The notes under the pieces: generated by a model
What the model saw: only the letters and a program-made list of their open reading frames with translations
Databases searched by the model: none
Told to the model about the DNA's origin: nothing
Position numbers and translations under genes: made by a program
Shown: positions 1-64,000 of the stretch, in pieces
Layout: every line of letters begins with the position of its first letter
Numbering within the stretch: the stretch's first letter is position 1
DNA from: Aerolutibacter ruishenii
Lineage (GTDB): Bacteria > Pseudomonadota > Gammaproteobacteria > Xanthomonadales > Xanthomonadaceae
DNA length: 64,000 nt
Assembly: GCF_007830115.1 (NCBI RefSeq)
Contig: NZ_VLKP01000001.1
Span: 310,001 to 374,000 of the forward strand
Direction of reading: 5' to 3'

Positions 1-158
1 CGCGGTGGCAGGTGCCCATTGTGCCGCATCCCGTCGGTTCCTTCTGCAACCGGCCGCGCCGAACGGGTGCGGCAACGCGGTCGGCAGCCCATTGCGCCGC
101 GGCCGCCAGCGGTGTGCGCCTGCCGGCCGCGATCCGGCCCACCCACCGCTCGTCCGGC

Positions 159-875
159 TTACCCGCGCGAGCGGATCTCCACGACGTCGTCACGACGCAA
201 CGGCACCGGGGCGCTGTCGATCCGGGCCTTGGTTTCCGCCAGCATGGCCGGCAGCACCACCAGGTAGCTGACCAGCCCTTCGGTCAGTTCGACCAGCTGC
301 TCGGCCACCTCGCGGTCGATGGTGGCTTCATCCTCGAAACGGTGGCCGATGGCACCTGCGGGGGCCAGCAACGGGGCGATGTTCTGCAGCGGCCTGGCGA
401 GATCGACCTCCTTGATCAGGGCATCCAGCTCCCGCGAGAGTGGCAGTTCGCGCTTGTCGGCCCCCAGCAGCCGCTTGGCCAAGCCGTCCAGGAAGTGGCG
501 CATGGTGATGGCCGACGCGCCCCACTCGGCGTGGTTGAACAGCTTGATGGCCGACTCGTAGGTACGCCCCAGCGGCGCGGACAGCGTGCGCAGGTGTTCG
601 ATGCCCGCGACCAGTTCGCGACCGCTGGCGGGCGGATCGATGTAGAGGATGGGCGGCGCCTCATCGTCGCGACGGTCGAACTTGAGCAGGAACATCACAT
701 CGCCGCTGCAGCGCGGGCATGGCGCTTCGGCCACGGCCAGCAGGCGTGCATGCTGGTGCCAGGCGACCGGGCTGAAGGTGGCCTCGCGCAGGCAATGCGG
801 GCACACCAGTTCTATCTGTTGCGGATGGCCGTTGGAAAATCGGGCCAGGACTTTCGACTCGTGGACGACTTGCAT
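159..875 (-). CDS. DUF4145-like protein with N-terminal zinc ribbon
   Basis: A 238-residue protein of unknown function. Near the N terminus two CxxC pairs (CPHC about residue 25, CPRC about residue 53) look like a zinc ribbon. The rest is mostly helical, with a segment (about 110-150) resembling the DUF4145 region found alone or fused to nuclease and restriction proteins. The ATG at 875 is preceded by GAGGGGG at good spacing, so the start is well supported. It stands alone, pointing towards the left window edge, with no operon partner visible. I assign the DUF4145 likeness from the overall pattern only. A role in nucleic-acid binding would be a guess. Confidence 0.7.
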   Translation of the reverse strand: MQVVHESKVLARFSNGHPQQIELVCPHCLREATFSPVAWHQHARLLAVAEAPCPRCSGDVMFLLKFDRRDDEAPPILYIDPPASGRELVAGIEHLRTLSAPLGRTYESAIKLFNHAEWGASAITMRHFLDGLAKRLLGADKRELPLSRELDALIKEVDLARPLQNIAPLLAPAGAIGHRFEDEATIDREVAEQLVELTEGLVSYLVVLPAMLAETKARIDSAPVPLRRDDVVEIRSRG

Positions 876-1094
876 GGCAGCCCCCTCAAGGTCACGTCAC
901 CGATGCCGCACGGATCCCCGGTCCATTGGAGGGCCGCTCCTGTGAAGGAAACGTTGTGAAGGGCACCCCGGGGCCACCGGCCATCGGTCTGCGCTGACCG
1001 GCCGCGCCGCGCGATTCGAGGCGGCAGGGCACTCAAGGCGCGACATGACGCGCATGCATCCGCATCCGCGACACGCGTGACCCCCTTGTGGCAC

Positions 1095-2609
1095 TCAGAG
1101 CCCGCGCGCGGCCTCGGCCACGGCGCGGAACAGCGCGCGGCCCTTGTTCATCGTCTCCTCCCACTCCTTCTGCGGGTCGGAGTCGAAGACAATGCCGGCA
1201 CCGGCCTGCACGTACAGACGGCCGTCCTGGATCACGGCGGTGCGGATGGCGATGGCGGTGTCCGCATCGCCATTGCGACCCGGTTCGCTCCAGCCCAGGT
1301 AGCCGATGCTGCCGGCATAGACATTGCGGCGCGTGGGCTCCAGTTCGCGGATCACCTCCAGCGCGCGGATCTTGGGCGCGCCGCTGACCGTGCCCGCGGG
1401 GAAGGTGGCGCGCAGCACGTCGGCGTAGCTCAGGCCGTCACGCAGCTCGCCGGTGACTTCGCTGACGATGTGCATGACGTGGCTGTAGCGTTCGATCACG
1501 AACTGTTCGCCCACTTCCACCGTGCCCGGCTTGCTGACCCGGCCGACGTCGTTGCGGCCCAGGTCGATGAGCATCAGGTGCTCGGCGCGTTCCTTGGGGT
1601 CGGCCAGCAGTTCGGCCTCGAGTGCGTCATCCTGTTCGGGCGTGGCGCCGCGCGGGCGGGTGCCGGCGATCGGGCGCACGGTCACCTCGCCGCGGCCCTG
1701 CGCGTCGTGCTGCAGGCGCACCAGGATCTCCGGCGAGGAGCCCACCACCTGCATGTCGCCCACGTCGAGGAAGTACATGTACGGCGACGGGTTGAGCGCG
1801 CGCAGGGCGCGGTACACGTCCACCGGGCGCGCCTTGAACGGCACGCTCAGGCGCTGGCTCAGCACCACCTGGAAGATGTCGCCGGCACGGATGTACTCCT
1901 TCGACTTCTCCACCGCGTCGATGAAGCCCTCGCGGGTGAATCCGCTGACGAAATCCGCTTCGTCCAGCACCTGCCCTTCCAGCGACCGGGGGTAGCCGGA
2001 GCCGCCCTGGCGCAGGCGATGCACCAGTTCATCGAGGCGGCGGTTGGCCTTGGCCAGCGCGCGCGGGTTGTTGGCTTCGGCATGCACGATCAGGTACAGC
2101 CGGCCCTTGAGGCTGTCGAAGACCGCGACCTCCTCGCTCTGCATCAGCAGGATATCGGGCGTGCCCAGTTCGTCCGGCAAGGGTCGACGCTCGTGCGCGG
2201 CAGCCAGGCGCGGCTCCAGGTACTGGATGCATTCGAAGCCGAACCAGCCGACCAGGCCGCCGGTGAAGCCCGGCAGGCCCGGCACGCGTGGCACGGAGTA
2301 CGCGGCGCGCAGGCGCTCGACCTCGGCGAAGGGGTCGTCGACGGTGCGGCTCTCGACCAGCTCACCATCCTCGGTCACGAACAGCGTGTGGCCAGCGAAG
2401 GCGTACACGCGCCTGGCCGGCAGGCCGATGATCGAATAGCGGCCGAAGCGCTCACCGCCTTCGACCGATTCAAACAGGTAGGTGTGCGGACCGTCGGCGA
2501 GCTTCAGGTACACCGACAACGGCGTGTCGAGGTCGGACAGCACCTCGCGCACGACGGGGACATGGGTGTGGCCTTCAGTGGCGTGCGGCTGCAGGGAAAC
2601 GGGGGACAT
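1095..2609 (-). CDS. trpE: Anthranilate synthase component I
   Basis: A 504-residue cytosolic enzyme that, with the TrpG glutaminase, converts chorismate and glutamine to anthranilate, the first committed step of tryptophan synthesis. The N-terminal feedback pocket is visible (LFESVEGG about residue 47). The C-terminal chorismate-binding domain carries [25 protein letters not shown] and [19 protein letters not shown] longer open frame exists, but the ATG at 2609 has AGGAA ten bases upstream and gives the usual family N terminus, so I start there. trpG, trpD and trpC are not downstream in this window, so the partner subunit must come from elsewhere. rpe lies upstream in the same direction, an order common in this bacterial group. 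Confidence 0.97.
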
Positions 2610-3013
2610 CACGCGGGAATTCCTCAAGGAGCGACGGGGCGGCGGCAACGGCGGCACGGGGCCACCATCGCCAACCCACGTTGGCCAGAAGGGAATGCGG
2701 GTCCGCCCGGGAGATCATGCGGATACTCTAGCCGTTGACGTCCGGGTCCGCGACCGTTGCGGCCGCAAACGCGGGGCCAGGCGGCATCACGATGCCGTGT
2801 TCCGGCATGTCCGGCATGTCGACGAAGCCCGGCAGCCGCACGCGACTGCCGTCGTGAACGCCTCGTCCTGTCATCATCGCGTCACGGTCGACCCGGAGCA
2901 TGGAAGGCCATAGCAGGGACGACAGGCGGGGGCGGGATTGCCCTCAGAACACACAAGGCCGGTGCCCGTGATGGGCATCGGCCTTGTACTTTGCGACACC
3001 CGGCTCGATCGGC
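2610..3013. other. Intergenic region between rpe and trpE
   Basis: About 400 bases without a convincing gene. It holds the rpe terminator hairpin (listed separately) and must hold the trpE promoter and leader. On the minus strand a 14-codon frame starting at the ATG near 2669 ends in a TGA just ahead of the trpE ribosome site, but it has no tryptophan codons, so it is not a classical attenuator peptide. A short direct repeat (ccggcatgt twice) lies near 2802-2819. I see no riboswitch. Confidence 0.5.
2953..2987 (-). terminator. Hairpin terminator downstream of rpe
   Basis: A 15-base stem (2953-2967 with 2973-2987, one G-U pair, loop of five) lies 26 bases past the rpe stop. On the minus strand it is followed by a weak T-rich run. 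It probably separates rpe from trpE. Confidence 0.75.
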
Positions 3014-3688
3014 TCAGCCGCGCACGCCGGCCACCGCTGCCCTCATCCGGCCGATGACGTCAGCGTAGTCGGGTGCGTTGAAGATGGCCGAACCAGAAAC
3101 GAAGGTGTCGGCACCGGCGGCCGCGATCTCGGCGATGTTGTCGGCCTTCACCCCGCCATCGATTTCCAGGCGGATGGGGCGGCCGACGCGGTCGATCATC
3201 TCGCGCACGCGGCGAAGCTTGTCGAGCGTGGTGGGAATGAACGCCTGCCCGCCGAAGCCCGGGTTGACCGACATCAGCAGCACCATGTCCAGCTCGCCCA
3301 GCGCCCAGTCCAGCACTTCCAGCGGCGTCGCCGGGTTCAGCACCAGGCCGGCCTGGCAGCCGTGCGACTTGATCAGCTGGATGGTGCGGTGCGCGTGGCG
3401 GCTGGCTTCCGGGTGGAAGGTGATCATGGTCGCGCCGGCCTTGGCGAAGTCCGGCACCAGCGTGTCCACCGGCTCCACCATCAGGTGCACGTCGATCGGC
3501 GCGGTGACGCCGTGTTTGCGCAGCGCCTCGCACACCAGCGGGCCGATGGTCAGGTTGGGCACGTAATGGTTGTCCATCACGTCGAAGTGCACCCAGTCGG
3601 CGCCGGCCTTCAGCACGTTGTCGACCTCCTCGCCGAGCTTGGCGAAGTTGGCCGAGAGGATGGACGGGGCGATGACGGTGGGTTGCAT
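3014..3688 (-). CDS. rpe: Ribulose-phosphate 3-epimerase
   Basis: A 224-residue TIM-barrel enzyme interconverting ribulose 5-phosphate and xylulose 5-phosphate in the pentose phosphate pathway. Family marks are [15 protein letters not shown] at the N terminus, [17 protein letters not shown] with the metal-binding histidine and catalytic aspartate, [20 protein letters not shown] and the phosphate-binding LEIDGGV with [12 protein letters not shown]. The open frame extends further upstream as a low-complexity proline-rich stretch, but the ATG at 3688 gives the standard start MQPTVIAPS. It is followed by a hairpin terminator. The phosphoglycolate phosphatase gene that often accompanies rpe is absent here. 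Confidence 0.97.
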
Positions 3689-3799
3689 GGGCGGCTCGTG
3701 GGATGGTTGCGGCGGGGTCGTGGGTGACGGCGGCTTGGGGCGTCGTCGGGTGTCGGTGGCCGAATCAGCTTCTGATGCCGGCGCAGGCAATGCGGCCGT

Positions 3800-4132
3800 T
3801 CACCGCTTGCGCAGCGTCTTGATGCGGTCGTAGGCGGCGTTGATCTCGCGCGCCTTGGCCTCGGCCTGCTCGCGCAACTCGGGGGCGGCGCCGGCCATGC
3901 GGTCGGGGTGGTACTGCGAGATCAACCGGCGGTAGGCCTGGTCGACCTCGGCGTCGCTGGCGTCGGAGGTCAGGCCGAGCGCGGCGTAGGGGTTGTCGCG
4001 GCGGAGCTTGAACCAGTCCGCGTCGAAGGCGTGGCCGATCAGCAGGCCGATCAGCGCGCCCAGCGGCGGGTTGCCGCGCAGCAGCGCGGCCCCGGCGAAG
4101 AAACCGAGCAGCTTGCCGTACCAGCGCTTCAT
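3800..4132 (-). CDS. Membrane-anchored J-domain protein (DjlA-like, short)
   Basis: A 110-residue protein. The first 35 residues are glycine-rich and hydrophobic and resemble the membrane/glycine-zipper start of DjlA-type proteins. Residues about 47-110 form a J-domain with the HPD tripeptide at 75-77, which stimulates Hsp70 ATPase. The TerB region of full-length DjlA is missing, so this is the short form. It lies upstream of rpe on the same strand with a gap of about 110 bases, and divergent from purC. It probably brings DnaK to the inner membrane face, although the client is unknown. Confidence 0.85.
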
Positions 4133-4363
4133 GCGGGGGGCCTTGCGGTCATGCGGACGGTCATGCGGAGGGCCTCTGGCCGGCCCGGATGCGGGCCACC
4201 GCGCATTTTACCTGCAACGGCGGCCCGGACCGTCGTACACTGCCCGGCCCGGTCGCGCCCGCGCGCGGGTCAAGGCCCTTCCCGGCGACACCTGCCGGCG
4301 ATCGGCGGCGATGCCAGGCGTGCTGCGGCGGGGGTCCGCGCACACCTTGTTGGGGGCTTCACG

Positions 4364-5290
4364 TTGTCCACGACCCTGCTTCAGTCCGACCTGCCTGGCC
4401 TGCCGCTCCGCCATCGCGGCAAGGTCCGCGACGTCTTCGATATCCCCGCCGACCGCCTGCCGCCGGGCACGCCGCCGGGTGATTACCTGCTGATGGTCGC
4501 CACCGACCGCCTCAGCGCGTTCGACGTGGTGCTGCCCGACCCGATCCCGGGCAAGGGCGAGATGCTGTGCCAGATCAGCAACTTCTGGTTCGCCAGGACC
4601 GCGCACATCATCCCCAACCACCTCACCGGGATCGACGTGGCCTCCGTGCTGCCAGCCGGCGTGGACCCGGCGCTGTACGCCAAGCGCGCGGTGGTCACCA
4701 AGCGGCTGAAGCCGGTGCCAGTGGAATGCATCGCCCGCGGCTACATCATCGGCAGCGGCTGGAAGGACTACCAGCGCACCGGGCGCATCAGCGGTATCAC
4801 CCTGCCCGATGGCCTGCGCCAGGCGCAGAAGCTGGCCGAACCCATTTTCACCCCGTCCACCAAGGCGGCCGTGGGCGACCACGACGAGAACATCGACTTC
4901 GATACCGCGGTCAAGCTGGTCGGGCCGGACCTGGCCGAGCAGGTGCGCGACGCCACGCTGCGCCTGTACTCGTTCGCGCGCGACTACGCGGCCGAGCGCG
5001 GCATCCTGCTGGCCGACACCAAGTTCGAGTTCGGCACCGACGCCGATGGCCGCCTGTACGTGATGGACGAAGTGCTGACGCCGGACTCCTCGCGCTACTG
5101 GCCGGCCGACGAGTACGAAGTGGGCACCAGCCCGCCCAGCTACGACAAGCAGTTCGTGCGCGACTACCTGGAGACGCTGGACTGGGACAAGACCCCGCCG
5201 GGCCCCACGCTGCCGGCCGAGGTGATCGAGCGCACCCGCGCCAAGTACGCCGAGGCGCTGCAGAAGCTGGCCGGCATCAGCGTCGACTGA
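4364..5290 (+). CDS. purC: SAICAR synthetase (phosphoribosylaminoimidazole-succinocarboxamide synthase)
   Basis: A 308-residue enzyme of the longer PurC type, joining aspartate to CAIR with ATP in purine synthesis. Conserved blocks are [49 protein letters not shown], the LADTKFEFG metal/ATP region and [15 protein letters not shown]. The protein must begin near [19 protein letters not shown], and no ATG fits there. The in-frame codon is TTG at 4364, so this is an unusual start with only a weak G-rich ribosome site. A strong hairpin terminator follows at 5317. Confidence 0.96.
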
Positions 5291-5316
5291 CCATCGGCTG
5301 CGATGCGATGCACCGG

Positions 5317-5346
5317 AAGGCGCCCTGCGAGGGGCGCCTTTCTTGT
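5317..5346 (+). terminator. Intrinsic terminator after purC
   Basis: A perfect 9-bp stem (5317-5325 with 5332-5340, loop of six) followed by TTTCTTGTT. It lies 26 bases past the purC stop. Confidence 0.9.
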
Positions 5347-5404
5347 TGGCATGACATCGGCAACCGGCACCGCGATACTCGGGGCAACGGCCCAGGAGAC
5401 AGGC

Positions 5405-5881
5405 ATGAGTACGAGCGAACGACCGATCGACCGCTGGTTCGCCCGTTATTCCGGCGACCACCGCAACCCGACCAACCAGGTGATCCACGTGGTCTGCGTG
5501 CCGGCCATCCTGTGGAGCGTGATCGCGCTGCTGTGGTGCATCCCGGCACCGGGTACGTGGTTCAAACCGGGGTTCTGGGCGGGCGTGGCCATGGTGGTCA
5601 CGGCGCTGTTCTACTACCGCCATACGCGCAAGCTGGGGCTGGGCATGGTGGCGGTGTTCGTGCTGATGGGGCTGCTGACGCGCTGGCTCTACGACACCTT
5701 TGGCGTACACACCCTGTCGTGGCTTGCGATCAGCGTGTTCGTGGTAGCGTGGATCGGCCAGTTCGTGGGCCACAAGATCGAGGGGCGCAAGCCGAGCTTC
5801 CTTACCGACGTGACCTATCTGCTGATTGGGCCCGCCTGGGTGCTGGCCAAGCTGTACCGGCGGCTGGGCTGGGCGTATTGA
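5405..5881 (+). CDS. DUF962 / Mpo1-like membrane protein
   Basis: A 158-residue protein with about four hydrophobic segments and the family features HRNPTNQVIHVVCVP near the N terminus and WIGQFVGHKIEGRKPSFLTD near the C terminus. The conserved histidines (NxxxH, GHxxEGRKP) are those of the Mpo1/YGL010w family, whose yeast member is an iron-dependent dioxygenase of 2-hydroxy fatty acids. Bacterial members are uncharacterised, so an oxidase role in lipid turnover is inference. The ATG at 5405 has AGGAGA upstream. It sits alone after the purC terminator. Confidence 0.85.
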   Translation: MSTSERPIDRWFARYSGDHRNPTNQVIHVVCVPAILWSVIALLWCIPAPGTWFKPGFWAGVAMVVTALFYYRHTRKLGLGMVAVFVLMGLLTRWLYDTFGVHTLSWLAISVFVVAWIGQFVGHKIEGRKPSFLTDVTYLLIGPAWVLAKLYRRLGWAY

Positions 5882-5972
5882 AACACCGCCGCGGCGCGCA
5901 GCCGCCCGAAGTCGCATGCTCCGGCGTGCCCATGCGAGCGCACAATAGGGCGCCGACACCGGTGGACCGTCG

Positions 5973-6869
5973 ATGCCCCCCCGCGACCTTGTCCTGATCC
6001 TGCTGGTCTGCCTGACCTGGGCAGGCAACTTCCTGACCTCCGCATTGGCGCTGCGTGAGATTCCGCCAGTGCTGTTCACCGCACTGCGGTTCGTGCTGCT
6101 GGCGGTGCCGCTGCTGTTCTTCCTAAAGCGCCCGGCGCCGGGGCAGTGGCCTCGACTGGTGGCCGTGTGCCTGCTGGTGGGGGTCCTGCATTTCGCGACC
6201 AGCTTCACCGCGCTGAAGCTGGCGGGCGACCTGTCCTCGCCCGCGATCGTGCTGCAGAGCTACGTGCCGATGACCGCGGTGCTGGCGTGGCTGGTGCTGG
6301 GCGAGCGCTTTGCGTGGCGCACCGGGCTGGCGATCGGCATCAGCTTCGTCGGCGTGCTGGTGCTGGGCCTGGACCCGATGGTGCTGGACCGTCCTGCCGC
6401 GCTGGTGATGATGCTGGTGTCGGCGTTCTTCCTGGCACTGGGCACGGTGTTGATGAAGGGCCTGCGCGGGCTGGATGCTTTCAGCCAGCAGGGCTGGACC
6501 GCACTGATAAGCGTGGTGCCGTTGCTGGCGGCCAGTGCAGTGCTGGAACCCGGCGCCATCGCCCGCCTGCCCGAGGCCAGCTGGGTGGCCTGGGCCGGCG
6601 CGCTGTACGCCGCCTTCCTGTCGTCGCTGGTGGGCCATGGCCTGTACTACGTGCTGGTGCAGCGGCATCCAGTGGCACAGGTGACGCCGTGGCTGCTGCT
6701 GGTGCCGGTGCTGGCGGTGGGGCTCGGCATCGCGTTCTGGGGCGACCGCCCGGGGCCGCGGTTGTTCATCGGCGGCGCGATGGTGCTGGGCGGCGTGCTG
6801 GTGATCGCGCTGCGCACGCTGGCGAAGGCGCGGTTGGCCAACACGCGCACCGGACGCGAGGCCCGCTAG
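5973..6869 (+). CDS. EamA/DMT-family transporter
   Basis: A 298-residue membrane protein with ten predicted helices arranged as two EamA repeats. The first repeat begins near LVCLTWAGNF, and the second begins near VMMLVSAFFLALG. GLALREIPPVLFTALRF and SSLVGHGLYYVLVQ are typical of the drug/metabolite transporter superfamily, which usually exports amino acids or metabolites from the inner membrane. The substrate cannot be read from the sequence. It is convergent with the epimerase gene, with 36 bases between the stops. Confidence 0.9.
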   Translation: MPPRDLVLILLVCLTWAGNFLTSALALREIPPVLFTALRFVLLAVPLLFFLKRPAPGQWPRLVAVCLLVGVLHFATSFTALKLAGDLSSPAIVLQSYVPMTAVLAWLVLGERFAWRTGLAIGISFVGVLVLGLDPMVLDRPAALVMMLVSAFFLALGTVLMKGLRGLDAFSQQGWTALISVVPLLAASAVLEPGAIARLPEASWVAWAGALYAAFLSSLVGHGLYYVLVQRHPVAQVTPWLLLVPVLAVGLGIAFWGDRPGPRLFIGGAMVLGGVLVIALRTLAKARLANTRTGREAR

Positions 6870-6905
6870 CGGCTTCCACGCCCACGCCGTGGCGTGGCGG
6901 CGCGC

Positions 6906-7784
6906 TCAGTCCGCGGCGTCGCCCGCGCGCGGCTCGAACATCTCCGCAGTGGGGCGGAACGCGCGTGGCGCATAGCCGAAATCGCGCGCGGCGGGGGCGA
7001 CATCGAACACCAGGTCGCTGCGCATGCGCCGCACGGCGGCCTCGCCCAGGCCGGTGGCGCTCCCGGTGAGCTGGGCCACGAAAAGCGCCGTGGTGAACAG
7101 CGGCGATGGCAGTTCGACCAACCGCGGCGCTGGCTGCAGCGTGGCCAACACGCGCGCGACCATCTCGCGATAGGGCAGCGTTTCGCCGCCGGGTAATGCG
7201 TAGGCGCGCCCTCGCGCAACTTCCGTGGCGACACAATCCAGGGCCGCCTGCGCGAGGTCTACCACGTGCACCGGCTGGCGCAGGCCACCGGCATTGCGTG
7301 GCAACGGGAATCGCCCCCAGCGCCGGGCCAGCACCGCGATCCGGGTCAGGGTGGCGTCACGCCCCGCGCCGTAGACCAGCGTCGGCCGCAGGATCGTGGC
7401 GCCCGCATGCCGCTGCCGGGCCGCGTCGAACACCGCCGCCTCACCGTCGCGCAGGCGACGCGCCACGTCACGCTCGTGGGCATCGGCGGAACCCAGCTTG
7501 GTGTCCGCGCTGGTGGAGCCGAACGCGACCACGCGACCGCACGCCAGGTCCGATGTGGCGTACCAGCGCGCGAACGCATCCAGCGGGCCACAACTGAAAA
7601 TCGCGTCGACCTGCGCGGGCAACGCGGGCATGCGGCCGAAATCGCCCCGCAGCCACGCCAGGCCCGGCCGGTCAGGCTGTGGATCACGCGACAGCGCGGT
7701 CACCCGCCACTCCGCCCGCGACAAGCCGGCAAGCAACGGACGACCGATCTGCCCGGAGGCGCCAAACACCAGTGCATGCCGCAT
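6906..7784 (-). CDS. NAD-dependent epimerase/dehydratase-like protein (extended SDR fold)
   Basis: A 292-residue Rossmann protein. The N terminus LVFGASGQIGRPLLAGL is the GxxGxxG nucleotide-binding loop, followed by a typical SDR core with FSCGP and LRPTLVYGAGRD. A clear YxxxK catalytic pair is not obvious (the region has YATSD), so it may be an atypical member that binds NAD(P)H without classical catalysis, as in NmrA-like or YeeZ-like proteins. It starts three bases after the nhaA stop, so the two are cotranscribed. The link to sodium/proton exchange is unclear. Confidence 0.8.
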   Translation of the reverse strand: MRHALVFGASGQIGRPLLAGLSRAEWRVTALSRDPQPDRPGLAWLRGDFGRMPALPAQVDAIFSCGPLDAFARWYATSDLACGRVVAFGSTSADTKLGSADAHERDVARRLRDGEAAVFDAARQRHAGATILRPTLVYGAGRDATLTRIAVLARRWGRFPLPRNAGGLRQPVHVVDLAQAALDCVATEVARGRAYALPGGETLPYREMVARVLATLQPAPRLVELPSPLFTTALFVAQLTGSATGLGEAAVRRMRSDLVFDVAPAARDFGYAPRAFRPTAEMFEPRAGDAAD

Positions 7785-7787
7785 GGT

Positions 7788-9020
7788 TCAGGCCCGGGGC
7801 GGTGAGGGCGGCAGCACCGCGCGCAACCACAGGAAACCCAGCGTGGCGGCAATCACAGACGCGCCCAGGATGCCGAGCACCGCCTCCTCGTACAGCCTTG
7901 GGTCCTGGTAGGCGAGTGAGGCAATGAACAGGCTCATGGTGAAGCCGATGCCGCACATCATGCCCAGGCCCAGCATCGCGCGCAGGTCCATGCCCGCGGG
8001 GAAGCGCGCCCAGCCGAGCGCGCGCATCAGCACCGCGGCACCGACAATGCCGATCGGCTTGCCCACCACCAGCCCCAGCACCACGCCCAGCGGCAGCGCC
8101 GCCTGGGCATCGGCCAGGCTCAGCCCCCCCAGGTACAGACCGGCGTTGGCGAAGGCGAACACCGGCAGGATGACGTAGGCAACCCACGGATGCAGCGCGT
8201 GCTCGAGGTGTTCCAGCGGCGAGTGCTCGATTTCGTCGGGGATGTCGTTGTGCTTGTTGACGTGGGGAATCATCAGGCCCGTGGCCACGCCCGCCAGGGT
8301 GGCGTGCACGCCCGACTTGAGCACGCACACCCACAGCACCGCGCCCAGCAACAGGTACGGAGCCAGCCGCGTCACGCCACGACGGTTGAGCAACCACATG
8401 CCCGCCAGCGCGGCACCGGCCCACGCCAACGCAGCCAGCGACAGGCCGTGCGAGTAGAACAACGCGATGATCAGGATGGCGATGAGGTCATCGACCACCG
8501 CGATGGTGGAGAGCAGCAGCTTCATCCCCACCGGCACGCGCGAGCCCAGCAACCCCAGCGCACCCAGGGCGAAGGCGATGTCGGTGGCGGTGGGCACGGC
8601 CCAGCCACGCATGGCCTGGGCATCGCCATGGTTGAGCGCGGTGAACAGCAGCGCCGGGACGGCCACGCCCGCACTGGCGCACACCAGCGGCAGCACCAGC
8701 TGGTCACGCCCGGCCAGTTGTCCGCTGAGCGTTTCGCGCTTGATCTCCAGCGCCACCAGCAGGAAGAAGATGGCCATGAGGCCATCGTTGATCCACAGCA
8801 CCGCGGGCTTGGCGATGTCCAGCGCGCCCACCCGCACCTCCACCGGCATGTCGCGGAAGGCGTCGTAGGCCTCATTCAGGGGCGAGTTGGCGAAGATCAG
8901 CGCCAGCAGGGCCGCGCCAATGAGCATGATGCCGCCGGCGGCTTCGAGCCGGAAGAACTCCCCGAGGGCCTGCAGCGCGCGCACTGGCACCGATGGGGTA
9001 TGCACGGTCGAATCGGTCAT
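7788..9020 (-). CDS. nhaA: Na+/H+ antiporter NhaA
   Basis: A 410-residue inner-membrane antiporter that exchanges internal sodium for external protons, for pH and salt homeostasis. It shows the family blocks FFRLEAAGGIMLIGAALLALIFANSPL, LKIKRETLSGQL-like ALEIKRETLSGQLAG, GWAVPTATDIAFALG with the paired aspartate, and STIAVVDDLIAILIIALFY with the second essential aspartate pair. The ATG at 9020 is chosen because it begins a normal short N terminus, although the frame extends 14 codons further. It is the first gene of a two-gene unit and divergent from the chemoreceptor gene. Confidence 0.96.
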   Translation of the reverse strand: MTDSTVHTPSVPVRALQALGEFFRLEAAGGIMLIGAALLALIFANSPLNEAYDAFRDMPVEVRVGALDIAKPAVLWINDGLMAIFFLLVALEIKRETLSGQLAGRDQLVLPLVCASAGVAVPALLFTALNHGDAQAMRGWAVPTATDIAFALGALGLLGSRVPVGMKLLLSTIAVVDDLIAILIIALFYSHGLSLAALAWAGAALAGMWLLNRRGVTRLAPYLLLGAVLWVCVLKSGVHATLAGVATGLMIPHVNKHNDIPDEIEHSPLEHLEHALHPWVAYVILPVFAFANAGLYLGGLSLADAQAALPLGVVLGLVVGKPIGIVGAAVLMRALGWARFPAGMDLRAMLGLGMMCGIGFTMSLFIASLAYQDPRLYEEAVLGILGASVIAATLGFLWLRAVLPPSPPRA

Positions 9021-9119
9021 TCGCGGAGTATACCGGCCACCTGCATCGGCCCGGTGTTTCACCGGTAGCCGCCCGGTACCCGCAACCGTACGCTAGGCCC
9101 TCGTCCGAGGGCCATGGAA

Positions 9120-10943
9120 ATGACTTTGTCGCTGCTGTCGCTCGTCGACCCACTTGCCGCGATTGGATTGGCCCGCGATAGAAGAAGGGCCAACCACCAG
9201 TCGTCGCAGATCGTCGAGAACGCCAGTGCCTGCATCATGGTCTCGGACGCCGACGGCATCATCGTATCCATGAACGCCGCGCTGCGAGCGCTGTTCCTGG
9301 AGACGGCGGACGATATTCGCCAGCAATATCCGTTCTTCGACCCGGCGAAGCTGATCGGCACATCGTTCGACGTCTTTCACGCCGATCCTGGGCACCAATG
9401 CAACCTGCTGCGCTCGCTCACGGCCCGTCACGTGGCGCGAATCCGTATCGCGGCACGCACTTTCCAACTGGTCGTCACGCCGCTCCGTGATGATGCAGGC
9501 CTCACCACCGGCTACGCGGTGGAATGGACCGACCTGACGCCACTGCTGGCGGTCAGCCAACGCGAAACCCGGTTCCGCTGCGCCCTGGACAACATGAGCA
9601 CGAAGCTGATGATCGCCGACGCCGACGGCGCGATCGTCTACCTCAATCACGCATTGCTCAGGATGTTCCGGCGCTGCGGCGGGGCACTCCGGGAACGCTT
9701 CCCCGGCTTCGATCCCGACCACCTCATCGGTCGCAACATCGACCTCTTTCACCGCCGCCCCGAACACCAGCGCGCAGCGCTCCGCGAGCGCGTTGGCAGG
9801 ATACCGGCAACCATCGAAGTGGCCGGGACCAGGCTTGAGCTGGAGGCGATGGCCATCCGCGACGCCGACGGGACCTACCAGGGCGCCTTCGTGGTCTGGG
9901 ACGACATCAGCGCGGTCCATTCGCTGCTGGGTGATGTGGCCGCCGGCGAACTCGGGACCCGTCTTGAAAGCGAGCACTTCGATGGCAGCATGCGGCGGCT
10001 TGCTGAACTCCTGAACCAGGTGATGGAAACCATTTCGGCACCGATCGACAACGCGGTTCGAACGGTCGGCGCGCTATCGACCGGCGACCTTACGGCCAGG
10101 ATGGGCGACAACGGCCGCGTGCTGCACGGCGCTTATCTGGACCTGCAAGACAGTCTGAATCGCTCGATTGAATCGCTTGCCGGGATCGTCGGCAGCATCC
10201 AGACCGCCGCACGTTCGGTGCATCAAGCCGCCGGTGATATCTCCGAAGGAAGCGCCGAACTCAGCGAACGTTCGGAGCGGCAAGCTGCGGCAGTCAGGGA
10301 GTCGGTGTCCGATGTCGCCGAGGTCACCGCCATCTCGCACGTCAACGCCGAACGCCTCACGGCCGCATCGACCAGCGCCACCGGGATCTCCCGGGATGCC
10401 CAGGCGGGTGCCGCACTGGTCCGGGACATGGCAACGGCGATGCGGCAGATCCACGCGGAGAACAACCAGGTCAACGAGTTCCTGGCACAGATCGAGGCAA
10501 TCGCGTTCCAGACCAACCTGCTGTCCTTGAACGCCGCCGTTGAAGCAGCCAGGGCGGGAGTCGACGGCAAGGGGTTTGCCGTGGTCGCCAGCGAGGTACG
10601 GGCACTGTCGCAGCGCTGCACCGAGTCGGCCCGCCATATCCGGCAGTTCGTCGAGTCTTCGGTCAGGACGGTGACGCAGGGGCGCCGCCTGTCGACTGAG
10701 GCCAGTGCCCGGATCGAGCAGATCGTGGATTCAGTGCAGGCGCTCGACGCGTCGTTGCATGAAATTTCCCGCAATGGGATCGAGCAGCAGGCCAAGGCCA
10801 GGCATATTGGAGAGGTAACGGCACAGATCGACGCCATTACCCGGCAGAACGGGGTTCTGGCGGAGCAGACCGCGGTTTCGGCAAGGTCGCTGCAGGGACT
10901 TGCGGCCCAGTTGCTATCCCGAACCGGCGAATTCCGCACCTGA
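9120..10943 (+). CDS. Soluble methyl-accepting chemotaxis protein with two PAS domains
   Basis: A 607-residue chemoreceptor without convincing transmembrane helices. Residues about 30-140 and 150-270 are two PAS-type sensor domains of similar layout (each has FDPxxLIG and a FH-x-PxHQ segment). A HAMP-like linker follows, then a signalling hairpin with the tip QIEAIAFQTNLLSLNAAVEA and GFAVVASEVRALSQRCTESA. It should form cytoplasmic arrays that control CheA. The ATG at 9114 is only two bases from GAGGG while the ATG at 9120 is eight away, so I start at 9120. Ten to thirteen bases separate its stop from the globin-diguanylate cyclase gene, suggesting one operon and one stimulus. Confidence 0.92.
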   Translation: MTLSLLSLVDPLAAIGLARDRRRANHQSSQIVENASACIMVSDADGIIVSMNAALRALFLETADDIRQQYPFFDPAKLIGTSFDVFHADPGHQCNLLRSLTARHVARIRIAARTFQLVVTPLRDDAGLTTGYAVEWTDLTPLLAVSQRETRFRCALDNMSTKLMIADADGAIVYLNHALLRMFRRCGGALRERFPGFDPDHLIGRNIDLFHRRPEHQRAALRERVGRIPATIEVAGTRLELEAMAIRDADGTYQGAFVVWDDISAVHSLLGDVAAGELGTRLESEHFDGSMRRLAELLNQVMETISAPIDNAVRTVGALSTGDLTARMGDNGRVLHGAYLDLQDSLNRSIESLAGIVGSIQTAARSVHQAAGDISEGSAELSERSERQAAAVRESVSDVAEVTAISHVNAERLTAASTSATGISRDAQAGAALVRDMATAMRQIHAENNQVNEFLAQIEAIAFQTNLLSLNAAVEAARAGVDGKGFAVVASEVRALSQRCTESARHIRQFVESSVRTVTQGRRLSTEASARIEQIVDSVQALDASLHEISRNGIEQQAKARHIGEVTAQIDAITRQNGVLAEQTAVSARSLQGLAAQLLSRTGEFRT

Positions 10944-10956
10944 TCGGCGACGGAGC

Positions 10957-13185
10957 ATGGAGTTTCCCGGATCGGAATGGGCCTCGATCTCAATCGACGA
11001 GCATGAGTTGCAGCTTCGCAAGCGGTTCCTGGGCTTGTCGAGCGACGATGCGACGACGTTGGAAGCCCTGCGCGAAATCGTGGGCGCCAACCACCAGATG
11101 TTCGTCGACGACTTCTATGACCACTTGTCCACGTTCGAGGAAACCGCCAAGCACATCAGCGAGGACGAAACGCTCGCCCGGCTCAAACGCGCCCAGCATC
11201 GCTATGCCGTCGAGCTCCTCTCGGGGAACTACGACCTGGACTATGCGCGCAACCGCCTGCAGGTCGGCTTCGTCCACCATCGGATCGGTCTTGCGCCCCA
11301 TCTCTACCTCGCCGCGTGCGGCCGGCTGATCACCGGCATCGCCCGGTCATTGCCTTCCCTTTTCCAGGAGGGGCAACCCAAGGGTGCGGAGGCACTGATC
11401 GCGCTGGTCCGCGTGTTGATGCTCGACGTGGGATTTGCCATGGACGCGTACGTCCACGCCGACCGCAAGGCCTTGGCGGACACCGTTGCTTCCCTCCGGG
11501 ACAGCCAGAGTCGACTGGCCGAATCGCAGGAACTGGCGCAACTGGCCCACTGGGAGCTGGTGCCTGAAAGCGGGGAATTGCGTGCCTGCGCACGCACCCT
11601 GGAGTTGCTATGCATGGATCCGACAAGCGCCCTGCCGGCGCAGGACCGGCTGCGCCAATGGATCCATCCCGACGATCGGCGCATGGTGGACGACGCGCTG
11701 GAAAGCGCAATGACGTCGGACGCGACGTACGACATCCGCTATCGCGTCGAATGCGTCGATGGCCGGCGTTATGCCCTGCGTGAGCGGGGGCGCGCCTTGC
11801 GGGATCCGGACGGCAGGACGCTGCGGGTGATCGGCGTGATTCAGGACATCTCGTTGCAGTCCGCCCAGCTGTCCCGCATTGAACAGCTTGCGCACTTCGA
11901 CAACCTTACCGGGCTACCCAACCGCGCGCACTTCTATGCCGCATTGGATCGGGCAATCTCCGCCTGCATGCAGAACGGCGGTTCTTTTTCGCTGCTCTTC
12001 ATCGACCTGGACAACTTCAAGGACATCAACGACACGAAGGGCCATGGCATTGGCGACCTCGCCCTCGTCGAGATAGCGAAACGGATCAAGGGATACCTGA
12101 GATCGCAGGACCTGGTCGCGCGACTTGGCGGCGATGAGTTTGTGGTACTGGCGGAAAGGACCGACGCGGCCGCGGCGAGGAAACTGGCAATGGCGATCGT
12201 CGAATGCCTCACGCCTGCGATCTGGGTCCGCGGCGAAGCGTTCCGCATGAAAGCAAGCATAGGGATTTCAAGCTACCCGCTCGACGGCGAGGACAGCGAG
12301 CGTCTCGTCCGGAACGCCGACACCGCGATGTACGCCGCGAAACGCTCGCGCAGCGGGATCGAAGCCTATCGCGCGGACATGAGCCGTCGGCTTGAACGGA
12401 GGATCGACATGGCCAGTCGCCTCGACCAGGCGCTCAGGCACGGCGAACTGCAACTTCATTACCAACCGCAGGTTCGGCTCGACGACGGCGGGATCGTCGG
12501 CATGGAGGCGCTTCTCCGCTGGCACGACACTGAACTTGGCTGGATCAGGCCCGACGAGTTCATTCCGCTTGCCGAGGAGCGCGGGATGATCGATGCCGTG
12601 GGCGATTTCGTCGTGGGACAGGCCTGCGCGCAGATTCGCGCCTGGCGGGGGGCAGGCCTTCTGCTTCCCGGCCGGTTGGCGCTGAACATATCGGCGATGC
12701 AGCTGGACGCAGACACATTTTCCGAACGCCTCATCACGGCCGTGACGCGGGCAGGCCTGAGCCCCACGGAATTCGACCTTGAGCTGACGGAAAGCGGCAT
12801 CATGGTCGACCCCGTCCGGTCGTTGGCCATCATGAAGTTGTTGAAGGCCGCCGGGTTCTCGCTTTCGGTTGACGACTTCGGGATGGGCTATTCCTCGCTG
12901 TCGCACCTCAAGGGCTTCCCCTTCGACAAGATCAAGTTGGACGGAAGCTTCGTCCAAGGAATGCTCACCGACCGGAGCGACTACGCGATCGTGATGGCGA
13001 CCGTGACCATGGCCCGCAACCTGGGACTGCAACTGGTCGCCGAAGGCGTCGAGACAGCGGATCAGGCCGTCGCACTCAAGTCGATAGGCTGCGAGCTCGC
13101 GCAGGGTTTCCTCTACGGCCGGGCTTGCCCTCCGGAAGTATTCGCTGCCCGATGGCTGCAATCGGCGCCAGCTGCTGGTCACTGA
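10957..13185 (+). CDS. Globin-coupled sensor diguanylate cyclase/phosphodiesterase (globin-PAS-GGDEF-EAL)
   Basis: A 742-residue cyclic-di-GMP enzyme. Residues about 15-165 form a sensor globin with the proximal-histidine motif RLQVGFVHHRIGL (His107, with a second histidine beside it), as in HemAT and DosC. A PAS domain follows (about 195-300). The GGDEF domain has an intact GGDEF at 391-395 and an RxxD inhibitory site (RSQD) five residues before it. The EAL domain has EAL at 517-519, ELTESG, DDFGMGYSSL and AEGVETADQ. Both activities could therefore be live, with synthesis feedback-inhibited. By family knowledge the globin binds oxygen through haem. The gene follows the chemoreceptor by 13 bases. 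The start is set by the ATG at 10957 although its ribosome site is weak. Confidence 0.94.
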   Translation: MEFPGSEWASISIDEHELQLRKRFLGLSSDDATTLEALREIVGANHQMFVDDFYDHLSTFEETAKHISEDETLARLKRAQHRYAVELLSGNYDLDYARNRLQVGFVHHRIGLAPHLYLAACGRLITGIARSLPSLFQEGQPKGAEALIALVRVLMLDVGFAMDAYVHADRKALADTVASLRDSQSRLAESQELAQLAHWELVPESGELRACARTLELLCMDPTSALPAQDRLRQWIHPDDRRMVDDALESAMTSDATYDIRYRVECVDGRRYALRERGRALRDPDGRTLRVIGVIQDISLQSAQLSRIEQLAHFDNLTGLPNRAHFYAALDRAISACMQNGGSFSLLFIDLDNFKDINDTKGHGIGDLALVEIAKRIKGYLRSQDLVARLGGDEFVVLAERTDAAAARKLAMAIVECLTPAIWVRGEAFRMKASIGISSYPLDGEDSERLVRNADTAMYAAKRSRSGIEAYRADMSRRLERRIDMASRLDQALRHGELQLHYQPQVRLDDGGIVGMEALLRWHDTELGWIRPDEFIPLAEERGMIDAVGDFVVGQACAQIRAWRGAGLLLPGRLALNISAMQLDADTFSERLITAVTRAGLSPTEFDLELTESGIMVDPVRSLAIMKLLKAAGFSLSVDDFGMGYSSLSHLKGFPFDKIKLDGSFVQGMLTDRSDYAIVMATVTMARNLGLQLVAEGVETADQAVALKSIGCELAQGFLYGRACPPEVFAARWLQSAPAAGH

Positions 13186-13220
13186 GCTGCACGTGCGACG
13201 GCATGCCGAACGCCTATTCC

Positions 13221-13958
13221 TCAGTGCGCGGCGATGGTGGGCAGCCAATGCCCTTGCCGCCAGCGCATGCTCGCGTAGGCCAGCGAAGCCGTGTTATCCA
13301 ACCCGAGCTTTTCCTTGATCCGGCTACGGTAGTACTCCACCGTCTTGACGGAAAGAGCGAGCTTTGCCGCAATCTCGCTGGGGCCGACGCCCTCGCCCAC
13401 CAGCAGGAACACATCCAACTCCCTTGGGGTCAAGGGCAGCTTGGGCTTTTGCAGCGTCGCCTTGAGCGGACAGTGGTCGCATGGCCCTGCATCCGGTTGG
13501 CGCCGATTGCAGGTGACAAGCTGCCTGAGGGCCTGGCGGACTTCGGGATCCCCGGCGGACTCACTCAACATGCCGCAGGCACAGACAAGGTCGGGCAGTT
13601 CGCCCTCGCCCACGTGATGCCTTGGCGTGACGAGCAGGACCCGTGGCCGGGTCTCGCTGCTCGCGAATGCCGCCCTGAACGCACCGCTCCGATCCAGGTC
13701 CGGGTCCAGAAGCAAGCAATCCACGGCATTGTTCCCGGACTGCGCGATGACCTTCCATGGATCCTGGTCGGACAAGCAACGGTCGACTTCCGGCATTGCG
13801 CGCAACAGACGGAACAGGCCCTCGCGGACAAGCGGTTTGGTCACGGCAACGAAGGCGTTGATGGTTCCCGCGCCGGTCGTCACTGCCGGAGACGCTCCTG
13901 CGCGCGCGCGCAGCCCACCAACGCTCTCGTCCCCTGACGCCCTCTTCACCGCGATCAT
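13221..13958 (-). CDS. LuxR-family regulator with degenerate receiver and cysteine-rich linker
   Basis: A 245-residue DNA-binding protein. Residues about 34-115 match a response-regulator receiver around KPLVREGLFRLL, but the acidic pair before it is lost (the place reads VAVTK), while Asp85 and Thr111 are kept. It is thus probably not phosphorylated in the usual way. The linker holds Cys126, Cys128, Cys150, Cys160 and Cys163, which could bind a metal or iron-sulfur cluster or act as a redox switch. Residues about 175-232 are a LuxR-type HTH (LTPRELDVFLLV ... SVKTVEYYRSRIKEKL). It is convergent with the globin gene, 35 bases apart. GAGGA lies directly before the ATG, so the GTG three codons downstream could be the true start. 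Confidence 0.88.
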   Translation of the reverse strand: MIAVKRASGDESVGGLRARAGASPAVTTGAGTINAFVAVTKPLVREGLFRLLRAMPEVDRCLSDQDPWKVIAQSGNNAVDCLLLDPDLDRSGAFRAAFASSETRPRVLLVTPRHHVGEGELPDLVCACGMLSESAGDPEVRQALRQLVTCNRRQPDAGPCDHCPLKATLQKPKLPLTPRELDVFLLVGEGVGPSEIAAKLALSVKTVEYYRSRIKEKLGLDNTASLAYASMRWRQGHWLPTIAAH

Positions 13959-14164
13959 TCCTCATTCATCGGCGGGTCCGCTGGAAATTCTTGCCGCCGC
14001 CAGAACCTGCCAGGTCCTTGTAGCACGCCGCGAGCAGCAGCGCCTATTGGAAGAAGCCTCATTGTCCGCTGACTTTGTTACCGTTGGCGCGAGGCACGGC
14101 CCCCGACCATGCAGGGGCCATGGCTCATGACCTGGCATGCGGCGCCACGCCTCATCGGCCGGGC

Positions 14165-15118
14165 TCAGTGCTGGATCATCACCAGCTCGAACGCCACCCA
14201 CCCCAACAGTGCCACCATCAGCGTGCCGCCCTCTCGCCTGCTCACGCGCAGGTCGCCACGCAGCATCGGCACCATCATCAGGGCAAACACCAGCGCCGAC
14301 GGCAGCTCGAAGCGCACGAACGACGCGGGCAGCGGCAGCGGGTTGAACACCGCCATGCCGCCCAACACCAGCAACACGTTGCACAGGCTGGAGCCGATGA
14401 CATGCCCGGCGACCAGGTCGCCCTGTCCGCGGCGTGCGGCGGTGATCGCGGCGGCCATTTCGGGCAGGGCGGTGCCGATAGCCACCGGCAGCAGCCCGGT
14501 GAGCAGCGGGCCCATGCCCAGGCCGGCGCCCAGCACCGGCGCGTGGGCCACCACCAGGCGCGATCCGTAGTACAGCAGCACCACGGCAAGCACGAAGCGC
14601 ACGATGTTCAATGCCAGGTCGCTGCGGGTACGGGCAAACGCCTCGATTTCCGCCTGCAGATCCGGCGTTTCGTTGCGGCCGCGCACCAGCGCGAACGCCA
14701 CCACGGCGACGAACGCGACCAGCAGCACCAGGCCATCGCCGCGCGAGAGCACGCCATCGAGCCCCAACCCCATGACCGCCAGAGTGCCCAGCAGCAGCAC
14801 CAGCAACAGCGGCGACAGGGCGCGCCAGTGCACCAGCAACGGCGCGGCGAACGCGGCCGCGCCCAGCGTCAGGCCGACGTTGACCACGTTGCTGCCCACC
14901 GCATTGCCCAGGGCCAACGACTGCTGGCCGCGCACGATGGCCTGCCCGTTGACCGCCAGCTCCGGCAGCGACGTGGCGAAGGCCACCAGCAGCAGGCCGG
15001 TGGTGAAGGGCGTCAGTCCCAGGCGCTGCGCCAGCCCCGAGGCGCCCTTCACGATGGAATCCCCGCCCAGTGCGAGCAGCACCAGGCCCAACAGGAACAT
15101 GCCAACGGCAGTGAGCAT
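14165..15118 (-). CDS. Calcium/sodium antiporter (CaCA family, YrbG-like)
   Basis: A 317-residue inner-membrane protein with about ten helices in two inverted repeats. The alpha-repeat motifs are clear: ATSLPELAVNGQA with GNAVGSNVVNVGLTLG in the first half, and GTALPEMAAAITA with GHVIGSSLCNVLLVLG in the second. These contain the ion-binding glutamates and asparagines. It exchanges sodium or protons against calcium or related ions. The open frame runs far upstream, but the ATG at 15118 has GGAGGAAGG at good spacing and starts the first helix MLTAVGMFLLGLVLLA. It is divergent from the next gene. Confidence 0.93.
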   Translation of the reverse strand: MLTAVGMFLLGLVLLALGGDSIVKGASGLAQRLGLTPFTTGLLLVAFATSLPELAVNGQAIVRGQQSLALGNAVGSNVVNVGLTLGAAAFAAPLLVHWRALSPLLLVLLLGTLAVMGLGLDGVLSRGDGLVLLVAFVAVVAFALVRGRNETPDLQAEIEAFARTRSDLALNIVRFVLAVVLLYYGSRLVVAHAPVLGAGLGMGPLLTGLLPVAIGTALPEMAAAITAARRGQGDLVAGHVIGSSLCNVLLVLGGMAVFNPLPLPASFVRFELPSALVFALMMVPMLRGDLRVSRREGGTLMVALLGWVAFELVMIQH

Positions 15119-15280
15119 TGTCCTTCCTCCCCTAGGGTGACAGGGGATTCTAAGCCGGCGCCGGTGGCGGATGCGCCCCCCTGACGACCGGCGCGGGCCC
15201 GGCTCCGGAAATGGGCATGTCATCACGCATTCATACGGCCTGCCTATCGTGCAGTGGGCCTGACCATGGAGGACCACTCG

Positions 15281-15964
15281 ATGCTGCTGGCGAAGACCGA
15301 CAAGGCCCGCACGGCCATCCAGAACCGCGATGCAGGCCTGACCGCGCAAGAGCGCCACATCCTGATCGTCAGCAACGGCCAGCGCAGCCTCAACGACATC
15401 GTGTCGATGCTCGGCCCGGCGATATTGGCGTCCATCGACCGGCTGCTGCGGGACGGCTACCTGCAGCCCGCCGCAGCGGAACGCACGGTGGACGGCTTGG
15501 CCTCGACGAGCCAGGGGATGCATGCCCTGCTGCGGGCATCCCGCGACCTTGCCAGCAAGGTGCAGGAGCGCGCGCACGTCGTCATCGAGGCTGCCACCAC
15601 GGCAGCGGCGCCACCGCCGACGTCATTCCCGGCCGAGCCCGTGGCAACGCTGCCCACGCCACCCGCCGCGCCGCGCGTTGGCCCGCGACGATCGCTGGCT
15701 GCGGCCAAGATGTACATGCTGGACATGCTGCAACTGCAGCGCAGTAGCGAGGCTGCCTCGCTCAAGCTGGCGATCCAATCCAGCAGCAGTGGCGAGGAGA
15801 TCCTGGGCAGCCTCATCGACAGCCTGCGCCACCTGCGCGATGTCGCCACGGCCTCCTATTACGACCGCGTCGCCATGCGCTTGGGCGAGGTGCTCCCCGA
15901 GGAATTCGTGCCGCACCTCGCCGCTGCGATGCGGGTGGACACGGCGGCCTCCAGCGCAGCCTGA
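15281..15964 (+). CDS. Uncharacterised protein with winged-helix-like N terminus
   Basis: A 227-residue protein I do not recognise. Residues 1-60 (KARTAIQNRDAGLTAQERHILI then VSMLGPAILASIDRLLRDGYL) look like a small winged-helix fold of the type that scores presence or absence of a 'zero growth' signal in other regulators. A proline/alanine-rich linker follows (about 105-135), then a helical C-terminal domain with KMYMLDMLQLQRSSEAASLKL and LIDSLRHLRDVA. The ATG at 15281 has GGAGG eight bases upstream; two earlier ATGs lack such a site. It is divergent from the Ca/Na antiporter. A regulatory or scaffold role is only inference. Confidence 0.75.
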   Translation: MLLAKTDKARTAIQNRDAGLTAQERHILIVSNGQRSLNDIVSMLGPAILASIDRLLRDGYLQPAAAERTVDGLASTSQGMHALLRASRDLASKVQERAHVVIEAATTAAAPPPTSFPAEPVATLPTPPAAPRVGPRRSLAAAKMYMLDMLQLQRSSEAASLKLAIQSSSSGEEILGSLIDSLRHLRDVATASYYDRVAMRLGEVLPEEFVPHLAAAMRVDTAASSAA

Positions 15965-15965
15965 A

Positions 15966-15983
15966 GCCGGCGACAACGCCGGC
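15966..15983. terminator. Short hairpin between convergent genes
   Basis: A perfect 7-bp GC stem with an ACAA loop, lying directly between two converging stops (15964 and 15993). There is no T-run, so it is at best a weak bidirectional terminator. Confidence 0.4.
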
Positions 15984-15992
15984 GCCACGGGT

Positions 15993-17294
15993 TCAGGCCG
16001 GCGCGCGGAAGTGTTTCACCAGCCCCGCCCAGCATGCCTGGTATTCGCGCTGGCGGTGCGATGCCGCGATCGCCTGCGCCGTCGGCCGGATCACCGCGCG
16101 CGTCTCGAACATGAAGGCCATCGTGTCGCTGATGTAATCGGGCTGGCTGAGGTCGGCGCTGCTGGCCTTCTCGAACGTGGCCGCATCCGGGCCGTGGCCA
16201 GTCATGCTGTTGTGCAGCGAGCAGCCGCCCGGCACGAAGCCCTCGGCCTTGGCGTCGTAGGCGCCGTGCACCAGGCCCATGAACTCGCTGGCGATGTTGC
16301 GGTGGAACCAGGGCGGTCGGAACGTGTCCTGCATCGCCAGCACGCGCGGCGGGAAGATCACGAAGTCCATGTTGCTCACGCCCTCGCTGTCGCTGGGCGA
16401 ATGCAGCACCAGGAAGATCGACGGGTCCGGGTGGTCGTGGCTGATCGAGCCGATGGCGTTGAAACGGCGCAGGTCGTACTTGCACGGCGCGTAGTTGCCA
16501 TGCCAGCCAACCACGTCCAGCGGTGAGTGGCCGATATAGGCGCGCCACAGGTGGCCCTGGAACTTGGCGACCAGCTCGAAATCGCCTTCCACGTCCTCGT
16601 AGGCCGCATTCGGGATCTGGAAATCGCGCGGGCTGGCCAGGCCGTTGCTGCCGATCACGCCCAGGTCGGGCAGCTTGAGCATCGCACCGAAGTTCTCGCA
16701 CATGTAGCCGCGCGCCTCGCCGTCGGGCAGCGACACGCTGAAACGCACGCCGCGCGGGATCAACGCGATTTCCTGCGGCTCCACGTCCAGTACGCCCATC
16801 TCGGTCTCGATGTGCAGGCGCCCGTGTTGCGGCACGATCAGCAGCTCGCCGTCGGCGTCGTAGAACCAGCGCCCCTGCATGTCGCGATTGGCGGCGTACA
16901 GGTGGATGCCCACGCCGGCCTGCGCGGCAGACCCGCCATTGCCCGCCATGGTGAACAGCCCATCGATGAGATCGGTGGGCGCCGAAGGCGCGGGCAGCGG
17001 GTTCCAGCGCAGTTGCTCCGGCGTGACCGGTCCGGTGCCAAAGTCGTTGTGGAAGCGCGGCTGCTCAAAGGACTTGAACTCGCCATGCACCGCCGACGGA
17101 CGGATACGGTACAGCCAGCTGCGGCGGTTGGCATGGCGCGGCGCGGTGAATGCCGTACCCGTCAGCTGTTCGGCATACAGGCCGTGCGCCACGCGCTGCG
17201 GCGAATTGCGCCCCACCGGCAGCGTGCCGGCGATCGCCTCGGTGGCGAACTCGTTGCCGAAACCCGTCTGGTAGCCGTTGCTGCTGATCGCCAT
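15993..17294 (-). CDS. hmgA: Homogentisate 1,2-dioxygenase
   Basis: A 433-residue non-haem iron enzyme that opens the ring of homogentisate to maleylacetoacetate in phenylalanine/tyrosine breakdown. Typical stretches are [19 protein letters not shown] at the N terminus, [18 protein letters not shown], and the iron-site region near [27 protein letters not shown] with [10 protein letters not shown]. Length is normal for the family. It lies 17 bases downstream of hppD in the same direction, so both are one transcript. The next pathway enzymes (maleylacetoacetate isomerase, fumarylacetoacetase) are not in the window. Confidence 0.97.
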
Positions 17295-17311
17295 CGCACC
17301 CGTCCTTGTAG

Positions 17312-18403
17312 TCAGATCACGCCGCGCTTCATCTGGTCGCGCTCGATGCTCTCGAACAGCGCCTGGAAGTTGCCCTCGCCGAAACCCTCGTTGCCCTTGC
17401 GCTGGATGATCTCGAAGAAGATCGGACCGATCGCGTTCTGGGTGAAGATCTGCAGCAGCTTGCGGGTCTTGGTCTCCGGATCGGCGTCGATCAGGATCTT
17501 GTTGCGCGCCAGGCGCGGCACGTCCTCGCCGTGGTTGGGGATGCGCTGGTCGACCACGTCGAAGTAGGTGTCCGGCGTGTCCAGGAACTCGATGTCCTGC
17601 GCGCGCATCGCCTCGACGGTGTCATAGATGTTGTCGGTGAAGCAGGCGATGTGCTGGATGCCCTCGCCCTTGTACGCGTCCAGGTACTCGTTGATCTGGC
17701 TCTTCGGGTCGCTGGACTCGTTCAGCGGGATGCGCACGATGCCATCCGGCGCGGTCATCGCCTTCGACACCAGGCCGGTCTTGGCGCCCTTGATGTCGAA
17801 GTAGCGGATCTCGCGGAAGTTGAACAGGCGCTCGTAGTAGTCCGACCACTGCTGCATGTTGCCGAAGTACAGGTTGTGGGTCAGGTGGTCGATGAAGGTC
17901 AGCCCGAAGCCCTTCGGGTCCTGGTCGGCGCCTTCGATGACCACGTAGTCCCCGTACACGCTGCCGTTGTCGCCGTAGCGGTCGACCAGGTACAGCATGC
18001 AGTCGCCGATGCCCTTCACCACCGGCGCGTCCACTGCCTTCGTGTCGGCCTTGTCGGTGACCGCCTCGCCACCGTTGTTGACCACGGTGTCGAACACCTT
18101 GGCCGCCGGCTCGCGGAAGCGGATGGCGAAGCCGCAGGCGCTGGGGCCGTGCTTGGCGGCGAAGTCGGCGGCGAAGCTGTCCGGTTCCTCGTTGACGAGG
18201 AAGTTGACCCCGCCCTGGCGGTACACGGTGATCGCACGTGCCTTGTGGCGCAGCACGGCGGTGAAGCCCATGCGGCGGAAGTAGTCGTGCAGCAGCCCGC
18301 CCTGCCCGGCCGGCGCGGCGAATTCGACGAACTCGAAGCCGTTGATGCCAAGGGGATTCTCGAAGGTGGTGACCTGCATTCCGAGGTTGGGCTGGGCGTT
18401 CAT
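17312..18403 (-). CDS. hppD: 4-hydroxyphenylpyruvate dioxygenase
   Basis: A 363-residue iron dioxygenase converting 4-hydroxyphenylpyruvate to homogentisate. Two VOC-like halves are seen, with the C-terminal half carrying the iron ligands within [30 protein letters not shown] and the final glutamate in [22 protein letters not shown]. The frame runs 33 codons further upstream, but the ATG at 18403 (MNAQPNLG) fits the family and has a ribosome site nearby. It is first in an operon with hmgA and divergent from a MarR regulator. The shared upstream region contains a perfect inverted repeat that may be the operator. Confidence 0.97.
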
Positions 18404-18464
18404 GGCATGCTTCCGTAATCGCGGCCGGCCCGTACGGGTCGGCGTGAGGGGATGAGGCTTTATA

Positions 18465-18478
18465 GTTTCATCTGAAAC
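18465..18478. promoter_or_regulatory. Inverted repeat, probable MarR operator
   Basis: GTTTCA-TC-TGAAAC, a perfect 6-bp dyad, lies in the 97-base gap between hppD (minus) and the marR gene (plus), 23 bases before the marR ATG. It is AT-rich against a GC-rich background and sits where a MarR dimer would be expected to control both genes. The binding partner is inferred from position only. Confidence 0.6.
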
Positions 18479-18500
18479 AAAGATCAAGGCAACCGACCCC

Positions 18501-18971
18501 ATGGCACCCCACCGCCAGCTCGACCTGGACCGCTTCCTGCCCTACCGGCTTTCAGTGCTGTCCAACCGGATCAGCAGTTCGGTGGCGGAGATATATTCCG
18601 AGCACTTCCAGCTGACCATCACCGAGTGGCGGGTCATGGCCATCCTCGGCCGCTACCCGGACCTGTCGGCCAACGAGGTGGCGCAGCGCTCGGCGATGGA
18701 CAAGGTGGCGGTCAGCCGCGCGGTGGCACGGCTGATCGACGCCGGCCGCCTGACCCGCGGGATGCACGATGACGACCGCCGTCGTTCGGTGCTGCGGCTG
18801 TCGGCCGAAGGCATGCGCATCTACGACCAGATCGCGCCGCTGGCGCTGGATTTCGAGCGCCAGTTGCTGGGCGACATGACCGAGGAAGAGCGCGCCCTGC
18901 TGTTCCGCGTGCTCGACCGGCTGGACGAGCTGGAACTCAAGGTCGAGGCGGCCAAGACCATCCACGGCTGA
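18501..18971 (+). CDS. MarR-family transcriptional regulator
   Basis: A 156-residue winged-helix regulator. The HTH region is FQLTITEWRVMAILGRYP and LSANEVAQRSAMDKVAVSRAVARLIDAG, followed by the wing DDRRRSVLRLSAEG and a C-terminal dimerisation helix. MarR proteins bind short palindromes as dimers and release on binding small aromatic ligands. It is divergent from hppD-hmgA and probably controls them in response to tyrosine catabolites, with the dyad at 18465 as a candidate site. The ribosome site is weak. The regulatory target is inference from gene order. Confidence 0.92.
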   Translation: MAPHRQLDLDRFLPYRLSVLSNRISSSVAEIYSEHFQLTITEWRVMAILGRYPDLSANEVAQRSAMDKVAVSRAVARLIDAGRLTRGMHDDDRRRSVLRLSAEGMRIYDQIAPLALDFERQLLGDMTEEERALLFRVLDRLDELELKVEAAKTIHG

Positions 18972-19024
18972 CGTCCGCCGACGCGGCGCCTCGGGGGTCG
19001 TCGGCGGGACTCCGCACCAACAAA

Positions 19025-19047
19025 AACGGCGGCCCGAGGCCGCCGTT
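19025..19047 (-). terminator. Intrinsic terminator between marR and the peptide transporter
   Basis: A perfect 9-bp stem (19025-19033 with 19039-19047). On the minus strand it is followed by TTTTTG, so it best serves the peptide transporter gene that ends at 19112. On the plus strand it could also stop marR reads, but without T's. Confidence 0.85.
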
Positions 19048-19111
19048 CCCGTCCCTGCGCCCGACGGCGCCGGGGTGTGGACCGCCCGCGCATGGCGGGC
19101 GGTCTTGGGGC

Positions 19112-20620
19112 TTACTTCACCCCATGCATCAGGCGCTGGATCAGCGGCGCGATCAGGAACAGCACCACGCCGGCACCCATCAGGGCCCAGAAACCGAATG
19201 TGTAGCCGCCCAGCGCGGACGCGGTGGTCATGCCGCCTTCGCCGCTGACGTGGCCGGCGAACATGCCCGACAGGTTGTTGCCGATGCCGGTGGACAGGAA
19301 CCAGCCACCCATGCCCAGGCCGACCAGGCGCACCGGGGCCAGCTTGGTCACCATCGACAGGCCGATCGGCGACAGGCACAGCTCACCGATGGACTGGATC
19401 CAGTACACCGCGAACAGCGTCCAGAACGGGATCTTGTTGGTGGCCGGGTCCAGCAGGCTGGACAGGGCGAACATCAGCAGCAGGAACGCCAGGCCGTTGA
19501 AGATCAGGCCCAGGCCGAACTTGCGCGGGATGGACGGGTTGGCGCTGCCCAGCTTCACCCAGATCCACGCGATGATCGGGGCCAGGGTGATGATCGCCAC
19601 CGAGTTGACCGACTGGAACCACGCCGTCGGGAATTCCCAGCCGTTCAGGTTGCGGTCCACGATCTGGTCGGCGAGGAAGGTGAACGAGCTGCCGGCCTGC
19701 TCGAAGAACATCCAGAACAGGATGTTGAAGGCGAAGATCACCAGCATGGCGATGACCTTGTCGCGGGCCACCGCGCCGTTGCGGAAGCCTTCGACCAGCA
19801 GCATGCCGGCCAGGCCGATGAACAGGACGGTCAGGATGATCTGCAGCTTGGCCGAACCCATCGCCAGCAGCGAATACACCAGCGGGATCGCGGCCAGCGC
19901 ACCGAGCGCGACATAGGCCACGCGATGCTTGCCCGGCGCTTCCGCCGGGGGACGGCCGATGCCCTGCAGCTGGCGGCGGCCGAACCAGAACCACACCAGG
20001 CTGATCAGCATGCCGATGGCCGAGGCGATGAACACGATCTTGTACGCCGGCATGGCGTCGGTGCCGAACACCTTCTGCGCCAGCAGCTGGGTCAGGATCG
20101 GCGCGATGAACGCACCGGCGTTGATGCCCATGTAGAAGATGGTGAAGCCCGAGTCGCGGCGCTCGTCACCGGTCGTGTACAGCTTGCCGACCATCGTGGA
20201 GATGTTCGGCTTGAACAGGCCGTTGCCCACGACAATGGTGGCCAGGCCCAGGTTGAAGATCTGCTGGCTGGGCAGCGAGATCATGAACAGGCCCGCGGCC
20301 ATGAACACCGCGCCGAGCAGGATCGAGCGCTGGTAGCCGATGACCCGGTCGGCCACGTAACCGCCGAAGATCGCGCCGGCGTAAACCAGCGCCAGATAGG
20401 AGCCGTAGGTCAGGTTGGCCGACGCCTGGCCGGACGGGTCACCGCCATGGAACTGGGCGACGATGTACAGCACGAGTGCCCAGCGGATGCCGTAGAACGC
20501 AAAGCGCTCCCAGAACTCCGACATGAACAGCATCCACAGGGGCTTGGGATGGCCCAGGATCTGCGGGAACTGAGGAATGGGCGCTTCGTTGCCCTGGCTG
20601 GGTGCTGCGGCTCCGCTCAT
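19112..20620 (-). CDS. POT-family proton-dependent oligopeptide transporter
   Basis: A 502-residue inner-membrane symporter importing di- or tripeptides with protons. The first helix has the family motif EFWERFAFYGIRWALVLYI (ExxERF). The PTR2 signatures GGYVADRVIGYQRSILLGA and TIFYMGINAGAFIAPIL are present, and about fourteen hydrophobic helices are seen. It lies downstream of kynA on the same strand with a 197-base gap and has its own terminator. Import of peptides feeding the nearby tryptophan and tyrosine catabolic genes is a reasonable but untested idea. Confidence 0.94.
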   Translation of the reverse strand: MSGAAAPSQGNEAPIPQFPQILGHPKPLWMLFMSEFWERFAFYGIRWALVLYIVAQFHGGDPSGQASANLTYGSYLALVYAGAIFGGYVADRVIGYQRSILLGAVFMAAGLFMISLPSQQIFNLGLATIVVGNGLFKPNISTMVGKLYTTGDERRDSGFTIFYMGINAGAFIAPILTQLLAQKVFGTDAMPAYKIVFIASAIGMLISLVWFWFGRRQLQGIGRPPAEAPGKHRVAYVALGALAAIPLVYSLLAMGSAKLQIILTVLFIGLAGMLLVEGFRNGAVARDKVIAMLVIFAFNILFWMFFEQAGSSFTFLADQIVDRNLNGWEFPTAWFQSVNSVAIITLAPIIAWIWVKLGSANPSIPRKFGLGLIFNGLAFLLLMFALSSLLDPATNKIPFWTLFAVYWIQSIGELCLSPIGLSMVTKLAPVRLVGLGMGGWFLSTGIGNNLSGMFAGHVSGEGGMTTASALGGYTFGFWALMGAGVVLFLIAPLIQRLMHGVK

Positions 20621-20817
20621 GCGGGGTCCCCTGTATGGCTCAAAAAAGAAAGGTGCAGCCCGCGCGGAGGGCGCGGGACCCGGGAGATTTACCGGCTGTG
20701 GGCGGCTACGTCAAACCGGCGGCGCATTGCTGCGCCGCAGCATCCCGCGCGACCCTGCACAACGACGCATCACCCGCCGGGTGCGAAAGGCGCCGTGGAA
20801 AAGGTATCCCGCGCATC

Positions 20818-21699
20818 TCAGCCCGCCGGGGCGCCGTAGCCGTTCCCCGTGCCGATGGAGGTCCGCACTTCGAACAACTCCGGAAAGAAGGTCAGCTCCA
20901 GCGCCTGCTTGAGGAAGCCCACGCCGCTGGAGCCGCCGGTACCGCGCTTGAAGCCGATGATGCGCATCACGGTGCGCATGTGGCGGAAGCGCCACAGCTG
21001 GAACTGGCTCTCCAGGTCCACCAGGTCCTCGCATAGCGAGTACTCGCGCCAGTACGTGTCGGTGTCCTCGTAGATCCGCTCGAACACCGTGCGAAGCGCG
21101 GGGTCGGACACGTGCGGCTGGCTCCAGTCACGCTGCAGGTGGTGCGCGGGGATCGTATGGCCGAACCGCGACAGATACTGCAGGAAATGTTCGTACAGGC
21201 TCGGGGCGTTGAGCACCTCGGCCAGTCCGGCCTGCAGCCCGGCGTCATGGGCAAACACCTTGAGCATGGCGGCGTTCTTGTTGCCCATCAGGAACTCAAT
21301 GGTGCGGTACTGCAGCGACTGGAACCCCGACGACGGGCCGAGGATCGCGCGGAAGCCCATGTACTCCGAAGGCGTCAGCGTCTCCAGCACGGACCACTGC
21401 TCGGTCAGCTGGCGCATCACCAGCTTGCAGCGCGCCAGCACCTTGCGCGTCTGCCACACCTCGTCGCGGCCCAGGTGGGCAATGGCGGCGCGCAACTCAT
21501 GGATCATCAGCTTCATCCACAGCTCCGATGTCTGGTGCTGGATGATGAAGAGCATCTCGTCGTGGTGCGGGGGGCTGGACAGCGGCTCCTGCGCCGACAG
21601 CAGGCGCTCCAGGTGCAGGTATCCACCGTAGGTCATTCGCCCGGAAAGGTCGGTGTGGATGCCGGTTTCCAGTTCGCGCTGGTTCTTGTCGACGGTCAT
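20818..21699 (-). CDS. kynA: Tryptophan 2,3-dioxygenase
   Basis: A 293-residue haem enzyme opening the indole ring of tryptophan to N-formylkynurenine. The family blocks are [36 protein letters not shown] (substrate pocket), [18 protein letters not shown] and, near the C terminus, [20 protein letters not shown], which includes the haem-ligand histidine. The ATG at 21699 has GAGGCG seven bases upstream and starts a normal short N terminus; the frame runs 21 codons further. kynB, kynU or other kynurenine genes are not adjacent, so later steps are encoded elsewhere. Confidence 0.97.
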
Positions 21700-21860
21700 G
21701 GGGACGCCTCGGAATAGCCCATCAGCGTACCCCAGCACCGCGGGGATGGCGCAGCGCGGCATGCAATCGTCATCTTCCTGCCATACCGCACGGGCAGGCT
21801 GCCTGCACCTTCATGCCCGGCGCATGCATGCCAACCGCCGGCCGCCACCAGGGGAACACC

Positions 21861-24800
21861 ATGCACAACCAGATCAGCCGTCACGCGGCCGTGGCGCTGT
21901 CGCTCGCCATTCTCGCCTGCGCGGGAAGCGCACAGGCACAGGTGGTGATCAGCCAGATCTACGGCGGGGGCGGCAACGCCGGCGCCACCTACCGCAACGA
22001 CTTCATCGAGCTGCGCAACCTCGGCGCCGCGGCGGTCAACCTCAACGGCTGGAGCGTGCAGTACACCTCCTCCGCCGGGACCACCTGGAGCGGCCGGACC
22101 AACCTGACCGGCAGCATCGCGCCGGGCGGTTACTACCTGGTCCAGCAGGCGGCTGGCAGCGGTGGCACCGCCGCACTGCCCACTCCGGACACGACCGGCG
22201 GCATCGCCATGTCGTCAGCCAGCGGCAAGGTCGCGCTGGTGCGGTCCACCACCGCGCTCACCGGCGGCTGTCCGCTGGCCGATGCCAACCTCGAGGACTT
22301 CGTCGGCTTCGGCAGCTCGGCGAACTGCTTCAAGGGGGCGGCGCCCACCGGCACGCTGTCCAACACCACCGCCGCGCTGCGCAAGGGCGACGGCGCGACC
22401 AACAGCAACGACAACGCCGCCGACTTCGTGGTGGGCGCACCCGATCCGCGCAACAGCGGCAGCACGCCGCCACCTCCGCCGGAACCGGCGGTCGCGCTGA
22501 GCATCGCGCAGATCCAGGGCAATGGCCTGGCATCGCCGCACGCGGGCAAGCGCGTGGTGACCGAGGGCGTGGTCACCGGCATCCGCTTCAACAACGGCTT
22601 CTTCCTGCAAGGCGCCAATGACGACGGTGATGCCACCACCTCCAACGCGGTGTTCGTGTTCACCCGAAGCGCGCCGCCGGCAAGCGTGCGCGTGGGCCAC
22701 CGGGTGCGGGTAACGGGCAAGGTCGAGGAGTTCACGCCGTCCAATCCCAACCAGCTGAGCATCACCGAGATCACTTCGCCCGAGGTGGAGCTGCTGGCCA
22801 GCGGCATGGCCTTGCCGGCCGCGGTGGCACTGACCGCCGCCGACCTGGCGCCGCAGGCGCGGCCGGACACGCTGGAACGCCTGGAAGGCATGCGCGTCAG
22901 CGTCGCCCAGGCCGTGGTGGTCGGTGCCGCCGATGGCAGCATCAACGAACGCAATGCCACCTCCACCAGCAACGGCATCTTCCACGTGACCCTGCCGGAC
23001 GTGGCGCGACCGTTCCGCGAACCGGGCATCGGCGCGCTGGACGTGATCCCGATCCCCGCCGGCAAGAACCCGCCGCGCTTCGACACCAACCCCGAGCGCC
23101 TGAGGGTGAACAGCCGCGGCCAGGTCAATGCGACCCTGCTGGCGGTGGATGTCGGCGCCAAGGTCGGCGGACTGGTGGGCGTGCTGGATTACGTGTCCGG
23201 CACCTGGACGCTGCTGCCCGACCCGGCGAGCGAAGCCGTGCCGGCGCCGACGGTGGCCGGTGGTCGCATGCCCGAAGCGGTCAACGACGCCGACTATGAC
23301 GCGGTCACCGTGGCCGGCTTCAACCTGCTGCGCTTCTTCGACGAGGTCGCCGACAACAACGGCGCGGCGACCCTGACCGCCGCTGCGCTGGACAAGCGCT
23401 TGGCCAAGACCGCCGGTGCGATCTGCGATTACCTCAAGGCGCCGGACATCCTTGGCGTGGTCGAGGTGGAGAACCTGCGCGTGCTGGGCCTGCTGGCCGA
23501 GCGCATCAACACCGGCTGCGCGCGTGCGCCCGCCTACGTGCCGATGCTGGAAACGGGCAATGACGTGGGCGGGATCAACGTCGGCTTCCTGGTCAGCCAG
23601 CGCCTGGTCGGCGGTCAGCCGCGCGTGGTGGTCGAATCGCTGACCCAGTTCGGCAAGGGCACCACGCTCAGCAATCCGGACGGCAGCAGCGCCCTGCTCA
23701 ATGACCGGCCGCCGCTGGCGCTGCGCGCGCGCGTGCAGCAAGACAATGGCGCCCGCTTCGACGTGACGGTGATCAACAACCACCTGCGCTCGCTCAACGA
23801 CATCGACGACACCACGCCGGGCAGCGGCGGCTGGAGCACCGGCGGCGCGCGCGTGCGCGCCAAGCGCGGCGCCCAGGCGGCGTACCTGGCCGGGCTGGTG
23901 CAGTCGATGCAACAGGAGGATCCCAACCGCAACATCGTGCTGGTGGGTGATTTCAACGCCTTCGAGTTCAACGACGGCTACGTCGACGTGCTCGGCGTGA
24001 TCAAGGGCGAGGCCGCCGCCGAGGACCAGGTCATCTCGTACGTGGCCAGCCCGGTCACCGCGCCGCTGATCGACGGCTCGCAGCTGGTGGCCGACCCGGC
24101 CGCACGCTACTCGTACGTGTACGAAGGCAATGCGCAGTCGCTGGACCACGTACTGGTCAACGAGGCGCTGCTGCTGGGCGCGGGCAACCTGCGCGTGGAA
24201 CACGCACGCATCAACGCCGACTTCGGCGTGCACCACTACGGCGATGCCAGCGTGCCGCTGCGCGTGTCCGACCACGACCCGGTGCGCGTTGCGATCAGCG
24301 TGCCGTCGTTCCGCAGCGCCGACCTGTCGGTGAGCGTGGCGCAAGCCGCGTCGAGCGTGCACGTGGGTGACGACGCGGTGTTCAACGTGACCGTCGGCAA
24401 CGCGGGCCCCGGTGCTGCCGAGTTCGCCGCCATCGCTTTCGCGGTCGAAGGCGATGCGATGCCGGTGGTCGCACCGGCCGCGGGCTGGACCTGCGACGCG
24501 CCGGTGGCGCAGGCCGGCAACACCAGCGTGAGCTGCACCACGCCAGCGCTGGCCGTCGGCGGCACCGCGGCGTTCACGGTGCGCGTGACCGCGCCCGATG
24601 CACTGGGCGGCAAGCAGCTGCGCCTGGCCGTGGCCGTGCGTTCGCAGATCACCGATCCGGCCAACGCCGACAACCAGGCGGAAGCCTCGGTCGCGGTGGA
24701 AGCGCTGGCCGACCTCGCGGTCACCATCGACGACGGCAACACCTATCGCGTGCCGAAGAAGCTGCACTATGGCCACACGGTGCCGTTCGCTGTCGCCGTG

Positions 24801-25124
24801 GCCAATGCCGGCCCCGACGCGGCGTGGCAGCCGACGCTGCGCCTGCAGGGCGACGCGCCGGCCGCGAACGTCGCCCTGGAGGCACCGGCGGGCTGGACCT
24901 GCACCGTGGACGGCGACGACGTCCGCTTCACCGCGCAGTGCGCCTTCGCCGGCGCACTCGCCGCCGCCGATGCGGCGCGGATCATCGCTCGCGTGCTGGT
25001 GCCGGCGCGTCCGGACAGCACCGGCTTCCTGCATCTGCAGGCCGAGGTCGGCATGTCGACGCCGGAACGCCGCGCGATCGACAATACGGCGCAGTACGCC
25101 AACCGTATCGTCGGCGTACCCTGA
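21861..25124 (+). CDS. Secreted ExeM/NucH-type endonuclease with lamin-tail and DUF11-like domains
   Basis: A 1087-residue exported protein. A signal peptide ends near AGSAQA (about residue 25). A lamin-tail domain follows (about 28-160, with YGGGGNAGATYRNDFIEL), then an OB-fold region (about 210-360), an endonuclease/exonuclease/phosphatase domain (about 470-820, with VEVENL, INNHLRSLND, LVGDFNAFEF and SDHDPVRVAI) and two DUF11-like repeats at the C terminus, each starting with ADL. No sorting tail is obvious. It should cut extracellular DNA, giving phosphate or loosening biofilm. AGGGGA precedes the ATG at 21861. A strong terminator follows. Confidence 0.93.
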   Translation: MHNQISRHAAVALSLAILACAGSAQAQVVISQIYGGGGNAGATYRNDFIELRNLGAAAVNLNGWSVQYTSSAGTTWSGRTNLTGSIAPGGYYLVQQAAGSGGTAALPTPDTTGGIAMSSASGKVALVRSTTALTGGCPLADANLEDFVGFGSSANCFKGAAPTGTLSNTTAALRKGDGATNSNDNAADFVVGAPDPRNSGSTPPPPPEPAVALSIAQIQGNGLASPHAGKRVVTEGVVTGIRFNNGFFLQGANDDGDATTSNAVFVFTRSAPPASVRVGHRVRVTGKVEEFTPSNPNQLSITEITSPEVELLASGMALPAAVALTAADLAPQARPDTLERLEGMRVSVAQAVVVGAADGSINERNATSTSNGIFHVTLPDVARPFREPGIGALDVIPIPAGKNPPRFDTNPERLRVNSRGQVNATLLAVDVGAKVGGLVGVLDYVSGTWTLLPDPASEAVPAPTVAGGRMPEAVNDADYDAVTVAGFNLLRFFDEVADNNGAATLTAAALDKRLAKTAGAICDYLKAPDILGVVEVENLRVLGLLAERINTGCARAPAYVPMLETGNDVGGINVGFLVSQRLVGGQPRVVVESLTQFGKGTTLSNPDGSSALLNDRPPLALRARVQQDNGARFDVTVINNHLRSLNDIDDTTPGSGGWSTGGARVRAKRGAQAAYLAGLVQSMQQEDPNRNIVLVGDFNAFEFNDGYVDVLGVIKGEAAAEDQVISYVASPVTAPLIDGSQLVADPAARYSYVYEGNAQSLDHVLVNEALLLGAGNLRVEHARINADFGVHHYGDASVPLRVSDHDPVRVAISVPSFRSADLSVSVAQAASSVHVGDDAVFNVTVGNAGPGAAEFAAIAFAVEGDAMPVVAPAAGWTCDAPVAQAGNTSVSCTTPALAVGGTAAFTVRVTAPDALGGKQLRLAVAVRSQITDPANADNQAEASVAVEALADLAVTIDDGNTYRVPKKLHYGHTVPFAVAVANAGPDAAWQPTLRLQGDAPAANVALEAPAGWTCTVDGDDVRFTAQCAFAGALAAADAARIIARVLVPARPDSTGFLHLQAEVGMSTPERRAIDNTAQYANRIVGVP

Positions 25125-25163
25125 ACGCGACCAACGGCTGCTTCAATCACCCGGTAGCGAAGG

Positions 25164-25189
25164 AAGCGCGGCACATGCCGCGCTTTTTT
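25164..25189 (+). terminator. Intrinsic terminator after the ExeM-like gene
   Basis: A perfect 9-bp stem (25164-25172 with 25177-25185, ACAT loop) runs into TTTTTTCGTTTT. It lies 40 bases past the nuclease stop and isolates it from the dehydrogenase operon. Confidence 0.93.
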
Positions 25190-25278
25190 CGTTTTGTCAT
25201 GCCGCAGCGCGCAACGGCACTTTACGGTCGCCCGCCTATCATGTCCGGATCGATGATTCACCGGAGGAAGACCCCGCG

Positions 25279-26352
25279 ATGACGATCGCCGCTCGCTACG
25301 AGATCGAGTACCTGCAATACCTGGGGCCCGAAGGCGCCCTCGTCGCCGAGCCGCCCGCCGACCTGGCCGACCCCAAGGTGCTGCTGCCGCTGTTCAAGCA
25401 GATGCTGTTCGTGCGCACCTTCGACAGCAAGGCCATCGCCCTGCAGCGCACCGGCAAGCTGGGCACCTACGCCGCCTGCCTGGGCCACGAGGCCACCCAT
25501 GTGGGCATCGGCGCCTCGATGCAGCCCGACGACACCTTCGCCCCCAGCTACCGCGAATACGGCGCGCAGTTCATGCGCGGGGTGAAGCCGCGCGAGGTGC
25601 TGCTGTACTGGGGCGGCGACGAGCGCGGCAACGATTTCTCCGGGCCGAAGCAGGACTACCCGTGGTGCGTGCCGATCTCCACGCAGATGCTGTACTCGGC
25701 CGGCGCGGCGCTCAAGTTCAAGCTGCGCGGCGAGAAGAACATGGCGGTGGCGGTGTGCGGTGACGGCGGTTCGTCCAAGACCGACTTCTACGCCGCGGTG
25801 AACTCCGCCGGTGCGTACTCGCTGCCGCTGGTGCTGTGCGTGGTCAACAACGGCTGGGCCATCTCGGTGCCGCGCTCGGCGCAGACCGGCGCCGCCACGC
25901 TGGCGCAGAAGGGCCTGGCCGGCGGCCTGCACTGCCTGCAAGTGGACGGCAACGACATGATCGCGGTGCTGGAAGGCATGCGTCGCGCCAGCGAGCGCGC
26001 GCGCAGCGGCGAAGGCGGCAGCGTCATCGAATTCATGACCTACCGCCTGCACGACCACACCACCGCCGACGACGCACGTCGCTACCGCGACGAGGCCGAG
26101 GTCAAGGACGCGTGGAAGCGCGACCCGATGACCCGCCTGCGCACCTACCTCACCGCCAAGGGTGCGTGGAGCGAGGCCGAGGAAGCCGCGTGGATCGAGG
26201 AATGCGGCAAGCGCGTCGACGAGGAGATCAACGCCTACCTCAACACCCCGGTGCAGCCGGTGGAGGCGATGTTCGACTACCTGTACGCCGACATGCCCGA
26301 GGACGTGCGCAAGCAGCGCGCCGCCGCGCTTGCCCTGGAGGGACGCGCGTGA
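25279..26352 (+). CDS. pdhA: 2-oxo acid dehydrogenase E1 component, alpha subunit (pyruvate dehydrogenase type)
   Basis: A 357-residue thiamine-diphosphate subunit. With the beta subunit it decarboxylates a 2-oxo acid and passes the acyl group to the lipoyl arm of E2. The thiamine motif is visible as CGDGGSSKTDFYAAVN ... CVVNNGWAISVP, and the phosphorylation-loop-like YRLHDHTTADDARRYR is present. The sequence is of the branched-chain (BCKDH-like) E1 class, so pyruvate versus branched-chain 2-oxo acids cannot be settled from sequence. Homologues in this group are usually called pdhA. GGAGGAAG precedes the ATG. Its stop overlaps the next gene's GTG, so translation is coupled. Confidence 0.9.
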   Translation: MTIAARYEIEYLQYLGPEGALVAEPPADLADPKVLLPLFKQMLFVRTFDSKAIALQRTGKLGTYAACLGHEATHVGIGASMQPDDTFAPSYREYGAQFMRGVKPREVLLYWGGDERGNDFSGPKQDYPWCVPISTQMLYSAGAALKFKLRGEKNMAVAVCGDGGSSKTDFYAAVNSAGAYSLPLVLCVVNNGWAISVPRSAQTGAATLAQKGLAGGLHCLQVDGNDMIAVLEGMRRASERARSGEGGSVIEFMTYRLHDHTTADDARRYRDEAEVKDAWKRDPMTRLRTYLTAKGAWSEAEEAAWIEECGKRVDEEINAYLNTPVQPVEAMFDYLYADMPEDVRKQRAAALALEGRA

Positions 26353-27377
26353 ACCAGGCCCAGACCATGACCAAGATCGATCCCAACGCCAGCACCCCCG
26401 CCGCCATCACCCTGATCGAAGCCGTCACCCAGGCGCTTGCGTACGAGATGCGCGCCGACGACCGCGTGCTGGTGCTGGGCGAGGACGTGGGCGTCAACGG
26501 CGGCGTGTTCCGCGCCACCGCCGGCCTGCATGCGCAGTTCGGCAGCAGCCGCGTGCTGGACACCCCGCTGGACGAGACCACCATCGCCGGCCTGACCGTC
26601 GGCCTGGCCACGCAGGGCATGCGCCCGGTGGCCGAGGCGCAATTCGACGGCTTCATGTACCCGATGGTCGACCACATCGTCTGCCACGCCGCGCGCATGC
26701 GTTACCGCACCCGCGGCCGCCTGAGCTGCCCGATGGTGCTGCGCGTGCCGTGGGGCGGCGGCATCCGCGCGCCGGAGCACCACAGCGAGGCCAACGAAGC
26801 GATCTTCACCAACGTGCCGGGCCTGCGCGTGGTGATGCCGTCGTCGCCGCAGCGCGCCTACGGCATGCTGCTGGCCGCGATCCGCGACCCGGACCCGGTG
26901 ATCTACTTCGAGCCCAAGCGCATCTATCGCGCGTACAAGGAAATCGTGCCCGACGACGGCGAGGCATTGCCGCTGGACGTGTGCTACGTGCTGCGCGACG
27001 GCACCGACGTGACGCTGGTGACGTGGGGCGCGCAGGTGAAGGAATGCCTGGAGGCCGCCGACAGGCTGGCCGCCGAAGGCATCAGCGCCGAGGTCATCGA
27101 CGTGGCGACGCTGCGCCCGCTGGACTTCGACACCATCGCCGAATCGGTCAGCCGCACCGGCCGCTGCGTGATCGTGCACGAAGCGCCCAAGACCGCCGGT
27201 TTCGGCGCCGAGATCGCCGCCCGCCTGGCCGAGGAGTCGATGTACGACCTCGTCGCGCCGGTGGAGCGCGTGACCGGCTACGACACCCACATCCCCCTGT
27301 TCCGCCTGGAGATGAAGTACCTGCCCAGCGTGGACCGGATCGTGACCGCGGCCAGGCGCACCCTGGCGGCGAGCTGA
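26349..27377 (+). CDS. pdhB: 2-oxo acid dehydrogenase E1 component, beta subunit
   Basis: A 342-residue transketolase-like subunit that completes the thiamine site with the alpha subunit. It has ALAYEMRADDRVLVLGEDVGVNGGVFRAT, TPLDETTIAGLTVGLA, AQFDGFMYPMVDHIV and the C-terminal transketolase segment with DVATLRPLDFDTI and VHEAPKTAGFGAEIAARL. I choose the GTG at 26349, which overlaps the alpha stop by four bases and has GGAGGG upstream. The ATG at 26367 is an alternative with no good ribosome site. The E2 gene follows 90 bases later on the same strand. Confidence 0.93.
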   Translation: MNQAQTMTKIDPNASTPAAITLIEAVTQALAYEMRADDRVLVLGEDVGVNGGVFRATAGLHAQFGSSRVLDTPLDETTIAGLTVGLATQGMRPVAEAQFDGFMYPMVDHIVCHAARMRYRTRGRLSCPMVLRVPWGGGIRAPEHHSEANEAIFTNVPGLRVVMPSSPQRAYGMLLAAIRDPDPVIYFEPKRIYRAYKEIVPDDGEALPLDVCYVLRDGTDVTLVTWGAQVKECLEAADRLAAEGISAEVIDVATLRPLDFDTIAESVSRTGRCVIVHEAPKTAGFGAEIAARLAEESMYDLVAPVERVTGYDTHIPLFRLEMKYLPSVDRIVTAARRTLAAS

Positions 27378-27467
27378 CGCACGCCGACCCCATCGGACCC
27401 GCGCACATGGGCACGCGGGCCGCACCCGATAGACCGCGGACGCCACGGCGTCCAACGAGGATCCAGC

Positions 27468-28889
27468 ATGAGTGACAAGAAGACGTTCCTGCTCCCCGAC
27501 CTGGGCGAAGGCCTGCCCGACGCCACCATCGTCGAGTGGTACGTGAAGGTGGGCGATGTCATCCGCCTGGACGACAACCTGGTGTCGATGGAAACCGCGA
27601 AGGCGATGGTGGACGTGCCCTCGCCGGTGTCGGGCAAGGTGCTGCGTCTGGCGGGCGCCGCGGGCGACGTGATCGTCACCGGCGCCATGCTGGCCGAGTT
27701 CGAGATCGACCCTTCGATGCCGCAGCGCGCCGAAGGCCAGGACACCGGCCACCATCACGGTCCCAGCCATGGCGTCGGCAGTCATGCCCCCAGCGACGGT
27801 GACAAGGTAGTCGCATCCGACGATGGCGGCGCAATCAGCGCGCCAACGGCCGCCCCGGCCAAGCGCGAGGATGCCGGCACCGTGGTCGGCGCCATGCAGA
27901 GCTCCGATGCGGTGCGCAGCGAGCAGGCGGTCGCCGTCGGTGGCGTGAAGGCCATGCCGGCCGTGCGCGCGATGGCGCGCAAGCTGGGTGTGGACATCGC
28001 CCGGGTCAATGCGAGCGGTGCCGATGGCGTGGTGACCATGGACGACGTGAAGCGCGCGGCAGCGGGCGATCCGGCAGCGCTGCGGGCAGCAGGCGGCGCC
28101 AGCGCGCCTGCCGCGGCGGCCTACGCCGCGCCAGCGCAGGCCACCTCGTTCCAGCCGCAGGCCGCAGGCATCGCGCCCGCGGTCGCCGCCCGCAGCACCC
28201 TGTCGCAGTCGGGCAAGCCGATGCGCACCCAGCCGCCGGGCGTGGCCGCCAGCGGCCAGCCCGAACAGCTCAAGGGCGTTCGCCGCAACATGGCGCGGGT
28301 CATGGCCGATGCGCACGCCAAGGTGGTGCCCACCACCCTGTGTGACGACGCCGACCTGCACGACTGGCTCGGCAAGCAGGACATCACTGCGCGCCTGGTG
28401 CGCGCGATTGTCGTGGCCTGCAAGACCGTGCCGGCACTCAACGCGTGGTTCGACGGTGATGCCCTGAGCCGCACCATGCACCCCAACGTCGACATCGGCA
28501 TCGCCGTGGACACCGACGACGGGCTGTTCGTGCCGGCACTGCGTAACGCCGACATGCTCGACGCACGCGGCATCCGCGAGGGCATCAACCGCCTGCGCGC
28601 GCAGGTCGAGGCGCGCAGCCTGCCGGCCAGCGAACTCAGCGGCTACACCATCTCGCTGTCCAACTTCGGCATGCTCGCCGGGCGCTACGCCACCCCGGTG
28701 GTGGTGCCGCCGTGCGTGGCCATCGTCGGCGCGGGCAAGCTCAGCCACGACGTGGTCGCGGTGATCGGCGGCATCGAAGTGCACCGCCGCATGCCGATCT
28801 CGCTGACCTTCGACCACCGCGCCTGCACCGGCGGCGAGGCCGCGCGCTTCCTCAAGGCGTTGCTGGACGACATGGCGTTGCCGCAGTAA
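27468..28889 (+). CDS. pdhC: Dihydrolipoyl acyltransferase (E2) of the 2-oxo acid dehydrogenase complex
   Basis: A 473-residue core enzyme that moves the acyl group from its lipoyl arm to CoA. A single lipoyl domain covers residues 1-80, with the modified lysine Lys45 in METAKAMVDV. A histidine/alanine-rich linker follows, then a peripheral subunit-binding domain (about 160-200, MPAVRAMARKLGVDI) and the catalytic domain (about 260-470). The active-site motif, normally DHRxxDG, reads DHRACTGG here: the histidine is kept but threonine replaces the aspartate. No E3 (lpd) gene is in the window, so lipoamide dehydrogenase must come from elsewhere. Confidence 0.94.
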   Translation: MSDKKTFLLPDLGEGLPDATIVEWYVKVGDVIRLDDNLVSMETAKAMVDVPSPVSGKVLRLAGAAGDVIVTGAMLAEFEIDPSMPQRAEGQDTGHHHGPSHGVGSHAPSDGDKVVASDDGGAISAPTAAPAKREDAGTVVGAMQSSDAVRSEQAVAVGGVKAMPAVRAMARKLGVDIARVNASGADGVVTMDDVKRAAAGDPAALRAAGGASAPAAAAYAAPAQATSFQPQAAGIAPAVAARSTLSQSGKPMRTQPPGVAASGQPEQLKGVRRNMARVMADAHAKVVPTTLCDDADLHDWLGKQDITARLVRAIVVACKTVPALNAWFDGDALSRTMHPNVDIGIAVDTDDGLFVPALRNADMLDARGIREGINRLRAQVEARSLPASELSGYTISLSNFGMLAGRYATPVVVPPCVAIVGAGKLSHDVVAVIGGIEVHRRMPISLTFDHRACTGGEAARFLKALLDDMALPQ

Positions 28890-28897
28890 GCGGCACG

Positions 28898-28922
28898 GGC
28901 TGCGCCACGCATTGGCGCAGCC
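28898..28922. terminator. Hairpin after the E2 gene
   Basis: A perfect 10-bp stem (28898-28907 with 28913-28922, loop CGCAT) lies nine bases past the E2 stop, between converging genes. There is no T-run. A second, imperfect hairpin of similar size lies near 28936-28966. Together they may stop transcription from both sides. Confidence 0.6.
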
Positions 28923-29006
28923 GACCTGGAACGGGAACGGGCGGCGCGAGATGGCGTCGCCCGTCTTGCATCAGACGGCCAAAGTCCTGCCCGACCGTCG
29001 GGAGTT

Positions 29007-30128
29007 TCAGGTCGCGGGCTGCAGCGCGCACGGCCGGCTCGGCAGCGCATGGCGCAGGATGCGCCACACCACCTGGCCGAACTGCCTGGCCATCGAACCC
29101 GTGTTGTAGTGCTGGCCGTAACGCGCGCAGATGCGCCGCACTTCCACCGCCATCTCCGCATACCGATTGGCTGGCACATCGGGGAAGAAATGGTGTTCGA
29201 TCTGGTGGCTCAGGTTGCCGGTCAGCACGTGCAGCCAGCGTCCGCCGCTGAGGTTGGACGAGCCGCGCAACTGGCGCAGGTACCAGTGGCCGCGCGACTC
29301 GTCCTTCACCACGTCACGCGGGAAGGTCTCCACGTGCGTGGTGAAGTGGCCGCAGAAGATCACCGCGAACGTCCACAGGTTGCGCAGGCCGTTGGCCACC
29401 AGGTTGCCCAGCAGCACCGGCAGGAAGAACGGTCCGGCCAGCGCCGGGAACACCAGGTAGTCCTTGCCCAGCTGCTTCACCCACTTGCGACCCACCGGCC
29501 GGAACTTGCGCCACATCGCGCGCGTGGTGGTGCGGCCGAACATCCAGCGGCCCAGTTTCAGCTCCTGGATCGCCACGCCCCACTGGAACATCAGCGCCAG
29601 CCCCAGCGCAGCCAGCGGCTGCAGCAGGTAAGCCGGGCGCCAACGTTGCTCGGGGAAGATGCGCAGCACGCCATAGCCCAGGTCTTCGTCCAGCCCGCGC
29701 ACGTTGGTGTAGGTGTGGTGGCGGAAGTTGTGCGACTTGCGCCAGTTGTCGCTGGTGCCGGCGATGTCCCACTCGTAGCGCTGGCCGTTGAGGTGCGGGT
29801 CGCGCATCCAGTCGTACTGGCCGTGCATCACGTTGTGGCCCAGCTCCATGTTCTCCAGGATCTTGGACAGGGCCAGCAACAGCACGCCGCCGGCCCACGC
29901 GGCCCACATCCATCCGGTTGCATCCAGGGCCAGCGCCAGCGCACCAAGGAACAGCAGGCCACGGCCGGCCAGACCGGTGTAGCGCACCGCCGCGACGACA
30001 CGGCGGATATAACGGGCGTCGCGTTGGCCCAGCGAATCCAGGATGCGCTTGCGCAGCGCGTCCAGTTCGGCGCCGAAGCGTTCCAGTTCGACGGCACCCA
30101 GGGCGCGATTGAGGGAATTGCGGGACAT
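29007..30128 (-). CDS. Membrane fatty-acid desaturase
   Basis: A 373-residue di-iron desaturase of the acyl-lipid type. The three histidine clusters are HNVMH (about residue 98), HNFRHH (about 131) and HQIEHH (about 312), in the right order and spacing. Several hydrophobic segments span the inner membrane. It would introduce double bases' equivalents, that is cis double bonds, into membrane acyl chains using electrons from a ferredoxin-type partner. The gene for a 2Fe-2S reductase lies 11 bases upstream in the same direction and is the obvious donor. A FabR/DesT-like repressor is divergent from the pair. The ATG at 30128 is the only start that gives a normal N terminus. Confidence 0.94.
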   Translation of the reverse strand: MSRNSLNRALGAVELERFGAELDALRKRILDSLGQRDARYIRRVVAAVRYTGLAGRGLLFLGALALALDATGWMWAAWAGGVLLLALSKILENMELGHNVMHGQYDWMRDPHLNGQRYEWDIAGTSDNWRKSHNFRHHTYTNVRGLDEDLGYGVLRIFPEQRWRPAYLLQPLAALGLALMFQWGVAIQELKLGRWMFGRTTTRAMWRKFRPVGRKWVKQLGKDYLVFPALAGPFFLPVLLGNLVANGLRNLWTFAVIFCGHFTTHVETFPRDVVKDESRGHWYLRQLRGSSNLSGGRWLHVLTGNLSHQIEHHFFPDVPANRYAEMAVEVRRICARYGQHYNTGSMARQFGQVVWRILRHALPSRPCALQPAT

Positions 30129-30139
30129 GCGGGACGGGC

Positions 30140-31273
30140 TCAGAGGTCGATGACGAGGTCGCTGACGGCACTGCTGACGCAGAGCTTCAGCGCGGACAGG
30201 GGTTCGGTGGTGGCTTCGCCGGTGTGCAGGTCGCGGCTGGTGCCGCTGCGCTTGCCGCAGGCGCAGGTGTTGCAGATGCCCATGCGGCACCCGGCCGCGG
30301 GCTTGATCCCTTCGGCCTCCAGCGCCGCCAGCAGCGGCATTCCGCGCGGCACTTCCAGCGTACGACCGCTGGCCGCCAGGGTGAGCTGCACGTGGCCGCC
30401 CTCCTCGACCACGCGCGGGGGTGGAGTGAACGCTTCGGCCTGGAACTCGCGGACCTGCGTGGCCAGCAGCGCGCGTGCATGCGCGACGAACTCGCCGGGG
30501 CCGCAGGCGAAGACGATGCGATCCGCCAGCGCGGGTACGCGCGCCGCCAGCAGTGCTTCGTCAACGCGGCCGAGGGATTCGTCGCTGGCGAGCGTTGCAT
30601 TGATGCAGTTGGTCGCGGTGGCCACTTCACGGGTCAACGCGAAGTGCACGCTGAAGTTCGGGTGCGCAGCGGCAAGGCCACGCAGCTCACCCGCGAAGCA
30701 CAGGTCGGCACGGGTGCGGGCGGAGTACACCAGCGTCAAGGGCACCGGCATGCCCTGCGCGGCCTGCGCGCGTACGTGTGCCATCAGCGGCGTGATCCCG
30801 CTGCCAGCCGCCAGGAACAGCAGCGGCGCCGTCGGCATGGACGGCAGCGTCATCTCGCCGAATGCGGGCCCCAGCTCCAGCACCTCGCCGACGCGGGCGT
30901 GGTGGCACAGGTGCGTGCTGAGCTTGCCGCCGGGCACGTGGCGCACGGTGACCGACAGCCGGCCATCGGCGCGCAGCAGGTCGGACAGGCTGTAGCTGCG
31001 GCTGATGCGCGCGCCCTCGACTTCAGCACCCAGGCTCAGGTGCTGGCCGGGCGCAAACCCGCGCCAATGGCGGTTGGGGGCCAGCAGCAGGGTGACCGCG
31101 TCGTGCGACTCCTGCCGGCGGCCCACGATGCGCGCCAGCGGACGCTCCAGCGACCACGTGGGGTCCAGGTGCGACGCCCAGAAGTCGATGAAGGCCGGCG
31201 AAACCCACGCCTTGGCCCATCGTCGAAGACGGCCCGGGCGGCGGGTGGCGGGGGGAAGACGGACAGCACTCAT
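30140..31273 (-). CDS. Ferredoxin reductase with C-terminal 2Fe-2S domain
   Basis: A 377-residue redox protein. Residues about 45-270 are the FAD/NAD(P)-binding reductase fold (RSYSLSDLL for flavin, GSGITPLMAHVRA for nucleotide, FACGPGEFV). The C-terminal domain (about 285-377) is a plant-type ferredoxin with cysteines in GCRMGICNTCACGK and the last one in LKLC. It moves electrons from NAD(P)H to the desaturase encoded immediately downstream. It is the first gene of the operon, 94 bases from the divergent repressor gene, and the palindrome at 31307 lies 34 bases before its start. Confidence 0.93.
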   Translation of the reverse strand: MSAVRLPPATRRPGRLRRWAKAWVSPAFIDFWASHLDPTWSLERPLARIVGRRQESHDAVTLLLAPNRHWRGFAPGQHLSLGAEVEGARISRSYSLSDLLRADGRLSVTVRHVPGGKLSTHLCHHARVGEVLELGPAFGEMTLPSMPTAPLLFLAAGSGITPLMAHVRAQAAQGMPVPLTLVYSARTRADLCFAGELRGLAAAHPNFSVHFALTREVATATNCINATLASDESLGRVDEALLAARVPALADRIVFACGPGEFVAHARALLATQVREFQAEAFTPPPRVVEEGGHVQLTLAASGRTLEVPRGMPLLAALEAEGIKPAAGCRMGICNTCACGKRSGTSRDLHTGEATTEPLSALKLCVSSAVSDLVIDL

Positions 31274-31306
31274 GAGGCGCCACTATACACAGGAACAGAC
31301 AAACGT

Positions 31307-31322
31307 ATATACACGTGTATAT
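31307..31322. promoter_or_regulatory. Perfect 16-bp palindrome, probable FabR/DesT-like operator
   Basis: ATATACACGTGTATAT is fully self-complementary and AT-rich in a very GC-rich background. It is flanked by CAAACG (31300-31305) and CGTTTG (31327-31332), inverted but at unequal distance. It lies in the 94-base gap between the reductase/desaturase operon and the TetR-family gene and probably overlaps both promoters. A TetR dimer binding here is inference from position and symmetry. Confidence 0.7.
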
Positions 31323-31367
31323 TAATCGTTTGGCTATGATGGGGCTCCGAGCCCAGCGACGCGCCCC

Positions 31368-32012
31368 GTGACCCTTCCTTCCGACCTCGCCACCGACTTC
31401 CATACCGGGCGCAAGGCCACCATCTCGCGCGAGGACCTGACCGCGGCCGCGTTGCGCCTGATCGGGCCACACCGCAGCGTGTCGTCGCTGAGCCTGCGTG
31501 AAGTGGCGCGCGAGGCCGGCATCGCGCCCAACAGCTTCTACCGCCACTTCCGCGACGTGGACGAGCTTGCGGTGGCGCTGATCGAACTGGCCGGGCAGTC
31601 GCTGCGCGAGATCGTGGGCAAGGCGCGCCGCCGCGCCACCAGCGGCCGCAGCATCGTGCGCGGATCGGTGAGCGCGTTCGTCGAGCAGGTGCGCGCCGAC
31701 GACAAACTGCTGCACGTGCTGCTGCGCGAAGGTACCGTGGGCTCGGATGCATTCAAGCAGGCGGTCGACCGCCAGCTCGACTTCTTCGAGGAAGAACTGC
31801 ACGTGGACCTGGTGCGCCTGGCCGCCGCCGACAACCTGCCGCTGAAGGATCCGGCACTGGTGGCCAAGGCGATCACCCGCCTGGTGTTCGCCATCGGCAC
31901 CACCGCGATGGACGTGCCGCGCGAACGCGACGCGGAACTGGTCGAGCAGCTCACCCAGATGGTGCGAATGATCCTGCGCGGCTCGCAGGCGATGGCGCGC
32001 ACGCAACGCTGA
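31368..32012 (+). CDS. TetR-family repressor, FabR/DesT-like
   Basis: A 214-residue regulator with an N-terminal HTH (SLSLREVAREAGIAPNSFYRHFRDVDELAVALIE) matching the FabR/DesT branch, which senses acyl-CoA or acyl-ACP saturation and controls unsaturated fatty-acid genes. The rest is an all-helical ligand domain with IVRGSVSAFVEQVRADDKLLHVLLREG. It starts with GTG at 31368; nearby ATGs are out of frame. It is divergent from the desaturase/reductase operon and is followed ten bases later by a VOC protein gene on the same strand. Confidence 0.93.
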   Translation: MTLPSDLATDFHTGRKATISREDLTAAALRLIGPHRSVSSLSLREVAREAGIAPNSFYRHFRDVDELAVALIELAGQSLREIVGKARRRATSGRSIVRGSVSAFVEQVRADDKLLHVLLREGTVGSDAFKQAVDRQLDFFEEELHVDLVRLAAADNLPLKDPALVAKAITRLVFAIGTTAMDVPRERDAELVEQLTQMVRMILRGSQAMARTQR

Positions 32013-32022
32013 GGGCAGCACC

Positions 32023-32409
32023 ATGACGCACCGCAGCCGCTTGGCCGGCTTCATCATCGACTGCCAGACCGACGACCTCGACCGCGCAGCCGCATTCTGG
32101 AGCCAGGCATTGGGACTGCACGTGGCCGATCCGGACTCCGGCGGCCTGGGGCTCTACGCCGAATTCGGCGACGCACCCGGCGGCCTGCACGTGGAAGTGC
32201 AGAAGGTGGAGCACCCCTCGCGCGTGCACCTGGACATCGAGGCCGACGACGTCAATGCCGAGGCCACGCGGCTGGAAGCGCTGGGCGCGAAGAAGGTCGC
32301 CTTCGTGCGCGAGCGCTGGTGGGTGATGGAAGCGCCGACCGGCCAGCGGTTCTGCGTGGTGCCGATGCGCGAGGACACGCGGCGCGAACCGCCAAACCAC
32401 TGGCCCTGA
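32023..32409 (+). CDS. VOC/glyoxalase-like protein
   Basis: A 128-residue protein of the vicinal oxygen chelate fold. LAGFIIDCQTDDLDRAAAFWSQALGL, the HVEVQKVEHPSRVHLDIEADDV strand pair and the final PTGQRFCVVP are typical of the small bacterial glyoxalase-like group (VOC, 'glyoxalase-like domain' family). The substrate is unknown. GAGGG precedes the ATG and only ten bases separate it from the repressor gene, so the two are probably cotranscribed. It is convergent with the DUF4242 gene, nine bases apart. Confidence 0.88.
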   Translation: MTHRSRLAGFIIDCQTDDLDRAAAFWSQALGLHVADPDSGGLGLYAEFGDAPGGLHVEVQKVEHPSRVHLDIEADDVNAEATRLEALGAKKVAFVRERWWVMEAPTGQRFCVVPMREDTRREPPNHWP

Positions 32410-32418
32410 GCGGAACCG

Positions 32419-32697
32419 TCAGTGCAGTTCAGCGGTGGTCGGATCCATCATCGCGCTCACTTGCGACACCCGGTCCACCGGGAAGCCACCCAATTCGGCA
32501 TGGCGGCGCACCGCGGCTTCGTTGTCGGCGATGTACACGCAGTAAAGCTTGTCGGCGGTGACGTAGGACTCCTGCCACTGGATGTGCGGGCCCATGTTTT
32601 CAAGCACGTCGCAGGACTTGCGTGCAACGCCCTGCAACTCGCCAAGGGTAAGCTTGCCCGCGCCGGGGAGGTTGCGTTCGATCAGGTACTTGGGCAT
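32419..32697 (-). CDS. DUF4242 (SCO4226-like) protein
   Basis: A 92-residue ferredoxin-fold protein. MPKYLIERNLPGAG at the N terminus, WQESYVTADKLYCVYIADNE in the middle and AELGGFPVDRVSQV near the end match the DUF4242 family. Its Streptomyces member SCO4226 binds nickel. The metal role here is inference. The upstream open frame is long, but the ATG at 32697 has GAGGC upstream and gives the family length. It lies 118 bases downstream of the MBL-fold hydrolase on the same strand. Confidence 0.85.
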   Translation of the reverse strand: MPKYLIERNLPGAGKLTLGELQGVARKSCDVLENMGPHIQWQESYVTADKLYCVYIADNEAAVRRHAELGGFPVDRVSQVSAMMDPTTAELH

Positions 32698-32815
32698 GTC
32701 AGTGCCTCGGGTTCGCGCGGCCGCGCGTCCACGCCACACCGCGCCGGTTGACGGCGGCCACGCCTCGGCAGGCCGCACCTGCCGCTCGAAAGCGGCATAG
32801 AGGAGTCTGCGCCCG

Positions 32816-33781
32816 TCACCCTGGCACCGCAACGGGCGCCGGTGCCGGCCGCGCCAGCCACACGCCCAGCCCCTGCGCATTGAGTTCGATGTCCATGCCA
32901 AGCACGTCGGGCACTGCGGTCTCGGCGTTGGCCACCCCGTGAGCCGTTGCGCGCGCGATGTAGTAGCGGGTTAACCCGTCAACGAGGGCGACGTGGCGAC
33001 CGGTGGCATCGTCCGCGCCGTCATGCGCGTGGCGGCCCAGCGCGACCATCGCATCGACCTGTTCAAGCAGATCGTGGCCCAGCCTCGCCACGTCCTCGAC
33101 GCGCCCGTAATGGGTGAGGTACATGGCGTCCGGCTGGCGGGCGAGCAACGTGCGGATCGAGGCCTTCAATGGTTCCGGCTCGAACTGCACCGGCGAAGTG
33201 GTCGGGATGATGAAGGGGCGACCATCCACATCCAACTCGCGGTACGACAGACCGAAAGTATCGCCGGTGAACCAGCTGCGGCTACGTGCGTCCCACACGC
33301 AGAAGTGGTGGCGCGCGTGGCCGGGCGTGTCCACGCACAGCAGCGGCCGGCCGGCCAGCTCGATGACGTCGCCATCCGCAGCCTCGAGCACGCGCGCGGC
33401 GGGCACGCTTTGGATCACGCCATAGCTGCGCGCGATCTCGGCCTCGCCGTATACCGCGGTGGCGCCCGCGACCAGCCGCGAAGGATCGATCATGTGCGGC
33501 GCGCCGCGCGGGTGTACCACCAGCGTGGCATTGGGCAGGTGCTGCATCAGCAGGCCCGCGCCACCGGCGTGGTCGAGGTGGACGTGGGTCAGGATCAGCC
33601 AGTCCACGGCCTCTGGCCCCAAGCCCTGCTCGTCCAGCATGGCGAGCATCGCCGAGACGCTGTAGTTGGTGCCGCAATCGATGAACGCGGCGCGGCCCTG
33701 CTCCACCACCAGGAACGCGGCGTCGAAGTGCGGCCGCTGGAAACCGGTGTCGATGGTGAAGATGCCGTGCGTCGCGCCCAT
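32816..33781 (-). CDS. MBL-fold metallo-hydrolase
   Basis: A 321-residue metallo-beta-lactamase-fold protein. The metal motif HVHLDHAGGAG (about residue 66) is complete, further ligands are in VDTPGHARHHFCVWDARS and FTGDTFGLSYRE, and LTHYGRVED supplies the last histidine. This is the SoxH/flavorubredoxin-unlike, single-domain branch with unknown substrate. A C-terminal helical extension follows the core. It is transcribed away from trpS, which starts its own unit upstream. Confidence 0.88.
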   Translation of the reverse strand: MGATHGIFTIDTGFQRPHFDAAFLVVEQGRAAFIDCGTNYSVSAMLAMLDEQGLGPEAVDWLILTHVHLDHAGGAGLLMQHLPNATLVVHPRGAPHMIDPSRLVAGATAVYGEAEIARSYGVIQSVPAARVLEAADGDVIELAGRPLLCVDTPGHARHHFCVWDARSRSWFTGDTFGLSYRELDVDGRPFIIPTTSPVQFEPEPLKASIRTLLARQPDAMYLTHYGRVEDVARLGHDLLEQVDAMVALGRHAHDGADDATGRHVALVDGLTRYYIARATAHGVANAETAVPDVLGMDIELNAQGLGVWLARPAPAPVAVPG

Positions 33782-33862
33782 GCGTGCCTCGTTATGTCGG
33801 TCGTCAACGCAGTCTAAGCAGCGCCAGCGAGTGTCACGATTCGGCTTTGGTCGCGGCCCAGA

Positions 33863-35194
33863 TCAAGCCTTGGCCGCCTCCTTGTCCTTGGCCGCCTGCA
33901 CGATGGCATCCAGCGCGGTCTGCGCCTCGTCGGCGGCCACGCCATCGCCCAGCGAAGCGTGCTGACCGATGGTGTGTACCGTGAGCGTGCCGGCCTTCAT
34001 CGCGCCGATCAGCTCGCCGACCTCGCGCGGCGCGGCGAAACCGGTGCTCTGCAGCAGCACGCGTTCGCCATCGACCAGCTTGAAGTAGAACCGGCCGTCC
34101 ACCTCGCGGTACTGCTTGATCACCGGCAACGTGGCCTTGTCGACGGCCTTGACCGCGGCCACCGGCACGCGACCCAGGTCGCGCAGGCCCACCGCCTCGC
34201 GCAGTTCCGCCATCAGCGGCGTGGCATAGCGTGTACGCAGGCGCTGCGCACCGTCGCGCAGGATGGCCTCGATATCGGCCGGGCGCGCCATCAGCGCTTC
34301 GTACTGCTCGCGCTGCGGCGCGATCTCGGCATCGATGCGCTCGAACAGCGCCTGCTTGGCATCGCCCCAGCCGATGCCATCGGCAAACGCCTGGCGCATC
34401 GCCGCGGCCTCGGCGTCGGTGGAGAACGCCTGGTACAGCTGGAACACGTGCGAGCCATCGGCGTCCTTGGCCTCGCCCGGCGCGCGCGAATCGGTGACGA
34501 TGCCGGCGATCAGCTTGCGCAACTGCTCGCGCGGCGCGAACAGCGGGATGGTGTTGTCGTAGCTCTTGCTCATCTTGCGCCCGTCCAGGCCGGGCAGCGT
34601 GGCCACCTGCTCCTCGATGTGCGCCTCGGGCAGCACGAAGTATTCGCGGCCGGTCGCCTCGCCGTAGAGGTGGTTGAAGCGCTGGCCGAAGTCGCGCGCC
34701 ATCTCGATGTGCTGGATCTGGTCGCGGCCCACCGGCACCTTGTTGGCGTTGAACAGCAGGATGTCGGCGGCCATCAGCACCGGGTACATGAAGAGACCCG
34801 CGGTCACCGCCGCGTCATCGTCCTCGCCCGCTTCGCGGTTCTTGTCCACCGCCGCCTTGTAGGCGTGCGCGCGGTTGAGGATGCCCTTGCCGGCCACGCA
34901 GGTCAGCAGCCACATCAGCTCGGTGGTCTCGGGGATGTCGCTCTGGCGGTAGAACCACACCTTGTCCGGCTCCAGCCCGCAGGCCAGCCACGTGGCGGCG
35001 ATCTCCAACGTGGAGCGCTGCACGCGCGCCGGGTCCTGCACCTTGATCAGCGCGTGGTAGTCGGCGAGGAAGTAGAAGCTCTCCACGTCGGCGGCGCGAC
35101 TGGCGGCCACGGCCGGCCGGATCGCACCGGCGTAATTGCCCAGGTGTGGGGTGCCGGAAGTGGTGATGCCGGTGAGGACGCGGGTACGGGACAT
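33863..35194 (-). CDS. trpS: Tryptophanyl-tRNA synthetase (long form)
   Basis: A 443-residue class I synthetase charging tRNA-Trp. The signature sequences are TSGTPHLGNYAGAIRP (HIGH-like, HLGN) near the N terminus and LPGLDGRKMSKSYDNTIPLF (KMSKS) about residue 205. The catalytic and anticodon parts resemble the usual ~335-residue enzyme, and about 100 extra residues follow (with VDGRFYFKLVDGERVLLQSTGFAAPREVGELI), as in other members of this bacterial order. The ATG at 35194 starts MSRTRVLTGITTSG. The frame upstream is non-coding-like. Confidence 0.96.
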   Translation of the reverse strand: MSRTRVLTGITTSGTPHLGNYAGAIRPAVAASRAADVESFYFLADYHALIKVQDPARVQRSTLEIAATWLACGLEPDKVWFYRQSDIPETTELMWLLTCVAGKGILNRAHAYKAAVDKNREAGEDDDAAVTAGLFMYPVLMAADILLFNANKVPVGRDQIQHIEMARDFGQRFNHLYGEATGREYFVLPEAHIEEQVATLPGLDGRKMSKSYDNTIPLFAPREQLRKLIAGIVTDSRAPGEAKDADGSHVFQLYQAFSTDAEAAAMRQAFADGIGWGDAKQALFERIDAEIAPQREQYEALMARPADIEAILRDGAQRLRTRYATPLMAELREAVGLRDLGRVPVAAVKAVDKATLPVIKQYREVDGRFYFKLVDGERVLLQSTGFAAPREVGELIGAMKAGTLTVHTIGQHASLGDGVAADEAQTALDAIVQAAKDKEAAKA

Positions 35195-35343
35195 CGGGAA
35201 GGCAGCCGTGGGGTGAACGAATCCGCATTTTACCCGGCGGCGGCCAACCCCGCCGGATGCGGTCGCACGTCCCACCGTGCCCCCCCTGGCGGAGACACGC
35301 CCATGTCGCGCCTGACGCTTTGCCGTGGCACCACGCCAAATGT

Positions 35344-35370
35344 ACACGGGCCGGCGATGCCGGCCCGTGT
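35344..35370 (-). terminator. Hairpin downstream of csbD
   Basis: A perfect 12-bp stem (35344-35355 with 35359-35370, loop GAT) lies 60 bases past the csbD stop. The following run on the minus strand (ACATTTGG) is only weakly T-rich. Confidence 0.7.
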
Positions 35371-35430
35371 CCTTATCGGTGCAGCATCCACCACGGGTGG
35401 CTGGATCACCACGCCGCGGCGTAGTTTCGG

Positions 35431-35631
35431 TCAGTGCAGGGATTTCTCGAACTCACGGACCTCGCGTTGCGCGCGATCGCGGTCCCAGCCGTACTGTTCC
35501 TGCAGCTTGCCAGCGAGGTATTCGGCGTTGCCCTCGCGAACATCGAATACGTCGTCGGTGAGGTCGCCCCACTTGGTCTGGGCCTGACCCTTCAACTGGT
35601 TCCACTTGCCGGCGATGATGTCTTTGTTCAT
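35431..35631 (-). CDS. csbD: CsbD-family stress protein
   Basis: A 66-residue hydrophilic protein, [20 protein letters not shown] then [19 protein letters not shown], which is the CsbD pattern. Members are small stress-induced proteins of unknown action in many bacteria. The ATG at 35631 has GAGGAA upstream. It is flanked by its own hairpin terminator and by the terminator of the next lipoprotein gene. The reason for its presence next to envelope lipoproteins is unclear; stress induction is family knowledge. Confidence 0.93.
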
Positions 35632-35800
35632 TGCATGGTTCCTCGTTCTTCCGGGAGAATGCGGCGGGTGCTTCGATGCCGCATGTACACCATCGCAAGG
35701 TGCCCATTCGCATACGGTAAGCGGTGCGTTACGCGCGCATTCGCGCGAGGTGAAGCCCGGCGTGTTCAGATGCCTGACCGGGAGTTCCGGGACCTTTGCA

Positions 35801-35835
35801 AAAAAAAAAGGACCGGACATGGATCCGGCCCTTCC
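35801..35835 (-). terminator. Strong intrinsic terminator after the first entericidin-like gene
   Basis: On the minus strand a 10-bp stem (one G-U pair) runs into ten T's (ten-base A-run at 35800-35809 on the plus strand). It lies 37 bases past the lipoprotein stop at 35872 and shares its stem sequence with the hairpin after the second entericidin-like gene. Confidence 0.95.
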
Positions 35836-35871
35836 TGTTCGCGCCGCGTCCCGGCGGGGATCAGCGCCTGC

Positions 35872-36024
35872 TCAGCACTTGCCGTCCTTGCAGTCGCCAG
35901 CCTTGTCTTCCACCTTCTCGCCGACCTTCTGCACGTCCTTGCCCACGCCTTGCATGGTGTTGCAGGCGGTGAGCACGCCGGTCGAGAACGCGGCCAGCAG
36001 CATGAGGGCAACAATACGCTTCAT
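35872..36024 (-). CDS. Entericidin A/B-family small lipoprotein
   Basis: A 50-residue protein. It starts MKRIVALMLLAAFSTG and has the lipobox LTAC at Cys21, followed by NTMQGVGKDVQKVGEKVEDK, the entericidin pattern. The C terminus DCKDGKC adds two cysteines that the neighbour lacks. It should be a membrane-attached envelope lipoprotein. Entericidins are a toxin/antidote pair in enterics, but single copies are common here and their function is unknown. GGAGATGAC precedes the ATG. It forms a tandem pair with the gene at 36289. Confidence 0.9.
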   Translation of the reverse strand: MKRIVALMLLAAFSTGVLTACNTMQGVGKDVQKVGEKVEDKAGDCKDGKC

Positions 36025-36238
36025 GGGTCATCTCCTTCGATCATTGGATGGGTCGCACTGCGCAGGGGAGGCCGCGTCGCCGCGCCGCCCGTATCCGCAT
36101 CTAACGCGCCGCCATGTGAAACCCTTGTGTGGGCCTGCCGTTGGCGACCAGGCCCTGTTCACCCGGCACCACGCGCCGCGGTGCAAGCGTGGCGGTGGCC
36201 GATGAACGGGCGTGCCGCACCTGCCCCTCCGGAAACGA

Positions 36239-36266
36239 GCAAGGGCCGGATCGCTCCGGCCCTTGC
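36239..36266 (-). terminator. Perfect hairpin after the second entericidin-like gene
   Basis: A perfect 12-bp stem with loop TCGC, 22 bases past the lipoprotein stop. The following minus-strand bases (TCGTTTCC) are weakly T-rich. Its arm shares GGGCCGGA with the terminator at 35801. Confidence 0.8.
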
Positions 36267-36288
36267 GGGACCCGCATGGCGCGTGCGC

Positions 36289-36423
36289 TTACTTGTCCGC
36301 TTTTTCTTCCATCTGCTCGCCCACCTTCTGCAGGTCCTTGCCGAAGCCCTTGACGGTGTTGCAGGCGGTGAGGCCGGTGCTCGCGAACAGGGCGAGCAAC
36401 AGCAGGAGGAAGGAACGCTTCAT
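36289..36423 (-). CDS. Entericidin A/B-family small lipoprotein
   Basis: A 44-residue protein MKRSFLLLLLALFASTG with lipobox LTAC at Cys21, then NTVKGFGKDLQKVGEQMEEKADK. It is clearly a paralogue of the neighbour at 35872, sharing GKD-QKVGE and the same spacing from the lipid cysteine. GGAG lies upstream of the ATG. Each copy has its own hairpin terminator, so the two are separate transcription units rather than one operon. Arginase lies upstream on the same strand. Confidence 0.92.
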   Translation of the reverse strand: MKRSFLLLLLALFASTGLTACNTVKGFGKDLQKVGEQMEEKADK

Positions 36424-36554
36424 GGGCTCTCCGGTGAATTCTGGCGACAGGATGATTGGCGTGCACGCTACCACAGCGGCACGCCGCTCACCGCGACCGG
36501 CGGCGTATTCCACGTGGCGGGGCGCGGCATGCGCCCGCACCCCAGGCCGTCCGC

Positions 36555-37478
36555 TCAATCGCGCATCAGGGTGGATTTGCCGAACAGGCTTTCCACCAGG
36601 GCCACGGCCAGCCTGCCGGTGCGGTTGCGCTTGTCGATGATCGGGTTGAGCTCGACGATGTCCAGCGAGGCCATGCGCCCGGTGTCGGCGATCATTTCCA
36701 TCACCAGCTGCGCCTCGCGGTAGTTGGGGCCGCCGGGCACGGTGGTGCCGACGCCCGGCGCGATGCTGGGGTCGAGGAAGTCCACGTCGAAGCTGACGTG
36801 CAGGTGGGTGTTGTCGTCCACGCCTTCCAGCGCCTCCTCCATCACCCGCTTCATGCCGACTTCGTCGATGTAGCGCATGTCGTAGACGTCGAGGCCGTAT
36901 TCCTTGACCAGGCGCTTCTCGCCTTCGTCCACCGAACGGATGCCGATCTGCCGCACCACGTCCGGGGTGATGGCCGGGGCGTCACCGCCCAGGTGGGTCA
37001 GCTCGCGCGGGCCGATGCCGCACAGGCACGCCACCGGCATGCCGTGGATGTTGCCCGAGGGGGTGACCTGGCTGGTGTTGAAGTCGGCGTGGGCATCCAG
37101 CCACAGCACGCGCAGCTGCTTGCCGGTCTCGCGGCAGTGGCGGGCGACGGCGGTGATCGAGCCCAGGCCCAGGCAGTGGTCGCCGCCGAGCATGATCGGC
37201 ATGCGCCCGCCGCGCAGTTCGGCCAGCACGGCCTCCATCACCAGGCGGTTCCACTCCACCACCTCGGGCAGGTGGCGGTAGCCTTCCACCGGCTTCTGCC
37301 ACGGGTTGCGCGGACCGTCCAGGTTGCCGCGGTCCTCCACGTCCACGCCGCGGGCGACCAGCGCCTCGCCCAGTCCGGCGATGCGCAGCGCCTCCGGCCC
37401 CAGGCGGGCACCGCGGTGGCCGGCACCAACGTCGGTGGGCGCGCCGACGAGGGACACGGGCGGATAACGGCGGCTCAT
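36555..37478 (-). CDS. rocF: Arginase
   Basis: A 307-residue binuclear manganese enzyme splitting arginine to ornithine and urea. The metal motifs are GGDHCLGLGS (about residue 98), WLDAHADFNT (about 125) and SFDVDFLDPS (about 229), with the substrate segments SGNIHGMPVA and VPGGPNYREAQ. The length and full motif set favour arginase over agmatinase. The gene is single, between the tRNA-Thr gene and the entericidin pair. No urease or ornithine-catabolic genes are adjacent, so its role in nitrogen supply or pH is inference. Confidence 0.94.
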   Translation of the reverse strand: MSRRYPPVSLVGAPTDVGAGHRGARLGPEALRIAGLGEALVARGVDVEDRGNLDGPRNPWQKPVEGYRHLPEVVEWNRLVMEAVLAELRGGRMPIMLGGDHCLGLGSITAVARHCRETGKQLRVLWLDAHADFNTSQVTPSGNIHGMPVACLCGIGPRELTHLGGDAPAITPDVVRQIGIRSVDEGEKRLVKEYGLDVYDMRYIDEVGMKRVMEEALEGVDDNTHLHVSFDVDFLDPSIAPGVGTTVPGGPNYREAQLVMEMIADTGRMASLDIVELNPIIDKRNRTGRLAVALVESLFGKSTLMRD

Positions 37479-37520
37479 GCGGAAACGGCTCCTGCGGGCA
37501 TTCGGGGGGATTCCATTCGA

Positions 37521-37596
37521 TGGTGCCGACAGTCCGATTTGAACGGACGACCTACCGCTTACAAGGCGGTTGCTCTACCAACTGAGCTATGCCGGC
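37521..37596 (-). tRNA. tRNA-Thr (anticodon UGU)
   Basis: A complete 76-base tRNA on the minus strand. The acceptor stem GCCGGCA pairs with TGTCGGC (one G-U), the D-arm is GCTCAGTTGGTAGAGC, the anticodon stem ACCGC/GCGGT encloses CTTGTAA (anticodon TGT), and the T-arm GTCCGTTCAAATCGGAC follows. CCA is encoded at the 3' end. No integrase or duplicated 3' end is seen nearby. Confidence 0.97.
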
Positions 37597-37611
37597 AGCT
37601 CAGGCCACAGT

Positions 37612-38409
37612 TTACCCGAGTGGCACGCCAACGCCCCAGCGCAGCGTGGCGCAGTCGGCCGGCTGCGCCCGGGCGGCGCGGACCTGGATGCGCACGGCCT
37701 CGGCATCGAACCCCGCCGCGGCGCGCACGTCGACCCATGCGGCCCCAGCGCCTGCGCCCAACGGTTCGGCGCGAGCGGCGAAACCTGCGGCGTTGAGCGC
37801 GTCGGCATGGCGGCGCGCGGCGGTTTCGCTGCCGAACCGGCCCAGCGCCACCGAGTTGGCTTCCGCGCCCTCGCGCACGATGAAGTAATCGCGGAAGCCC
37901 GCGGCCGAGACACGGCCGGCGATGGCGGTCGCCTCCTCGGCGCTGGCCAATGGCGGCAGGTAGACCCGCCAGCCGCGGCCTGGGCGCAGTGGCGGACGTT
38001 GCACCAGCAGCGCCTGGGTCAGCGGCTTGAGCGTGGCCTGCGCGGCGACGAGGGCGTCCTCGCTGTCGAACGGCCCAAATCGGTAGCAGCGCGACGCACC
38101 GGTTGGCAGTTCCGGGCTTCCGGCATCGCCAATCCCTTGTGGCGCGGCAACCGTGGTCGCGTCGCCGCCGCCGGTCGGTTCGGTGGTCGTCACCGCGGGG
38201 GACCCTGGCCCGGTGGCCGATGGCGCCCGCGCCGCCGTCGCAGGCGTGGCCACGACGGCCTCGTCGCGTTCGCGCAGCAGTTGCAGTTGGCCGACGCCGG
38301 GCGGCACCGTCCCGGTGGCCTGTGGCGCTGCCGGCGTGGACCAGTGCCACCACGCCGCGACCCCCAGGTTCAATACCAGCAGCAGGACGATGAGGGCGCG
38401 GATGAACAT
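37612..38409 (-). CDS. Membrane-anchored SPOR-domain protein
   Basis: A 265-residue protein with one N-terminal membrane helix (IRALIVLLLVLNLGVAAWWHW), a long proline/alanine/threonine-rich periplasmic linker, and a C-terminal region with two SPOR-like folds (FGPFDSEDALVAAQATLKPL and GRFGSETAARRHADALNAAGF). SPOR domains bind denuded peptidoglycan at the division site, so a septal role is likely. It is the last gene of the birA-coaX operon, 27 bases after coaX, an order conserved in this group. Confidence 0.88.
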   Translation of the reverse strand: MFIRALIVLLLVLNLGVAAWWHWSTPAAPQATGTVPPGVGQLQLLRERDEAVVATPATAARAPSATGPGSPAVTTTEPTGGGDATTVAAPQGIGDAGSPELPTGASRCYRFGPFDSEDALVAAQATLKPLTQALLVQRPPLRPGRGWRVYLPPLASAEEATAIAGRVSAAGFRDYFIVREGAEANSVALGRFGSETAARRHADALNAAGFAARAEPLGAGAGAAWVDVRAAAGFDAEAVRIQVRAARAQPADCATLRWGVGVPLG

Positions 38410-38436
38410 GCGGCGATTGTATGCGGGCGCTGCCGA

Positions 38437-39183
38437 TCAGGCGTCGACGCCGGTCTCGGTCCGTGCCCACACCGCCAGGCCGCGCAGCACCAGGTTCGGC
38501 ACCAACCGCGCCTGTGGCCAGTGCGGCAGCAGCGATGGCGCGCCACCACCGTGCACGTACAGCAGGGGCGGCTGGCCCAGCAGCGCCGTCGCGTCGCGCA
38601 GGCTCTGCTCCACCAGGGCGATGGCGGCGCCTTCGCAACCGGAGGCCAACGCATCGTCGGTGTCACTGGCGAATGCGGTGTAGTGGCCGCCGCGCGCGGG
38701 CAGGTGCGGTGCGCGCGCATGCAGGGCTTCGCGCATCAGGGTGGGCGATGGGGCGATGCGCCCGCCATGGTGCCTGCCGCTGGCATCCAGCAGGTCGACG
38801 GTGACGGCGGTGCCCACACCCACCAGCAGGGTCGCGCCCTGCGTTTCGGCGCGGGTGGCCAACAGGCCCAGGAAACGGTCCACGCCCAGCCGCCGCGGGT
38901 CGGCGTAGGCAATGCGCACGCCGGCCAGCGCGGGTTGCGTGCGTGCCAACGAAATGCGCGTGCAGTGCCGTGACAGCAACTGCAGCACGCGGGCGGCGAG
39001 CGCGGGTGGAGCGACATTGGCCACGTGCGCCACGTCGATGCGCGGCGGCAGCGACTGGGCCACGCGGGCCTCGAAATCGGCGTCGGCGTGGGCCACGGCC
39101 AACACCCGCCCGAGCCCGCCGTCGTCCAGCAACGGTGCGTACTTGAGCCGGGTATTGCCCAGGTCGAAGGCCCAGCGGGTCAT
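38437..39183 (-). CDS. coaX: Type III pantothenate kinase
   Basis: A 248-residue kinase of the ASKHA fold, phosphorylating pantothenate in the first step of CoA synthesis and insensitive to CoA feedback. It has FDLGNTRLKYA with the phosphate-binding aspartate, the ADPRRLGVDRFLGLLA catalytic region and LLVGVGTAVTVDLLD with GGRIAPS. It starts ten bases after birA and precedes the SPOR gene, one operon. The link of BirA and CoaX is common and may reflect shared cofactor metabolism. Confidence 0.95.
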   Translation of the reverse strand: MTRWAFDLGNTRLKYAPLLDDGGLGRVLAVAHADADFEARVAQSLPPRIDVAHVANVAPPALAARVLQLLSRHCTRISLARTQPALAGVRIAYADPRRLGVDRFLGLLATRAETQGATLLVGVGTAVTVDLLDASGRHHGGRIAPSPTLMREALHARAPHLPARGGHYTAFASDTDDALASGCEGAAIALVEQSLRDATALLGQPPLLYVHGGGAPSLLPHWPQARLVPNLVLRGLAVWARTETGVDA

Positions 39184-39193
39184 GCGCGTCTCC

Positions 39194-40186
39194 TCATGGC
39201 GCGGCCTCCCGGCGAACGCTCACCTCGCCCGAGTGCACGCATGCCTGCGCACCATCGGGCAGGCGCACGCGCAATGCACCGTCATCGGCCAGGCCCTCGG
39301 CAATCGCCTCGCGGGTGCCGCCGTCGGCCGCGACGAGGGTGACGTGCTGGCCGACCAGCGCATCCAGTGCCGCATAGCGGGGCAGGAACGGCGCAAGCCC
39401 CGCGGCATCGAACTGGTCCAGCGCCGGGACGAGCCGGTCCAGCACGGCCGCGGCCACCACGTTGCGGTCCACCGTGCCCGACAGTTCCGCCAGGTCGCAC
39501 CAAGGCTGGTCGATCATGGCTGCGTGGGCCGCAGGCATGCGCACATTGATGCCCAGTCCGACCACCGCGTGCGCGGGGCCGGCGTGTTCGCCGCCGCCCT
39601 CCACCAGCAGGCCACCCAGTTTGCGCAGCCCACCGTCGCTGACCACCACCAGATCGTTGGGCCATTTCAGCCGCACCGCCGTGGCGCCCAGCGCATGCAG
39701 GGCTTCGGCGGCGGCAATGCCGGCGACCAGGCTCAGGCCGCCCAGCCGCCCCAGGCCGCCCGTGAAGCCGCGGGCCACCGACAGATACACATTTGCGCCC
39801 AGAGGCGAGGTCCATCGCCGCCCCCTGCGGCCACGCCCGGCCGCCTGGCATTCGGCCAGCAACGCCAGCGCGAGGCCATCCCCGGGCACACCACGGGCCA
39901 GCAAGCGGGTATTGGTGGAATCGACCGACCACGCCACGTCCAGCGCGACCAAGCGGGCCCGCGTGGCCGGCGCCAGGCGCTCTTCGATGGCATCTGTCGC
40001 CAGCAGCTGCATCGGCACTGCCAGCCTGTAGCCGCGCCCGGGGCTTGCCTCGATCGGCACGCCGGCTTCGCGCAGCCACTGGATGCGCTTCCATACCGCG
40101 GCACGGGTCAGCCCGGCGTGGCGTGCAAGCGCATCGCCGGTGGCCGGGCCGGCGATCAGCGTGGCCAGCAGCAGGCGATCGTCCAT
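39194..40186 (-). CDS. birA: Bifunctional biotin-protein ligase / biotin operon repressor
   Basis: A 330-residue enzyme that activates biotin and attaches it to biotin carboxyl carrier protein. The N-terminal winged helix (ARHAGLTRAAVWKRIQWLREAG, residues about 20-50) suggests repressor function. The catalytic domain has AGRGRRGRRWTSPLGANVYLS, LKWPNDLVV and GLGINVRMP. A C-terminal SH3-like part follows. ATG at 40186 is preferred over the TTG one codon upstream. It is first in the birA-coaX-SPOR operon, and target genes of the repressor are not visible here. Confidence 0.95.
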   Translation of the reverse strand: MDDRLLLATLIAGPATGDALARHAGLTRAAVWKRIQWLREAGVPIEASPGRGYRLAVPMQLLATDAIEERLAPATRARLVALDVAWSVDSTNTRLLARGVPGDGLALALLAECQAAGRGRRGRRWTSPLGANVYLSVARGFTGGLGRLGGLSLVAGIAAAEALHALGATAVRLKWPNDLVVVSDGGLRKLGGLLVEGGGEHAGPAHAVVGLGINVRMPAAHAAMIDQPWCDLAELSGTVDRNVVAAAVLDRLVPALDQFDAAGLAPFLPRYAALDALVGQHVTLVAADGGTREAIAEGLADDGALRVRLPDGAQACVHSGEVSVRREAAP

Positions 40187-40412
40187 CAACGGGATGCCGC
40201 CGCCTTCGGCAGGGTGGCGGTGGCGGGCAACGCAAACGGGGGGAGGGTCGGCATGCGGGGGATTATGCGGGAGCAGCTGCCGGCACCGTGCGGAGCGTCA
40301 GCCCGACCGCCATGACCATGCCGCGTCGCAGCAACCTGCGACTCCCGGCAGCCTTGCGGATTTCACGCTATAGTCAACGAGTTACCTCATCCACCGGCCG
40401 AGATCCGCTCGC

Positions 40413-40664
40413 ATGCTCCGCACCAGCCTGCTCCTGCTGCTTGCCTTGGCCAGCGCGACCGTTGCTGCCCGCGACATGAAGCACGCCGACGCCAATGGCG
40501 CCTGCGGTGGTCAGGATGGAGAACGTTCGGCCGCCGCCGAGGCCAACGCGCGCAACCCGGCGGCCGCCAAGCCATCCAAGCCGCGTCCAAGCGTGCACGG
40601 CGATGCCCCCTCCCGACTGCAGTCGCCGCGCTGGCACAGCTTCCTGCCGGGCATGTTCCGCTGA
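40413..40664 (+). CDS. Small secreted protein of unknown function
   Basis: An 83-residue protein with a signal peptide (MLRTSLLLLLALASATVAA, cleaved before RD). The mature part is short, rich in alanine, proline and charged residues, with one cysteine and no domain I recognise. The ending WHSFLPGMF is unusually hydrophobic. It starts its own unit, divergent from birA, and is followed 42 bases later by the MtfA-like gene, so the two may be cotranscribed. Function unknown. Confidence 0.6.
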   Translation: MLRTSLLLLLALASATVAARDMKHADANGACGGQDGERSAAAEANARNPAAAKPSKPRPSVHGDAPSRLQSPRWHSFLPGMFR

Positions 40665-40706
40665 CAGGGTGGGCGACGTCCGTGGCACGCCCACCGCGGT
40701 AGCTGC

Positions 40707-41456
40707 GTGATCGGTTTCCTGCGCCGCCTGCGCGGCACCCCCGCTCCCATCCCCGACGAGTTGTGGCGAGCCACCGCCACTGCCCTGCCATGGGTGCAGG
40801 CCCTGCCCGCCACCCGCCAGGCAACGCTGGCCACCTTGGCGGCGCGTTTCCTGCACGAGAAGACCATCACCCCGCTTGACGGGCTGACGCTGGACGACCG
40901 CCAGCGCTGCATGCTCGCCGCCCTGTGCTGCCTGCCGCTGCTGGAGTTCGGCCCCGAAGGCCTGCACGGCTGGTCGCAGTTGATCGTCTACCCCGACGCC
41001 TTCCGCGTGAACCGCAGCCACGTCGACGCCGCCGGTGTGATGCACGAATGGGACGACGAACTCATCGGCGAAGCCTGGGATGCCGGCCCGGTGATCCTGT
41101 CGTGGGCCGACATCATGGCCGACTGCGAGGAACCGCGCGCCGGCTACTGCGTGGCCGTACACGAGATCGCGCACAAACTCGACGTATTGGATGGTGTGCT
41201 CGACGGCACGCCGGCATTGCCACGCCGCTGGCAACGCGAATGGGCCCGTGATTTCCAGGCCGCCTACGACGCCTTCTGTATCGAAGTCGACGCCGGCCAC
41301 GACACGACGATCGACGGCTACGCCAGCGAATCGCCCGAAGAGTTCTTCGCCGTCGCCACCGAATACCACTTCAGCGATCCCGCGACACTGCGCGCAGCGA
41401 TGCCCGCCGTCGCCGACCACCTGACGCGCTTCTACGGTCCCGCGCCATTCGCTTGA
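40707..41456 (+). CDS. mtfA: MtfA-like zinc peptidase
   Basis: A 249-residue M90-type metallopeptidase. The metal motif VAVHEIAHKLDVLDG (HExxH about residue 152) is complete, with SPEEFFAVATEYHFSDP providing the downstream glutamate. In Escherichia coli MtfA binds Mlc and affects glucose uptake, but here the partner is unknown. It starts with GTG at 40707; no ATG fits the family N terminus. It is convergent with phoQ across 304 bases that hold a folded repeat element. Confidence 0.93.
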   Translation: MIGFLRRLRGTPAPIPDELWRATATALPWVQALPATRQATLATLAARFLHEKTITPLDGLTLDDRQRCMLAALCCLPLLEFGPEGLHGWSQLIVYPDAFRVNRSHVDAAGVMHEWDDELIGEAWDAGPVILSWADIMADCEEPRAGYCVAVHEIAHKLDVLDGVLDGTPALPRRWQREWARDFQAAYDAFCIEVDAGHDTTIDGYASESPEEFFAVATEYHFSDPATLRAAMPAVADHLTRFYGPAPFA

Positions 41457-41760
41457 AATGCCGAATTGGCTGCGGGTAGACCAGCATTAAACGCAACGCG
41501 CAGTTGCGCCAACCGGCAAACAATTTTCCGACATCGCCCTTGATGCCGCGTCGCGTCGTGCGGTGGCTTGGCAGTGGCGGCGGCGTGGCTGTAGCCGTTG
41601 CCATTGCTTCCTCTGCCACCCATAACGTTTGGTCAGGAGTGGAGCGGCGGGTGTGTTGCGGAAAAGCGCGCCACGGATGGCGCGCGGCGCGACTCCGCGC
41701 AGGACTGCGCGGACGGAGCGCTGCAGCAACACGCCCGCCGCTCCGCTCCGTACCGCACGC
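41457..41760. other. Intergenic region between mtfA and phoQ
   Basis: 304 bases between converging genes. No gene is convincing. The right part contains the three-arm folded element listed at 41636-41749. The left part (41457-41635) shows no feature I can name. Confidence 0.6.
41636..41749. repeat. Folded intergenic element: outer inverted repeat with two inner hairpins
   Basis: A 24-base arm (41636-41659) pairs with 41726-41749 with two mismatches. Between them are two perfect 8-bp hairpins (41666-41673 with 41678-41685, loop CGGA; 41694-41701 with 41706-41713, loop GGAC). The whole can fold as a three-way junction on either strand. It sits where both mtfA and phoQ end, so it may be a bidirectional terminator, a structured RNA, or a dispersed palindromic repeat. 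No transposase or target duplication is visible. Confidence 0.75.
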
Positions 41761-43155
41761 TCACAACCCCGGCGGCAACACCACCTCAAACCGCGCCCCA
41801 CCCAGTTCCGTCGACCTGCGCACATCCAGCGTCCCGCGATAGCCCTTCACCAGGTCCTGCACGATCGACAGGCCGATGCCATGCCCCTGCACGCGCTCGT
41901 CGCCACGCACCCCACGCTGCAGCACCAGCCCGATCTTCTCCTCGGGGATACCCGGCCCATCATCGTCCACCGCGATCAACAGGCCCGGACGCCGGCCCGG
42001 CGCCGTCTCGCCCACGTGCACCGTCAACAGCACGCGCGAGCGCGCCCACTTGAACGCGTTTTCCAGCAGGTTGCCCAGCAGTTCCTGCAGGTCGCCGGGC
42101 TCGCCCTGGAACGGCACGCCCTCGGCGATGTCGAATTCGCAGATCACGCCCTTGCTGGCATACACCTTCTCCAGCCCGCGCACGATCTGCTCGGCGTGCG
42201 GCTCGATGGCGATGGGCGCGGCGAACAGCGCATGGCCCGACCGCGCGGCACGCGACAGCTGGTACGACACCAGGTCGCTCATGCGCCCCACCTGGGTGAT
42301 CACTTCCTCGCGCAGCTCGCCGTGGGTGGCATCGCTGTCCACGCGTGCGCGCAACACCGCCAGCGGCGTCTTCAGGCTGTGGGCCAGGTCGGCCAGCGTG
42401 TTGCGCTGCCGGTCCAGGTTCTCGCGCTCGCTTTCGATGAAGGCGTTGATGCTTTCGGCCAGCGGCTCCAGTTCGCGCGGATGGCGCTCGCTCATGCGCG
42501 AGGCTTCGCCGCGCTGCACGCGCTTGAGCTCGTGGATCACGCGCCGCAGCGGCAGCAGGCTCCAGCGCAGGATCACCGTCTGCAGCAGCACCAGGATGAT
42601 GCCGGCGCCGCCCAGGTAGCGCCACAACTCCTGGCGGAACACCTGCACCTGGCGGCTCAGCGCGGTGGTGTCCTCGAAGATGTACACGGTGTAGGCGAAT
42701 TCCGCCGCCTTGCCGCCTTCCAGGCTCCAGATCAGGCCGCGGCCATACCGGTACGCCTCGCCCTTGGCGCCACTGATCTCGGTGATCTCCAGCGGGCCTT
42801 CGAACACTTCCTCCTGCGCCTGGAGCATCCGGCCCTCGGGCAACAGCGGGCCGATCGAGGATGGCGAGTCCCAGTGGCCGTTGGGGAACACGACTTCGGC
42901 GTACAGCCCGCTGCCCGGGCGCTCGAAGCGCGGGTCGGGCATGTCATACGGCGGGATGAAGGAGCCATCGCGGGCGAAGTCGCTGTCGGCGAAGGCCAGC
43001 GCGTAGCTGCGCATGCGCTCGCGCAGGTTGCCCTTGGCGGTCTCGAGGAACGCGCGGTCCAGCGCATAGCCGGCCAACGCCAGGAAGGCGACCAGTCCGA
43101 GACTGGCCACCAGTACCTGGCGTGCCTGCAGGGATAGCGGTTGCCTCCAGCTCAA
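41761..43155 (-). CDS. phoQ: PhoQ-type sensor histidine kinase
   Basis: A 464-residue inner-membrane kinase. Two transmembrane helices (about 14-34 and 179-200) enclose a periplasmic sensor of about 145 residues. A HAMP region follows, then the H-box LADLAHSLKTPLAVL with the phospho-accepting histidine, and an ATPase domain with LLGNLLENAFKWAR, DDDGPGIPEE and HGIGLSIVQDLV. It pairs with phoP upstream. In this group PhoPQ responds to low divalent cations and controls virulence genes. The start codon appears to be TTG at 43155; a GTG at codon 17 is an alternative. Confidence 0.93.
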   Translation of the reverse strand: MSWRQPLSLQARQVLVASLGLVAFLALAGYALDRAFLETAKGNLRERMRSYALAFADSDFARDGSFIPPYDMPDPRFERPGSGLYAEVVFPNGHWDSPSSIGPLLPEGRMLQAQEEVFEGPLEITEISGAKGEAYRYGRGLIWSLEGGKAAEFAYTVYIFEDTTALSRQVQVFRQELWRYLGGAGIILVLLQTVILRWSLLPLRRVIHELKRVQRGEASRMSERHPRELEPLAESINAFIESERENLDRQRNTLADLAHSLKTPLAVLRARVDSDATHGELREEVITQVGRMSDLVSYQLSRAARSGHALFAAPIAIEPHAEQIVRGLEKVYASKGVICEFDIAEGVPFQGEPGDLQELLGNLLENAFKWARSRVLLTVHVGETAPGRRPGLLIAVDDDGPGIPEEKIGLVLQRGVRGDERVQGHGIGLSIVQDLVKGYRGTLDVRRSTELGGARFEVVLPPGL

Positions 43156-43239
43156 TCCGTGCCCCCAGAACCCCGTGTCCCCCGGCCGGCGTGGCCGCGA
43201 CGGATGTCGCGGCGGGTCCGGCGCGGCGCTTCGCCTTCG

Positions 43240-43923
43240 TCAGTCACCCGACCGCGGGATCGCGAAGCGGTAGCCGCGGCCGCGCACGGTCTCGATCGGC
43301 TTCATCGCGCCGTCCGGATCCAGCTTCTTGCGCAGGCGGCCGATGAAGACCTCCAGTACGTTGGAATCGCGGTCGAAATCCTGCTGGTAGATGTGCTCGG
43401 TCAGGTCTGCCTTCGAGACCAGCTCGCCGGCGTGCATCATCAGGTACTCCAGCACCTTGTACTCGTAGCTGGTGAGGTCGACGTTGGCGCCGCTGACGGT
43501 GACCGTCTGCGCGGCAAGGTCGAGCACCACCGGGCCGCATTCCAGTGTCGGCTTGCTCCAGCCGGCGGCGCGGCGGACCAGCGCGTTGATGCGCGCCAGC
43601 AGTTCCTCGACGTGGAACGGCTTGACCAGGTAGTCGTCGGCACCCTGCTTGAGGCCCTCGACCTTGTCCTGCCAGCTGGAACGCGCGGTGAGGATCAGCA
43701 CCGGGAACTTCTTGCCTTCCGCGCGCAGGGCCTGGATCAGTTCCATGCCCGACATCTTGGGCAGGCCCAGGTCGATGATGCCGAGGTCGAACGGCACCTC
43801 GCGGCCCATGTACAGGCCCTCCTCGCCGTCCTGGGCCGCATCGACCGCGAAGCCTTCGCGCTTCAGGCGCGCGGCAAGGGTTTCGCGGAGGGGGGCTTCG
43901 TCTTCGACCAGCAAAATGCGCAT
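43240..43923 (-). CDS. phoP: PhoP-type response regulator
   Basis: A 227-residue OmpR-family regulator. The receiver has the acidic pair in RILLVEDEAPLRETL, the phospho-aspartate in DLGIIDLGLPKMSG (Asp51), Thr in LILTARSSW and Lys in DYLVKPFHVEELLAR. The C-terminal winged helix includes LTSYEYKVLEYLMMHAG and VLEVFIGRLRKKLDPDG, GYRF. It lies between a PepSY-like gene upstream and phoQ downstream, all one direction, in probable operon. Assignment to PhoP rather than another OmpR regulator rests on the neighbours and on similarity as I recall it. Confidence 0.93.
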   Translation of the reverse strand: MRILLVEDEAPLRETLAARLKREGFAVDAAQDGEEGLYMGREVPFDLGIIDLGLPKMSGMELIQALRAEGKKFPVLILTARSSWQDKVEGLKQGADDYLVKPFHVEELLARINALVRRAAGWSKPTLECGPVVLDLAAQTVTVSGANVDLTSYEYKVLEYLMMHAGELVSKADLTEHIYQQDFDRDSNVLEVFIGRLRKKLDPDGAMKPIETVRGRGYRFAIPRSGD

Positions 43924-44002
43924 GGGAACTCCTGTTTCCGGCTGTCGGTTGCGGCGGCCCGGTGCTGCGCGCCAGGTCCGGCCAAGGCGCTACTGTGTGG
44001 TG

Positions 44003-44374
44003 TCAGTCGTCGTCGCCACGTGTACGCGGCCGCTGTCCACGGCCGGGCGGGTCTTCCATGTAGACACGGACCCGCCCGCTGGAGTCGACGACCTTGACCC
44101 GACTCACGTCGCGGCCATCGTACGGCACGCGCTCGGCGCTGAGCACCTGGCCGCCGGTACGTCGCTCGACACTGCGCACCGCTTCGGCCAACGCGTCGTT
44201 GCCGCCGCGGCGGTCATGGCGCCGGTCGTCGCCACGCTCGGGGCCACGGTGGTCCTGCGCCTGCGGCCCGCGCTCGGGCGGCCCGTCACGCCGCTGCGCC
44301 ACGGCATCGCCAGCAACCACCAGGGCAGCGACGGACAGGGCGATCAAGGCAAGGCGGACGACGGGGCGGGTCAT
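44003..44374 (-). CDS. PepSY-like periplasmic protein upstream of phoP
   Basis: A 123-residue protein with a signal peptide (VRLALIALSVAALVVAGDAVA). A very charged Arg/Asp/Gly-rich stretch follows, then a PepSY-like domain (about 60-110: LAEAVRSVERRTGGQVLSAE then VSRVKVVDSSGRVRVYMEDP). PepSY domains are often inhibitors or regulators of proteases, and small ones near OmpR-type systems may tune the sensor. It is 79 bases before phoP on the same strand, probably in the same transcript, so a role in sensing is reasonable but unproven. Confidence 0.82.
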   Translation of the reverse strand: MTRPVVRLALIALSVAALVVAGDAVAQRRDGPPERGPQAQDHRGPERGDDRRHDRRGGNDALAEAVRSVERRTGGQVLSAERVPYDGRDVSRVKVVDSSGRVRVYMEDPPGRGQRPRTRGDDD

Positions 44375-44533
44375 GGCACTCCCAGAACCTGTGGGCAGGT
44401 GACGCGAAGAACCGGATCGACCGGGTTGACGCCATTCTTGGAACGAGGCGGTGAATCCGGTCTGAACTTTTCCTTCACGCGGCAGCCTCCATTCAGGATG
44501 ACCTGCGTTGGCCGCGAGCGCCAGCCCCCCGGA

Positions 44534-45472
44534 TCAGAAGATCTCGCCCACGCAGCAGCGCAGCGAGCCGCCGCCGGCTTCGATGGCGTCGATTTCCACG
44601 ATACCGACCTCGAACCCGGCTGCCGCCAGTTGCGCGCGGTGTGCTGGCGTGAGTGTGCGCCCGGCGTTGGCGCTCATCCACAGCTTCTCCGGGGTCAGCG
44701 CGATGCAGTTGCCGACGAAGGCCGCGTGTTCCTCCGGCGTGCACAGCACCGCGTGCGGGGCGTACAGGGCGACGATGGCGTCGGCCACCGCGGGATCGGC
44801 GAAGCCCTTGGGGCAGACCACGGCCGCACGCCCGGCCAGCACCGCCAGCACCACGTTGGTGTGGTACTCGCCTTCGGCCAGGTCGAACAGCAGCGTGGCG
44901 CGCAGGCCCAGCGCCTCGTGCATCAGGCGCGCGCCTTCGGCATCGCAGCGTTCGGACAGGCCGGCAAAGCCGAGGCCGCGGGCACGATCGATGACCAGCG
45001 CGCCGGTCAGTTCGGCCGGGTGTGGCTGGCGTGACAGGTCGACTTCGACATAGCCCATGGTGGCGAAGAAGCCACGGATGTCGGGGCGGTTGGCCTCGCG
45101 CTGGCGGACCTCGTGGCGCATGCGGCCGACCACGTAGCGCGGCGCGCCGTGCGGGTCGACGGCGGCATCCGGGCGGCCGGTGGCGAACACGTTGTTGGGG
45201 AACAGCGCGTCGGGGGTGTCGGGATTGCCGGCGAAGCACACCGTGGGCAGCACGCCGGCGAAGGCGCGGTGCAGGTCGCGGTGCTGGGCCGAGGCGCGCG
45301 CGGCGTCGAACGCGGCGGCCTCGGCCATGTAGCGGTTGTCCTGCGCGGACTGCTCGGCCAGGGTGAAGCCGTCGGGCGCGACCAGGAAGGCGGCACGCGC
45401 GGTGGCGGGACCGAAATCCGGCGCGGTGGCGCGGGCGAAGGCGAGGAAGGCGGCGGGATCGCGGGTCAGCAT
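44534..45472 (-). CDS. CtlX-like citrulline/arginine-deiminase-superfamily hydrolase
   Basis: A 312-residue protein of the guanidino-group-modifying fold. Visible are AAFLVAPDGFTLAEQSAQDN at the N terminus, FPNNVFATG, the histidine in EGEYHTNVVLAVL and the catalytic cysteine in GGGSLRCCVGEIF at the C terminus. This matches CtlX and related arginine deiminase-like or dimethylargininase-like enzymes, which hydrolyse citrulline or substituted arginines. The exact substrate is not settled. The ATG at 45472 lacks a clear ribosome site. It lies 43 bases downstream of dusA on the same strand. Confidence 0.88.
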   Translation of the reverse strand: MLTRDPAAFLAFARATAPDFGPATARAAFLVAPDGFTLAEQSAQDNRYMAEAAAFDAARASAQHRDLHRAFAGVLPTVCFAGNPDTPDALFPNNVFATGRPDAAVDPHGAPRYVVGRMRHEVRQREANRPDIRGFFATMGYVEVDLSRQPHPAELTGALVIDRARGLGFAGLSERCDAEGARLMHEALGLRATLLFDLAEGEYHTNVVLAVLAGRAAVVCPKGFADPAVADAIVALYAPHAVLCTPEEHAAFVGNCIALTPEKLWMSANAGRTLTPAHRAQLAAAGFEVGIVEIDAIEAGGGSLRCCVGEIF

Positions 45473-45515
45473 GGTGGGTCCAGTGCGTCGGCGTTTGCTT
45501 GGGGGAAGGCGACTC

Positions 45516-46556
45516 TCAGGCCGCCGTGGCGGCACCCTCGTCGCGACCGCCGGCGGCGAACGACTCGGTGACCATGATCGCCTGCTCCACCAGCGTCCAG
45601 TCCGCGCCGGGCTTGTGCGCGCCCTCACTGAGGATCTGGCGGAATGCGCGGCCGCCGCGCTCACCGGCGAACAGGCCCAGCAGGTGGCGGGTGATGTGCT
45701 TCAGGAACACGCCGTCCGCCAGTTGCGCCTCCACGTACGGGCGCAGCGCACGCAGCAGTTCAGCGCGGGGGCGCAGTTCGCCGCCGAACCACGCCATGTC
45801 CAGCCGGTGCAGCAGGTAGGGATCGTGGTACGCCGCGCGACCGAGCATCGCGCCGTCGGTGTGCTGCAGGTGCGCGGTGGCCTCGTCGGCATCGGCAATG
45901 CCGCCGTTGACGATGATCTGCAGGTCGGGGCGCTCGCGCTTGAGCCGGTAGGCCCAGTCGTAGCGCAGCGGCGGCACTTCGCGGTTCTCCTTGGGCGACA
46001 GGCCCTGCAGCCACGCATTGCGTGCGTGCACGATGAACATGCCGCAGCCGGCGTCGGCGATGCGGTCGATGAAGGCGCGGAAGCGGTCGTAGTCGTGGTC
46101 GTCGTCCACGCCCAGGCGGCATTTCACCGTCACCGGCACATGCCGGTCCAGCGTGGCGCAGGCGTCGACCATCGCCGCCACCGACTCGGCCACCAGTTCC
46201 GGCTCGCGCATCAGGCAGGCGCCGAAACGCCCGGCCTGCACGCGGTCGGAGGGGCAGCCGCAGTTGAGGTTGATCTCGTCGAAGCCGGCCTCGGCACCGA
46301 TGCGCGCGGCCTGTGCCAGCAGGTTTGGCTCGCTGCCGCCCAACTGCAACGCGACCGGGTGCTCCACCGGGTCCATCGCCAGCAGGCGCGCGCGGTCGCC
46401 GTGGATGACCGCGTTGGCGTGCACCATTTCGCTGTACAACCGCGCATGTGGCGCGAGCAGACGGTGGAAGACACGGCAGTGCGAATCGGTCCAATCCATC
46501 ATCGGGGCGACGGACAGACGCAGTTGCGCGGGATCGATGGCGGGCAAGGCGGTCAT
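45516..46556 (-). CDS. dusA: tRNA-dihydrouridine(20/20a) synthase
   Basis: A 346-residue flavoprotein that reduces uridine 20/20a in tRNA D-loops. The N terminus LRLSVAPMMDWTDSHCRVFHR is diagnostic of DusA, and GFDEINLNCGCPSDRVQAGRFGACLM contains the active cysteine. VTVKCRLGVDD and IIVNGGIADADEA are FMN-binding strands of the barrel. The ATG at 46556 fits; the frame extends upstream. It lies between the GFA gene and the CtlX gene, all one direction. Confidence 0.96.
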   Translation of the reverse strand: MTALPAIDPAQLRLSVAPMMDWTDSHCRVFHRLLAPHARLYSEMVHANAVIHGDRARLLAMDPVEHPVALQLGGSEPNLLAQAARIGAEAGFDEINLNCGCPSDRVQAGRFGACLMREPELVAESVAAMVDACATLDRHVPVTVKCRLGVDDDHDYDRFRAFIDRIADAGCGMFIVHARNAWLQGLSPKENREVPPLRYDWAYRLKRERPDLQIIVNGGIADADEATAHLQHTDGAMLGRAAYHDPYLLHRLDMAWFGGELRPRAELLRALRPYVEAQLADGVFLKHITRHLLGLFAGERGGRAFRQILSEGAHKPGADWTLVEQAIMVTESFAAGGRDEGAATAA

Positions 46557-46615
46557 GGGGGCGCCATTGTACGGGCTGGCGCCAATGCGGGCCGGGAGGC
46601 CCCGACGTTCGGTCG

Positions 46616-47047
46616 TCAGGTGGTGCCGTCCGCCCCGTCCACGTGGGTCAGGTGCGCGAGCGCGGCGGTCTCGGCCTCGCGGTTGGCATCGTCGAACGGG
46701 GTGATGTCCATGCCCTCGACGGTGCCCGCCTCCAGGCAGCGCGCGTTGACGCTGTAGCCGTCCGGGTGGCTGCGCGGCACGTAGAAGCTCTTGATGCCGC
46801 AATGGCGACAGAACAGGTGATGCGCGGCGCCGGTGTTGAAGGTGTAGTCGGCCAGCGCGTCGCCCCCCTGCAACAGGCGGAAGCGCGCGGCGGGCACGAT
46901 CAGGTGCAGGAAGCCGGTCATGCGGCAGATGGAGCAGTTGCAGTCCAGCACCGGCAACACGGCCGCGGCATCGACTTCAAACTGCACGCGGCGGCAATGG
47001 CAGCCGCCGCGGTGCGTGACAAGGGCGGTGGTCGCGGGTGGTTTCAC
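46616..47047 (-). CDS. GFA-family zinc protein
   Basis: A 143-residue protein of the glutathione-dependent formaldehyde-activating (GFA) fold. The zinc cysteines are in GGCHCRRVQFEV, LDCNCSICRMTG and LFCRHCGIKSFYVPR. Most family members have no proven activity towards formaldehyde, so the reaction is unknown. It begins with GTG at 47047 (nearby ATG is out of frame), nine bases after the stop of the secreted Gly/Lys-rich protein gene, and is followed by dusA. Confidence 0.9.
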   Translation of the reverse strand: MKPPATTALVTHRGGCHCRRVQFEVDAAAVLPVLDCNCSICRMTGFLHLIVPAARFRLLQGGDALADYTFNTGAAHHLFCRHCGIKSFYVPRSHPDGYSVNARCLEAGTVEGMDITPFDDANREAETAALAHLTHVDGADGTT

Positions 47048-47056
47048 CCATGCAGC

Positions 47057-47812
47057 TTAACCTTTGCCGTTGCCTTTTCCCTTGTCGTCGCCCTGGCCCT
47101 TGCCTTGCGACTTGCCCTTGCCGGGCGCGTTGCCTTGGCCGGGGCCGCGGTCGTCGACGCGCGCGCCGCCCGCATTGCCCTGCCCCGCCTTGCCCGCCGA
47201 CGGGCCCTTGGCCTGGCCCTGGGTCTTGCCTGGCCCGCCCGCATGGGCCGGCTTGCCACCGGCCGTCGGCACCTTGCCCTGGCCGTTGTGACCCGGCACA
47301 TGGCTGCCGTTGGGGCCCTTGCCGCGCCCCGGGAAGTCGGCGCGCAGGTCCTCCGACAGCGAGATCGGGCGGCCCCAGCGGTCATAGGTGGGCACGAAGC
47401 CCTTCTTCAGGCGGTGGAACTCGGCCGAACCGGGCTTGATGCCCAGCTCCTTGGCGACCACGCCCCAACCCTTGCCGTGGTGCTGGTCCCAGTAGTCGGC
47501 CACGTAGCGGCACGGACGGCCCAGTATCTGGGCGATGGCGCAGGCGTAATACACGTCGCCCGGCGCCCAGTTGCGGGTGGTCAGCAGGTCCACGACCAGG
47601 TCACGCGGTGCGCCGTAGTAGCGCACCATTTCGTTGACGAACGGATCGCGGTAGCGGCTGCCATAGCGGTTGACATCGCCCAGGTAGGTATCGACCCAGA
47701 CGTCGCCGCTGCGCGGGTTCCAGCCGATGCTGTAGTCCTGCGCGTTGGCGCTGCCGGTGAATCCAGCCACTGCGGTGGCCAGCACGAAGAGCATGGGCTT
47801 GAATGAACGCAT
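47057..47812 (-). CDS. Secreted protein with disordered Gly/Lys/Gln-rich tail
   Basis: A 251-residue exported protein. The signal peptide is MRSFKPMLFVLATAVAGFTG ending ANA. Residues about 25-155 form a folded part with DYSIGWNPRSGDVWVDTYLG, FVNEMVRYYGAPRDLVVDLL and the HHGKGWGVVAKELGIKPGS helix. The last about 95 residues are low complexity, rich in glycine, lysine, proline and glutamine, and strongly basic. Similar heads occur in uncharacterised Lysobacterales proteins. The tail may bind DNA, RNA or polysaccharide, but that is only inference. GGAGGAACC precedes the ATG at 47812. Confidence 0.8.
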   Translation of the reverse strand: MRSFKPMLFVLATAVAGFTGSANAQDYSIGWNPRSGDVWVDTYLGDVNRYGSRYRDPFVNEMVRYYGAPRDLVVDLLTTRNWAPGDVYYACAIAQILGRPCRYVADYWDQHHGKGWGVVAKELGIKPGSAEFHRLKKGFVPTYDRWGRPISLSEDLRADFPGRGKGPNGSHVPGHNGQGKVPTAGGKPAHAGGPGKTQGQAKGPSAGKAGQGNAGGARVDDRGPGQGNAPGKGKSQGKGQGDDKGKGNGKG

Positions 47813-48002
47813 CAGCGGGTTCCTCCAGTTGGAAAAGTCACCGGCATCGGGCACCGGCAGGATGGACCGATCGTCGCCTGCCGAGACCGGTCCGGTTTGG
47901 GGCGGATACTGGCCGCCGGCCAATGAACGCGCGGTGAGAACCGCTCCCCATCCCGCGCGCCGTTCAAGGCCCGTTGCCCAAGGTGAGCGCGTGGCAACGC
48001 CG

Positions 48003-48440
48003 CTACTGGCTCAGCGTGACCCTGCTGACCGCGAAACCGAGGTCCCAGCCGCGACCCTTGCCCTTCATGCGCAACCTCACCGGGCCGTTGGTCATGGCGT
48101 GGGCGCTGCCCGCGCGATGTGCGCCGGCATGCGCGTCCACCGCCACGTAGCTGCCCAGCACATCACGGATGCGGTACACACCAGTAAAGCGGCCACGGCC
48201 CTCGATGGTGCGCAGCCGGCCGAAGCTCAACCCGCCGCCGCGCATGCGGATCTTCACTGTCAGGCTATCACCGCCATCGCAGGTCACCGTGCCGGTGCCG
48301 TTGGCGGTGCTGTACAGCGCCGACCAGCCGCTGAGCGTGTAGCGCAACGTGCACGCCTGCGGTCCCTTGGCCGCGGCGGCCGGCAACAGCAGTGCCAACA
48401 GCAGCATTCCCAGCATCCATACTGGCGTGAACCGACCCAT
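48003..48440 (-). CDS. Small secreted beta-rich protein (EipA/DUF1134-like in outline)
   Basis: A 145-residue exported protein. A signal peptide (MGRFTPVWMLGMLLLALLLP, ending AAAA) leads to a beta-rich domain with CTLRYTLSGWSALYST, the glycine-rich KIRMRGGGLSFGRLRTIEGRG and KGKGRGWDLGFAVSRVTL. Its outline recalls small envelope proteins such as EipA, but I cannot confirm the family. GAGGGG precedes the ATG at 48440. The frame continues 35 codons upstream. It is transcribed alone, with an unexplained start-like signal at 48567 ahead of it. Confidence 0.65.
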   Translation of the reverse strand: MGRFTPVWMLGMLLLALLLPAAAAKGPQACTLRYTLSGWSALYSTANGTGTVTCDGGDSLTVKIRMRGGGLSFGRLRTIEGRGRFTGVYRIRDVLGSYVAVDAHAGAHRAGSAHAMTNGPVRLRMKGKGRGWDLGFAVSRVTLSQ

Positions 48441-48567
48441 GCAACCCCTCGCGGCAACGGCCTGCGGCAAGGCTATCACTGGCGCGATGACAGGCAACCA
48501 TGCGTGCGGACGCGGAAACGCCGACGGCAAGGAATGCAGGGGCAAGCCAGCGGGAAAGCATGGTCAT
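48268..48567 (-). other. Possible vestigial or leader ORF overlapping the small secreted protein gene
   Basis: A 99-codon frame starting at ATG 48567, preceded at ideal spacing by GAAGGAG, one of the best ribosome sites in the window. It begins MTMLSRWLAPAFLAVGVSAS, like a signal peptide, then turns into non-protein-like Arg/His-rich sequence and overlaps the gene at 48003 in another frame. It could be a decayed gene, a frameshifted one, or a translated leader. I cannot support a function. Confidence 0.25.
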
Positions 48568-48697
48568 GATGACTTCTCCTTCGTCGAGCCAACCCGTGGC
48601 GGGTGGCCATGGAACCGACGATGCAGAAGTGGCGGTGAACCGGTTTTTTAACCGTGCCCCAGCCGCGGCTGAACACGCAAAACGGTATACGCGGCGT

Positions 48698-49435
48698 TCA
48701 CCCGGCGGCGAGCGCCGCCAGCGTGCGCACCGCGTCCGGGAGCTCAGCGGCGGAGGCAACGCGGCGCATGCGCGCGACATCGCGCGCCGGCACACTGGCC
48801 TCGGTCTCGTGCGCCCAGGTGGTGTGGTACGGCATGTGCACGCCCCATCCGCCCAGCGCCAGCACCGGCGCGATATCCGAACGCAACGAGTTGCCGATCA
48901 TCATGAACTGCGCGGGCGCCACGTCGAACTCGTCGAACAGCCGGGTGTAGGTGGCCGCGTCCTTCTCGCTGACGATCTCGATGCGACGGAAGCGGTCGGC
49001 GAGTCCGCATTGCTTCACCTTGGCCTCCTGGTGGAACAGGTCGCCCTTGGTGATCAGCACCACGTCGAACTCGCCGGCGATGGTGTCCACCGCTTCGGGA
49101 ATGCCGGGCAGCAATTCGACAGGATGGCGCAGCAGATCCTTGCCCATGGCGACGATGCGGTGCAGGTCGGCGGCGCTGATGCGCTGCCCGGTGATCTCCA
49201 CCGCGGCCTCGATCATCGACAGCACCATGCCCTTCACGCCGTAGCCGAACACGGCGATGTTGCGCGTTTCGATGGCATAGAGGTGGTCCTGCGCACCGCG
49301 CGCCTGCAGGTCGACGTACTGGCCGACCAGTCGCTCGAATTCGAGTTGCGCCTCGTCGAAGTAGTCCTGGCTGCGCCAGAGGGTGTCGTCGGCATCGAAG
49401 CCGACCAGGCGGATGGAAGAAGGGGCGTCGCGCAT
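48698..49435 (-). CDS. HAD-family hydrolase
   Basis: A 245-residue HAD phosphatase. Motif I is RLVGFDADDTLWRSQDYFDE (catalytic Asp pair DADDT), motif II is VVLITKGD, and motif III/IV are EKDAATYTR and MMIGNSLRSDIAPVLALGGWGV. A helical cap is between them, as in phosphoglycolate-phosphatase-like enzymes, but the substrate is unknown. The ATG at 49435 starts the normal N terminus. It stands alone, with an orphan terminator facing it upstream at 49502. Confidence 0.9.
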   Translation of the reverse strand: MRDAPSSIRLVGFDADDTLWRSQDYFDEAQLEFERLVGQYVDLQARGAQDHLYAIETRNIAVFGYGVKGMVLSMIEAAVEITGQRISAADLHRIVAMGKDLLRHPVELLPGIPEAVDTIAGEFDVVLITKGDLFHQEAKVKQCGLADRFRRIEIVSEKDAATYTRLFDEFDVAPAQFMMIGNSLRSDIAPVLALGGWGVHMPYHTTWAHETEASVPARDVARMRRVASAAELPDAVRTLAALAAG

Positions 49436-49494
49436 CCGTACAGTATGACGCGGGCCGGTGTGCCTAGGGTGGCCGCGATCACGGCCGGCGGCGG

Positions 49495-49525
49495 AAAAAC
49501 AGGGGGCGGCGCGGGGGCCGCCCCC
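49495..49525 (-). terminator. Intrinsic terminator without a clear gene
   Basis: A perfect 9-bp GC stem (49502-49510 with 49517-49525) runs on the minus strand into TGTTTTT. The nearest minus-strand gene upstream is the CPXCG protein, over 200 bases away. The intervening bases hold only very short frames (one ending in GGASKK at 49556), so a small RNA or long 3' end is possible. Confidence 0.75.
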
Positions 49526-49731
49526 GAACACAGGCCTGCAGCGTCCCTGCTCTTTTTACTTCTTGGACGCGCCGCCGGCCCGCTTGCCAACACCACTGTT
49601 AGCCGCGGCCACGCGCTAGCGCCACCCTGAAAACGTGACGCGTTGGCAGCTTGGCCCCTGTTCAGTAGCCGCGGCAATCGCTGAACACCACACAACCTTC
49701 ACGAATGGCGGCGTCCATGCCCGGCTCCGGT

Positions 49732-49920
49732 TCAGGACCCGGCTTCGGATTCGACGGTCACCAGCGGTTCGCCGTCGTCGTCGAGGTCGACCACCACGTA
49801 CATGGGCTTGCAGCACACCGGGCAGTCCTCGGTGTAACGCTGCTCCTCGGCGCAGTTCTCCACGCGCAGTTCGATGCGCTCGCCGCAATAAGGACACTGG
49901 ACTTCGACAACAGGCAGCAT
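49732..49920 (-). CDS. CPXCG-motif cysteine-rich protein
   Basis: A 62-residue protein with VEVQCPYCGERIELRVE (CPxCG) and DCPVCCKPMYVVVDLDDD, a single zinc-ribbon-like domain typical of the small CPXCG family. Its function is unknown. The ATG at 49920 gives the family length. It is followed by about 200 bases before a terminator and is divergent from the secreted endonuclease across about 400 bases. Confidence 0.88.
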   Translation of the reverse strand: MLPVVEVQCPYCGERIELRVENCAEEQRYTEDCPVCCKPMYVVVDLDDDGEPLVTVESEAGS

Positions 49921-50323
49921 GGCGATACCCTCACTGATGAAGGGAACGAGCAGATCCCGCTGCGGCGGCCATGTACCGGCACTTGGCCGCGTGCCGGCGG
50001 CCATGGAGGCGGCCCTCGGCAGTGTCGGGAGTCGGCTACCGCGTTGCGACCGGGTTGTCGGCCGGGGCCGGACCGGAGATCGCCCGCACCAGCACCAAAC
50101 CGCTGCCGCTCGATGCGCCCGGCCTGATGGCGTGCGTGCCGCCGCCGTCAGCGGCGTAATGCAGGCGTGGCGATCCCCTTGTTACGAGCGACCCACTGTC
50201 GGGCCGCTGCGCTTAGTCTAGCCTTGGCCGGCGGCCCGACCGCCGGGTCACGCCGTGGCATCAAAGTCGTCATATTCGATGGCTAGAGTCGGCACCTTCA
50301 TTCGTCAACAGGGAATCGTTTAC
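49921..50323. other. Divergent intergenic region before the secreted endonuclease
   Basis: About 400 bases between the CPXCG gene and the endonuclease gene. I find no gene or riboswitch I can support. Several GC-rich short inverted repeats occur (for example CGCCG/CGGCG near 50140). A less GC-rich stretch near 50260-50285 probably contains the endonuclease promoter. Confidence 0.4.
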
Positions 50324-52087
50324 ATGTCCATCCATCCGCTTCGGGGAGCGTGCGGGCTGCTGGCCCTCACGCTGGCGGCGGCGCCATTGAGCGCATCCGC
50401 CGAAGTCTTCATCAATGAACTGCACTACGACGATGCCACCAGCTCCGGCGACGTCGGCGAGAAGATCGAGGTGGTCGCCACCGCCGGCGAAAGCCTCAGC
50501 GGCTACCGCATCTACCTGTACAACGGCGCCACGCCATCGGCCGCGACCAGCTACGACAACGACCTGGTGCCTACCGGCAGCCTGGTGACCTGCGGTGGCA
50601 CGGTGCGCATTGCCACGGTCAGCTACCCCACCAACGGCATCCAGAACGGCGCGCCCGATGCGATCGCGCTGGTCAACGGCAGCGGCCAGCTGGTGCAGTT
50701 CCTCAGCTACGAAGGCACCGTCACCGCCTCCAGCGGCCCCGCCGCCGGTCGCACCAGCACCAACCTGCCGGTGTCCGAGACCGGCTCCACGGCGGCCGGC
50801 ACCTCGCTGCAGCTGGGCGGCAGCGGCAGCACCTACGCCAACTTCAGCTGGAAGGCCTCGGCCAAGCAGACCTTCGGCGCGTGCAACAACGGTCAGAGCT
50901 TCGCCTCGACCAACCCGGCGCCGACCGTGGTCTCCACCTCGCCGGCCAACGGCGCCACGGGCGTCGCCCCGGCGACCGACCTGGCGGTGACCTTCAGCGA
51001 GTCGGTGGGCCTGACCAGCGGCGCCTTCACCCTGCAGTGCAGCATCAGCGGCGCGGTCGGCCTGACCTATCCGGCCAGCGGCACCAGCTTCACCATCACC
51101 ACCAGCGCCACGCTGGCCGGCGGTGAAACGTGCGCCTTCACCGTGGACAAGAGCAAGGTGTTCGATGCCGGCGGCGCGTCGCCGGCGCAGAACACGGTGG
51201 CCAACTTCACCGTGGCCAGCAGCGGCGGCACCGGCTACTACTCGCGCGTCAACACCAGCAGCGCCAGCCAGCTGCGCTGCTCGCTGCACGCGACCATCAA
51301 GGGCCACACCGCCTACCCGTACAGCGCCAGCACCACCGACACCTGGGACATCCTCGAGATCGCCGACGAGGACCCCAACAACGCCGGCCGCATCCTGGAC
51401 GCCTACCGCAACCGCAGCTACCTCAAGGGCAGCGAGCGCGCGGGCACCGGCACCGGGATCGTCTACAACCGCGAGCACACCTGGCCCAACTCGCTGGGCT
51501 TCGGCAGCGCCACCGGTGACAAGGGCCTGCCCTACGCGCCGTACACCGACACCCACATGCTGTACCTCACCGACTCCGTCTACAACTCGGACCGCGGCAA
51601 CAAGCCGTATGCCAGCTGCACCCTGGCCGGCGGCTGCGGCGAGCGCGTGACCGAAGCCAACGCCGGCTTCGGCGGCGGCAGCGGCGTGTACCCGGGCAAC
51701 TCCAACTGGGTGAAGGGACCGGACGGCAACAGCGGTTCGTTCGAGGTGTGGGGCCACCGCAAGGGCGACATCGCGCGCGCCGTGCTGTACATGGCGATCC
51801 GCTACGAAGGCGGCGTGCACCCGACCAACGGCCAGGGTGAGCCCGACCTGGAACTGACCGACGACCGCAGCAAGATCGTCATCACCTCCGCCTCGCCGGC
51901 GTACATGGGCCTGCTGTCGACCCTGCTGGCCTGGCACCAGGCCGACCCGGTCGACGCCGCCGAGCGCGAGCGCAACGAGGTGATCTACAGCTTCCAGGGC
52001 AACCGCAACCCGTTCATCGACCACCCGGAGTGGGCGAGCTCGGCGCTGTTCACGTCCACCAAGCCGGCCAGCTGCCAGCTCAACTGA
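50324..52087 (+). CDS. Secreted endonuclease I-family nuclease with lamin-tail domain
   Basis: A 587-residue exported nuclease. A signal peptide ends near APLSASA (about residue 26). A lamin-tail-like domain follows (about 27-190), then an Ig-like Big_5-type repeat (about 205-310: PTVVSTSPANGATGVAPATD) and an endonuclease I domain (about 335-575) with YNREHTWPNSLGF, the metal-binding NREH motif, TDTHMLYLTDSVYNSDRGN and GDIARAVLYMAIRYEGG. It degrades external DNA. AGGGAAT lies upstream of the ATG at 50324. A strong terminator follows. The lamin-tail start recalls the ExeM-like nuclease at 21861. Confidence 0.93.
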   Translation: MSIHPLRGACGLLALTLAAAPLSASAEVFINELHYDDATSSGDVGEKIEVVATAGESLSGYRIYLYNGATPSAATSYDNDLVPTGSLVTCGGTVRIATVSYPTNGIQNGAPDAIALVNGSGQLVQFLSYEGTVTASSGPAAGRTSTNLPVSETGSTAAGTSLQLGGSGSTYANFSWKASAKQTFGACNNGQSFASTNPAPTVVSTSPANGATGVAPATDLAVTFSESVGLTSGAFTLQCSISGAVGLTYPASGTSFTITTSATLAGGETCAFTVDKSKVFDAGGASPAQNTVANFTVASSGGTGYYSRVNTSSASQLRCSLHATIKGHTAYPYSASTTDTWDILEIADEDPNNAGRILDAYRNRSYLKGSERAGTGTGIVYNREHTWPNSLGFGSATGDKGLPYAPYTDTHMLYLTDSVYNSDRGNKPYASCTLAGGCGERVTEANAGFGGGSGVYPGNSNWVKGPDGNSGSFEVWGHRKGDIARAVLYMAIRYEGGVHPTNGQGEPDLELTDDRSKIVITSASPAYMGLLSTLLAWHQADPVDAAERERNEVIYSFQGNRNPFIDHPEWASSALFTSTKPASCQLN

Positions 52088-52107
52088 GCCACGCGGCAGC
52101 ACGAAGG

Positions 52108-52142
52108 ACGGCCCGGGCTTCGACCCGGGCCGTTTTTCTTTG
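52108..52142 (+). terminator. Intrinsic terminator after the endonuclease gene
   Basis: A perfect 10-bp stem (52108-52117 with 52124-52133, loop CTTCGA) followed by TTTTCTTT, 20 bases past the stop. Confidence 0.95.
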
Positions 52143-52279
52143 TGGGCGTGATCGTTCCCTGCATGCAGGCGATGGCCGTGCACGTGCAGGGCGCTCACGC
52201 GGCGCGGTGCCGGCCGCATAATCCAGTCTGGCCACCGCCCCGGCGGCGGCCATCGCGCCCACCCCCACAGGAGCCCAGC

Positions 52280-53332
52280 ATGACCACCAAGGCGTACGGC
52301 GCCCTCGCCGCCGACCAACCGCTCGAACCGCTCGATGTGCAGCGCCGCGCCCCGGGCGCGCACGACGTGCAGATCGACATCGCCTACTGCGGCGTGTGCC
52401 ACTCCGACCTGCACACCGTGCGTTCGGAATGGGGCGGCACCCTATTCCCGTGCGTGCCGGGCCACGAGATCGTTGGCCACGTGAGCGCGGTTGGCAGTGC
52501 GGTCAGCGGCTTCAAGCTGGGCGACACCGTGGGCGTGGGCTGCATGGTCGACAGCTGCCAGCACTGCGATTCGTGCGGCGAAGGCCTGGAGCAGTACTGC
52601 GAGAACGGCTTCACCGGCACCTACAACAGCGCCACGCCCGATGCGCCGGGCCACACCCTGGGCGGTTACGCGCAGCGCATCGTGGTCAACGAGAAGTTCG
52701 TGCTGCGCATCCGCCACTCTGCCGACCAGCTGGCCGCGGTCGCGCCGCTGCTGTGCGCCGGCATCACCACCTGGTCGCCGCTGCGCCACTGGAACGTCGG
52801 CCCGGGCCAGAAGGTCGGCATCGTCGGCATCGGCGGGCTGGGCCACATGGGCATCAAGCTCGCCCATGCGCTGGGCGCGCACGTGGTGGCGTTCACCACC
52901 AGCGAAAGCAAGCGCCAGGACGCGCACGACCTGGGCGCGGACGAAGTGGTGGTGTCGCGCAACAAGGACGAGATGAAGGCGCACGCGGGCAGCTTCGATT
53001 TCATCCTCAACACCGTCGCCGCCAGCCACGACCTGGATGCATTCACCCGCCTGCTCAAGCGCGACGGCACGCTGTGCCTGGTCGGCGTGCCCGAGCACCC
53101 GCACCCCAGCCCGAGCGTGGCCGCGCTGATCTTCGGCCGCAAGGCGCTCGCCGGCTCGCTGATCGGCGGCATCGCCGAGACGCAGGAGATGCTGGATTTC
53201 TGCGCCAAGCACGGCATCGTGTCGGAGATCGAGATGATCAACGCGCAGCAGATCGACGAGGCCTACGACCGCATGGTCAGGAGCGACGTGAAGTACCGCT
53301 TCGTGATCGACACGGCCTCGCTGGCCCGGTGA
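52280..53332 (+). CDS. Zinc-dependent NAD(P) alcohol dehydrogenase (YahK-like)
   Basis: A 350-residue medium-chain dehydrogenase. Catalytic zinc ligands are in YCGVCHSDLHTVRSEWG and PCVPGHEIVGHV, and the structural zinc cysteines lie in CMVDSCQHCDSCGEGLEQYC. The nucleotide site is VGIVGIGGLGHMGIKLAHALG. These match the cinnamyl-alcohol-dehydrogenase-like group (E. coli YahK/YjgB), which is NADPH-linked and reduces aldehydes broadly. The substrate here is unknown. CAGGAG is upstream of the ATG at 52280. An alpha/beta hydrolase gene follows 82 bases later. Confidence 0.93.
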   Translation: MTTKAYGALAADQPLEPLDVQRRAPGAHDVQIDIAYCGVCHSDLHTVRSEWGGTLFPCVPGHEIVGHVSAVGSAVSGFKLGDTVGVGCMVDSCQHCDSCGEGLEQYCENGFTGTYNSATPDAPGHTLGGYAQRIVVNEKFVLRIRHSADQLAAVAPLLCAGITTWSPLRHWNVGPGQKVGIVGIGGLGHMGIKLAHALGAHVVAFTTSESKRQDAHDLGADEVVVSRNKDEMKAHAGSFDFILNTVAASHDLDAFTRLLKRDGTLCLVGVPEHPHPSPSVAALIFGRKALAGSLIGGIAETQEMLDFCAKHGIVSEIEMINAQQIDEAYDRMVRSDVKYRFVIDTASLAR

Positions 53333-53414
53333 ACCGCGGAGGAAGCGCGGCGGCTGCAACCACCACGAACGGCAAGGTGGACGGGGCGATCCCGGCCGGT
53401 GCCGCGTCGGCACG

Positions 53415-54221
53415 ATGACCGCCATGTCCCGCGCTCACGATGACCTCTGGATCGACACCGCCGACGGGCGCCTGTTCGCCCGTCGCTGGCATTCCGCCCT
53501 GCCGGCGCCGAGCGCTCGCGCGCCACTGGTGCTGTTCCACGACTCGCTGGGCTGCGTCGCCTTGTGGCGGGAATTTCCACAGCAGCTGGCCGACGTGACC
53601 GGCCGCGAACTGATCGCCTACGACCGCCTCGGCTTCGGCCAGTCCGACCCGCACCCCGGCCGGCTCGAGCGCGGCTTCGTGCATGACGAAGCCACCGGTG
53701 GGTTCGGTGCGGTGCACGCACAGCTCGGACTGGATGGTTTCGTCGCCTTCGGCCACAGCGTCGGCGGCGGCATGGCCATCGCCACCGCGGCCGCGCACCC
53801 CGACGCCTGTCGCGCGCTGGTCACCGAGGCGGCGCAGGCCTTCGTCGAGGACCGCACCCGCACCGGCATCCTGGCCGCGCGCACCGCTTTTGCCGCGCCG
53901 GGCCAGCTGGAACGCCTGGCGCGATACCACGGCGACAAGGCCGCATGGGTGCTCCACGCATGGATCGACACCTGGTTGGCCGACGACTTTGCCGACTGGC
54001 AACTGGACGACGCATTGGGCCAGGTGCGCTGCCCGGCGCTGGTGCTGCATGGCGACCAAGACGAATACGGGTCGACCGCGCACCCACAGCGCATCGGTGC
54101 GCGGCTCGGCGATGCCGCCTGCGTGCACCTGCTGCCTGGCGTCGGCCACGTGCCGCACCGCGAGCGCGCGGACGCGGTGCTGGCGCTGGTCAGCGGCTGG
54201 CTGGCCGAACACGCCAGGTGA
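53415..54221 (+). CDS. Alpha/beta hydrolase
   Basis: A 268-residue serine hydrolase. The nucleophile elbow is FGHSVGGGMA (GHSVG), the oxyanion loop is near LFHDSLG, the catalytic aspartate is in LVLHGDQDEY and the histidine in LPGVGHVPHRERA. Short acyl or ester substrates are usual, but the actual one is unknown. Two ATGs are close (53415 and 53424) and neither has a clear ribosome site. It may be cotranscribed with the alcohol dehydrogenase, and it is convergent with the MFS exporter gene. Confidence 0.88.
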   Translation: MTAMSRAHDDLWIDTADGRLFARRWHSALPAPSARAPLVLFHDSLGCVALWREFPQQLADVTGRELIAYDRLGFGQSDPHPGRLERGFVHDEATGGFGAVHAQLGLDGFVAFGHSVGGGMAIATAAAHPDACRALVTEAAQAFVEDRTRTGILAARTAFAAPGQLERLARYHGDKAAWVLHAWIDTWLADDFADWQLDDALGQVRCPALVLHGDQDEYGSTAHPQRIGARLGDAACVHLLPGVGHVPHRERADAVLALVSGWLAEHAR

Positions 54222-54268
54222 CGGCCACGCCTCGGCCGCACTCCTTGCGATGCATCAGCCCGGCGCCG

Positions 54269-55741
54269 TTATTTCTCCCGCTTGCCCGCCGGAATCGTCA
54301 GCAGGATCGAGACGATCGCGCCCACCACCATCAGCAGGTTGAAGCCCAGCGCGACCATCGCCGCCTCGCGGATGGCCATGTTGTCGCTGCGCCCCTGGAA
54401 GGTGATCACGCCCTCCAGCCACTGCACGCCGCTCCCGGACGGGCCCAGCGCGGTGAAGATCGCACCGGAGATCGCCACGCCCAGCGCGGCGCCCAGCGAC
54501 GAGGCCATCTTGTAGATGCCCGCACCGGAGCCGGACTGGTCCATCGGCAGGCTCGACAGCGCCGCGTCGGTGGACGGCGTGGCGTAGAACGCCAGCCCCA
54601 CGCCGAACAGCGTGTAGGCGACGACCGCCAGCACGCGATAGGTAGCGAGCATCACCTGGGTCGGCATCAGCAGCGCGATGGCCAGGGCGGTGATCAGGCA
54701 GCCCCACACCATCGGCTTGCGCGGTCCGAAACGCTGCAACAACTTCTCGCCCACGCGGATGAAGGCGATGATCGCGATGGCGTAACCCAGGGTCAGCAGG
54801 CCGGCCTGCTGCGCGCTCAGGCCGCCGCCCATCTGCACCAGCTGCAGCGACACCAGCTGCATGCCGACCGAGGCGTTGACCAGGAAGTTGGAGATGGTCG
54901 CGCCGGTGTACATCGGGTTGCGGAACAGCCGGAAGTCGATGAAGGCGTGCGCATTGCCCGCCTCGATGCGAAAGAACGCGATGGCGGCCACGACGAAGGT
55001 GATGGCCAGGCCGATGATCGTCGGGCTGCCCCAGCCCAGCGTGCTGCCCTGGGTCACCACCACCTGCAGCGCCAGCATGGCTGCCATGAACGTGATGACC
55101 CCAGGCAGGTCGAAGCGGTAGCCCTCCACCGCCGCCGCCTTGCTCTCCGGCGTGCCACGCACCAGCCAGAGGCCGAGCAGCGACACCGCCACCGAGATGA
55201 AGAAGATCCAGCGCCAGCCCAGCGACTGCGCCATGTAGCCGCCGAACAGCGCCGCCAAGCCCGAACCGCCCCACGAGCCGATCGACCACAGGCTCACCGC
55301 GCGCTGGCGCGCGGGGCCATCCCAGTACGCCTTCACCAGCGCCAGGCTGGACGGCATGATGCAGGCCGCCGACAGGCCCTGGATAGCTCGCCCCACCAGC
55401 AGCATCGCCGTGCCCGCACCACCGGCCGGCGCCAGCCCCACCAGCAGCGAGCCGACGATGCCGAGCACGAAGCCCAGCCGCAGGATGCGCATGCGGCCCA
55501 GGCGATCGGCGAGGCCACCCATCACCACGACGAAGATGCCGGAGAACAACGCGGCCATCGCCACCGCGTTGTTCATCGTGCCCGCGCTGATGCCCAGATC
55601 GCGCTGCATGTCCGGGGCGATGTTGAGCGTGGTCTGCGCGAACAGCCAGAAGGTGACCACGCCCAGGATCATGCCGAACAGCAGGCGGTCGTTGCCCTGG
55701 AAGCCGGCGCTGGTTTTCGCGGGGTTGGCCGTCGCGTTCAT
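54269..55741 (-). CDS. MFS exporter, DHA2 (14-helix) type
   Basis: A 490-residue inner-membrane protein with fourteen hydrophobic helices. Motif A is GGLADRLGRMRILRLG, and motif C-like GSWGGSGLAALFGGYMAQ is present, typical of drug:H+ antiporters such as QacA/EmrB. It starts four bases inside the amidohydrolase stop (ATGA overlap), so expression is coupled to that enzyme. It may export the enzyme's product, or the enzyme may inactivate the exported compound. Substrate unknown. Confidence 0.92.
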   Translation of the reverse strand: MNATANPAKTSAGFQGNDRLLFGMILGVVTFWLFAQTTLNIAPDMQRDLGISAGTMNNAVAMAALFSGIFVVVMGGLADRLGRMRILRLGFVLGIVGSLLVGLAPAGGAGTAMLLVGRAIQGLSAACIMPSSLALVKAYWDGPARQRAVSLWSIGSWGGSGLAALFGGYMAQSLGWRWIFFISVAVSLLGLWLVRGTPESKAAAVEGYRFDLPGVITFMAAMLALQVVVTQGSTLGWGSPTIIGLAITFVVAAIAFFRIEAGNAHAFIDFRLFRNPMYTGATISNFLVNASVGMQLVSLQLVQMGGGLSAQQAGLLTLGYAIAIIAFIRVGEKLLQRFGPRKPMVWGCLITALAIALLMPTQVMLATYRVLAVVAYTLFGVGLAFYATPSTDAALSSLPMDQSGSGAGIYKMASSLGAALGVAISGAIFTALGPSGSGVQWLEGVITFQGRSDNMAIREAAMVALGFNLLMVVGAIVSILLTIPAGKREK

Positions 55742-57021
55742 GCAGCACCGCCACGTGCATCGGCCACCGGTGCGCACAACCACGCCGACGCGGCGCTGAG
55801 CATCGCCTGCAGTCCCACCTTCAACGTCGGCTCCAGCACCGGCGCGAAGCGCGGCGAGTGGTTGCTCGGCAGCGTGTTGAGCGTGCCCTCGGCCTTGGCC
55901 TTGGCGTGCACCTGCGGATCGGTGCCGCCCACGAACCAGAACACGTACGGCACGCCCCAGGTGCGGCCGAACACGCTGAAGTCCTCGCTGGCCGCCATCG
56001 GCTTGCTCTCGAGCGCGTTGTCGCCGAACTGCGCGTGGAACGCTTCGGCCACCCGCGCGGTGGCGTCGCGGTCGTTGTCGGTCATCGGGTAGCTGCTGAG
56101 CGTGGTGAACTCCGGCGGGCGCGGCGCGTTGGACGCGTCGCACTCGGCGCAGCAGATGCGCTTCACCGCCTGCAGCATGTGCGTGCGCACGCCCTCGTCG
56201 TAGGTGCGCATGTTGAGCTTGATGGTGGCGTCGTCGGGGATGATGTTTTCCTTGGTGCCGGCCTGCAGCGAGCCGATGGTCAGCACCGCGCTGTCCAGCG
56301 GCGCGACCTCGCGGGAAACAATCGTCTGCAGGCGCATGACCGTGGCGGCGGCCATCACCACCGGGTCGATCGAGGTCTGCGGCTGCGAGCCGTGCGAGCC
56401 GCGCCCGAACAGCTTCACCTTCAGGCTGTCGGCCGCCGACAGGATCACCCCCGGCCGGTAGCTGACCGTGCCGGCCGCGCCCACCATCACGTGCTGGCCC
56501 AGCACCACGTCGGCCTTCGGCAGGCCGGTGCGCTCCCAGTCGCCGACCATCGCGCTGGCGCCCTCCGCGGTTTCCTCGCCGGGCTGGAACACGATCATCA
56601 CGGTGCCGCGCCACGCGTTGCGGGCGTTCGCCAGCACCTGCGCCGCGCCGAGCCCCCACGTCACATGCAGGTCATGGCCGCAGGAGTGCGCCACGCTCAC
56701 GGTCTGCCCGTCGGCATCGGTGGCGGTGACGGTACTGGCATACGGCAGGCCGGTGTCCTCGGCCATAGGCAGCGCGTCCATGTCGGCGCGCAGCATCACC
56801 GTGGGCCCGTCGCCGTTGCGCAGCAGGCCGACCACGCCGGTGACGCCGACGCCGCGGGTGACCGAGTAGCCCAGCTTGTCGAGGTAGTCGGCGGCGATGC
56901 CGGCGGTGCGGTGCTCCTGCATCGACAGTTCCGGGTGCTGGTGCAGGTCCTGGTAGATCTCCAGAAGCCGTGGCGCGAGTTGCGCGAAGGCCGGTTCCAG
57001 CGCGGCGGTCAGCGGATTCAT
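55738..57021 (-). CDS. M20-family amidohydrolase
   Basis: A 427-residue metal-dependent amidohydrolase of the aminoacylase/hippuricase type. Metal-binding and catalytic residues are in VAHSCGHDLHVTWGLG, FQPGEETAEGASAMV and the final histidine in LPSNHSPRFAP. The dimerisation lid (SHGSQPQTSIDPV) is complete. These enzymes remove acyl groups from amino acids or auxin-like conjugates and are commonly linked with MFS exporters. Its stop overlaps the exporter's start. The compound handled is not predictable. Confidence 0.93.
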   Translation of the reverse strand: MNPLTAALEPAFAQLAPRLLEIYQDLHQHPELSMQEHRTAGIAADYLDKLGYSVTRGVGVTGVVGLLRNGDGPTVMLRADMDALPMAEDTGLPYASTVTATDADGQTVSVAHSCGHDLHVTWGLGAAQVLANARNAWRGTVMIVFQPGEETAEGASAMVGDWERTGLPKADVVLGQHVMVGAAGTVSYRPGVILSAADSLKVKLFGRGSHGSQPQTSIDPVVMAAATVMRLQTIVSREVAPLDSAVLTIGSLQAGTKENIIPDDATIKLNMRTYDEGVRTHMLQAVKRICCAECDASNAPRPPEFTTLSSYPMTDNDRDATARVAEAFHAQFGDNALESKPMAASEDFSVFGRTWGVPYVFWFVGGTDPQVHAKAKAEGTLNTLPSNHSPRFAPVLEPTLKVGLQAMLSAASAWLCAPVADARGGAA

Positions 57022-57147
57022 GCCCGTTCCTCGGTAGATGACCAGTGGGCAGGCTACGCCCGGCCATGTTCACCCCGGGTGACACTGAGTCGGCCGCCCC
57101 CATCATCCCAGTACCGCGTGCCACCGGCTTCCGGCTGCCGGGCAAGC

Positions 57148-58110
57148 CTAGGGCCCGGGTATCCGGTGCTCCAGGATGAGCCGCCCGCGCGCATAGTCGA
57201 AAACAACGTTGAAGCGCGACAGGAAACGGGCCCCCAGACGGCCATTCTGGCCACTGGCGATCACCTCCCGCCCCATGGCGTATTCCACTGGCGTGGTCGT
57301 GGCGGCGCCGGCCAGCGCCACCTGCACCGGCACCCCCACCGTGTAGCGCGCCAGTCCACCGACGAAGCAGGCCTCGCGCACACGTCCACCGACCGGCGCC
57401 TTCACCGCCGGAGTGCTGCCCGGGAACAGCGTCATGTCGATGCCGGCGCCACTGTCCACGTGCAGGCGCGCGGCGTAGGCGGCTTCGCCTGGTGGCGCCA
57501 CCTGCGCATCGACGAAGGGCTGGCGGCCTTCGATCCGCGCCGGCACCACCCGGCCGCTGCCCGTGTAGCGGTAGGTCGCCGGGTCGTGCAGCGTCACCGT
57601 GCCGCGGTCACGGTTGACCTCGACGGTGAAGCGGCGGAACAGGTCGTGGCCGATCACGCCGTTGAACGGCACTGGCTGACGTTGGCCCTTGCAGTCCATG
57701 GTCTCGGCGGGGATGGCGAGCGCGGCCTGGTCGGTGAGCGTGACGCCGCCAAAATCGATGGACAGTCCATCCTGCCGCGCACCGATCGGCGCGGCGAGGT
57801 TGTCGGCGGCGCCCAAGCGGCGCACCTCGCGCATGTCCAGCCCGAGGTGCGCCGTACGCCGGTCTGCCAGCAACGCCACCACCGAGGCGCCTGTATCGAG
57901 CACGAAATCCACCGGCGCATGGCCGTTCACGCGTGCCGGCAGCAGCACCCAGCCGTCGACGTCCTTGTAAGGCAGGGTCAGCGGCAATGGCTGCGTCACC
58001 GTGGCCTGGGTACCGTTGTTGGCCAGGTACAGCCGCGCCAGGTCCACCTGGTGGCATGCGACGAGCGGAAACGATATGGCCAACACCATACCGCGGATGC
58101 AGTTGCGCAT
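57148..58110 (-). CDS. Pepsin-like aspartyl protease-family lipoprotein
   Basis: A 320-residue lipoprotein. The N terminus MRNCIRGMVLAISFPLVAC has the lipobox LVAC. Two aspartyl-protease-like halves follow, with FVLDTGASVVALL (about residue 75) and LHVDSGAGIDMTL (about 218), and the second-half strand GVIGHDLFRRF. Bacterial proteins of this kind are rarely characterised. Activity as a protease is inference from the two D(T/S)G sites. GGAGGGC precedes the ATG at 58110. The DUF3617 gene lies upstream on the same strand. Confidence 0.85.
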   Translation of the reverse strand: MRNCIRGMVLAISFPLVACHQVDLARLYLANNGTQATVTQPLPLTLPYKDVDGWVLLPARVNGHAPVDFVLDTGASVVALLADRRTAHLGLDMREVRRLGAADNLAAPIGARQDGLSIDFGGVTLTDQAALAIPAETMDCKGQRQPVPFNGVIGHDLFRRFTVEVNRDRGTVTLHDPATYRYTGSGRVVPARIEGRQPFVDAQVAPPGEAAYAARLHVDSGAGIDMTLFPGSTPAVKAPVGGRVREACFVGGLARYTVGVPVQVALAGAATTTPVEYAMGREVIASGQNGRLGARFLSRFNVVFDYARGRLILEHRIPGP

Positions 58111-58185
58111 GGTCGAGCCCTCCTCGGGCAATGGATGGCAATGGATGGCGTATGCGTCGCGGGCGACGCCGTTGCGGCGACCCGC

Positions 58186-58698
58186 TCAGTCCTTGTCGCT
58201 GCCGGCCGGACATGCGGCCGCGATCCGGCGACTGGACAGCACCATGTGCGTACCGACCGGCCCGGCACCGGGCGCGACCACCATGCTCATGCGCATGTCC
58301 ATCGTCATCGCCGTTGGCGAATAGTTGCCGCTCTGCTTGAGGCTGGAGCGGATGCCGTCGTTGTTGCACGTACCGGCAATCGCAAACCGTCCGCCGCCGA
58401 TGCTGCGCTGGGTGAAGCGGCAGTTCGCATCGTCCATGATCTCGGCCAGACGACGCTCCAGCGACTCCTGCTTCGCCTCGGCCGGCGTCACGCATTCGCG
58501 TGAGGTCTCGGTGCCGGGGCCGTCCTCCGGGTAACGCACCTGGGTCTCGTACAGACCAGGCAGGAACGTCACTTCCGCAGCCGCGGCATGCGCGGTGAAC
58601 AGCGCGGCGAAGCCCAGCAGGGCGCTGATCAACGCCGCCTCGTTCATCGGGCGGGGCCCGATGGCGTTCTCGTGGTGGCACTGCACGCTCGGCATCAT
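58186..58698 (-). CDS. DUF3617-family secreted protein (copy 1)
   Basis: A 170-residue exported protein. ATG at 58698 has GAGGAGACGAACC upstream, a strong site, and gives an unusually long N-region before the signal peptide that ends near HAAAA. ATG at 58647 is the alternative. The mature part is the DUF3617 pattern: FLPGLYETQVRYP, ETSRECVTPAEAKQ, CRFTQRSIGGGRFAIAGTC and HMVLSSRRIAAACP. Paired cysteines suggest disulfides. DUF3617 proteins are envelope proteins of unknown role. A close paralogue lies at 60822. It precedes the pepsin-like lipoprotein gene. Confidence 0.86.
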   Translation of the reverse strand: MMPSVQCHHENAIGPRPMNEAALISALLGFAALFTAHAAAAEVTFLPGLYETQVRYPEDGPGTETSRECVTPAEAKQESLERRLAEIMDDANCRFTQRSIGGGRFAIAGTCNNDGIRSSLKQSGNYSPTAMTMDMRMSMVVAPGAGPVGTHMVLSSRRIAAACPAGSDKD

Positions 58699-58913
58699 GG
58701 TTCGTCTCCTCGGGTGGCCCGGCGGGCCGCATGGCGCGTCGATGGAGGGGATGCTAGGCGTGCACCTGGCGCCGGGCGAGCAGAACTCGACCAGAGCACG
58801 CGGCCTGTCGACCGGTACCGGATGCATCGACAAAAACCGGGAATGGCGCGACGAAATCCGCGCGTCCACAGCGCCATTTCGCTAAGGTGGGTCCATTGCA
58901 GCAGGGGGGCCTG

Positions 58914-60038
58914 ATGGCACGGTTGAGCGCGGACACACGGCAGGCGGCCTGGCTGGCCATCAGCGTCTGGACATTGTCGTGCGTCCTGTTCGTGCTGCCC
59001 ACCTACTTCAGCGCAGGCGAATTGCCACCTGCCTTCCTCGAGCATGTGGGCGTGCTGTACCTGGTCGGGATCGCCCTCACCTCGCTGGTGCACCTGACGG
59101 CCGTACGCGCGCGGCAATGCCCGCTGGCCACCAAGATGATCGCCATGGTCGCAGCCGTGCTGGCCGCCGCCGCGCTGCTCGGCGTCGCGGATTTCCTCGC
59201 CACGTGGTGGCTGCGGCTGGGGGCGCGCGACGACCCGTTCGCCACGCTGGGCCGTTCGCTCAACAACGTCATCGGCTTCGTCTGGCTGTACGGGTTGATC
59301 GCCGCCATCCTCGTGATCATCCAGGCCAACCGCACGGTGCGCGAACGCGAGCGCGAACTGGCCGATGCGCGCGCAGCCGAGATCGAGGCACGCGCGCTGG
59401 CAGCCAGGGCCGAAGCCGCCGCCAGCGCGGCACGGCTCGCGGCGCTGCGCTACCAGCTCAACCCGCACCTGCTCTTCAACGCGCTCAACGCGGCCTCGTC
59501 GCTGGTGGTGACCGGGCGCAACGAGCAGGCCGAGGCACTGCTCTCCAAGCTGTCCGCGTTCCTGCGAACCACGCTGGTCACCGACCCGGCCAGCACCGTG
59601 AGCGTGGCGCAGGAGCTGGCCACCATCGAGACGTACCTGGACATCGAGACCGTGCGCTTTGGCGAGCGGCTGCGGGTGGTGCTGGACTGCCCACCCGAAC
59701 TGGAGGACGCGCAGGTGCCGAGCTTCATCCTGCAACCGCTGGCGGAGAACGCGGTGAAGTACGCGGTGGCGCCGACGCGCGACACCGTGACCCTGCACAT
59801 TGCCGTGGCACGCGAGGGCGACGACCTGGCGATCTTCGTCGAGGACGACGGCGCCCCCATCAAGGCCGCCGGCGTGCGCGGCGGTACCGGCGTGGGCTTG
59901 GCCAACGTCCGCCAGCGCCTGGCGGTGCTGCACGGCGAGCGTGGCACATTGCACGCAGCGCCCCTCCTCCGCGGCTATCGCGCGACGCTGCGCCTGCCGC
60001 TCGCACAAGCCCATGCCATCACGCTGGAGGCTCCATGA
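58914..60038 (+). CDS. LytS/AlgZ-type sensor histidine kinase
   Basis: A 374-residue kinase of the LytS (His_kinase) type. Four transmembrane helices occupy about residues 10-145. A coiled linker rich in RERERELADARAAEIEARAL follows, then the H-box LRYQLNPHLLFNALNAASSL with the phospho-accepting histidine in the pattern NPHFLFN-like, and an ATPase domain (ILQPLAENAVKYAV, GGTGVGLANVRQRL). AGGGGGG precedes the ATG at 58914. It overlaps the LytTR regulator gene by four bases. The stimulus is unknown. Confidence 0.93.
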   Translation: MARLSADTRQAAWLAISVWTLSCVLFVLPTYFSAGELPPAFLEHVGVLYLVGIALTSLVHLTAVRARQCPLATKMIAMVAAVLAAAALLGVADFLATWWLRLGARDDPFATLGRSLNNVIGFVWLYGLIAAILVIIQANRTVRERERELADARAAEIEARALAARAEAAASAARLAALRYQLNPHLLFNALNAASSLVVTGRNEQAEALLSKLSAFLRTTLVTDPASTVSVAQELATIETYLDIETVRFGERLRVVLDCPPELEDAQVPSFILQPLAENAVKYAVAPTRDTVTLHIAVAREGDDLAIFVEDDGAPIKAAGVRGGTGVGLANVRQRLAVLHGERGTLHAAPLLRGYRATLRLPLAQAHAITLEAP

Positions 60039-60790
60039 GCCGGCTGCGCGTGCTGCTGGTGGATGACGAACCGCTGGCGCTCGACCGGCTGTTGGCGCTG
60101 CTGCAGCAGCTGCCCGACGTGGAGGTGGTGGGCACCGCACGCGACGGGCAGGAGGCCAGCGAGAAGATCGCCACCCTGCAGCCAGACCTGGTGCTGCTCG
60201 ACATCCAGATGCCGGAAAAGTGCGGGCTGGCCGTGGCCGCCGACCTGGCCACCGGCCCGCGCCCGGAGATCGTCTTCGTCACCGCCTTCGAGCAGTTCGC
60301 GCCGGACGCCTTCGAGGTGGACGCCACCGACTACCTGCTCAAGCCGGTGCGCTTCGACCGGCTGCGCCAGGCCGTGGAACGCGCCCGGCGGCGTCGCGCC
60401 CTGCAGGACATCGCCGCCGCCAAGCCTGCCGAGGTCGAAGCCGCGGGGCAGTACGAGCAGGCTATCTGGGTACAGGTGCGCAACGGCTCACAGCGCGTGC
60501 CGGTGGACAGCATCGACTGGATCGAAGCAGCGCGCGATTACGTGATGCTGCACACCGCCACGCGTAGCTACATCCACCGCGTCACGATGAGCGCGCTGCA
60601 GCGCCAGCTTGATCCGGCTGGACTGGTGCGCGTGCACCGCTCGGCGTTCGTCAGGCTCGGCCTGGTGACCGCCGTGCAGCGTCAGGGCAACGGCGGCATG
60701 GTGCTCACCCTGCGCGATGGGGCCTCGGTGCCGGTGGGGCCCAACTACGCCGATCCGGTCAGCGAACAGCTGGGGCTGGCCAAGGGTTGA
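60035..60790 (+). CDS. LytTR-family response regulator (AlgR-like)
   Basis: A 251-residue regulator. The receiver (1-120) has acidic residues in VLLVDDEPLALDRL, the phospho-aspartate in LVLLDIQMPEKCG and the lysine in YLLKPVRFDRLRQAV. The LytTR DNA-binding domain (about 150-248) includes VDSIDWIEAARDYVMLHT and LVRVHRSAFVRLGLVTAV. It starts inside the kinase stop (ATGA), so the two are one operon. LytTR sites are often imperfect repeats upstream of envelope genes, and the two DUF3617 genes at either side are natural candidates. Confidence 0.94.
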   Translation: MSRLRVLLVDDEPLALDRLLALLQQLPDVEVVGTARDGQEASEKIATLQPDLVLLDIQMPEKCGLAVAADLATGPRPEIVFVTAFEQFAPDAFEVDATDYLLKPVRFDRLRQAVERARRRRALQDIAAAKPAEVEAAGQYEQAIWVQVRNGSQRVPVDSIDWIEAARDYVMLHTATRSYIHRVTMSALQRQLDPAGLVRVHRSAFVRLGLVTAVQRQGNGGMVLTLRDGASVPVGPNYADPVSEQLGLAKG

Positions 60791-60821
60791 GCGTTCCGAG
60801 GGCACCGAGGCGGAGCAACCC

Positions 60822-61283
60822 TCACTTTTTGTCGGTGCCCGCCGGGCAGGCCGCGGCGATCCGCTTGCTCGACATCACCATGCGTACGTCCACAGGCTTA
60901 GTACCCGGCGCGGGCACCATGCTCATGGTCATGTTCATCGCCATCGCCGTCGGCGAGTAGGTACCGGATTGCTTGAGGGTTGAGCGTACCCCGCCGTTGT
61001 TGCATGTGCCTGCAATGGCAAACCGGCCGCCGCCGATGGTGCGCTGGGTGAAGCGGCAGTTCGAATCGCTGACGGTCTCGGCCAGTTGCTGCTCGAGCGA
61101 TTCCTGCTTGGCCTCCGCTGCCGTCAGGCATTCGCGTGACGTCTCAACCTCGGGGCCCTCGTCGGGATAGCTCACCTTGAACTCGTACAGCCCCGGCAGG
61201 AACGTCGCTTCTGCGGCTGCGGCATGCCCGGCGAACAGGGCGACGACGCCGAGTACGCAGCTGATTACTGGTTTCGTATCCAT
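60822..61283 (-). CDS. DUF3617-family secreted protein (copy 2)
   Basis: A 153-residue exported protein with a signal peptide ending near GHAAAA. The mature part matches the copy at 58186 over 130 positions without gaps; I count about 96 identities (roughly 74%). The pattern FLPGLYEFKVSYP, ETSRECLTAAEAKQ, CRFTQRTIGGGRFAIAGTC and MVMSSKRIAAACP is the same. A purine-rich AGGAAAAGGA precedes ATG 61283. It is convergent with the LytTR operon, 31 bases apart. A recent duplication is clear. Confidence 0.9.
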   Translation of the reverse strand: MDTKPVISCVLGVVALFAGHAAAAEATFLPGLYEFKVSYPDEGPEVETSRECLTAAEAKQESLEQQLAETVSDSNCRFTQRTIGGGRFAIAGTCNNGGVRSTLKQSGTYSPTAMAMNMTMSMVPAPGTKPVDVRMVMSSKRIAAACPAGTDKK

Positions 61284-61390
61284 TCCTTTTCCTTTCCTCA
61301 ATCTTGCCGATGGCCCTGCGGCCTTGGCGGGCGGAGGATGCTAGCAACGCCCCTGGTCCGCGCTGGAGTGCATATCGGCAGGGGTACTAA

Positions 61391-61921
61391 CTACCCAGGA
61401 TTGGTTGCCGCGCGGCCGGGGCTGGCCAGGGACTGAACCTCCAGCTGCGTCAGGTACAACCGCAGATCAAACTCCAACTGGTGGTAGTCCGGCTCCATGT
61501 GCGTGCACAGCTGGTAGAACGCCTTGTTGTGCTCGGCTTCCTTCAGGTGCGCCAGCTCGTGCACCACGATCATCCGCAGGAACGCCGCGGGCGCATCGCG
61601 GAACACGCTGGCGATGCGGATCTCGCGGCTGGCCTTGAGCTTGCCGCCATGCATCCGCGAGATGGCCGTGTGCGTGCCGAGCGCGTGCTTCATCACCTGC
61701 AGCTTGCCGTCGTAGAGCACCTTGCCCAGCGGCACCGCCTTGCGCAGGTGGCGATCTTTCAGCTCCTGGACATAGGCGTACAACTGGCCGTCGTTGCGCA
61801 CCGCGTGGTCGTCCCGGTACTTGTCGGCCAGTACCGCGCCCAGCCGGCCCTGCGCAATCAACTCGTGCACGCGCGCCTGCAGGTGCGGCGGGTAACCGGC
61901 GAGGTACTTCAGGGGCTGCAT
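61391..61921 (-). CDS. YgjP-like metallopeptidase-domain protein
   Basis: A 176-residue protein of the YgjP/DUF45 type. The metal motif is MIVVHELAHLKEAEHNKAFY (HELAH then a further histidine), and GKVLYDGKLQVMKHALGTHT and ASREIRIASVF are family stretches. It probably acts as a small zinc peptidase, although no substrate is known. The ATG at 61921 starts MQPLKYLAGYPPHLQ. It is divergent from the DUF2058 gene, 75 bases apart. Confidence 0.9.
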   Translation of the reverse strand: MQPLKYLAGYPPHLQARVHELIAQGRLGAVLADKYRDDHAVRNDGQLYAYVQELKDRHLRKAVPLGKVLYDGKLQVMKHALGTHTAISRMHGGKLKASREIRIASVFRDAPAAFLRMIVVHELAHLKEAEHNKAFYQLCTHMEPDYHQLEFDLRLYLTQLEVQSLASPGRAATNPG

Positions 61922-61996
61922 CGGCGGCGGGCGCGACGGCGGGTGGTGGGGACGACGGGTATCATGGGCCGGAAACCCTGAACACGAAACCGCGAC

Positions 61997-62545
61997 ATGG
62001 CGAAGGCGAATCCGCTCCAGGAACAACTGCTCAAGGCTGGCCTGGTCAAGAAGTCCAAGGTGGCCGAGGTGGCGCGCGAGCAGAACAAGGCCCGGCATGC
62101 CAAGGGGCCGGCCGCACCCAACGAGATCCAGCTTGAGGCCGAGCGCGCGCGGGCCGAGAAGGCCGAGCGTGACCGTGCGCTGGAAGCGGAGCGCAAGGTG
62201 CAGGCGCGCACCGCGGAGCTAAGGGCGCAGGCGCGGCAGATCATCGAGGACCGCAAGGTGCCGCGTTCGGGGGAAAGCGAGTACCGCTTCACCGCCGATG
62301 GCGCCATCCGCACGCTGCTGGTCAATGACGACTTGCGCAGGCAGTTGTCGACCGGCGCGCTGGTGATCGTCAGCCTGGGGGATCGCTTCGAGTTGCTGCC
62401 GCGCGTGGCCGCGGACAAGGTGCGCGAGCGCGATCCCGGCATGATCGTGGTCGACCACGGGCAGGCTTCGGAGCCTTCGCCCACCACATCCGAAGATGAT
62501 GCGTATTACGCCCAGTTCCAGGTGCCGGACGACCTGGTCTGGTAG
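61997..62545 (+). CDS. DUF2058-family protein (YaiL-like)
   Basis: A 182-residue protein with a long charged coiled coil (about 50-90, AERARAEKAERDRALEAERK) after MAKANPLQEQLLKAGLVKKS, and a C-terminal domain with EYRFTADGAIRTLLVNDDLRRQL and VIVSLGDRFELLP. This matches YaiL/DUF2058, a nucleoprotein-associated family of unknown activity. It stands alone and is convergent with arsJ. Confidence 0.92.
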   Translation: MAKANPLQEQLLKAGLVKKSKVAEVAREQNKARHAKGPAAPNEIQLEAERARAEKAERDRALEAERKVQARTAELRAQARQIIEDRKVPRSGESEYRFTADGAIRTLLVNDDLRRQLSTGALVIVSLGDRFELLPRVAADKVRERDPGMIVVDHGQASEPSPTTSEDDAYYAQFQVPDDLVW

Positions 62546-62598
62546 CCACCCGCCGTCGGCGTTGACCACTGCGGCGACGGTCGCATCATCGGCAGCAC

Positions 62599-63828
62599 TC
62601 AGGTCGCCAGGCCGGGTAGCGCATTCGTGTGCCGGGGCAACGCCAGCGGCAGCAGGGCGGCAATCCCCACCAGCACCGCCGATAGCGCCAGGCAGGCTTC
62701 AAGACCCGCCACCTGGAACACCCAACCTGACAGCACCGTGCCCAACAGGCGGCCCAACGCATTGGCCATGTAGTAGAAGCCCACGTCGAGTGATACCCCG
62801 TCCTCAGTGGCATGGCTGACGATCAGATAGCTGTGCAGCGACGAGTTGATCGCGAAGAGCACCCCGAACACCAGCAGGCCCACGATGAGCACGGTCTGGG
62901 CCGGGAGCTCCCGTGCCAGCATCGCCGCCATCACCGCCGGAACGACCGCGAGCACGGCCGCCCAGGCGAATGCCGTCCGACCATCGGGCAGCCTGCCGCT
63001 GCCGCGCCCGGTGAAATACGGCGCCAGTGACTGCACCACGCCGTAGCCGATCACCCACGCGGCCAGGAACCCGCCCACCTGCCAGAAATCCCAACCCAGT
63101 GATTGCGCCAGGAACACCGGCAAGGCGACCACGAACCAGACGTCGCGTGCACTGAACAGGAACAACCGGGCCGCCGACAGCAGGTTGATTGCGCGGCTCT
63201 TGGAGAACAGGTCGCGGAACTTCGGCTTGTTCCTGGCCTTGCCCAGATCCCGCTTGAGCAGCATCAGGCTGAGCACCCACACCACCGCCAGCGCGATCGC
63301 CATGGCGGCAATGGTCGCCCTGAAACCGATCAAGGTCAGCAACGCGCCGCCCAGGAAGAATCCGATGCCCTTCAGCGCGTTCTTCGAGCCGGTGAGCGCG
63401 GCCACCCACCGGTACAGCATGCCCTGCTGGTCGCCCGGGACGAGCAGCTTGATGCTGCTCTTGGCGCTCATCTTGTTCAGGTCCTTCGCGATGCCCGACA
63501 GCGCCTGCGCCGCCATCACCCAGGGCACGGTCAACAGCGCCGCCGGCACCAGCAGCATTGACAAGGCGACGACCTGCATCGCCAGGCCGAGGTTCATCGT
63601 GCGGTTGAGGCCAACGCGCGCGCCCAGCCAGCCCCCGAACAGGTTGGTGATGACGCCGAAGATCTCGTAGAAGAGGAACAGCATCGCCACCTGCAACGGC
63701 GAATAGCCCAGCTGGTGGAAGTGCAGCACCACCAGCATGCGCAGCGCGCCGTCGGTCAGGGTGAACGCCCAGTAGTTGCCGGTGATCAGCAGGTACTGGC
63801 GGACGTCTGGCGACAAACGCGCGAGCAT
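62599..63828 (-). CDS. arsJ: Organoarsenical exporter ArsJ
   Basis: A 409-residue MFS protein with twelve helices. LSPDVRQYLLITGNYWAFTLTDGALRM at the N terminus, LFYEIFGVITNLFGGWLGARVGLNRT and ALSGIAKDLNKMSAKSSIKLLV are typical of ArsJ, which exports 1-arseno-3-phosphoglycerate. Its partner, a dedicated GAPDH, makes that compound from arsenate. The end of such a GAPDH gene lies four bases upstream on the same strand, so the assignment is strongly supported by context. The upstream regulator is beyond the window edge. Confidence 0.93.
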   Translation of the reverse strand: MLARLSPDVRQYLLITGNYWAFTLTDGALRMLVVLHFHQLGYSPLQVAMLFLFYEIFGVITNLFGGWLGARVGLNRTMNLGLAMQVVALSMLLVPAALLTVPWVMAAQALSGIAKDLNKMSAKSSIKLLVPGDQQGMLYRWVAALTGSKNALKGIGFFLGGALLTLIGFRATIAAMAIALAVVWVLSLMLLKRDLGKARNKPKFRDLFSKSRAINLLSAARLFLFSARDVWFVVALPVFLAQSLGWDFWQVGGFLAAWVIGYGVVQSLAPYFTGRGSGRLPDGRTAFAWAAVLAVVPAVMAAMLARELPAQTVLIVGLLVFGVLFAINSSLHSYLIVSHATEDGVSLDVGFYYMANALGRLLGTVLSGWVFQVAGLEACLALSAVLVGIAALLPLALPRHTNALPGLAT

Positions 63829-63832
63829 CGGC

Positions 63833-64000
<168 letters not shown>

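Follow-up and report, generated by a model that had tools for sequence, protein, structure and literature searches.

The window, a stretch of 64,000 nucleotides of the Aerolutibacter ruishenii genome, contains three signalling genes placed between nhaA and a Na/Ca exchanger family gene. The first one (9114..10943, + strand) encodes a soluble Aer2-like chemoreceptor of 609 aa with the architecture PAS-PAS-HAMP-MCPsignal, assigned with Pfam (PAS_4, PAS, HAMP_2 and MCPsignal) and from sequence matches in the PDB. It is followed on the same strand by the gene of a 742 aa globin-coupled c-di-GMP enzyme, Protoglobin-PAS-GGDEF-EAL (10957..13185, +; Pfam Protoglobin, PAS_3, GGDEF and EAL), whose ATG at 10957 lies 13 nt from the chemoreceptor stop and has a GGAG just 5′ of it. 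The third gene (13221..13958, −) encodes a LuxR/NarL-type regulator of 245 aa, recognized by its GerE domain (Pfam) and by alignments, whose receiver is degenerate and which carries four conserved cysteines. It is convergent with the globin gene, the stop codons being 35 nt apart. The ORFs and the Pfam matches confirmed the positions, strands, 13-base gap and convergent regulator given in the preliminary description. The putative inserted block extends approximately from 9034 to 14160, with edges that were placed by eye and are not base-exact. Outside the cassette, the left flank is nhaA (7788..9062, −; Na_H_antiport_1 by Pfam), which adjoins the exchanger gene in genomes G020 and G074, and the right flank is the exchanger family gene itself (14165..15289, −; Pfam).

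Consensus scans turned up one promoter-like and three terminator-like sites, none of them convincing and not above the level of shuffled sequences. An FNR-like box (TTGAT-N4-ATCAA, two mismatches allowed) was found at neither cassette promoter. This pattern has 18 matches in the window, where 4.9 would be expected, two of the matches being within the globin gene (10984 and 12016), and an FNR-type operator for the cassette was rejected since all window matches lie outside both cassette promoters. In the source genome, 7 matches to the MCP domain, 4 to the CheA dimerisation domain and 2 to flagellin were counted, so that taxis outputs exist.

The chemoreceptor had been proposed to be soluble with two PAS domains, and both points hold, as no membrane span was detected in it by Kyte-Doolittle hydropathy (highest 19-residue mean of 1.45). 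By sequence, PAS1 matches the PDB entries 4HI4 (E 2.4e-23) and 3VOL (1.1e-22), and PAS2 matches 3VOL (4.8e-20) and 6CEQ from V. cholerae (8.1e-20). These three Aer2 PAS structures are the ones that cover the PAS region among the PDB matches of the protein, and their E values against each PAS range from 4e-13 to 2.4e-23. The haem-His motif FHxxPxHQ is kept in both domains, as FHADPGHQ and FHRRPEHQ, which align with FHKNPAHQ of Aer2; the residues are His89/His94/Trp138 in PAS1 and His213/His218/Trp262 in PAS2. Trp138 and Trp262, the Trp of WTD/WDD in the last strand, align with the Aer2 Trp, whose role in that protein is assumed here. H234 of Aer2 presumably sits in the FHxxPxHQ motif, and which of its two His it is was likewise assumed. 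This residue is the haem ligand of Aer2 (PMC13401364). Both PAS domains are therefore treated as predicted haem sensors.

The top NCBIfam match of the chemoreceptor is the vibrio Aer2 model (E 2.6e-117), at 393 bits against a cut-off of 1200 bits, and the protein can be classed as a relative of vibrio Aer2 below the equivalog level. As in V. cholerae Aer2 and P. aeruginosa Aer2/McpB, the haem His motif and the Trp are found in PAS, and a HAMP precedes the MCP domain. The two PAS domains resemble V. cholerae Aer2, which is reportedly a dual PAS-haem receptor (Greer-Phillips 2018). Unlike Aer2, the window protein adjoins a globin enzyme, and it has two PAS and one HAMP by Pfam, whereas P. aeruginosa Aer2 has one PAS flanked by five HAMPs according to PMC13401364. 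The Aer2-like nature of both PAS domains was not part of the preliminary description.

The globin-PAS-GGDEF-EAL gene proved to be as described, with haem-pocket and catalytic motifs intact. Its N-terminal Protoglobin domain scores 116.8 bits against the curated Pfam cut-off of 25. In an alignment with HemAT, AfGcHK and other globin domains, Tyr54 and His107 align with HemAT residues, which we take to be the distal and the proximal one, respectively. The motifs RSQD-LVARL-GGDEF (RxxD and GGDEF), EALLRW, LNIS, ELTES, VDDFG, DKIKLD, VAEGVET and AQGFLYG are all present and presumably comprise the catalytic residues of the two domains. Since the GGDEF, RxxD and EAL motifs are intact, both c-di-GMP activities would be possible. 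A pair of distal Tyr and proximal His is described for globin sensors in PMC10882959, as is DcpG of Paenibacillus dendritiformis, a protein with globin, GGDEF and EAL domains that is PDE-active in its O2 form and DGC-active in its NO form. Likened by description only, DcpG is the nearest system in layout, being a globin sensor with GGDEF and EAL like the window enzyme, which, unlike DcpG, has a PAS domain between globin and GGDEF.

The regulator contains seven Cys (61, 81, 126, 128, 150, 160 and 163), in agreement with the cysteine-rich linker noted before, and four of them (128, 150, 160 and 163) are conserved in its family. The four aligned Cys are found in 23 of the 28 family members, which are not all independent (e.g., L119/L120, L124/L129 and three from G462), against none of 20 ordinary NarL-type controls. 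Among the other five, the third Cys is shifted in three (G099, G066 and G022), the P. suwonensis member is frameshifted with its first Cys in another frame, and the G074 member has no last Cys. The counted 28, and the 27 regions compared below, exclude L216 (G413, an ordinary regulator), L215 (G112, a fragment) and the short frame fragments L129_9230 and L127_4656, while L126 was scored from separate alignments.

All 20 controls keep the receiver acid pair and Lys. Among the family members readable at those columns, none has the DD acid pair, seven keep one Asp, and the Lys is absent in all. The window regulator has VTK against DDH of the 20 controls, the Lys is gone and an Asp is retained at the phospho position. 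By sequence, the relatives stand as a subfamily of their own, apart from the ordinary NarL type. With the acid pair and Lys gone and the four Cys conserved, control by phosphorylation is improbable, and the natural input would be a cysteine centre. The regulator resembles NarL/FixJ-type proteins in having GerE after a receiver-like domain, among them BldM and WhiI, which were likened by description only and are orphan atypical response regulators (PMC4125116). It differs from this type by the lost acid pair and Lys and the gained cysteines.

Models of known regulators do not come close to this protein: its best NCBIfam matches are GacA/UvrY (47 of 280 bits) and MctR (44 of 300 bits), far under their cut-offs. 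The NCBIfam PedR model also matches it, over the DNA-binding domain only. In a class-level search of 274 genomes, only the source genome and G763 passed, and the G763 match (L245) does not have the cysteines; within this sample, the four-Cys family looks confined to the order of the source genome. Searches of the open-access literature found no such regulator family and no Roadblock/truncated-globin cluster, and, judged by these searches together with the Pfam and NCBIfam scans, the family is apparently undescribed.

What the four cysteines would do was considered in three ways. PedR of Synechocystis is a redox-responsive LuxR-type regulator (PMC13421787), and with a LuxR-type DNA-binding domain and a cysteine-based redox idea in common, the cysteines could form a thiol-disulfide switch with no metal. 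PedR works via Cys80 and thioredoxin, a different layout from the four cysteines here, and, because PedR forms an intermolecular disulfide by one Cys, four jointly conserved Cys fit a centre better; a plain switch is thus improbable, in spite of the PedR model match. Alternatively, the four Cys may hold a structural zinc in a regulator that is constitutive or controlled by another protein and does not sense redox state. A CxxC with two spaced Cys is a common Zn layout too, and the AlphaFold2 model of the regulator (two sequences) gives no support to an Fe-S site, with a mean pLDDT of 47 and values below 50 over residues 65-170 that make it unusable for a metal site. On the other hand, the loss of the acid pair and Lys means that the regulator needs another input, and the genes found repeatedly around the family include globin, ferredoxin-reductase and taxis genes, so structural zinc is regarded as rather unlikely. 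A sensing metal or Fe-S centre is the reading followed here.

The neighbourhoods of the regulator family were compared within 6 kb. Among 27 four-Cys regions, a protoglobin enzyme was found in 4, GGDEF/EAL in 11 and MCP in 3. At least one of these occurs in 13/27 four-Cys regions vs 0/19 control regions. The figures are a contrast and not a statistical test; the controls belong mostly to few orthologous groups, and the family members are not independent. Control L259, without a LuxR anchor, was kept among the 20 of the alignment and left out here. GTPase, Roadblock or ABC-phosphatase genes are present in 16 of the 27 regions, and a ferredoxin-reductase-truncated-globin gene in 6. Once the recurrent GTPase, Roadblock, ABC-phosphatase, ferredoxin-reductase and truncated-globin genes are included, 24 of the 27 have some such neighbour, and three have none of them (L131, L132 and L211, the last on a 3.2-kb contig); this part of the contrast is circular, since the cluster query genes came from four-Cys loci. 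In G056 and G083, the four-Cys regulator is near PAS-type chemoreceptors (Pfam for G056) which, as far as we can judge, look like Aer, so that the link to taxis recurs.

Conservation was different for the globin-regulator pair and for the trio. Of 297 family genomes, four (the source genome G000, G135, G154 and G241) have the globin and LuxR genes tail to tail, with ends ranging from an overlap of about 25 nt to a distance of 35 nt. This type of globin enzyme was followed in seven genomes (these four, G083, G171 and G112), which are those followed and not a full census, protoglobin matches with other layouts being outside the count; three of the seven have no adjoining LuxR gene, namely G083, G171 and G112, the last with a split globin gene. 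In addition, G099 has a diverged GGDEF-EAL version of the pair beside genes that by eye resemble nitrate-reductase genes. Compared with the window pair, the three other pairs are about 49-62% identical in the aligned pieces of the globin enzyme and 36-39% in the regulator, and none of the other flanking genes of the window was found at their loci. Such low identity and different flanks indicate that the globin-LuxR pairing outlasted much divergence.

The whole trio was found in no other genome in the family and class-level searches. Within the family, the best matches to the chemoreceptor reach 29-43% identity and cover a part of it, and the same-genus genome G005 gave neither the globin gene nor the chemoreceptor at the thresholds used. 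At class level, 20 loci of chemoreceptor relatives, from the 22 other genomes without G524 and G760, contained no protoglobin or LuxR match; at two of them, L277 and L290, there is a GGDEF gene at a distance of some kilobases. The co-occurrence of the three families that the preliminary description proposed to look for was thus found for the globin-regulator pair and not for the trio, as the chemoreceptor was seen beside the other two only in the source genome. By its own measure, that a neighbourhood not conserved in relatives would speak against a joint role, the trio fails and the globin-regulator pair stands.

This distribution could mean that the globin enzyme and the four-Cys regulator are the pair that matters, and that the chemoreceptor is a passenger with a separate taxis role, although also an O2 sensor. 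The recurrence of the pair in three further genomes with no chemoreceptor and the 0/20 loci of its relatives with protoglobin or LuxR neighbours are consistent with this. It is nevertheless held to be the less probable case, at perhaps a one-in-three level of belief or slightly below, because no more than 13 nt on a common strand separate the chemoreceptor and globin genes, which have their GC3 in common and are jointly absent at the empty site, and because regulators of the family adjoin PAS-type chemoreceptors in G056 and G083.

The empty site was observed in relatives that hold the left flank. Out of 12 genomes searched, nhaA was present in two (G020 and G074), which belong to two other genera, and in both (loci L295 and L296) nhaA adjoins the exchanger gene and all three cassette genes are absent. 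These genomes keep the order purC, 5303 gene, EamA, SDR, nhaA, exchanger, hmgA, hppD and marR, several names being given by eye, and the nhaA and exchanger matches are about 40-45 nt apart. In G005, of the same genus as the source, the nhaA slot is taken by what by eye is an Mnh-like antiporter operon, and the cassette is absent. Aligning the block edges locally with the empty sites gave an ambiguous result. A candidate target-site repeat, the 9 bp GGGCCATGG present at both 9109 and 14115, was set aside as compatible with chance.

Composition also sets the three genes apart. Their GC3 values are 0.788, 0.796 and 0.788, while the 49 other ORFs that were called average 0.879 (sd 0.044); the list is biased, since the caller demanded GC3 > GC2 and low-GC3 genes may be missing from it. 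The trio ranks 2-4 of 52 in GC3, though one gene is on the opposite strand. From the empty site in two genera and the common low GC3, the trio appears to be a unit, and acquisition of the three genes as one block would be the simplest reading, while loss in two genera agrees less well with the composition. Such genomes are rich in MCP, GGDEF/EAL and LuxR genes and the trio was seen once, so a chance grouping of common signalling genes had to be weighed; given the empty site, the common GC3 anomaly, the recurrent globin-LuxR pair and the lack of protoglobin, GGDEF/EAL or MCP genes near the 19 control regulators, it is very unlikely.

Taken as one block, the three genes may be a laterally acquired haem-based O2/NO gas-response cassette whose outputs are motility, c-di-GMP and transcription, a reading in which we have slightly more belief than doubt, and two of its supports are weakened by the ORF filter and by the choice of neighbour queries. 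In this mechanism, the two Aer2-type PAS domains of the cytosolic chemoreceptor would bind haem b, and binding of O2 (or NO/CO) would be passed through HAMP to CheA and the flagella. The globin enzyme, probably on the chemoreceptor transcript, would sense the same gas through its protoglobin haem and shift the balance between synthesis by GGDEF and hydrolysis by EAL, setting c-di-GMP. The convergent regulator, with its phosphorylation pocket lost, would instead use the four-Cys centre next to the DNA-binding domain, a metal or Fe-S site in preference to a plain disulfide switch, and convert the redox or NO/O2 state into a transcriptional output. Lateral acquisition in a single event, cofactors and ligands, binding of haem, metal and gas, co-transcription, the direction of the response and one stimulus for the three outputs are what this scheme supposes.

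The common stimulus suggested in the preliminary description gains from the trio being a unit, with one apparent insertion and one composition, from two of the three proteins being predicted haem gas sensors, and from a regulator family that often neighbours genes for globins, c-di-GMP turnover or taxis; the Aer2-like character of both PAS domains strengthens it further. Conservation of the whole trio does not back it, and the common arrival of three genes does not prove a common stimulus. If the reading holds, aerotaxis through a haem receptor, c-di-GMP control by a haem enzyme and transcription control by a factor with a cysteine centre would be combined in one transferable unit, and one gas signal could govern swimming, attachment to surfaces and the expression of genes.

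For the regulators themselves, a wider proposal is made tentatively, with doubt somewhat exceeding belief. The family, in the order of the source genome (including Pseudoxanthomonas), would consist of undescribed pseudo-response regulators in which a four-Cys Fe-S or metal centre replaces phosphorylation and which specialize in gas-sensing modules; one of its branches would be paired tail to tail with globin-coupled c-di-GMP enzymes and another would be divergent from a GTPase/Roadblock/ferredoxin-reductase-truncated-globin cluster. With this family it could be asked directly whether a metal or Fe-S centre can take the place of phosphorylation in receiver-type regulators. In the tree, the regulators paired with globin enzymes form a group with two variants and the c-di-GMP-paired one of G099 (support 0.88), separate from all other regulators but that of G298 (0.84), and the place of the window regulator inside this group is weak (0.33). 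A second regulator copy of the source genome (G000:C4) adjoins a cluster of ABC-phosphatase, GTPase, Roadblock and 2Fe-2S/FAD/NAD-reductase-truncated-globin genes, and the fused truncated globin was confirmed by Pfam at this locus and at four more.

The frameshifts found in two of the genomes in which the globin enzyme and four-Cys regulator genes stand tail to tail could reflect either sequencing error or decay. The globin enzyme genes of G135 and G154 (regions L121 and L127, respectively) are frameshifted in these assemblies, and the four-Cys regulator gene of G154 is likewise frameshifted in its own.

In G099, a GGDEF-EAL gene is convergent with a four-Cys regulator gene (region L126, G099:C58:9500-28000, positions 6457-9716). 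The N-terminus of the GGDEF-EAL protein aligns weakly to the globin region, without the proximal His, and GGDEF is replaced by GDDEF. These two genes, which are adjoined by nitrate-reductase-like genes (named by eye), are possibly a haem-less descendant of the globin enzyme–regulator pair.

The second four-Cys regulator gene of A. ruishenii (region L125, G000:C4:126000-145000) is divergent from a cluster at about 2539-9732 that encodes an ABC-DSP-phosphatase fusion, a winged-helix protein, a small GTPase, Roadblock-type proteins and a fusion protein that joins a 2Fe-2S/FAD/NAD reductase with a truncated globin. Judging from its sequence, this last protein (gene at 3931-5463) has a C-terminal tail that is rich in cysteine and contains CxxCH and CxxC motifs. 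Clusters resembling this one are also present in other families of the order, and a literature search combining roadblock, truncated hemoglobin and ferredoxin found no paper.

Across the whole window, 18 FNR-like palindromes with up to 2 mismatches were counted, compared with 4.9 expected from shuffles.

The position of nhaA, the gene to the left of the cassette in the window, is occupied in the same-genus genome G005 by an apparent Mnh/Mrp multisubunit antiporter operon (region L300, G005:C1:14500-34000, positions 10893-16753; genes named by eye), so that one antiporter type looks to have been exchanged for another at this site.
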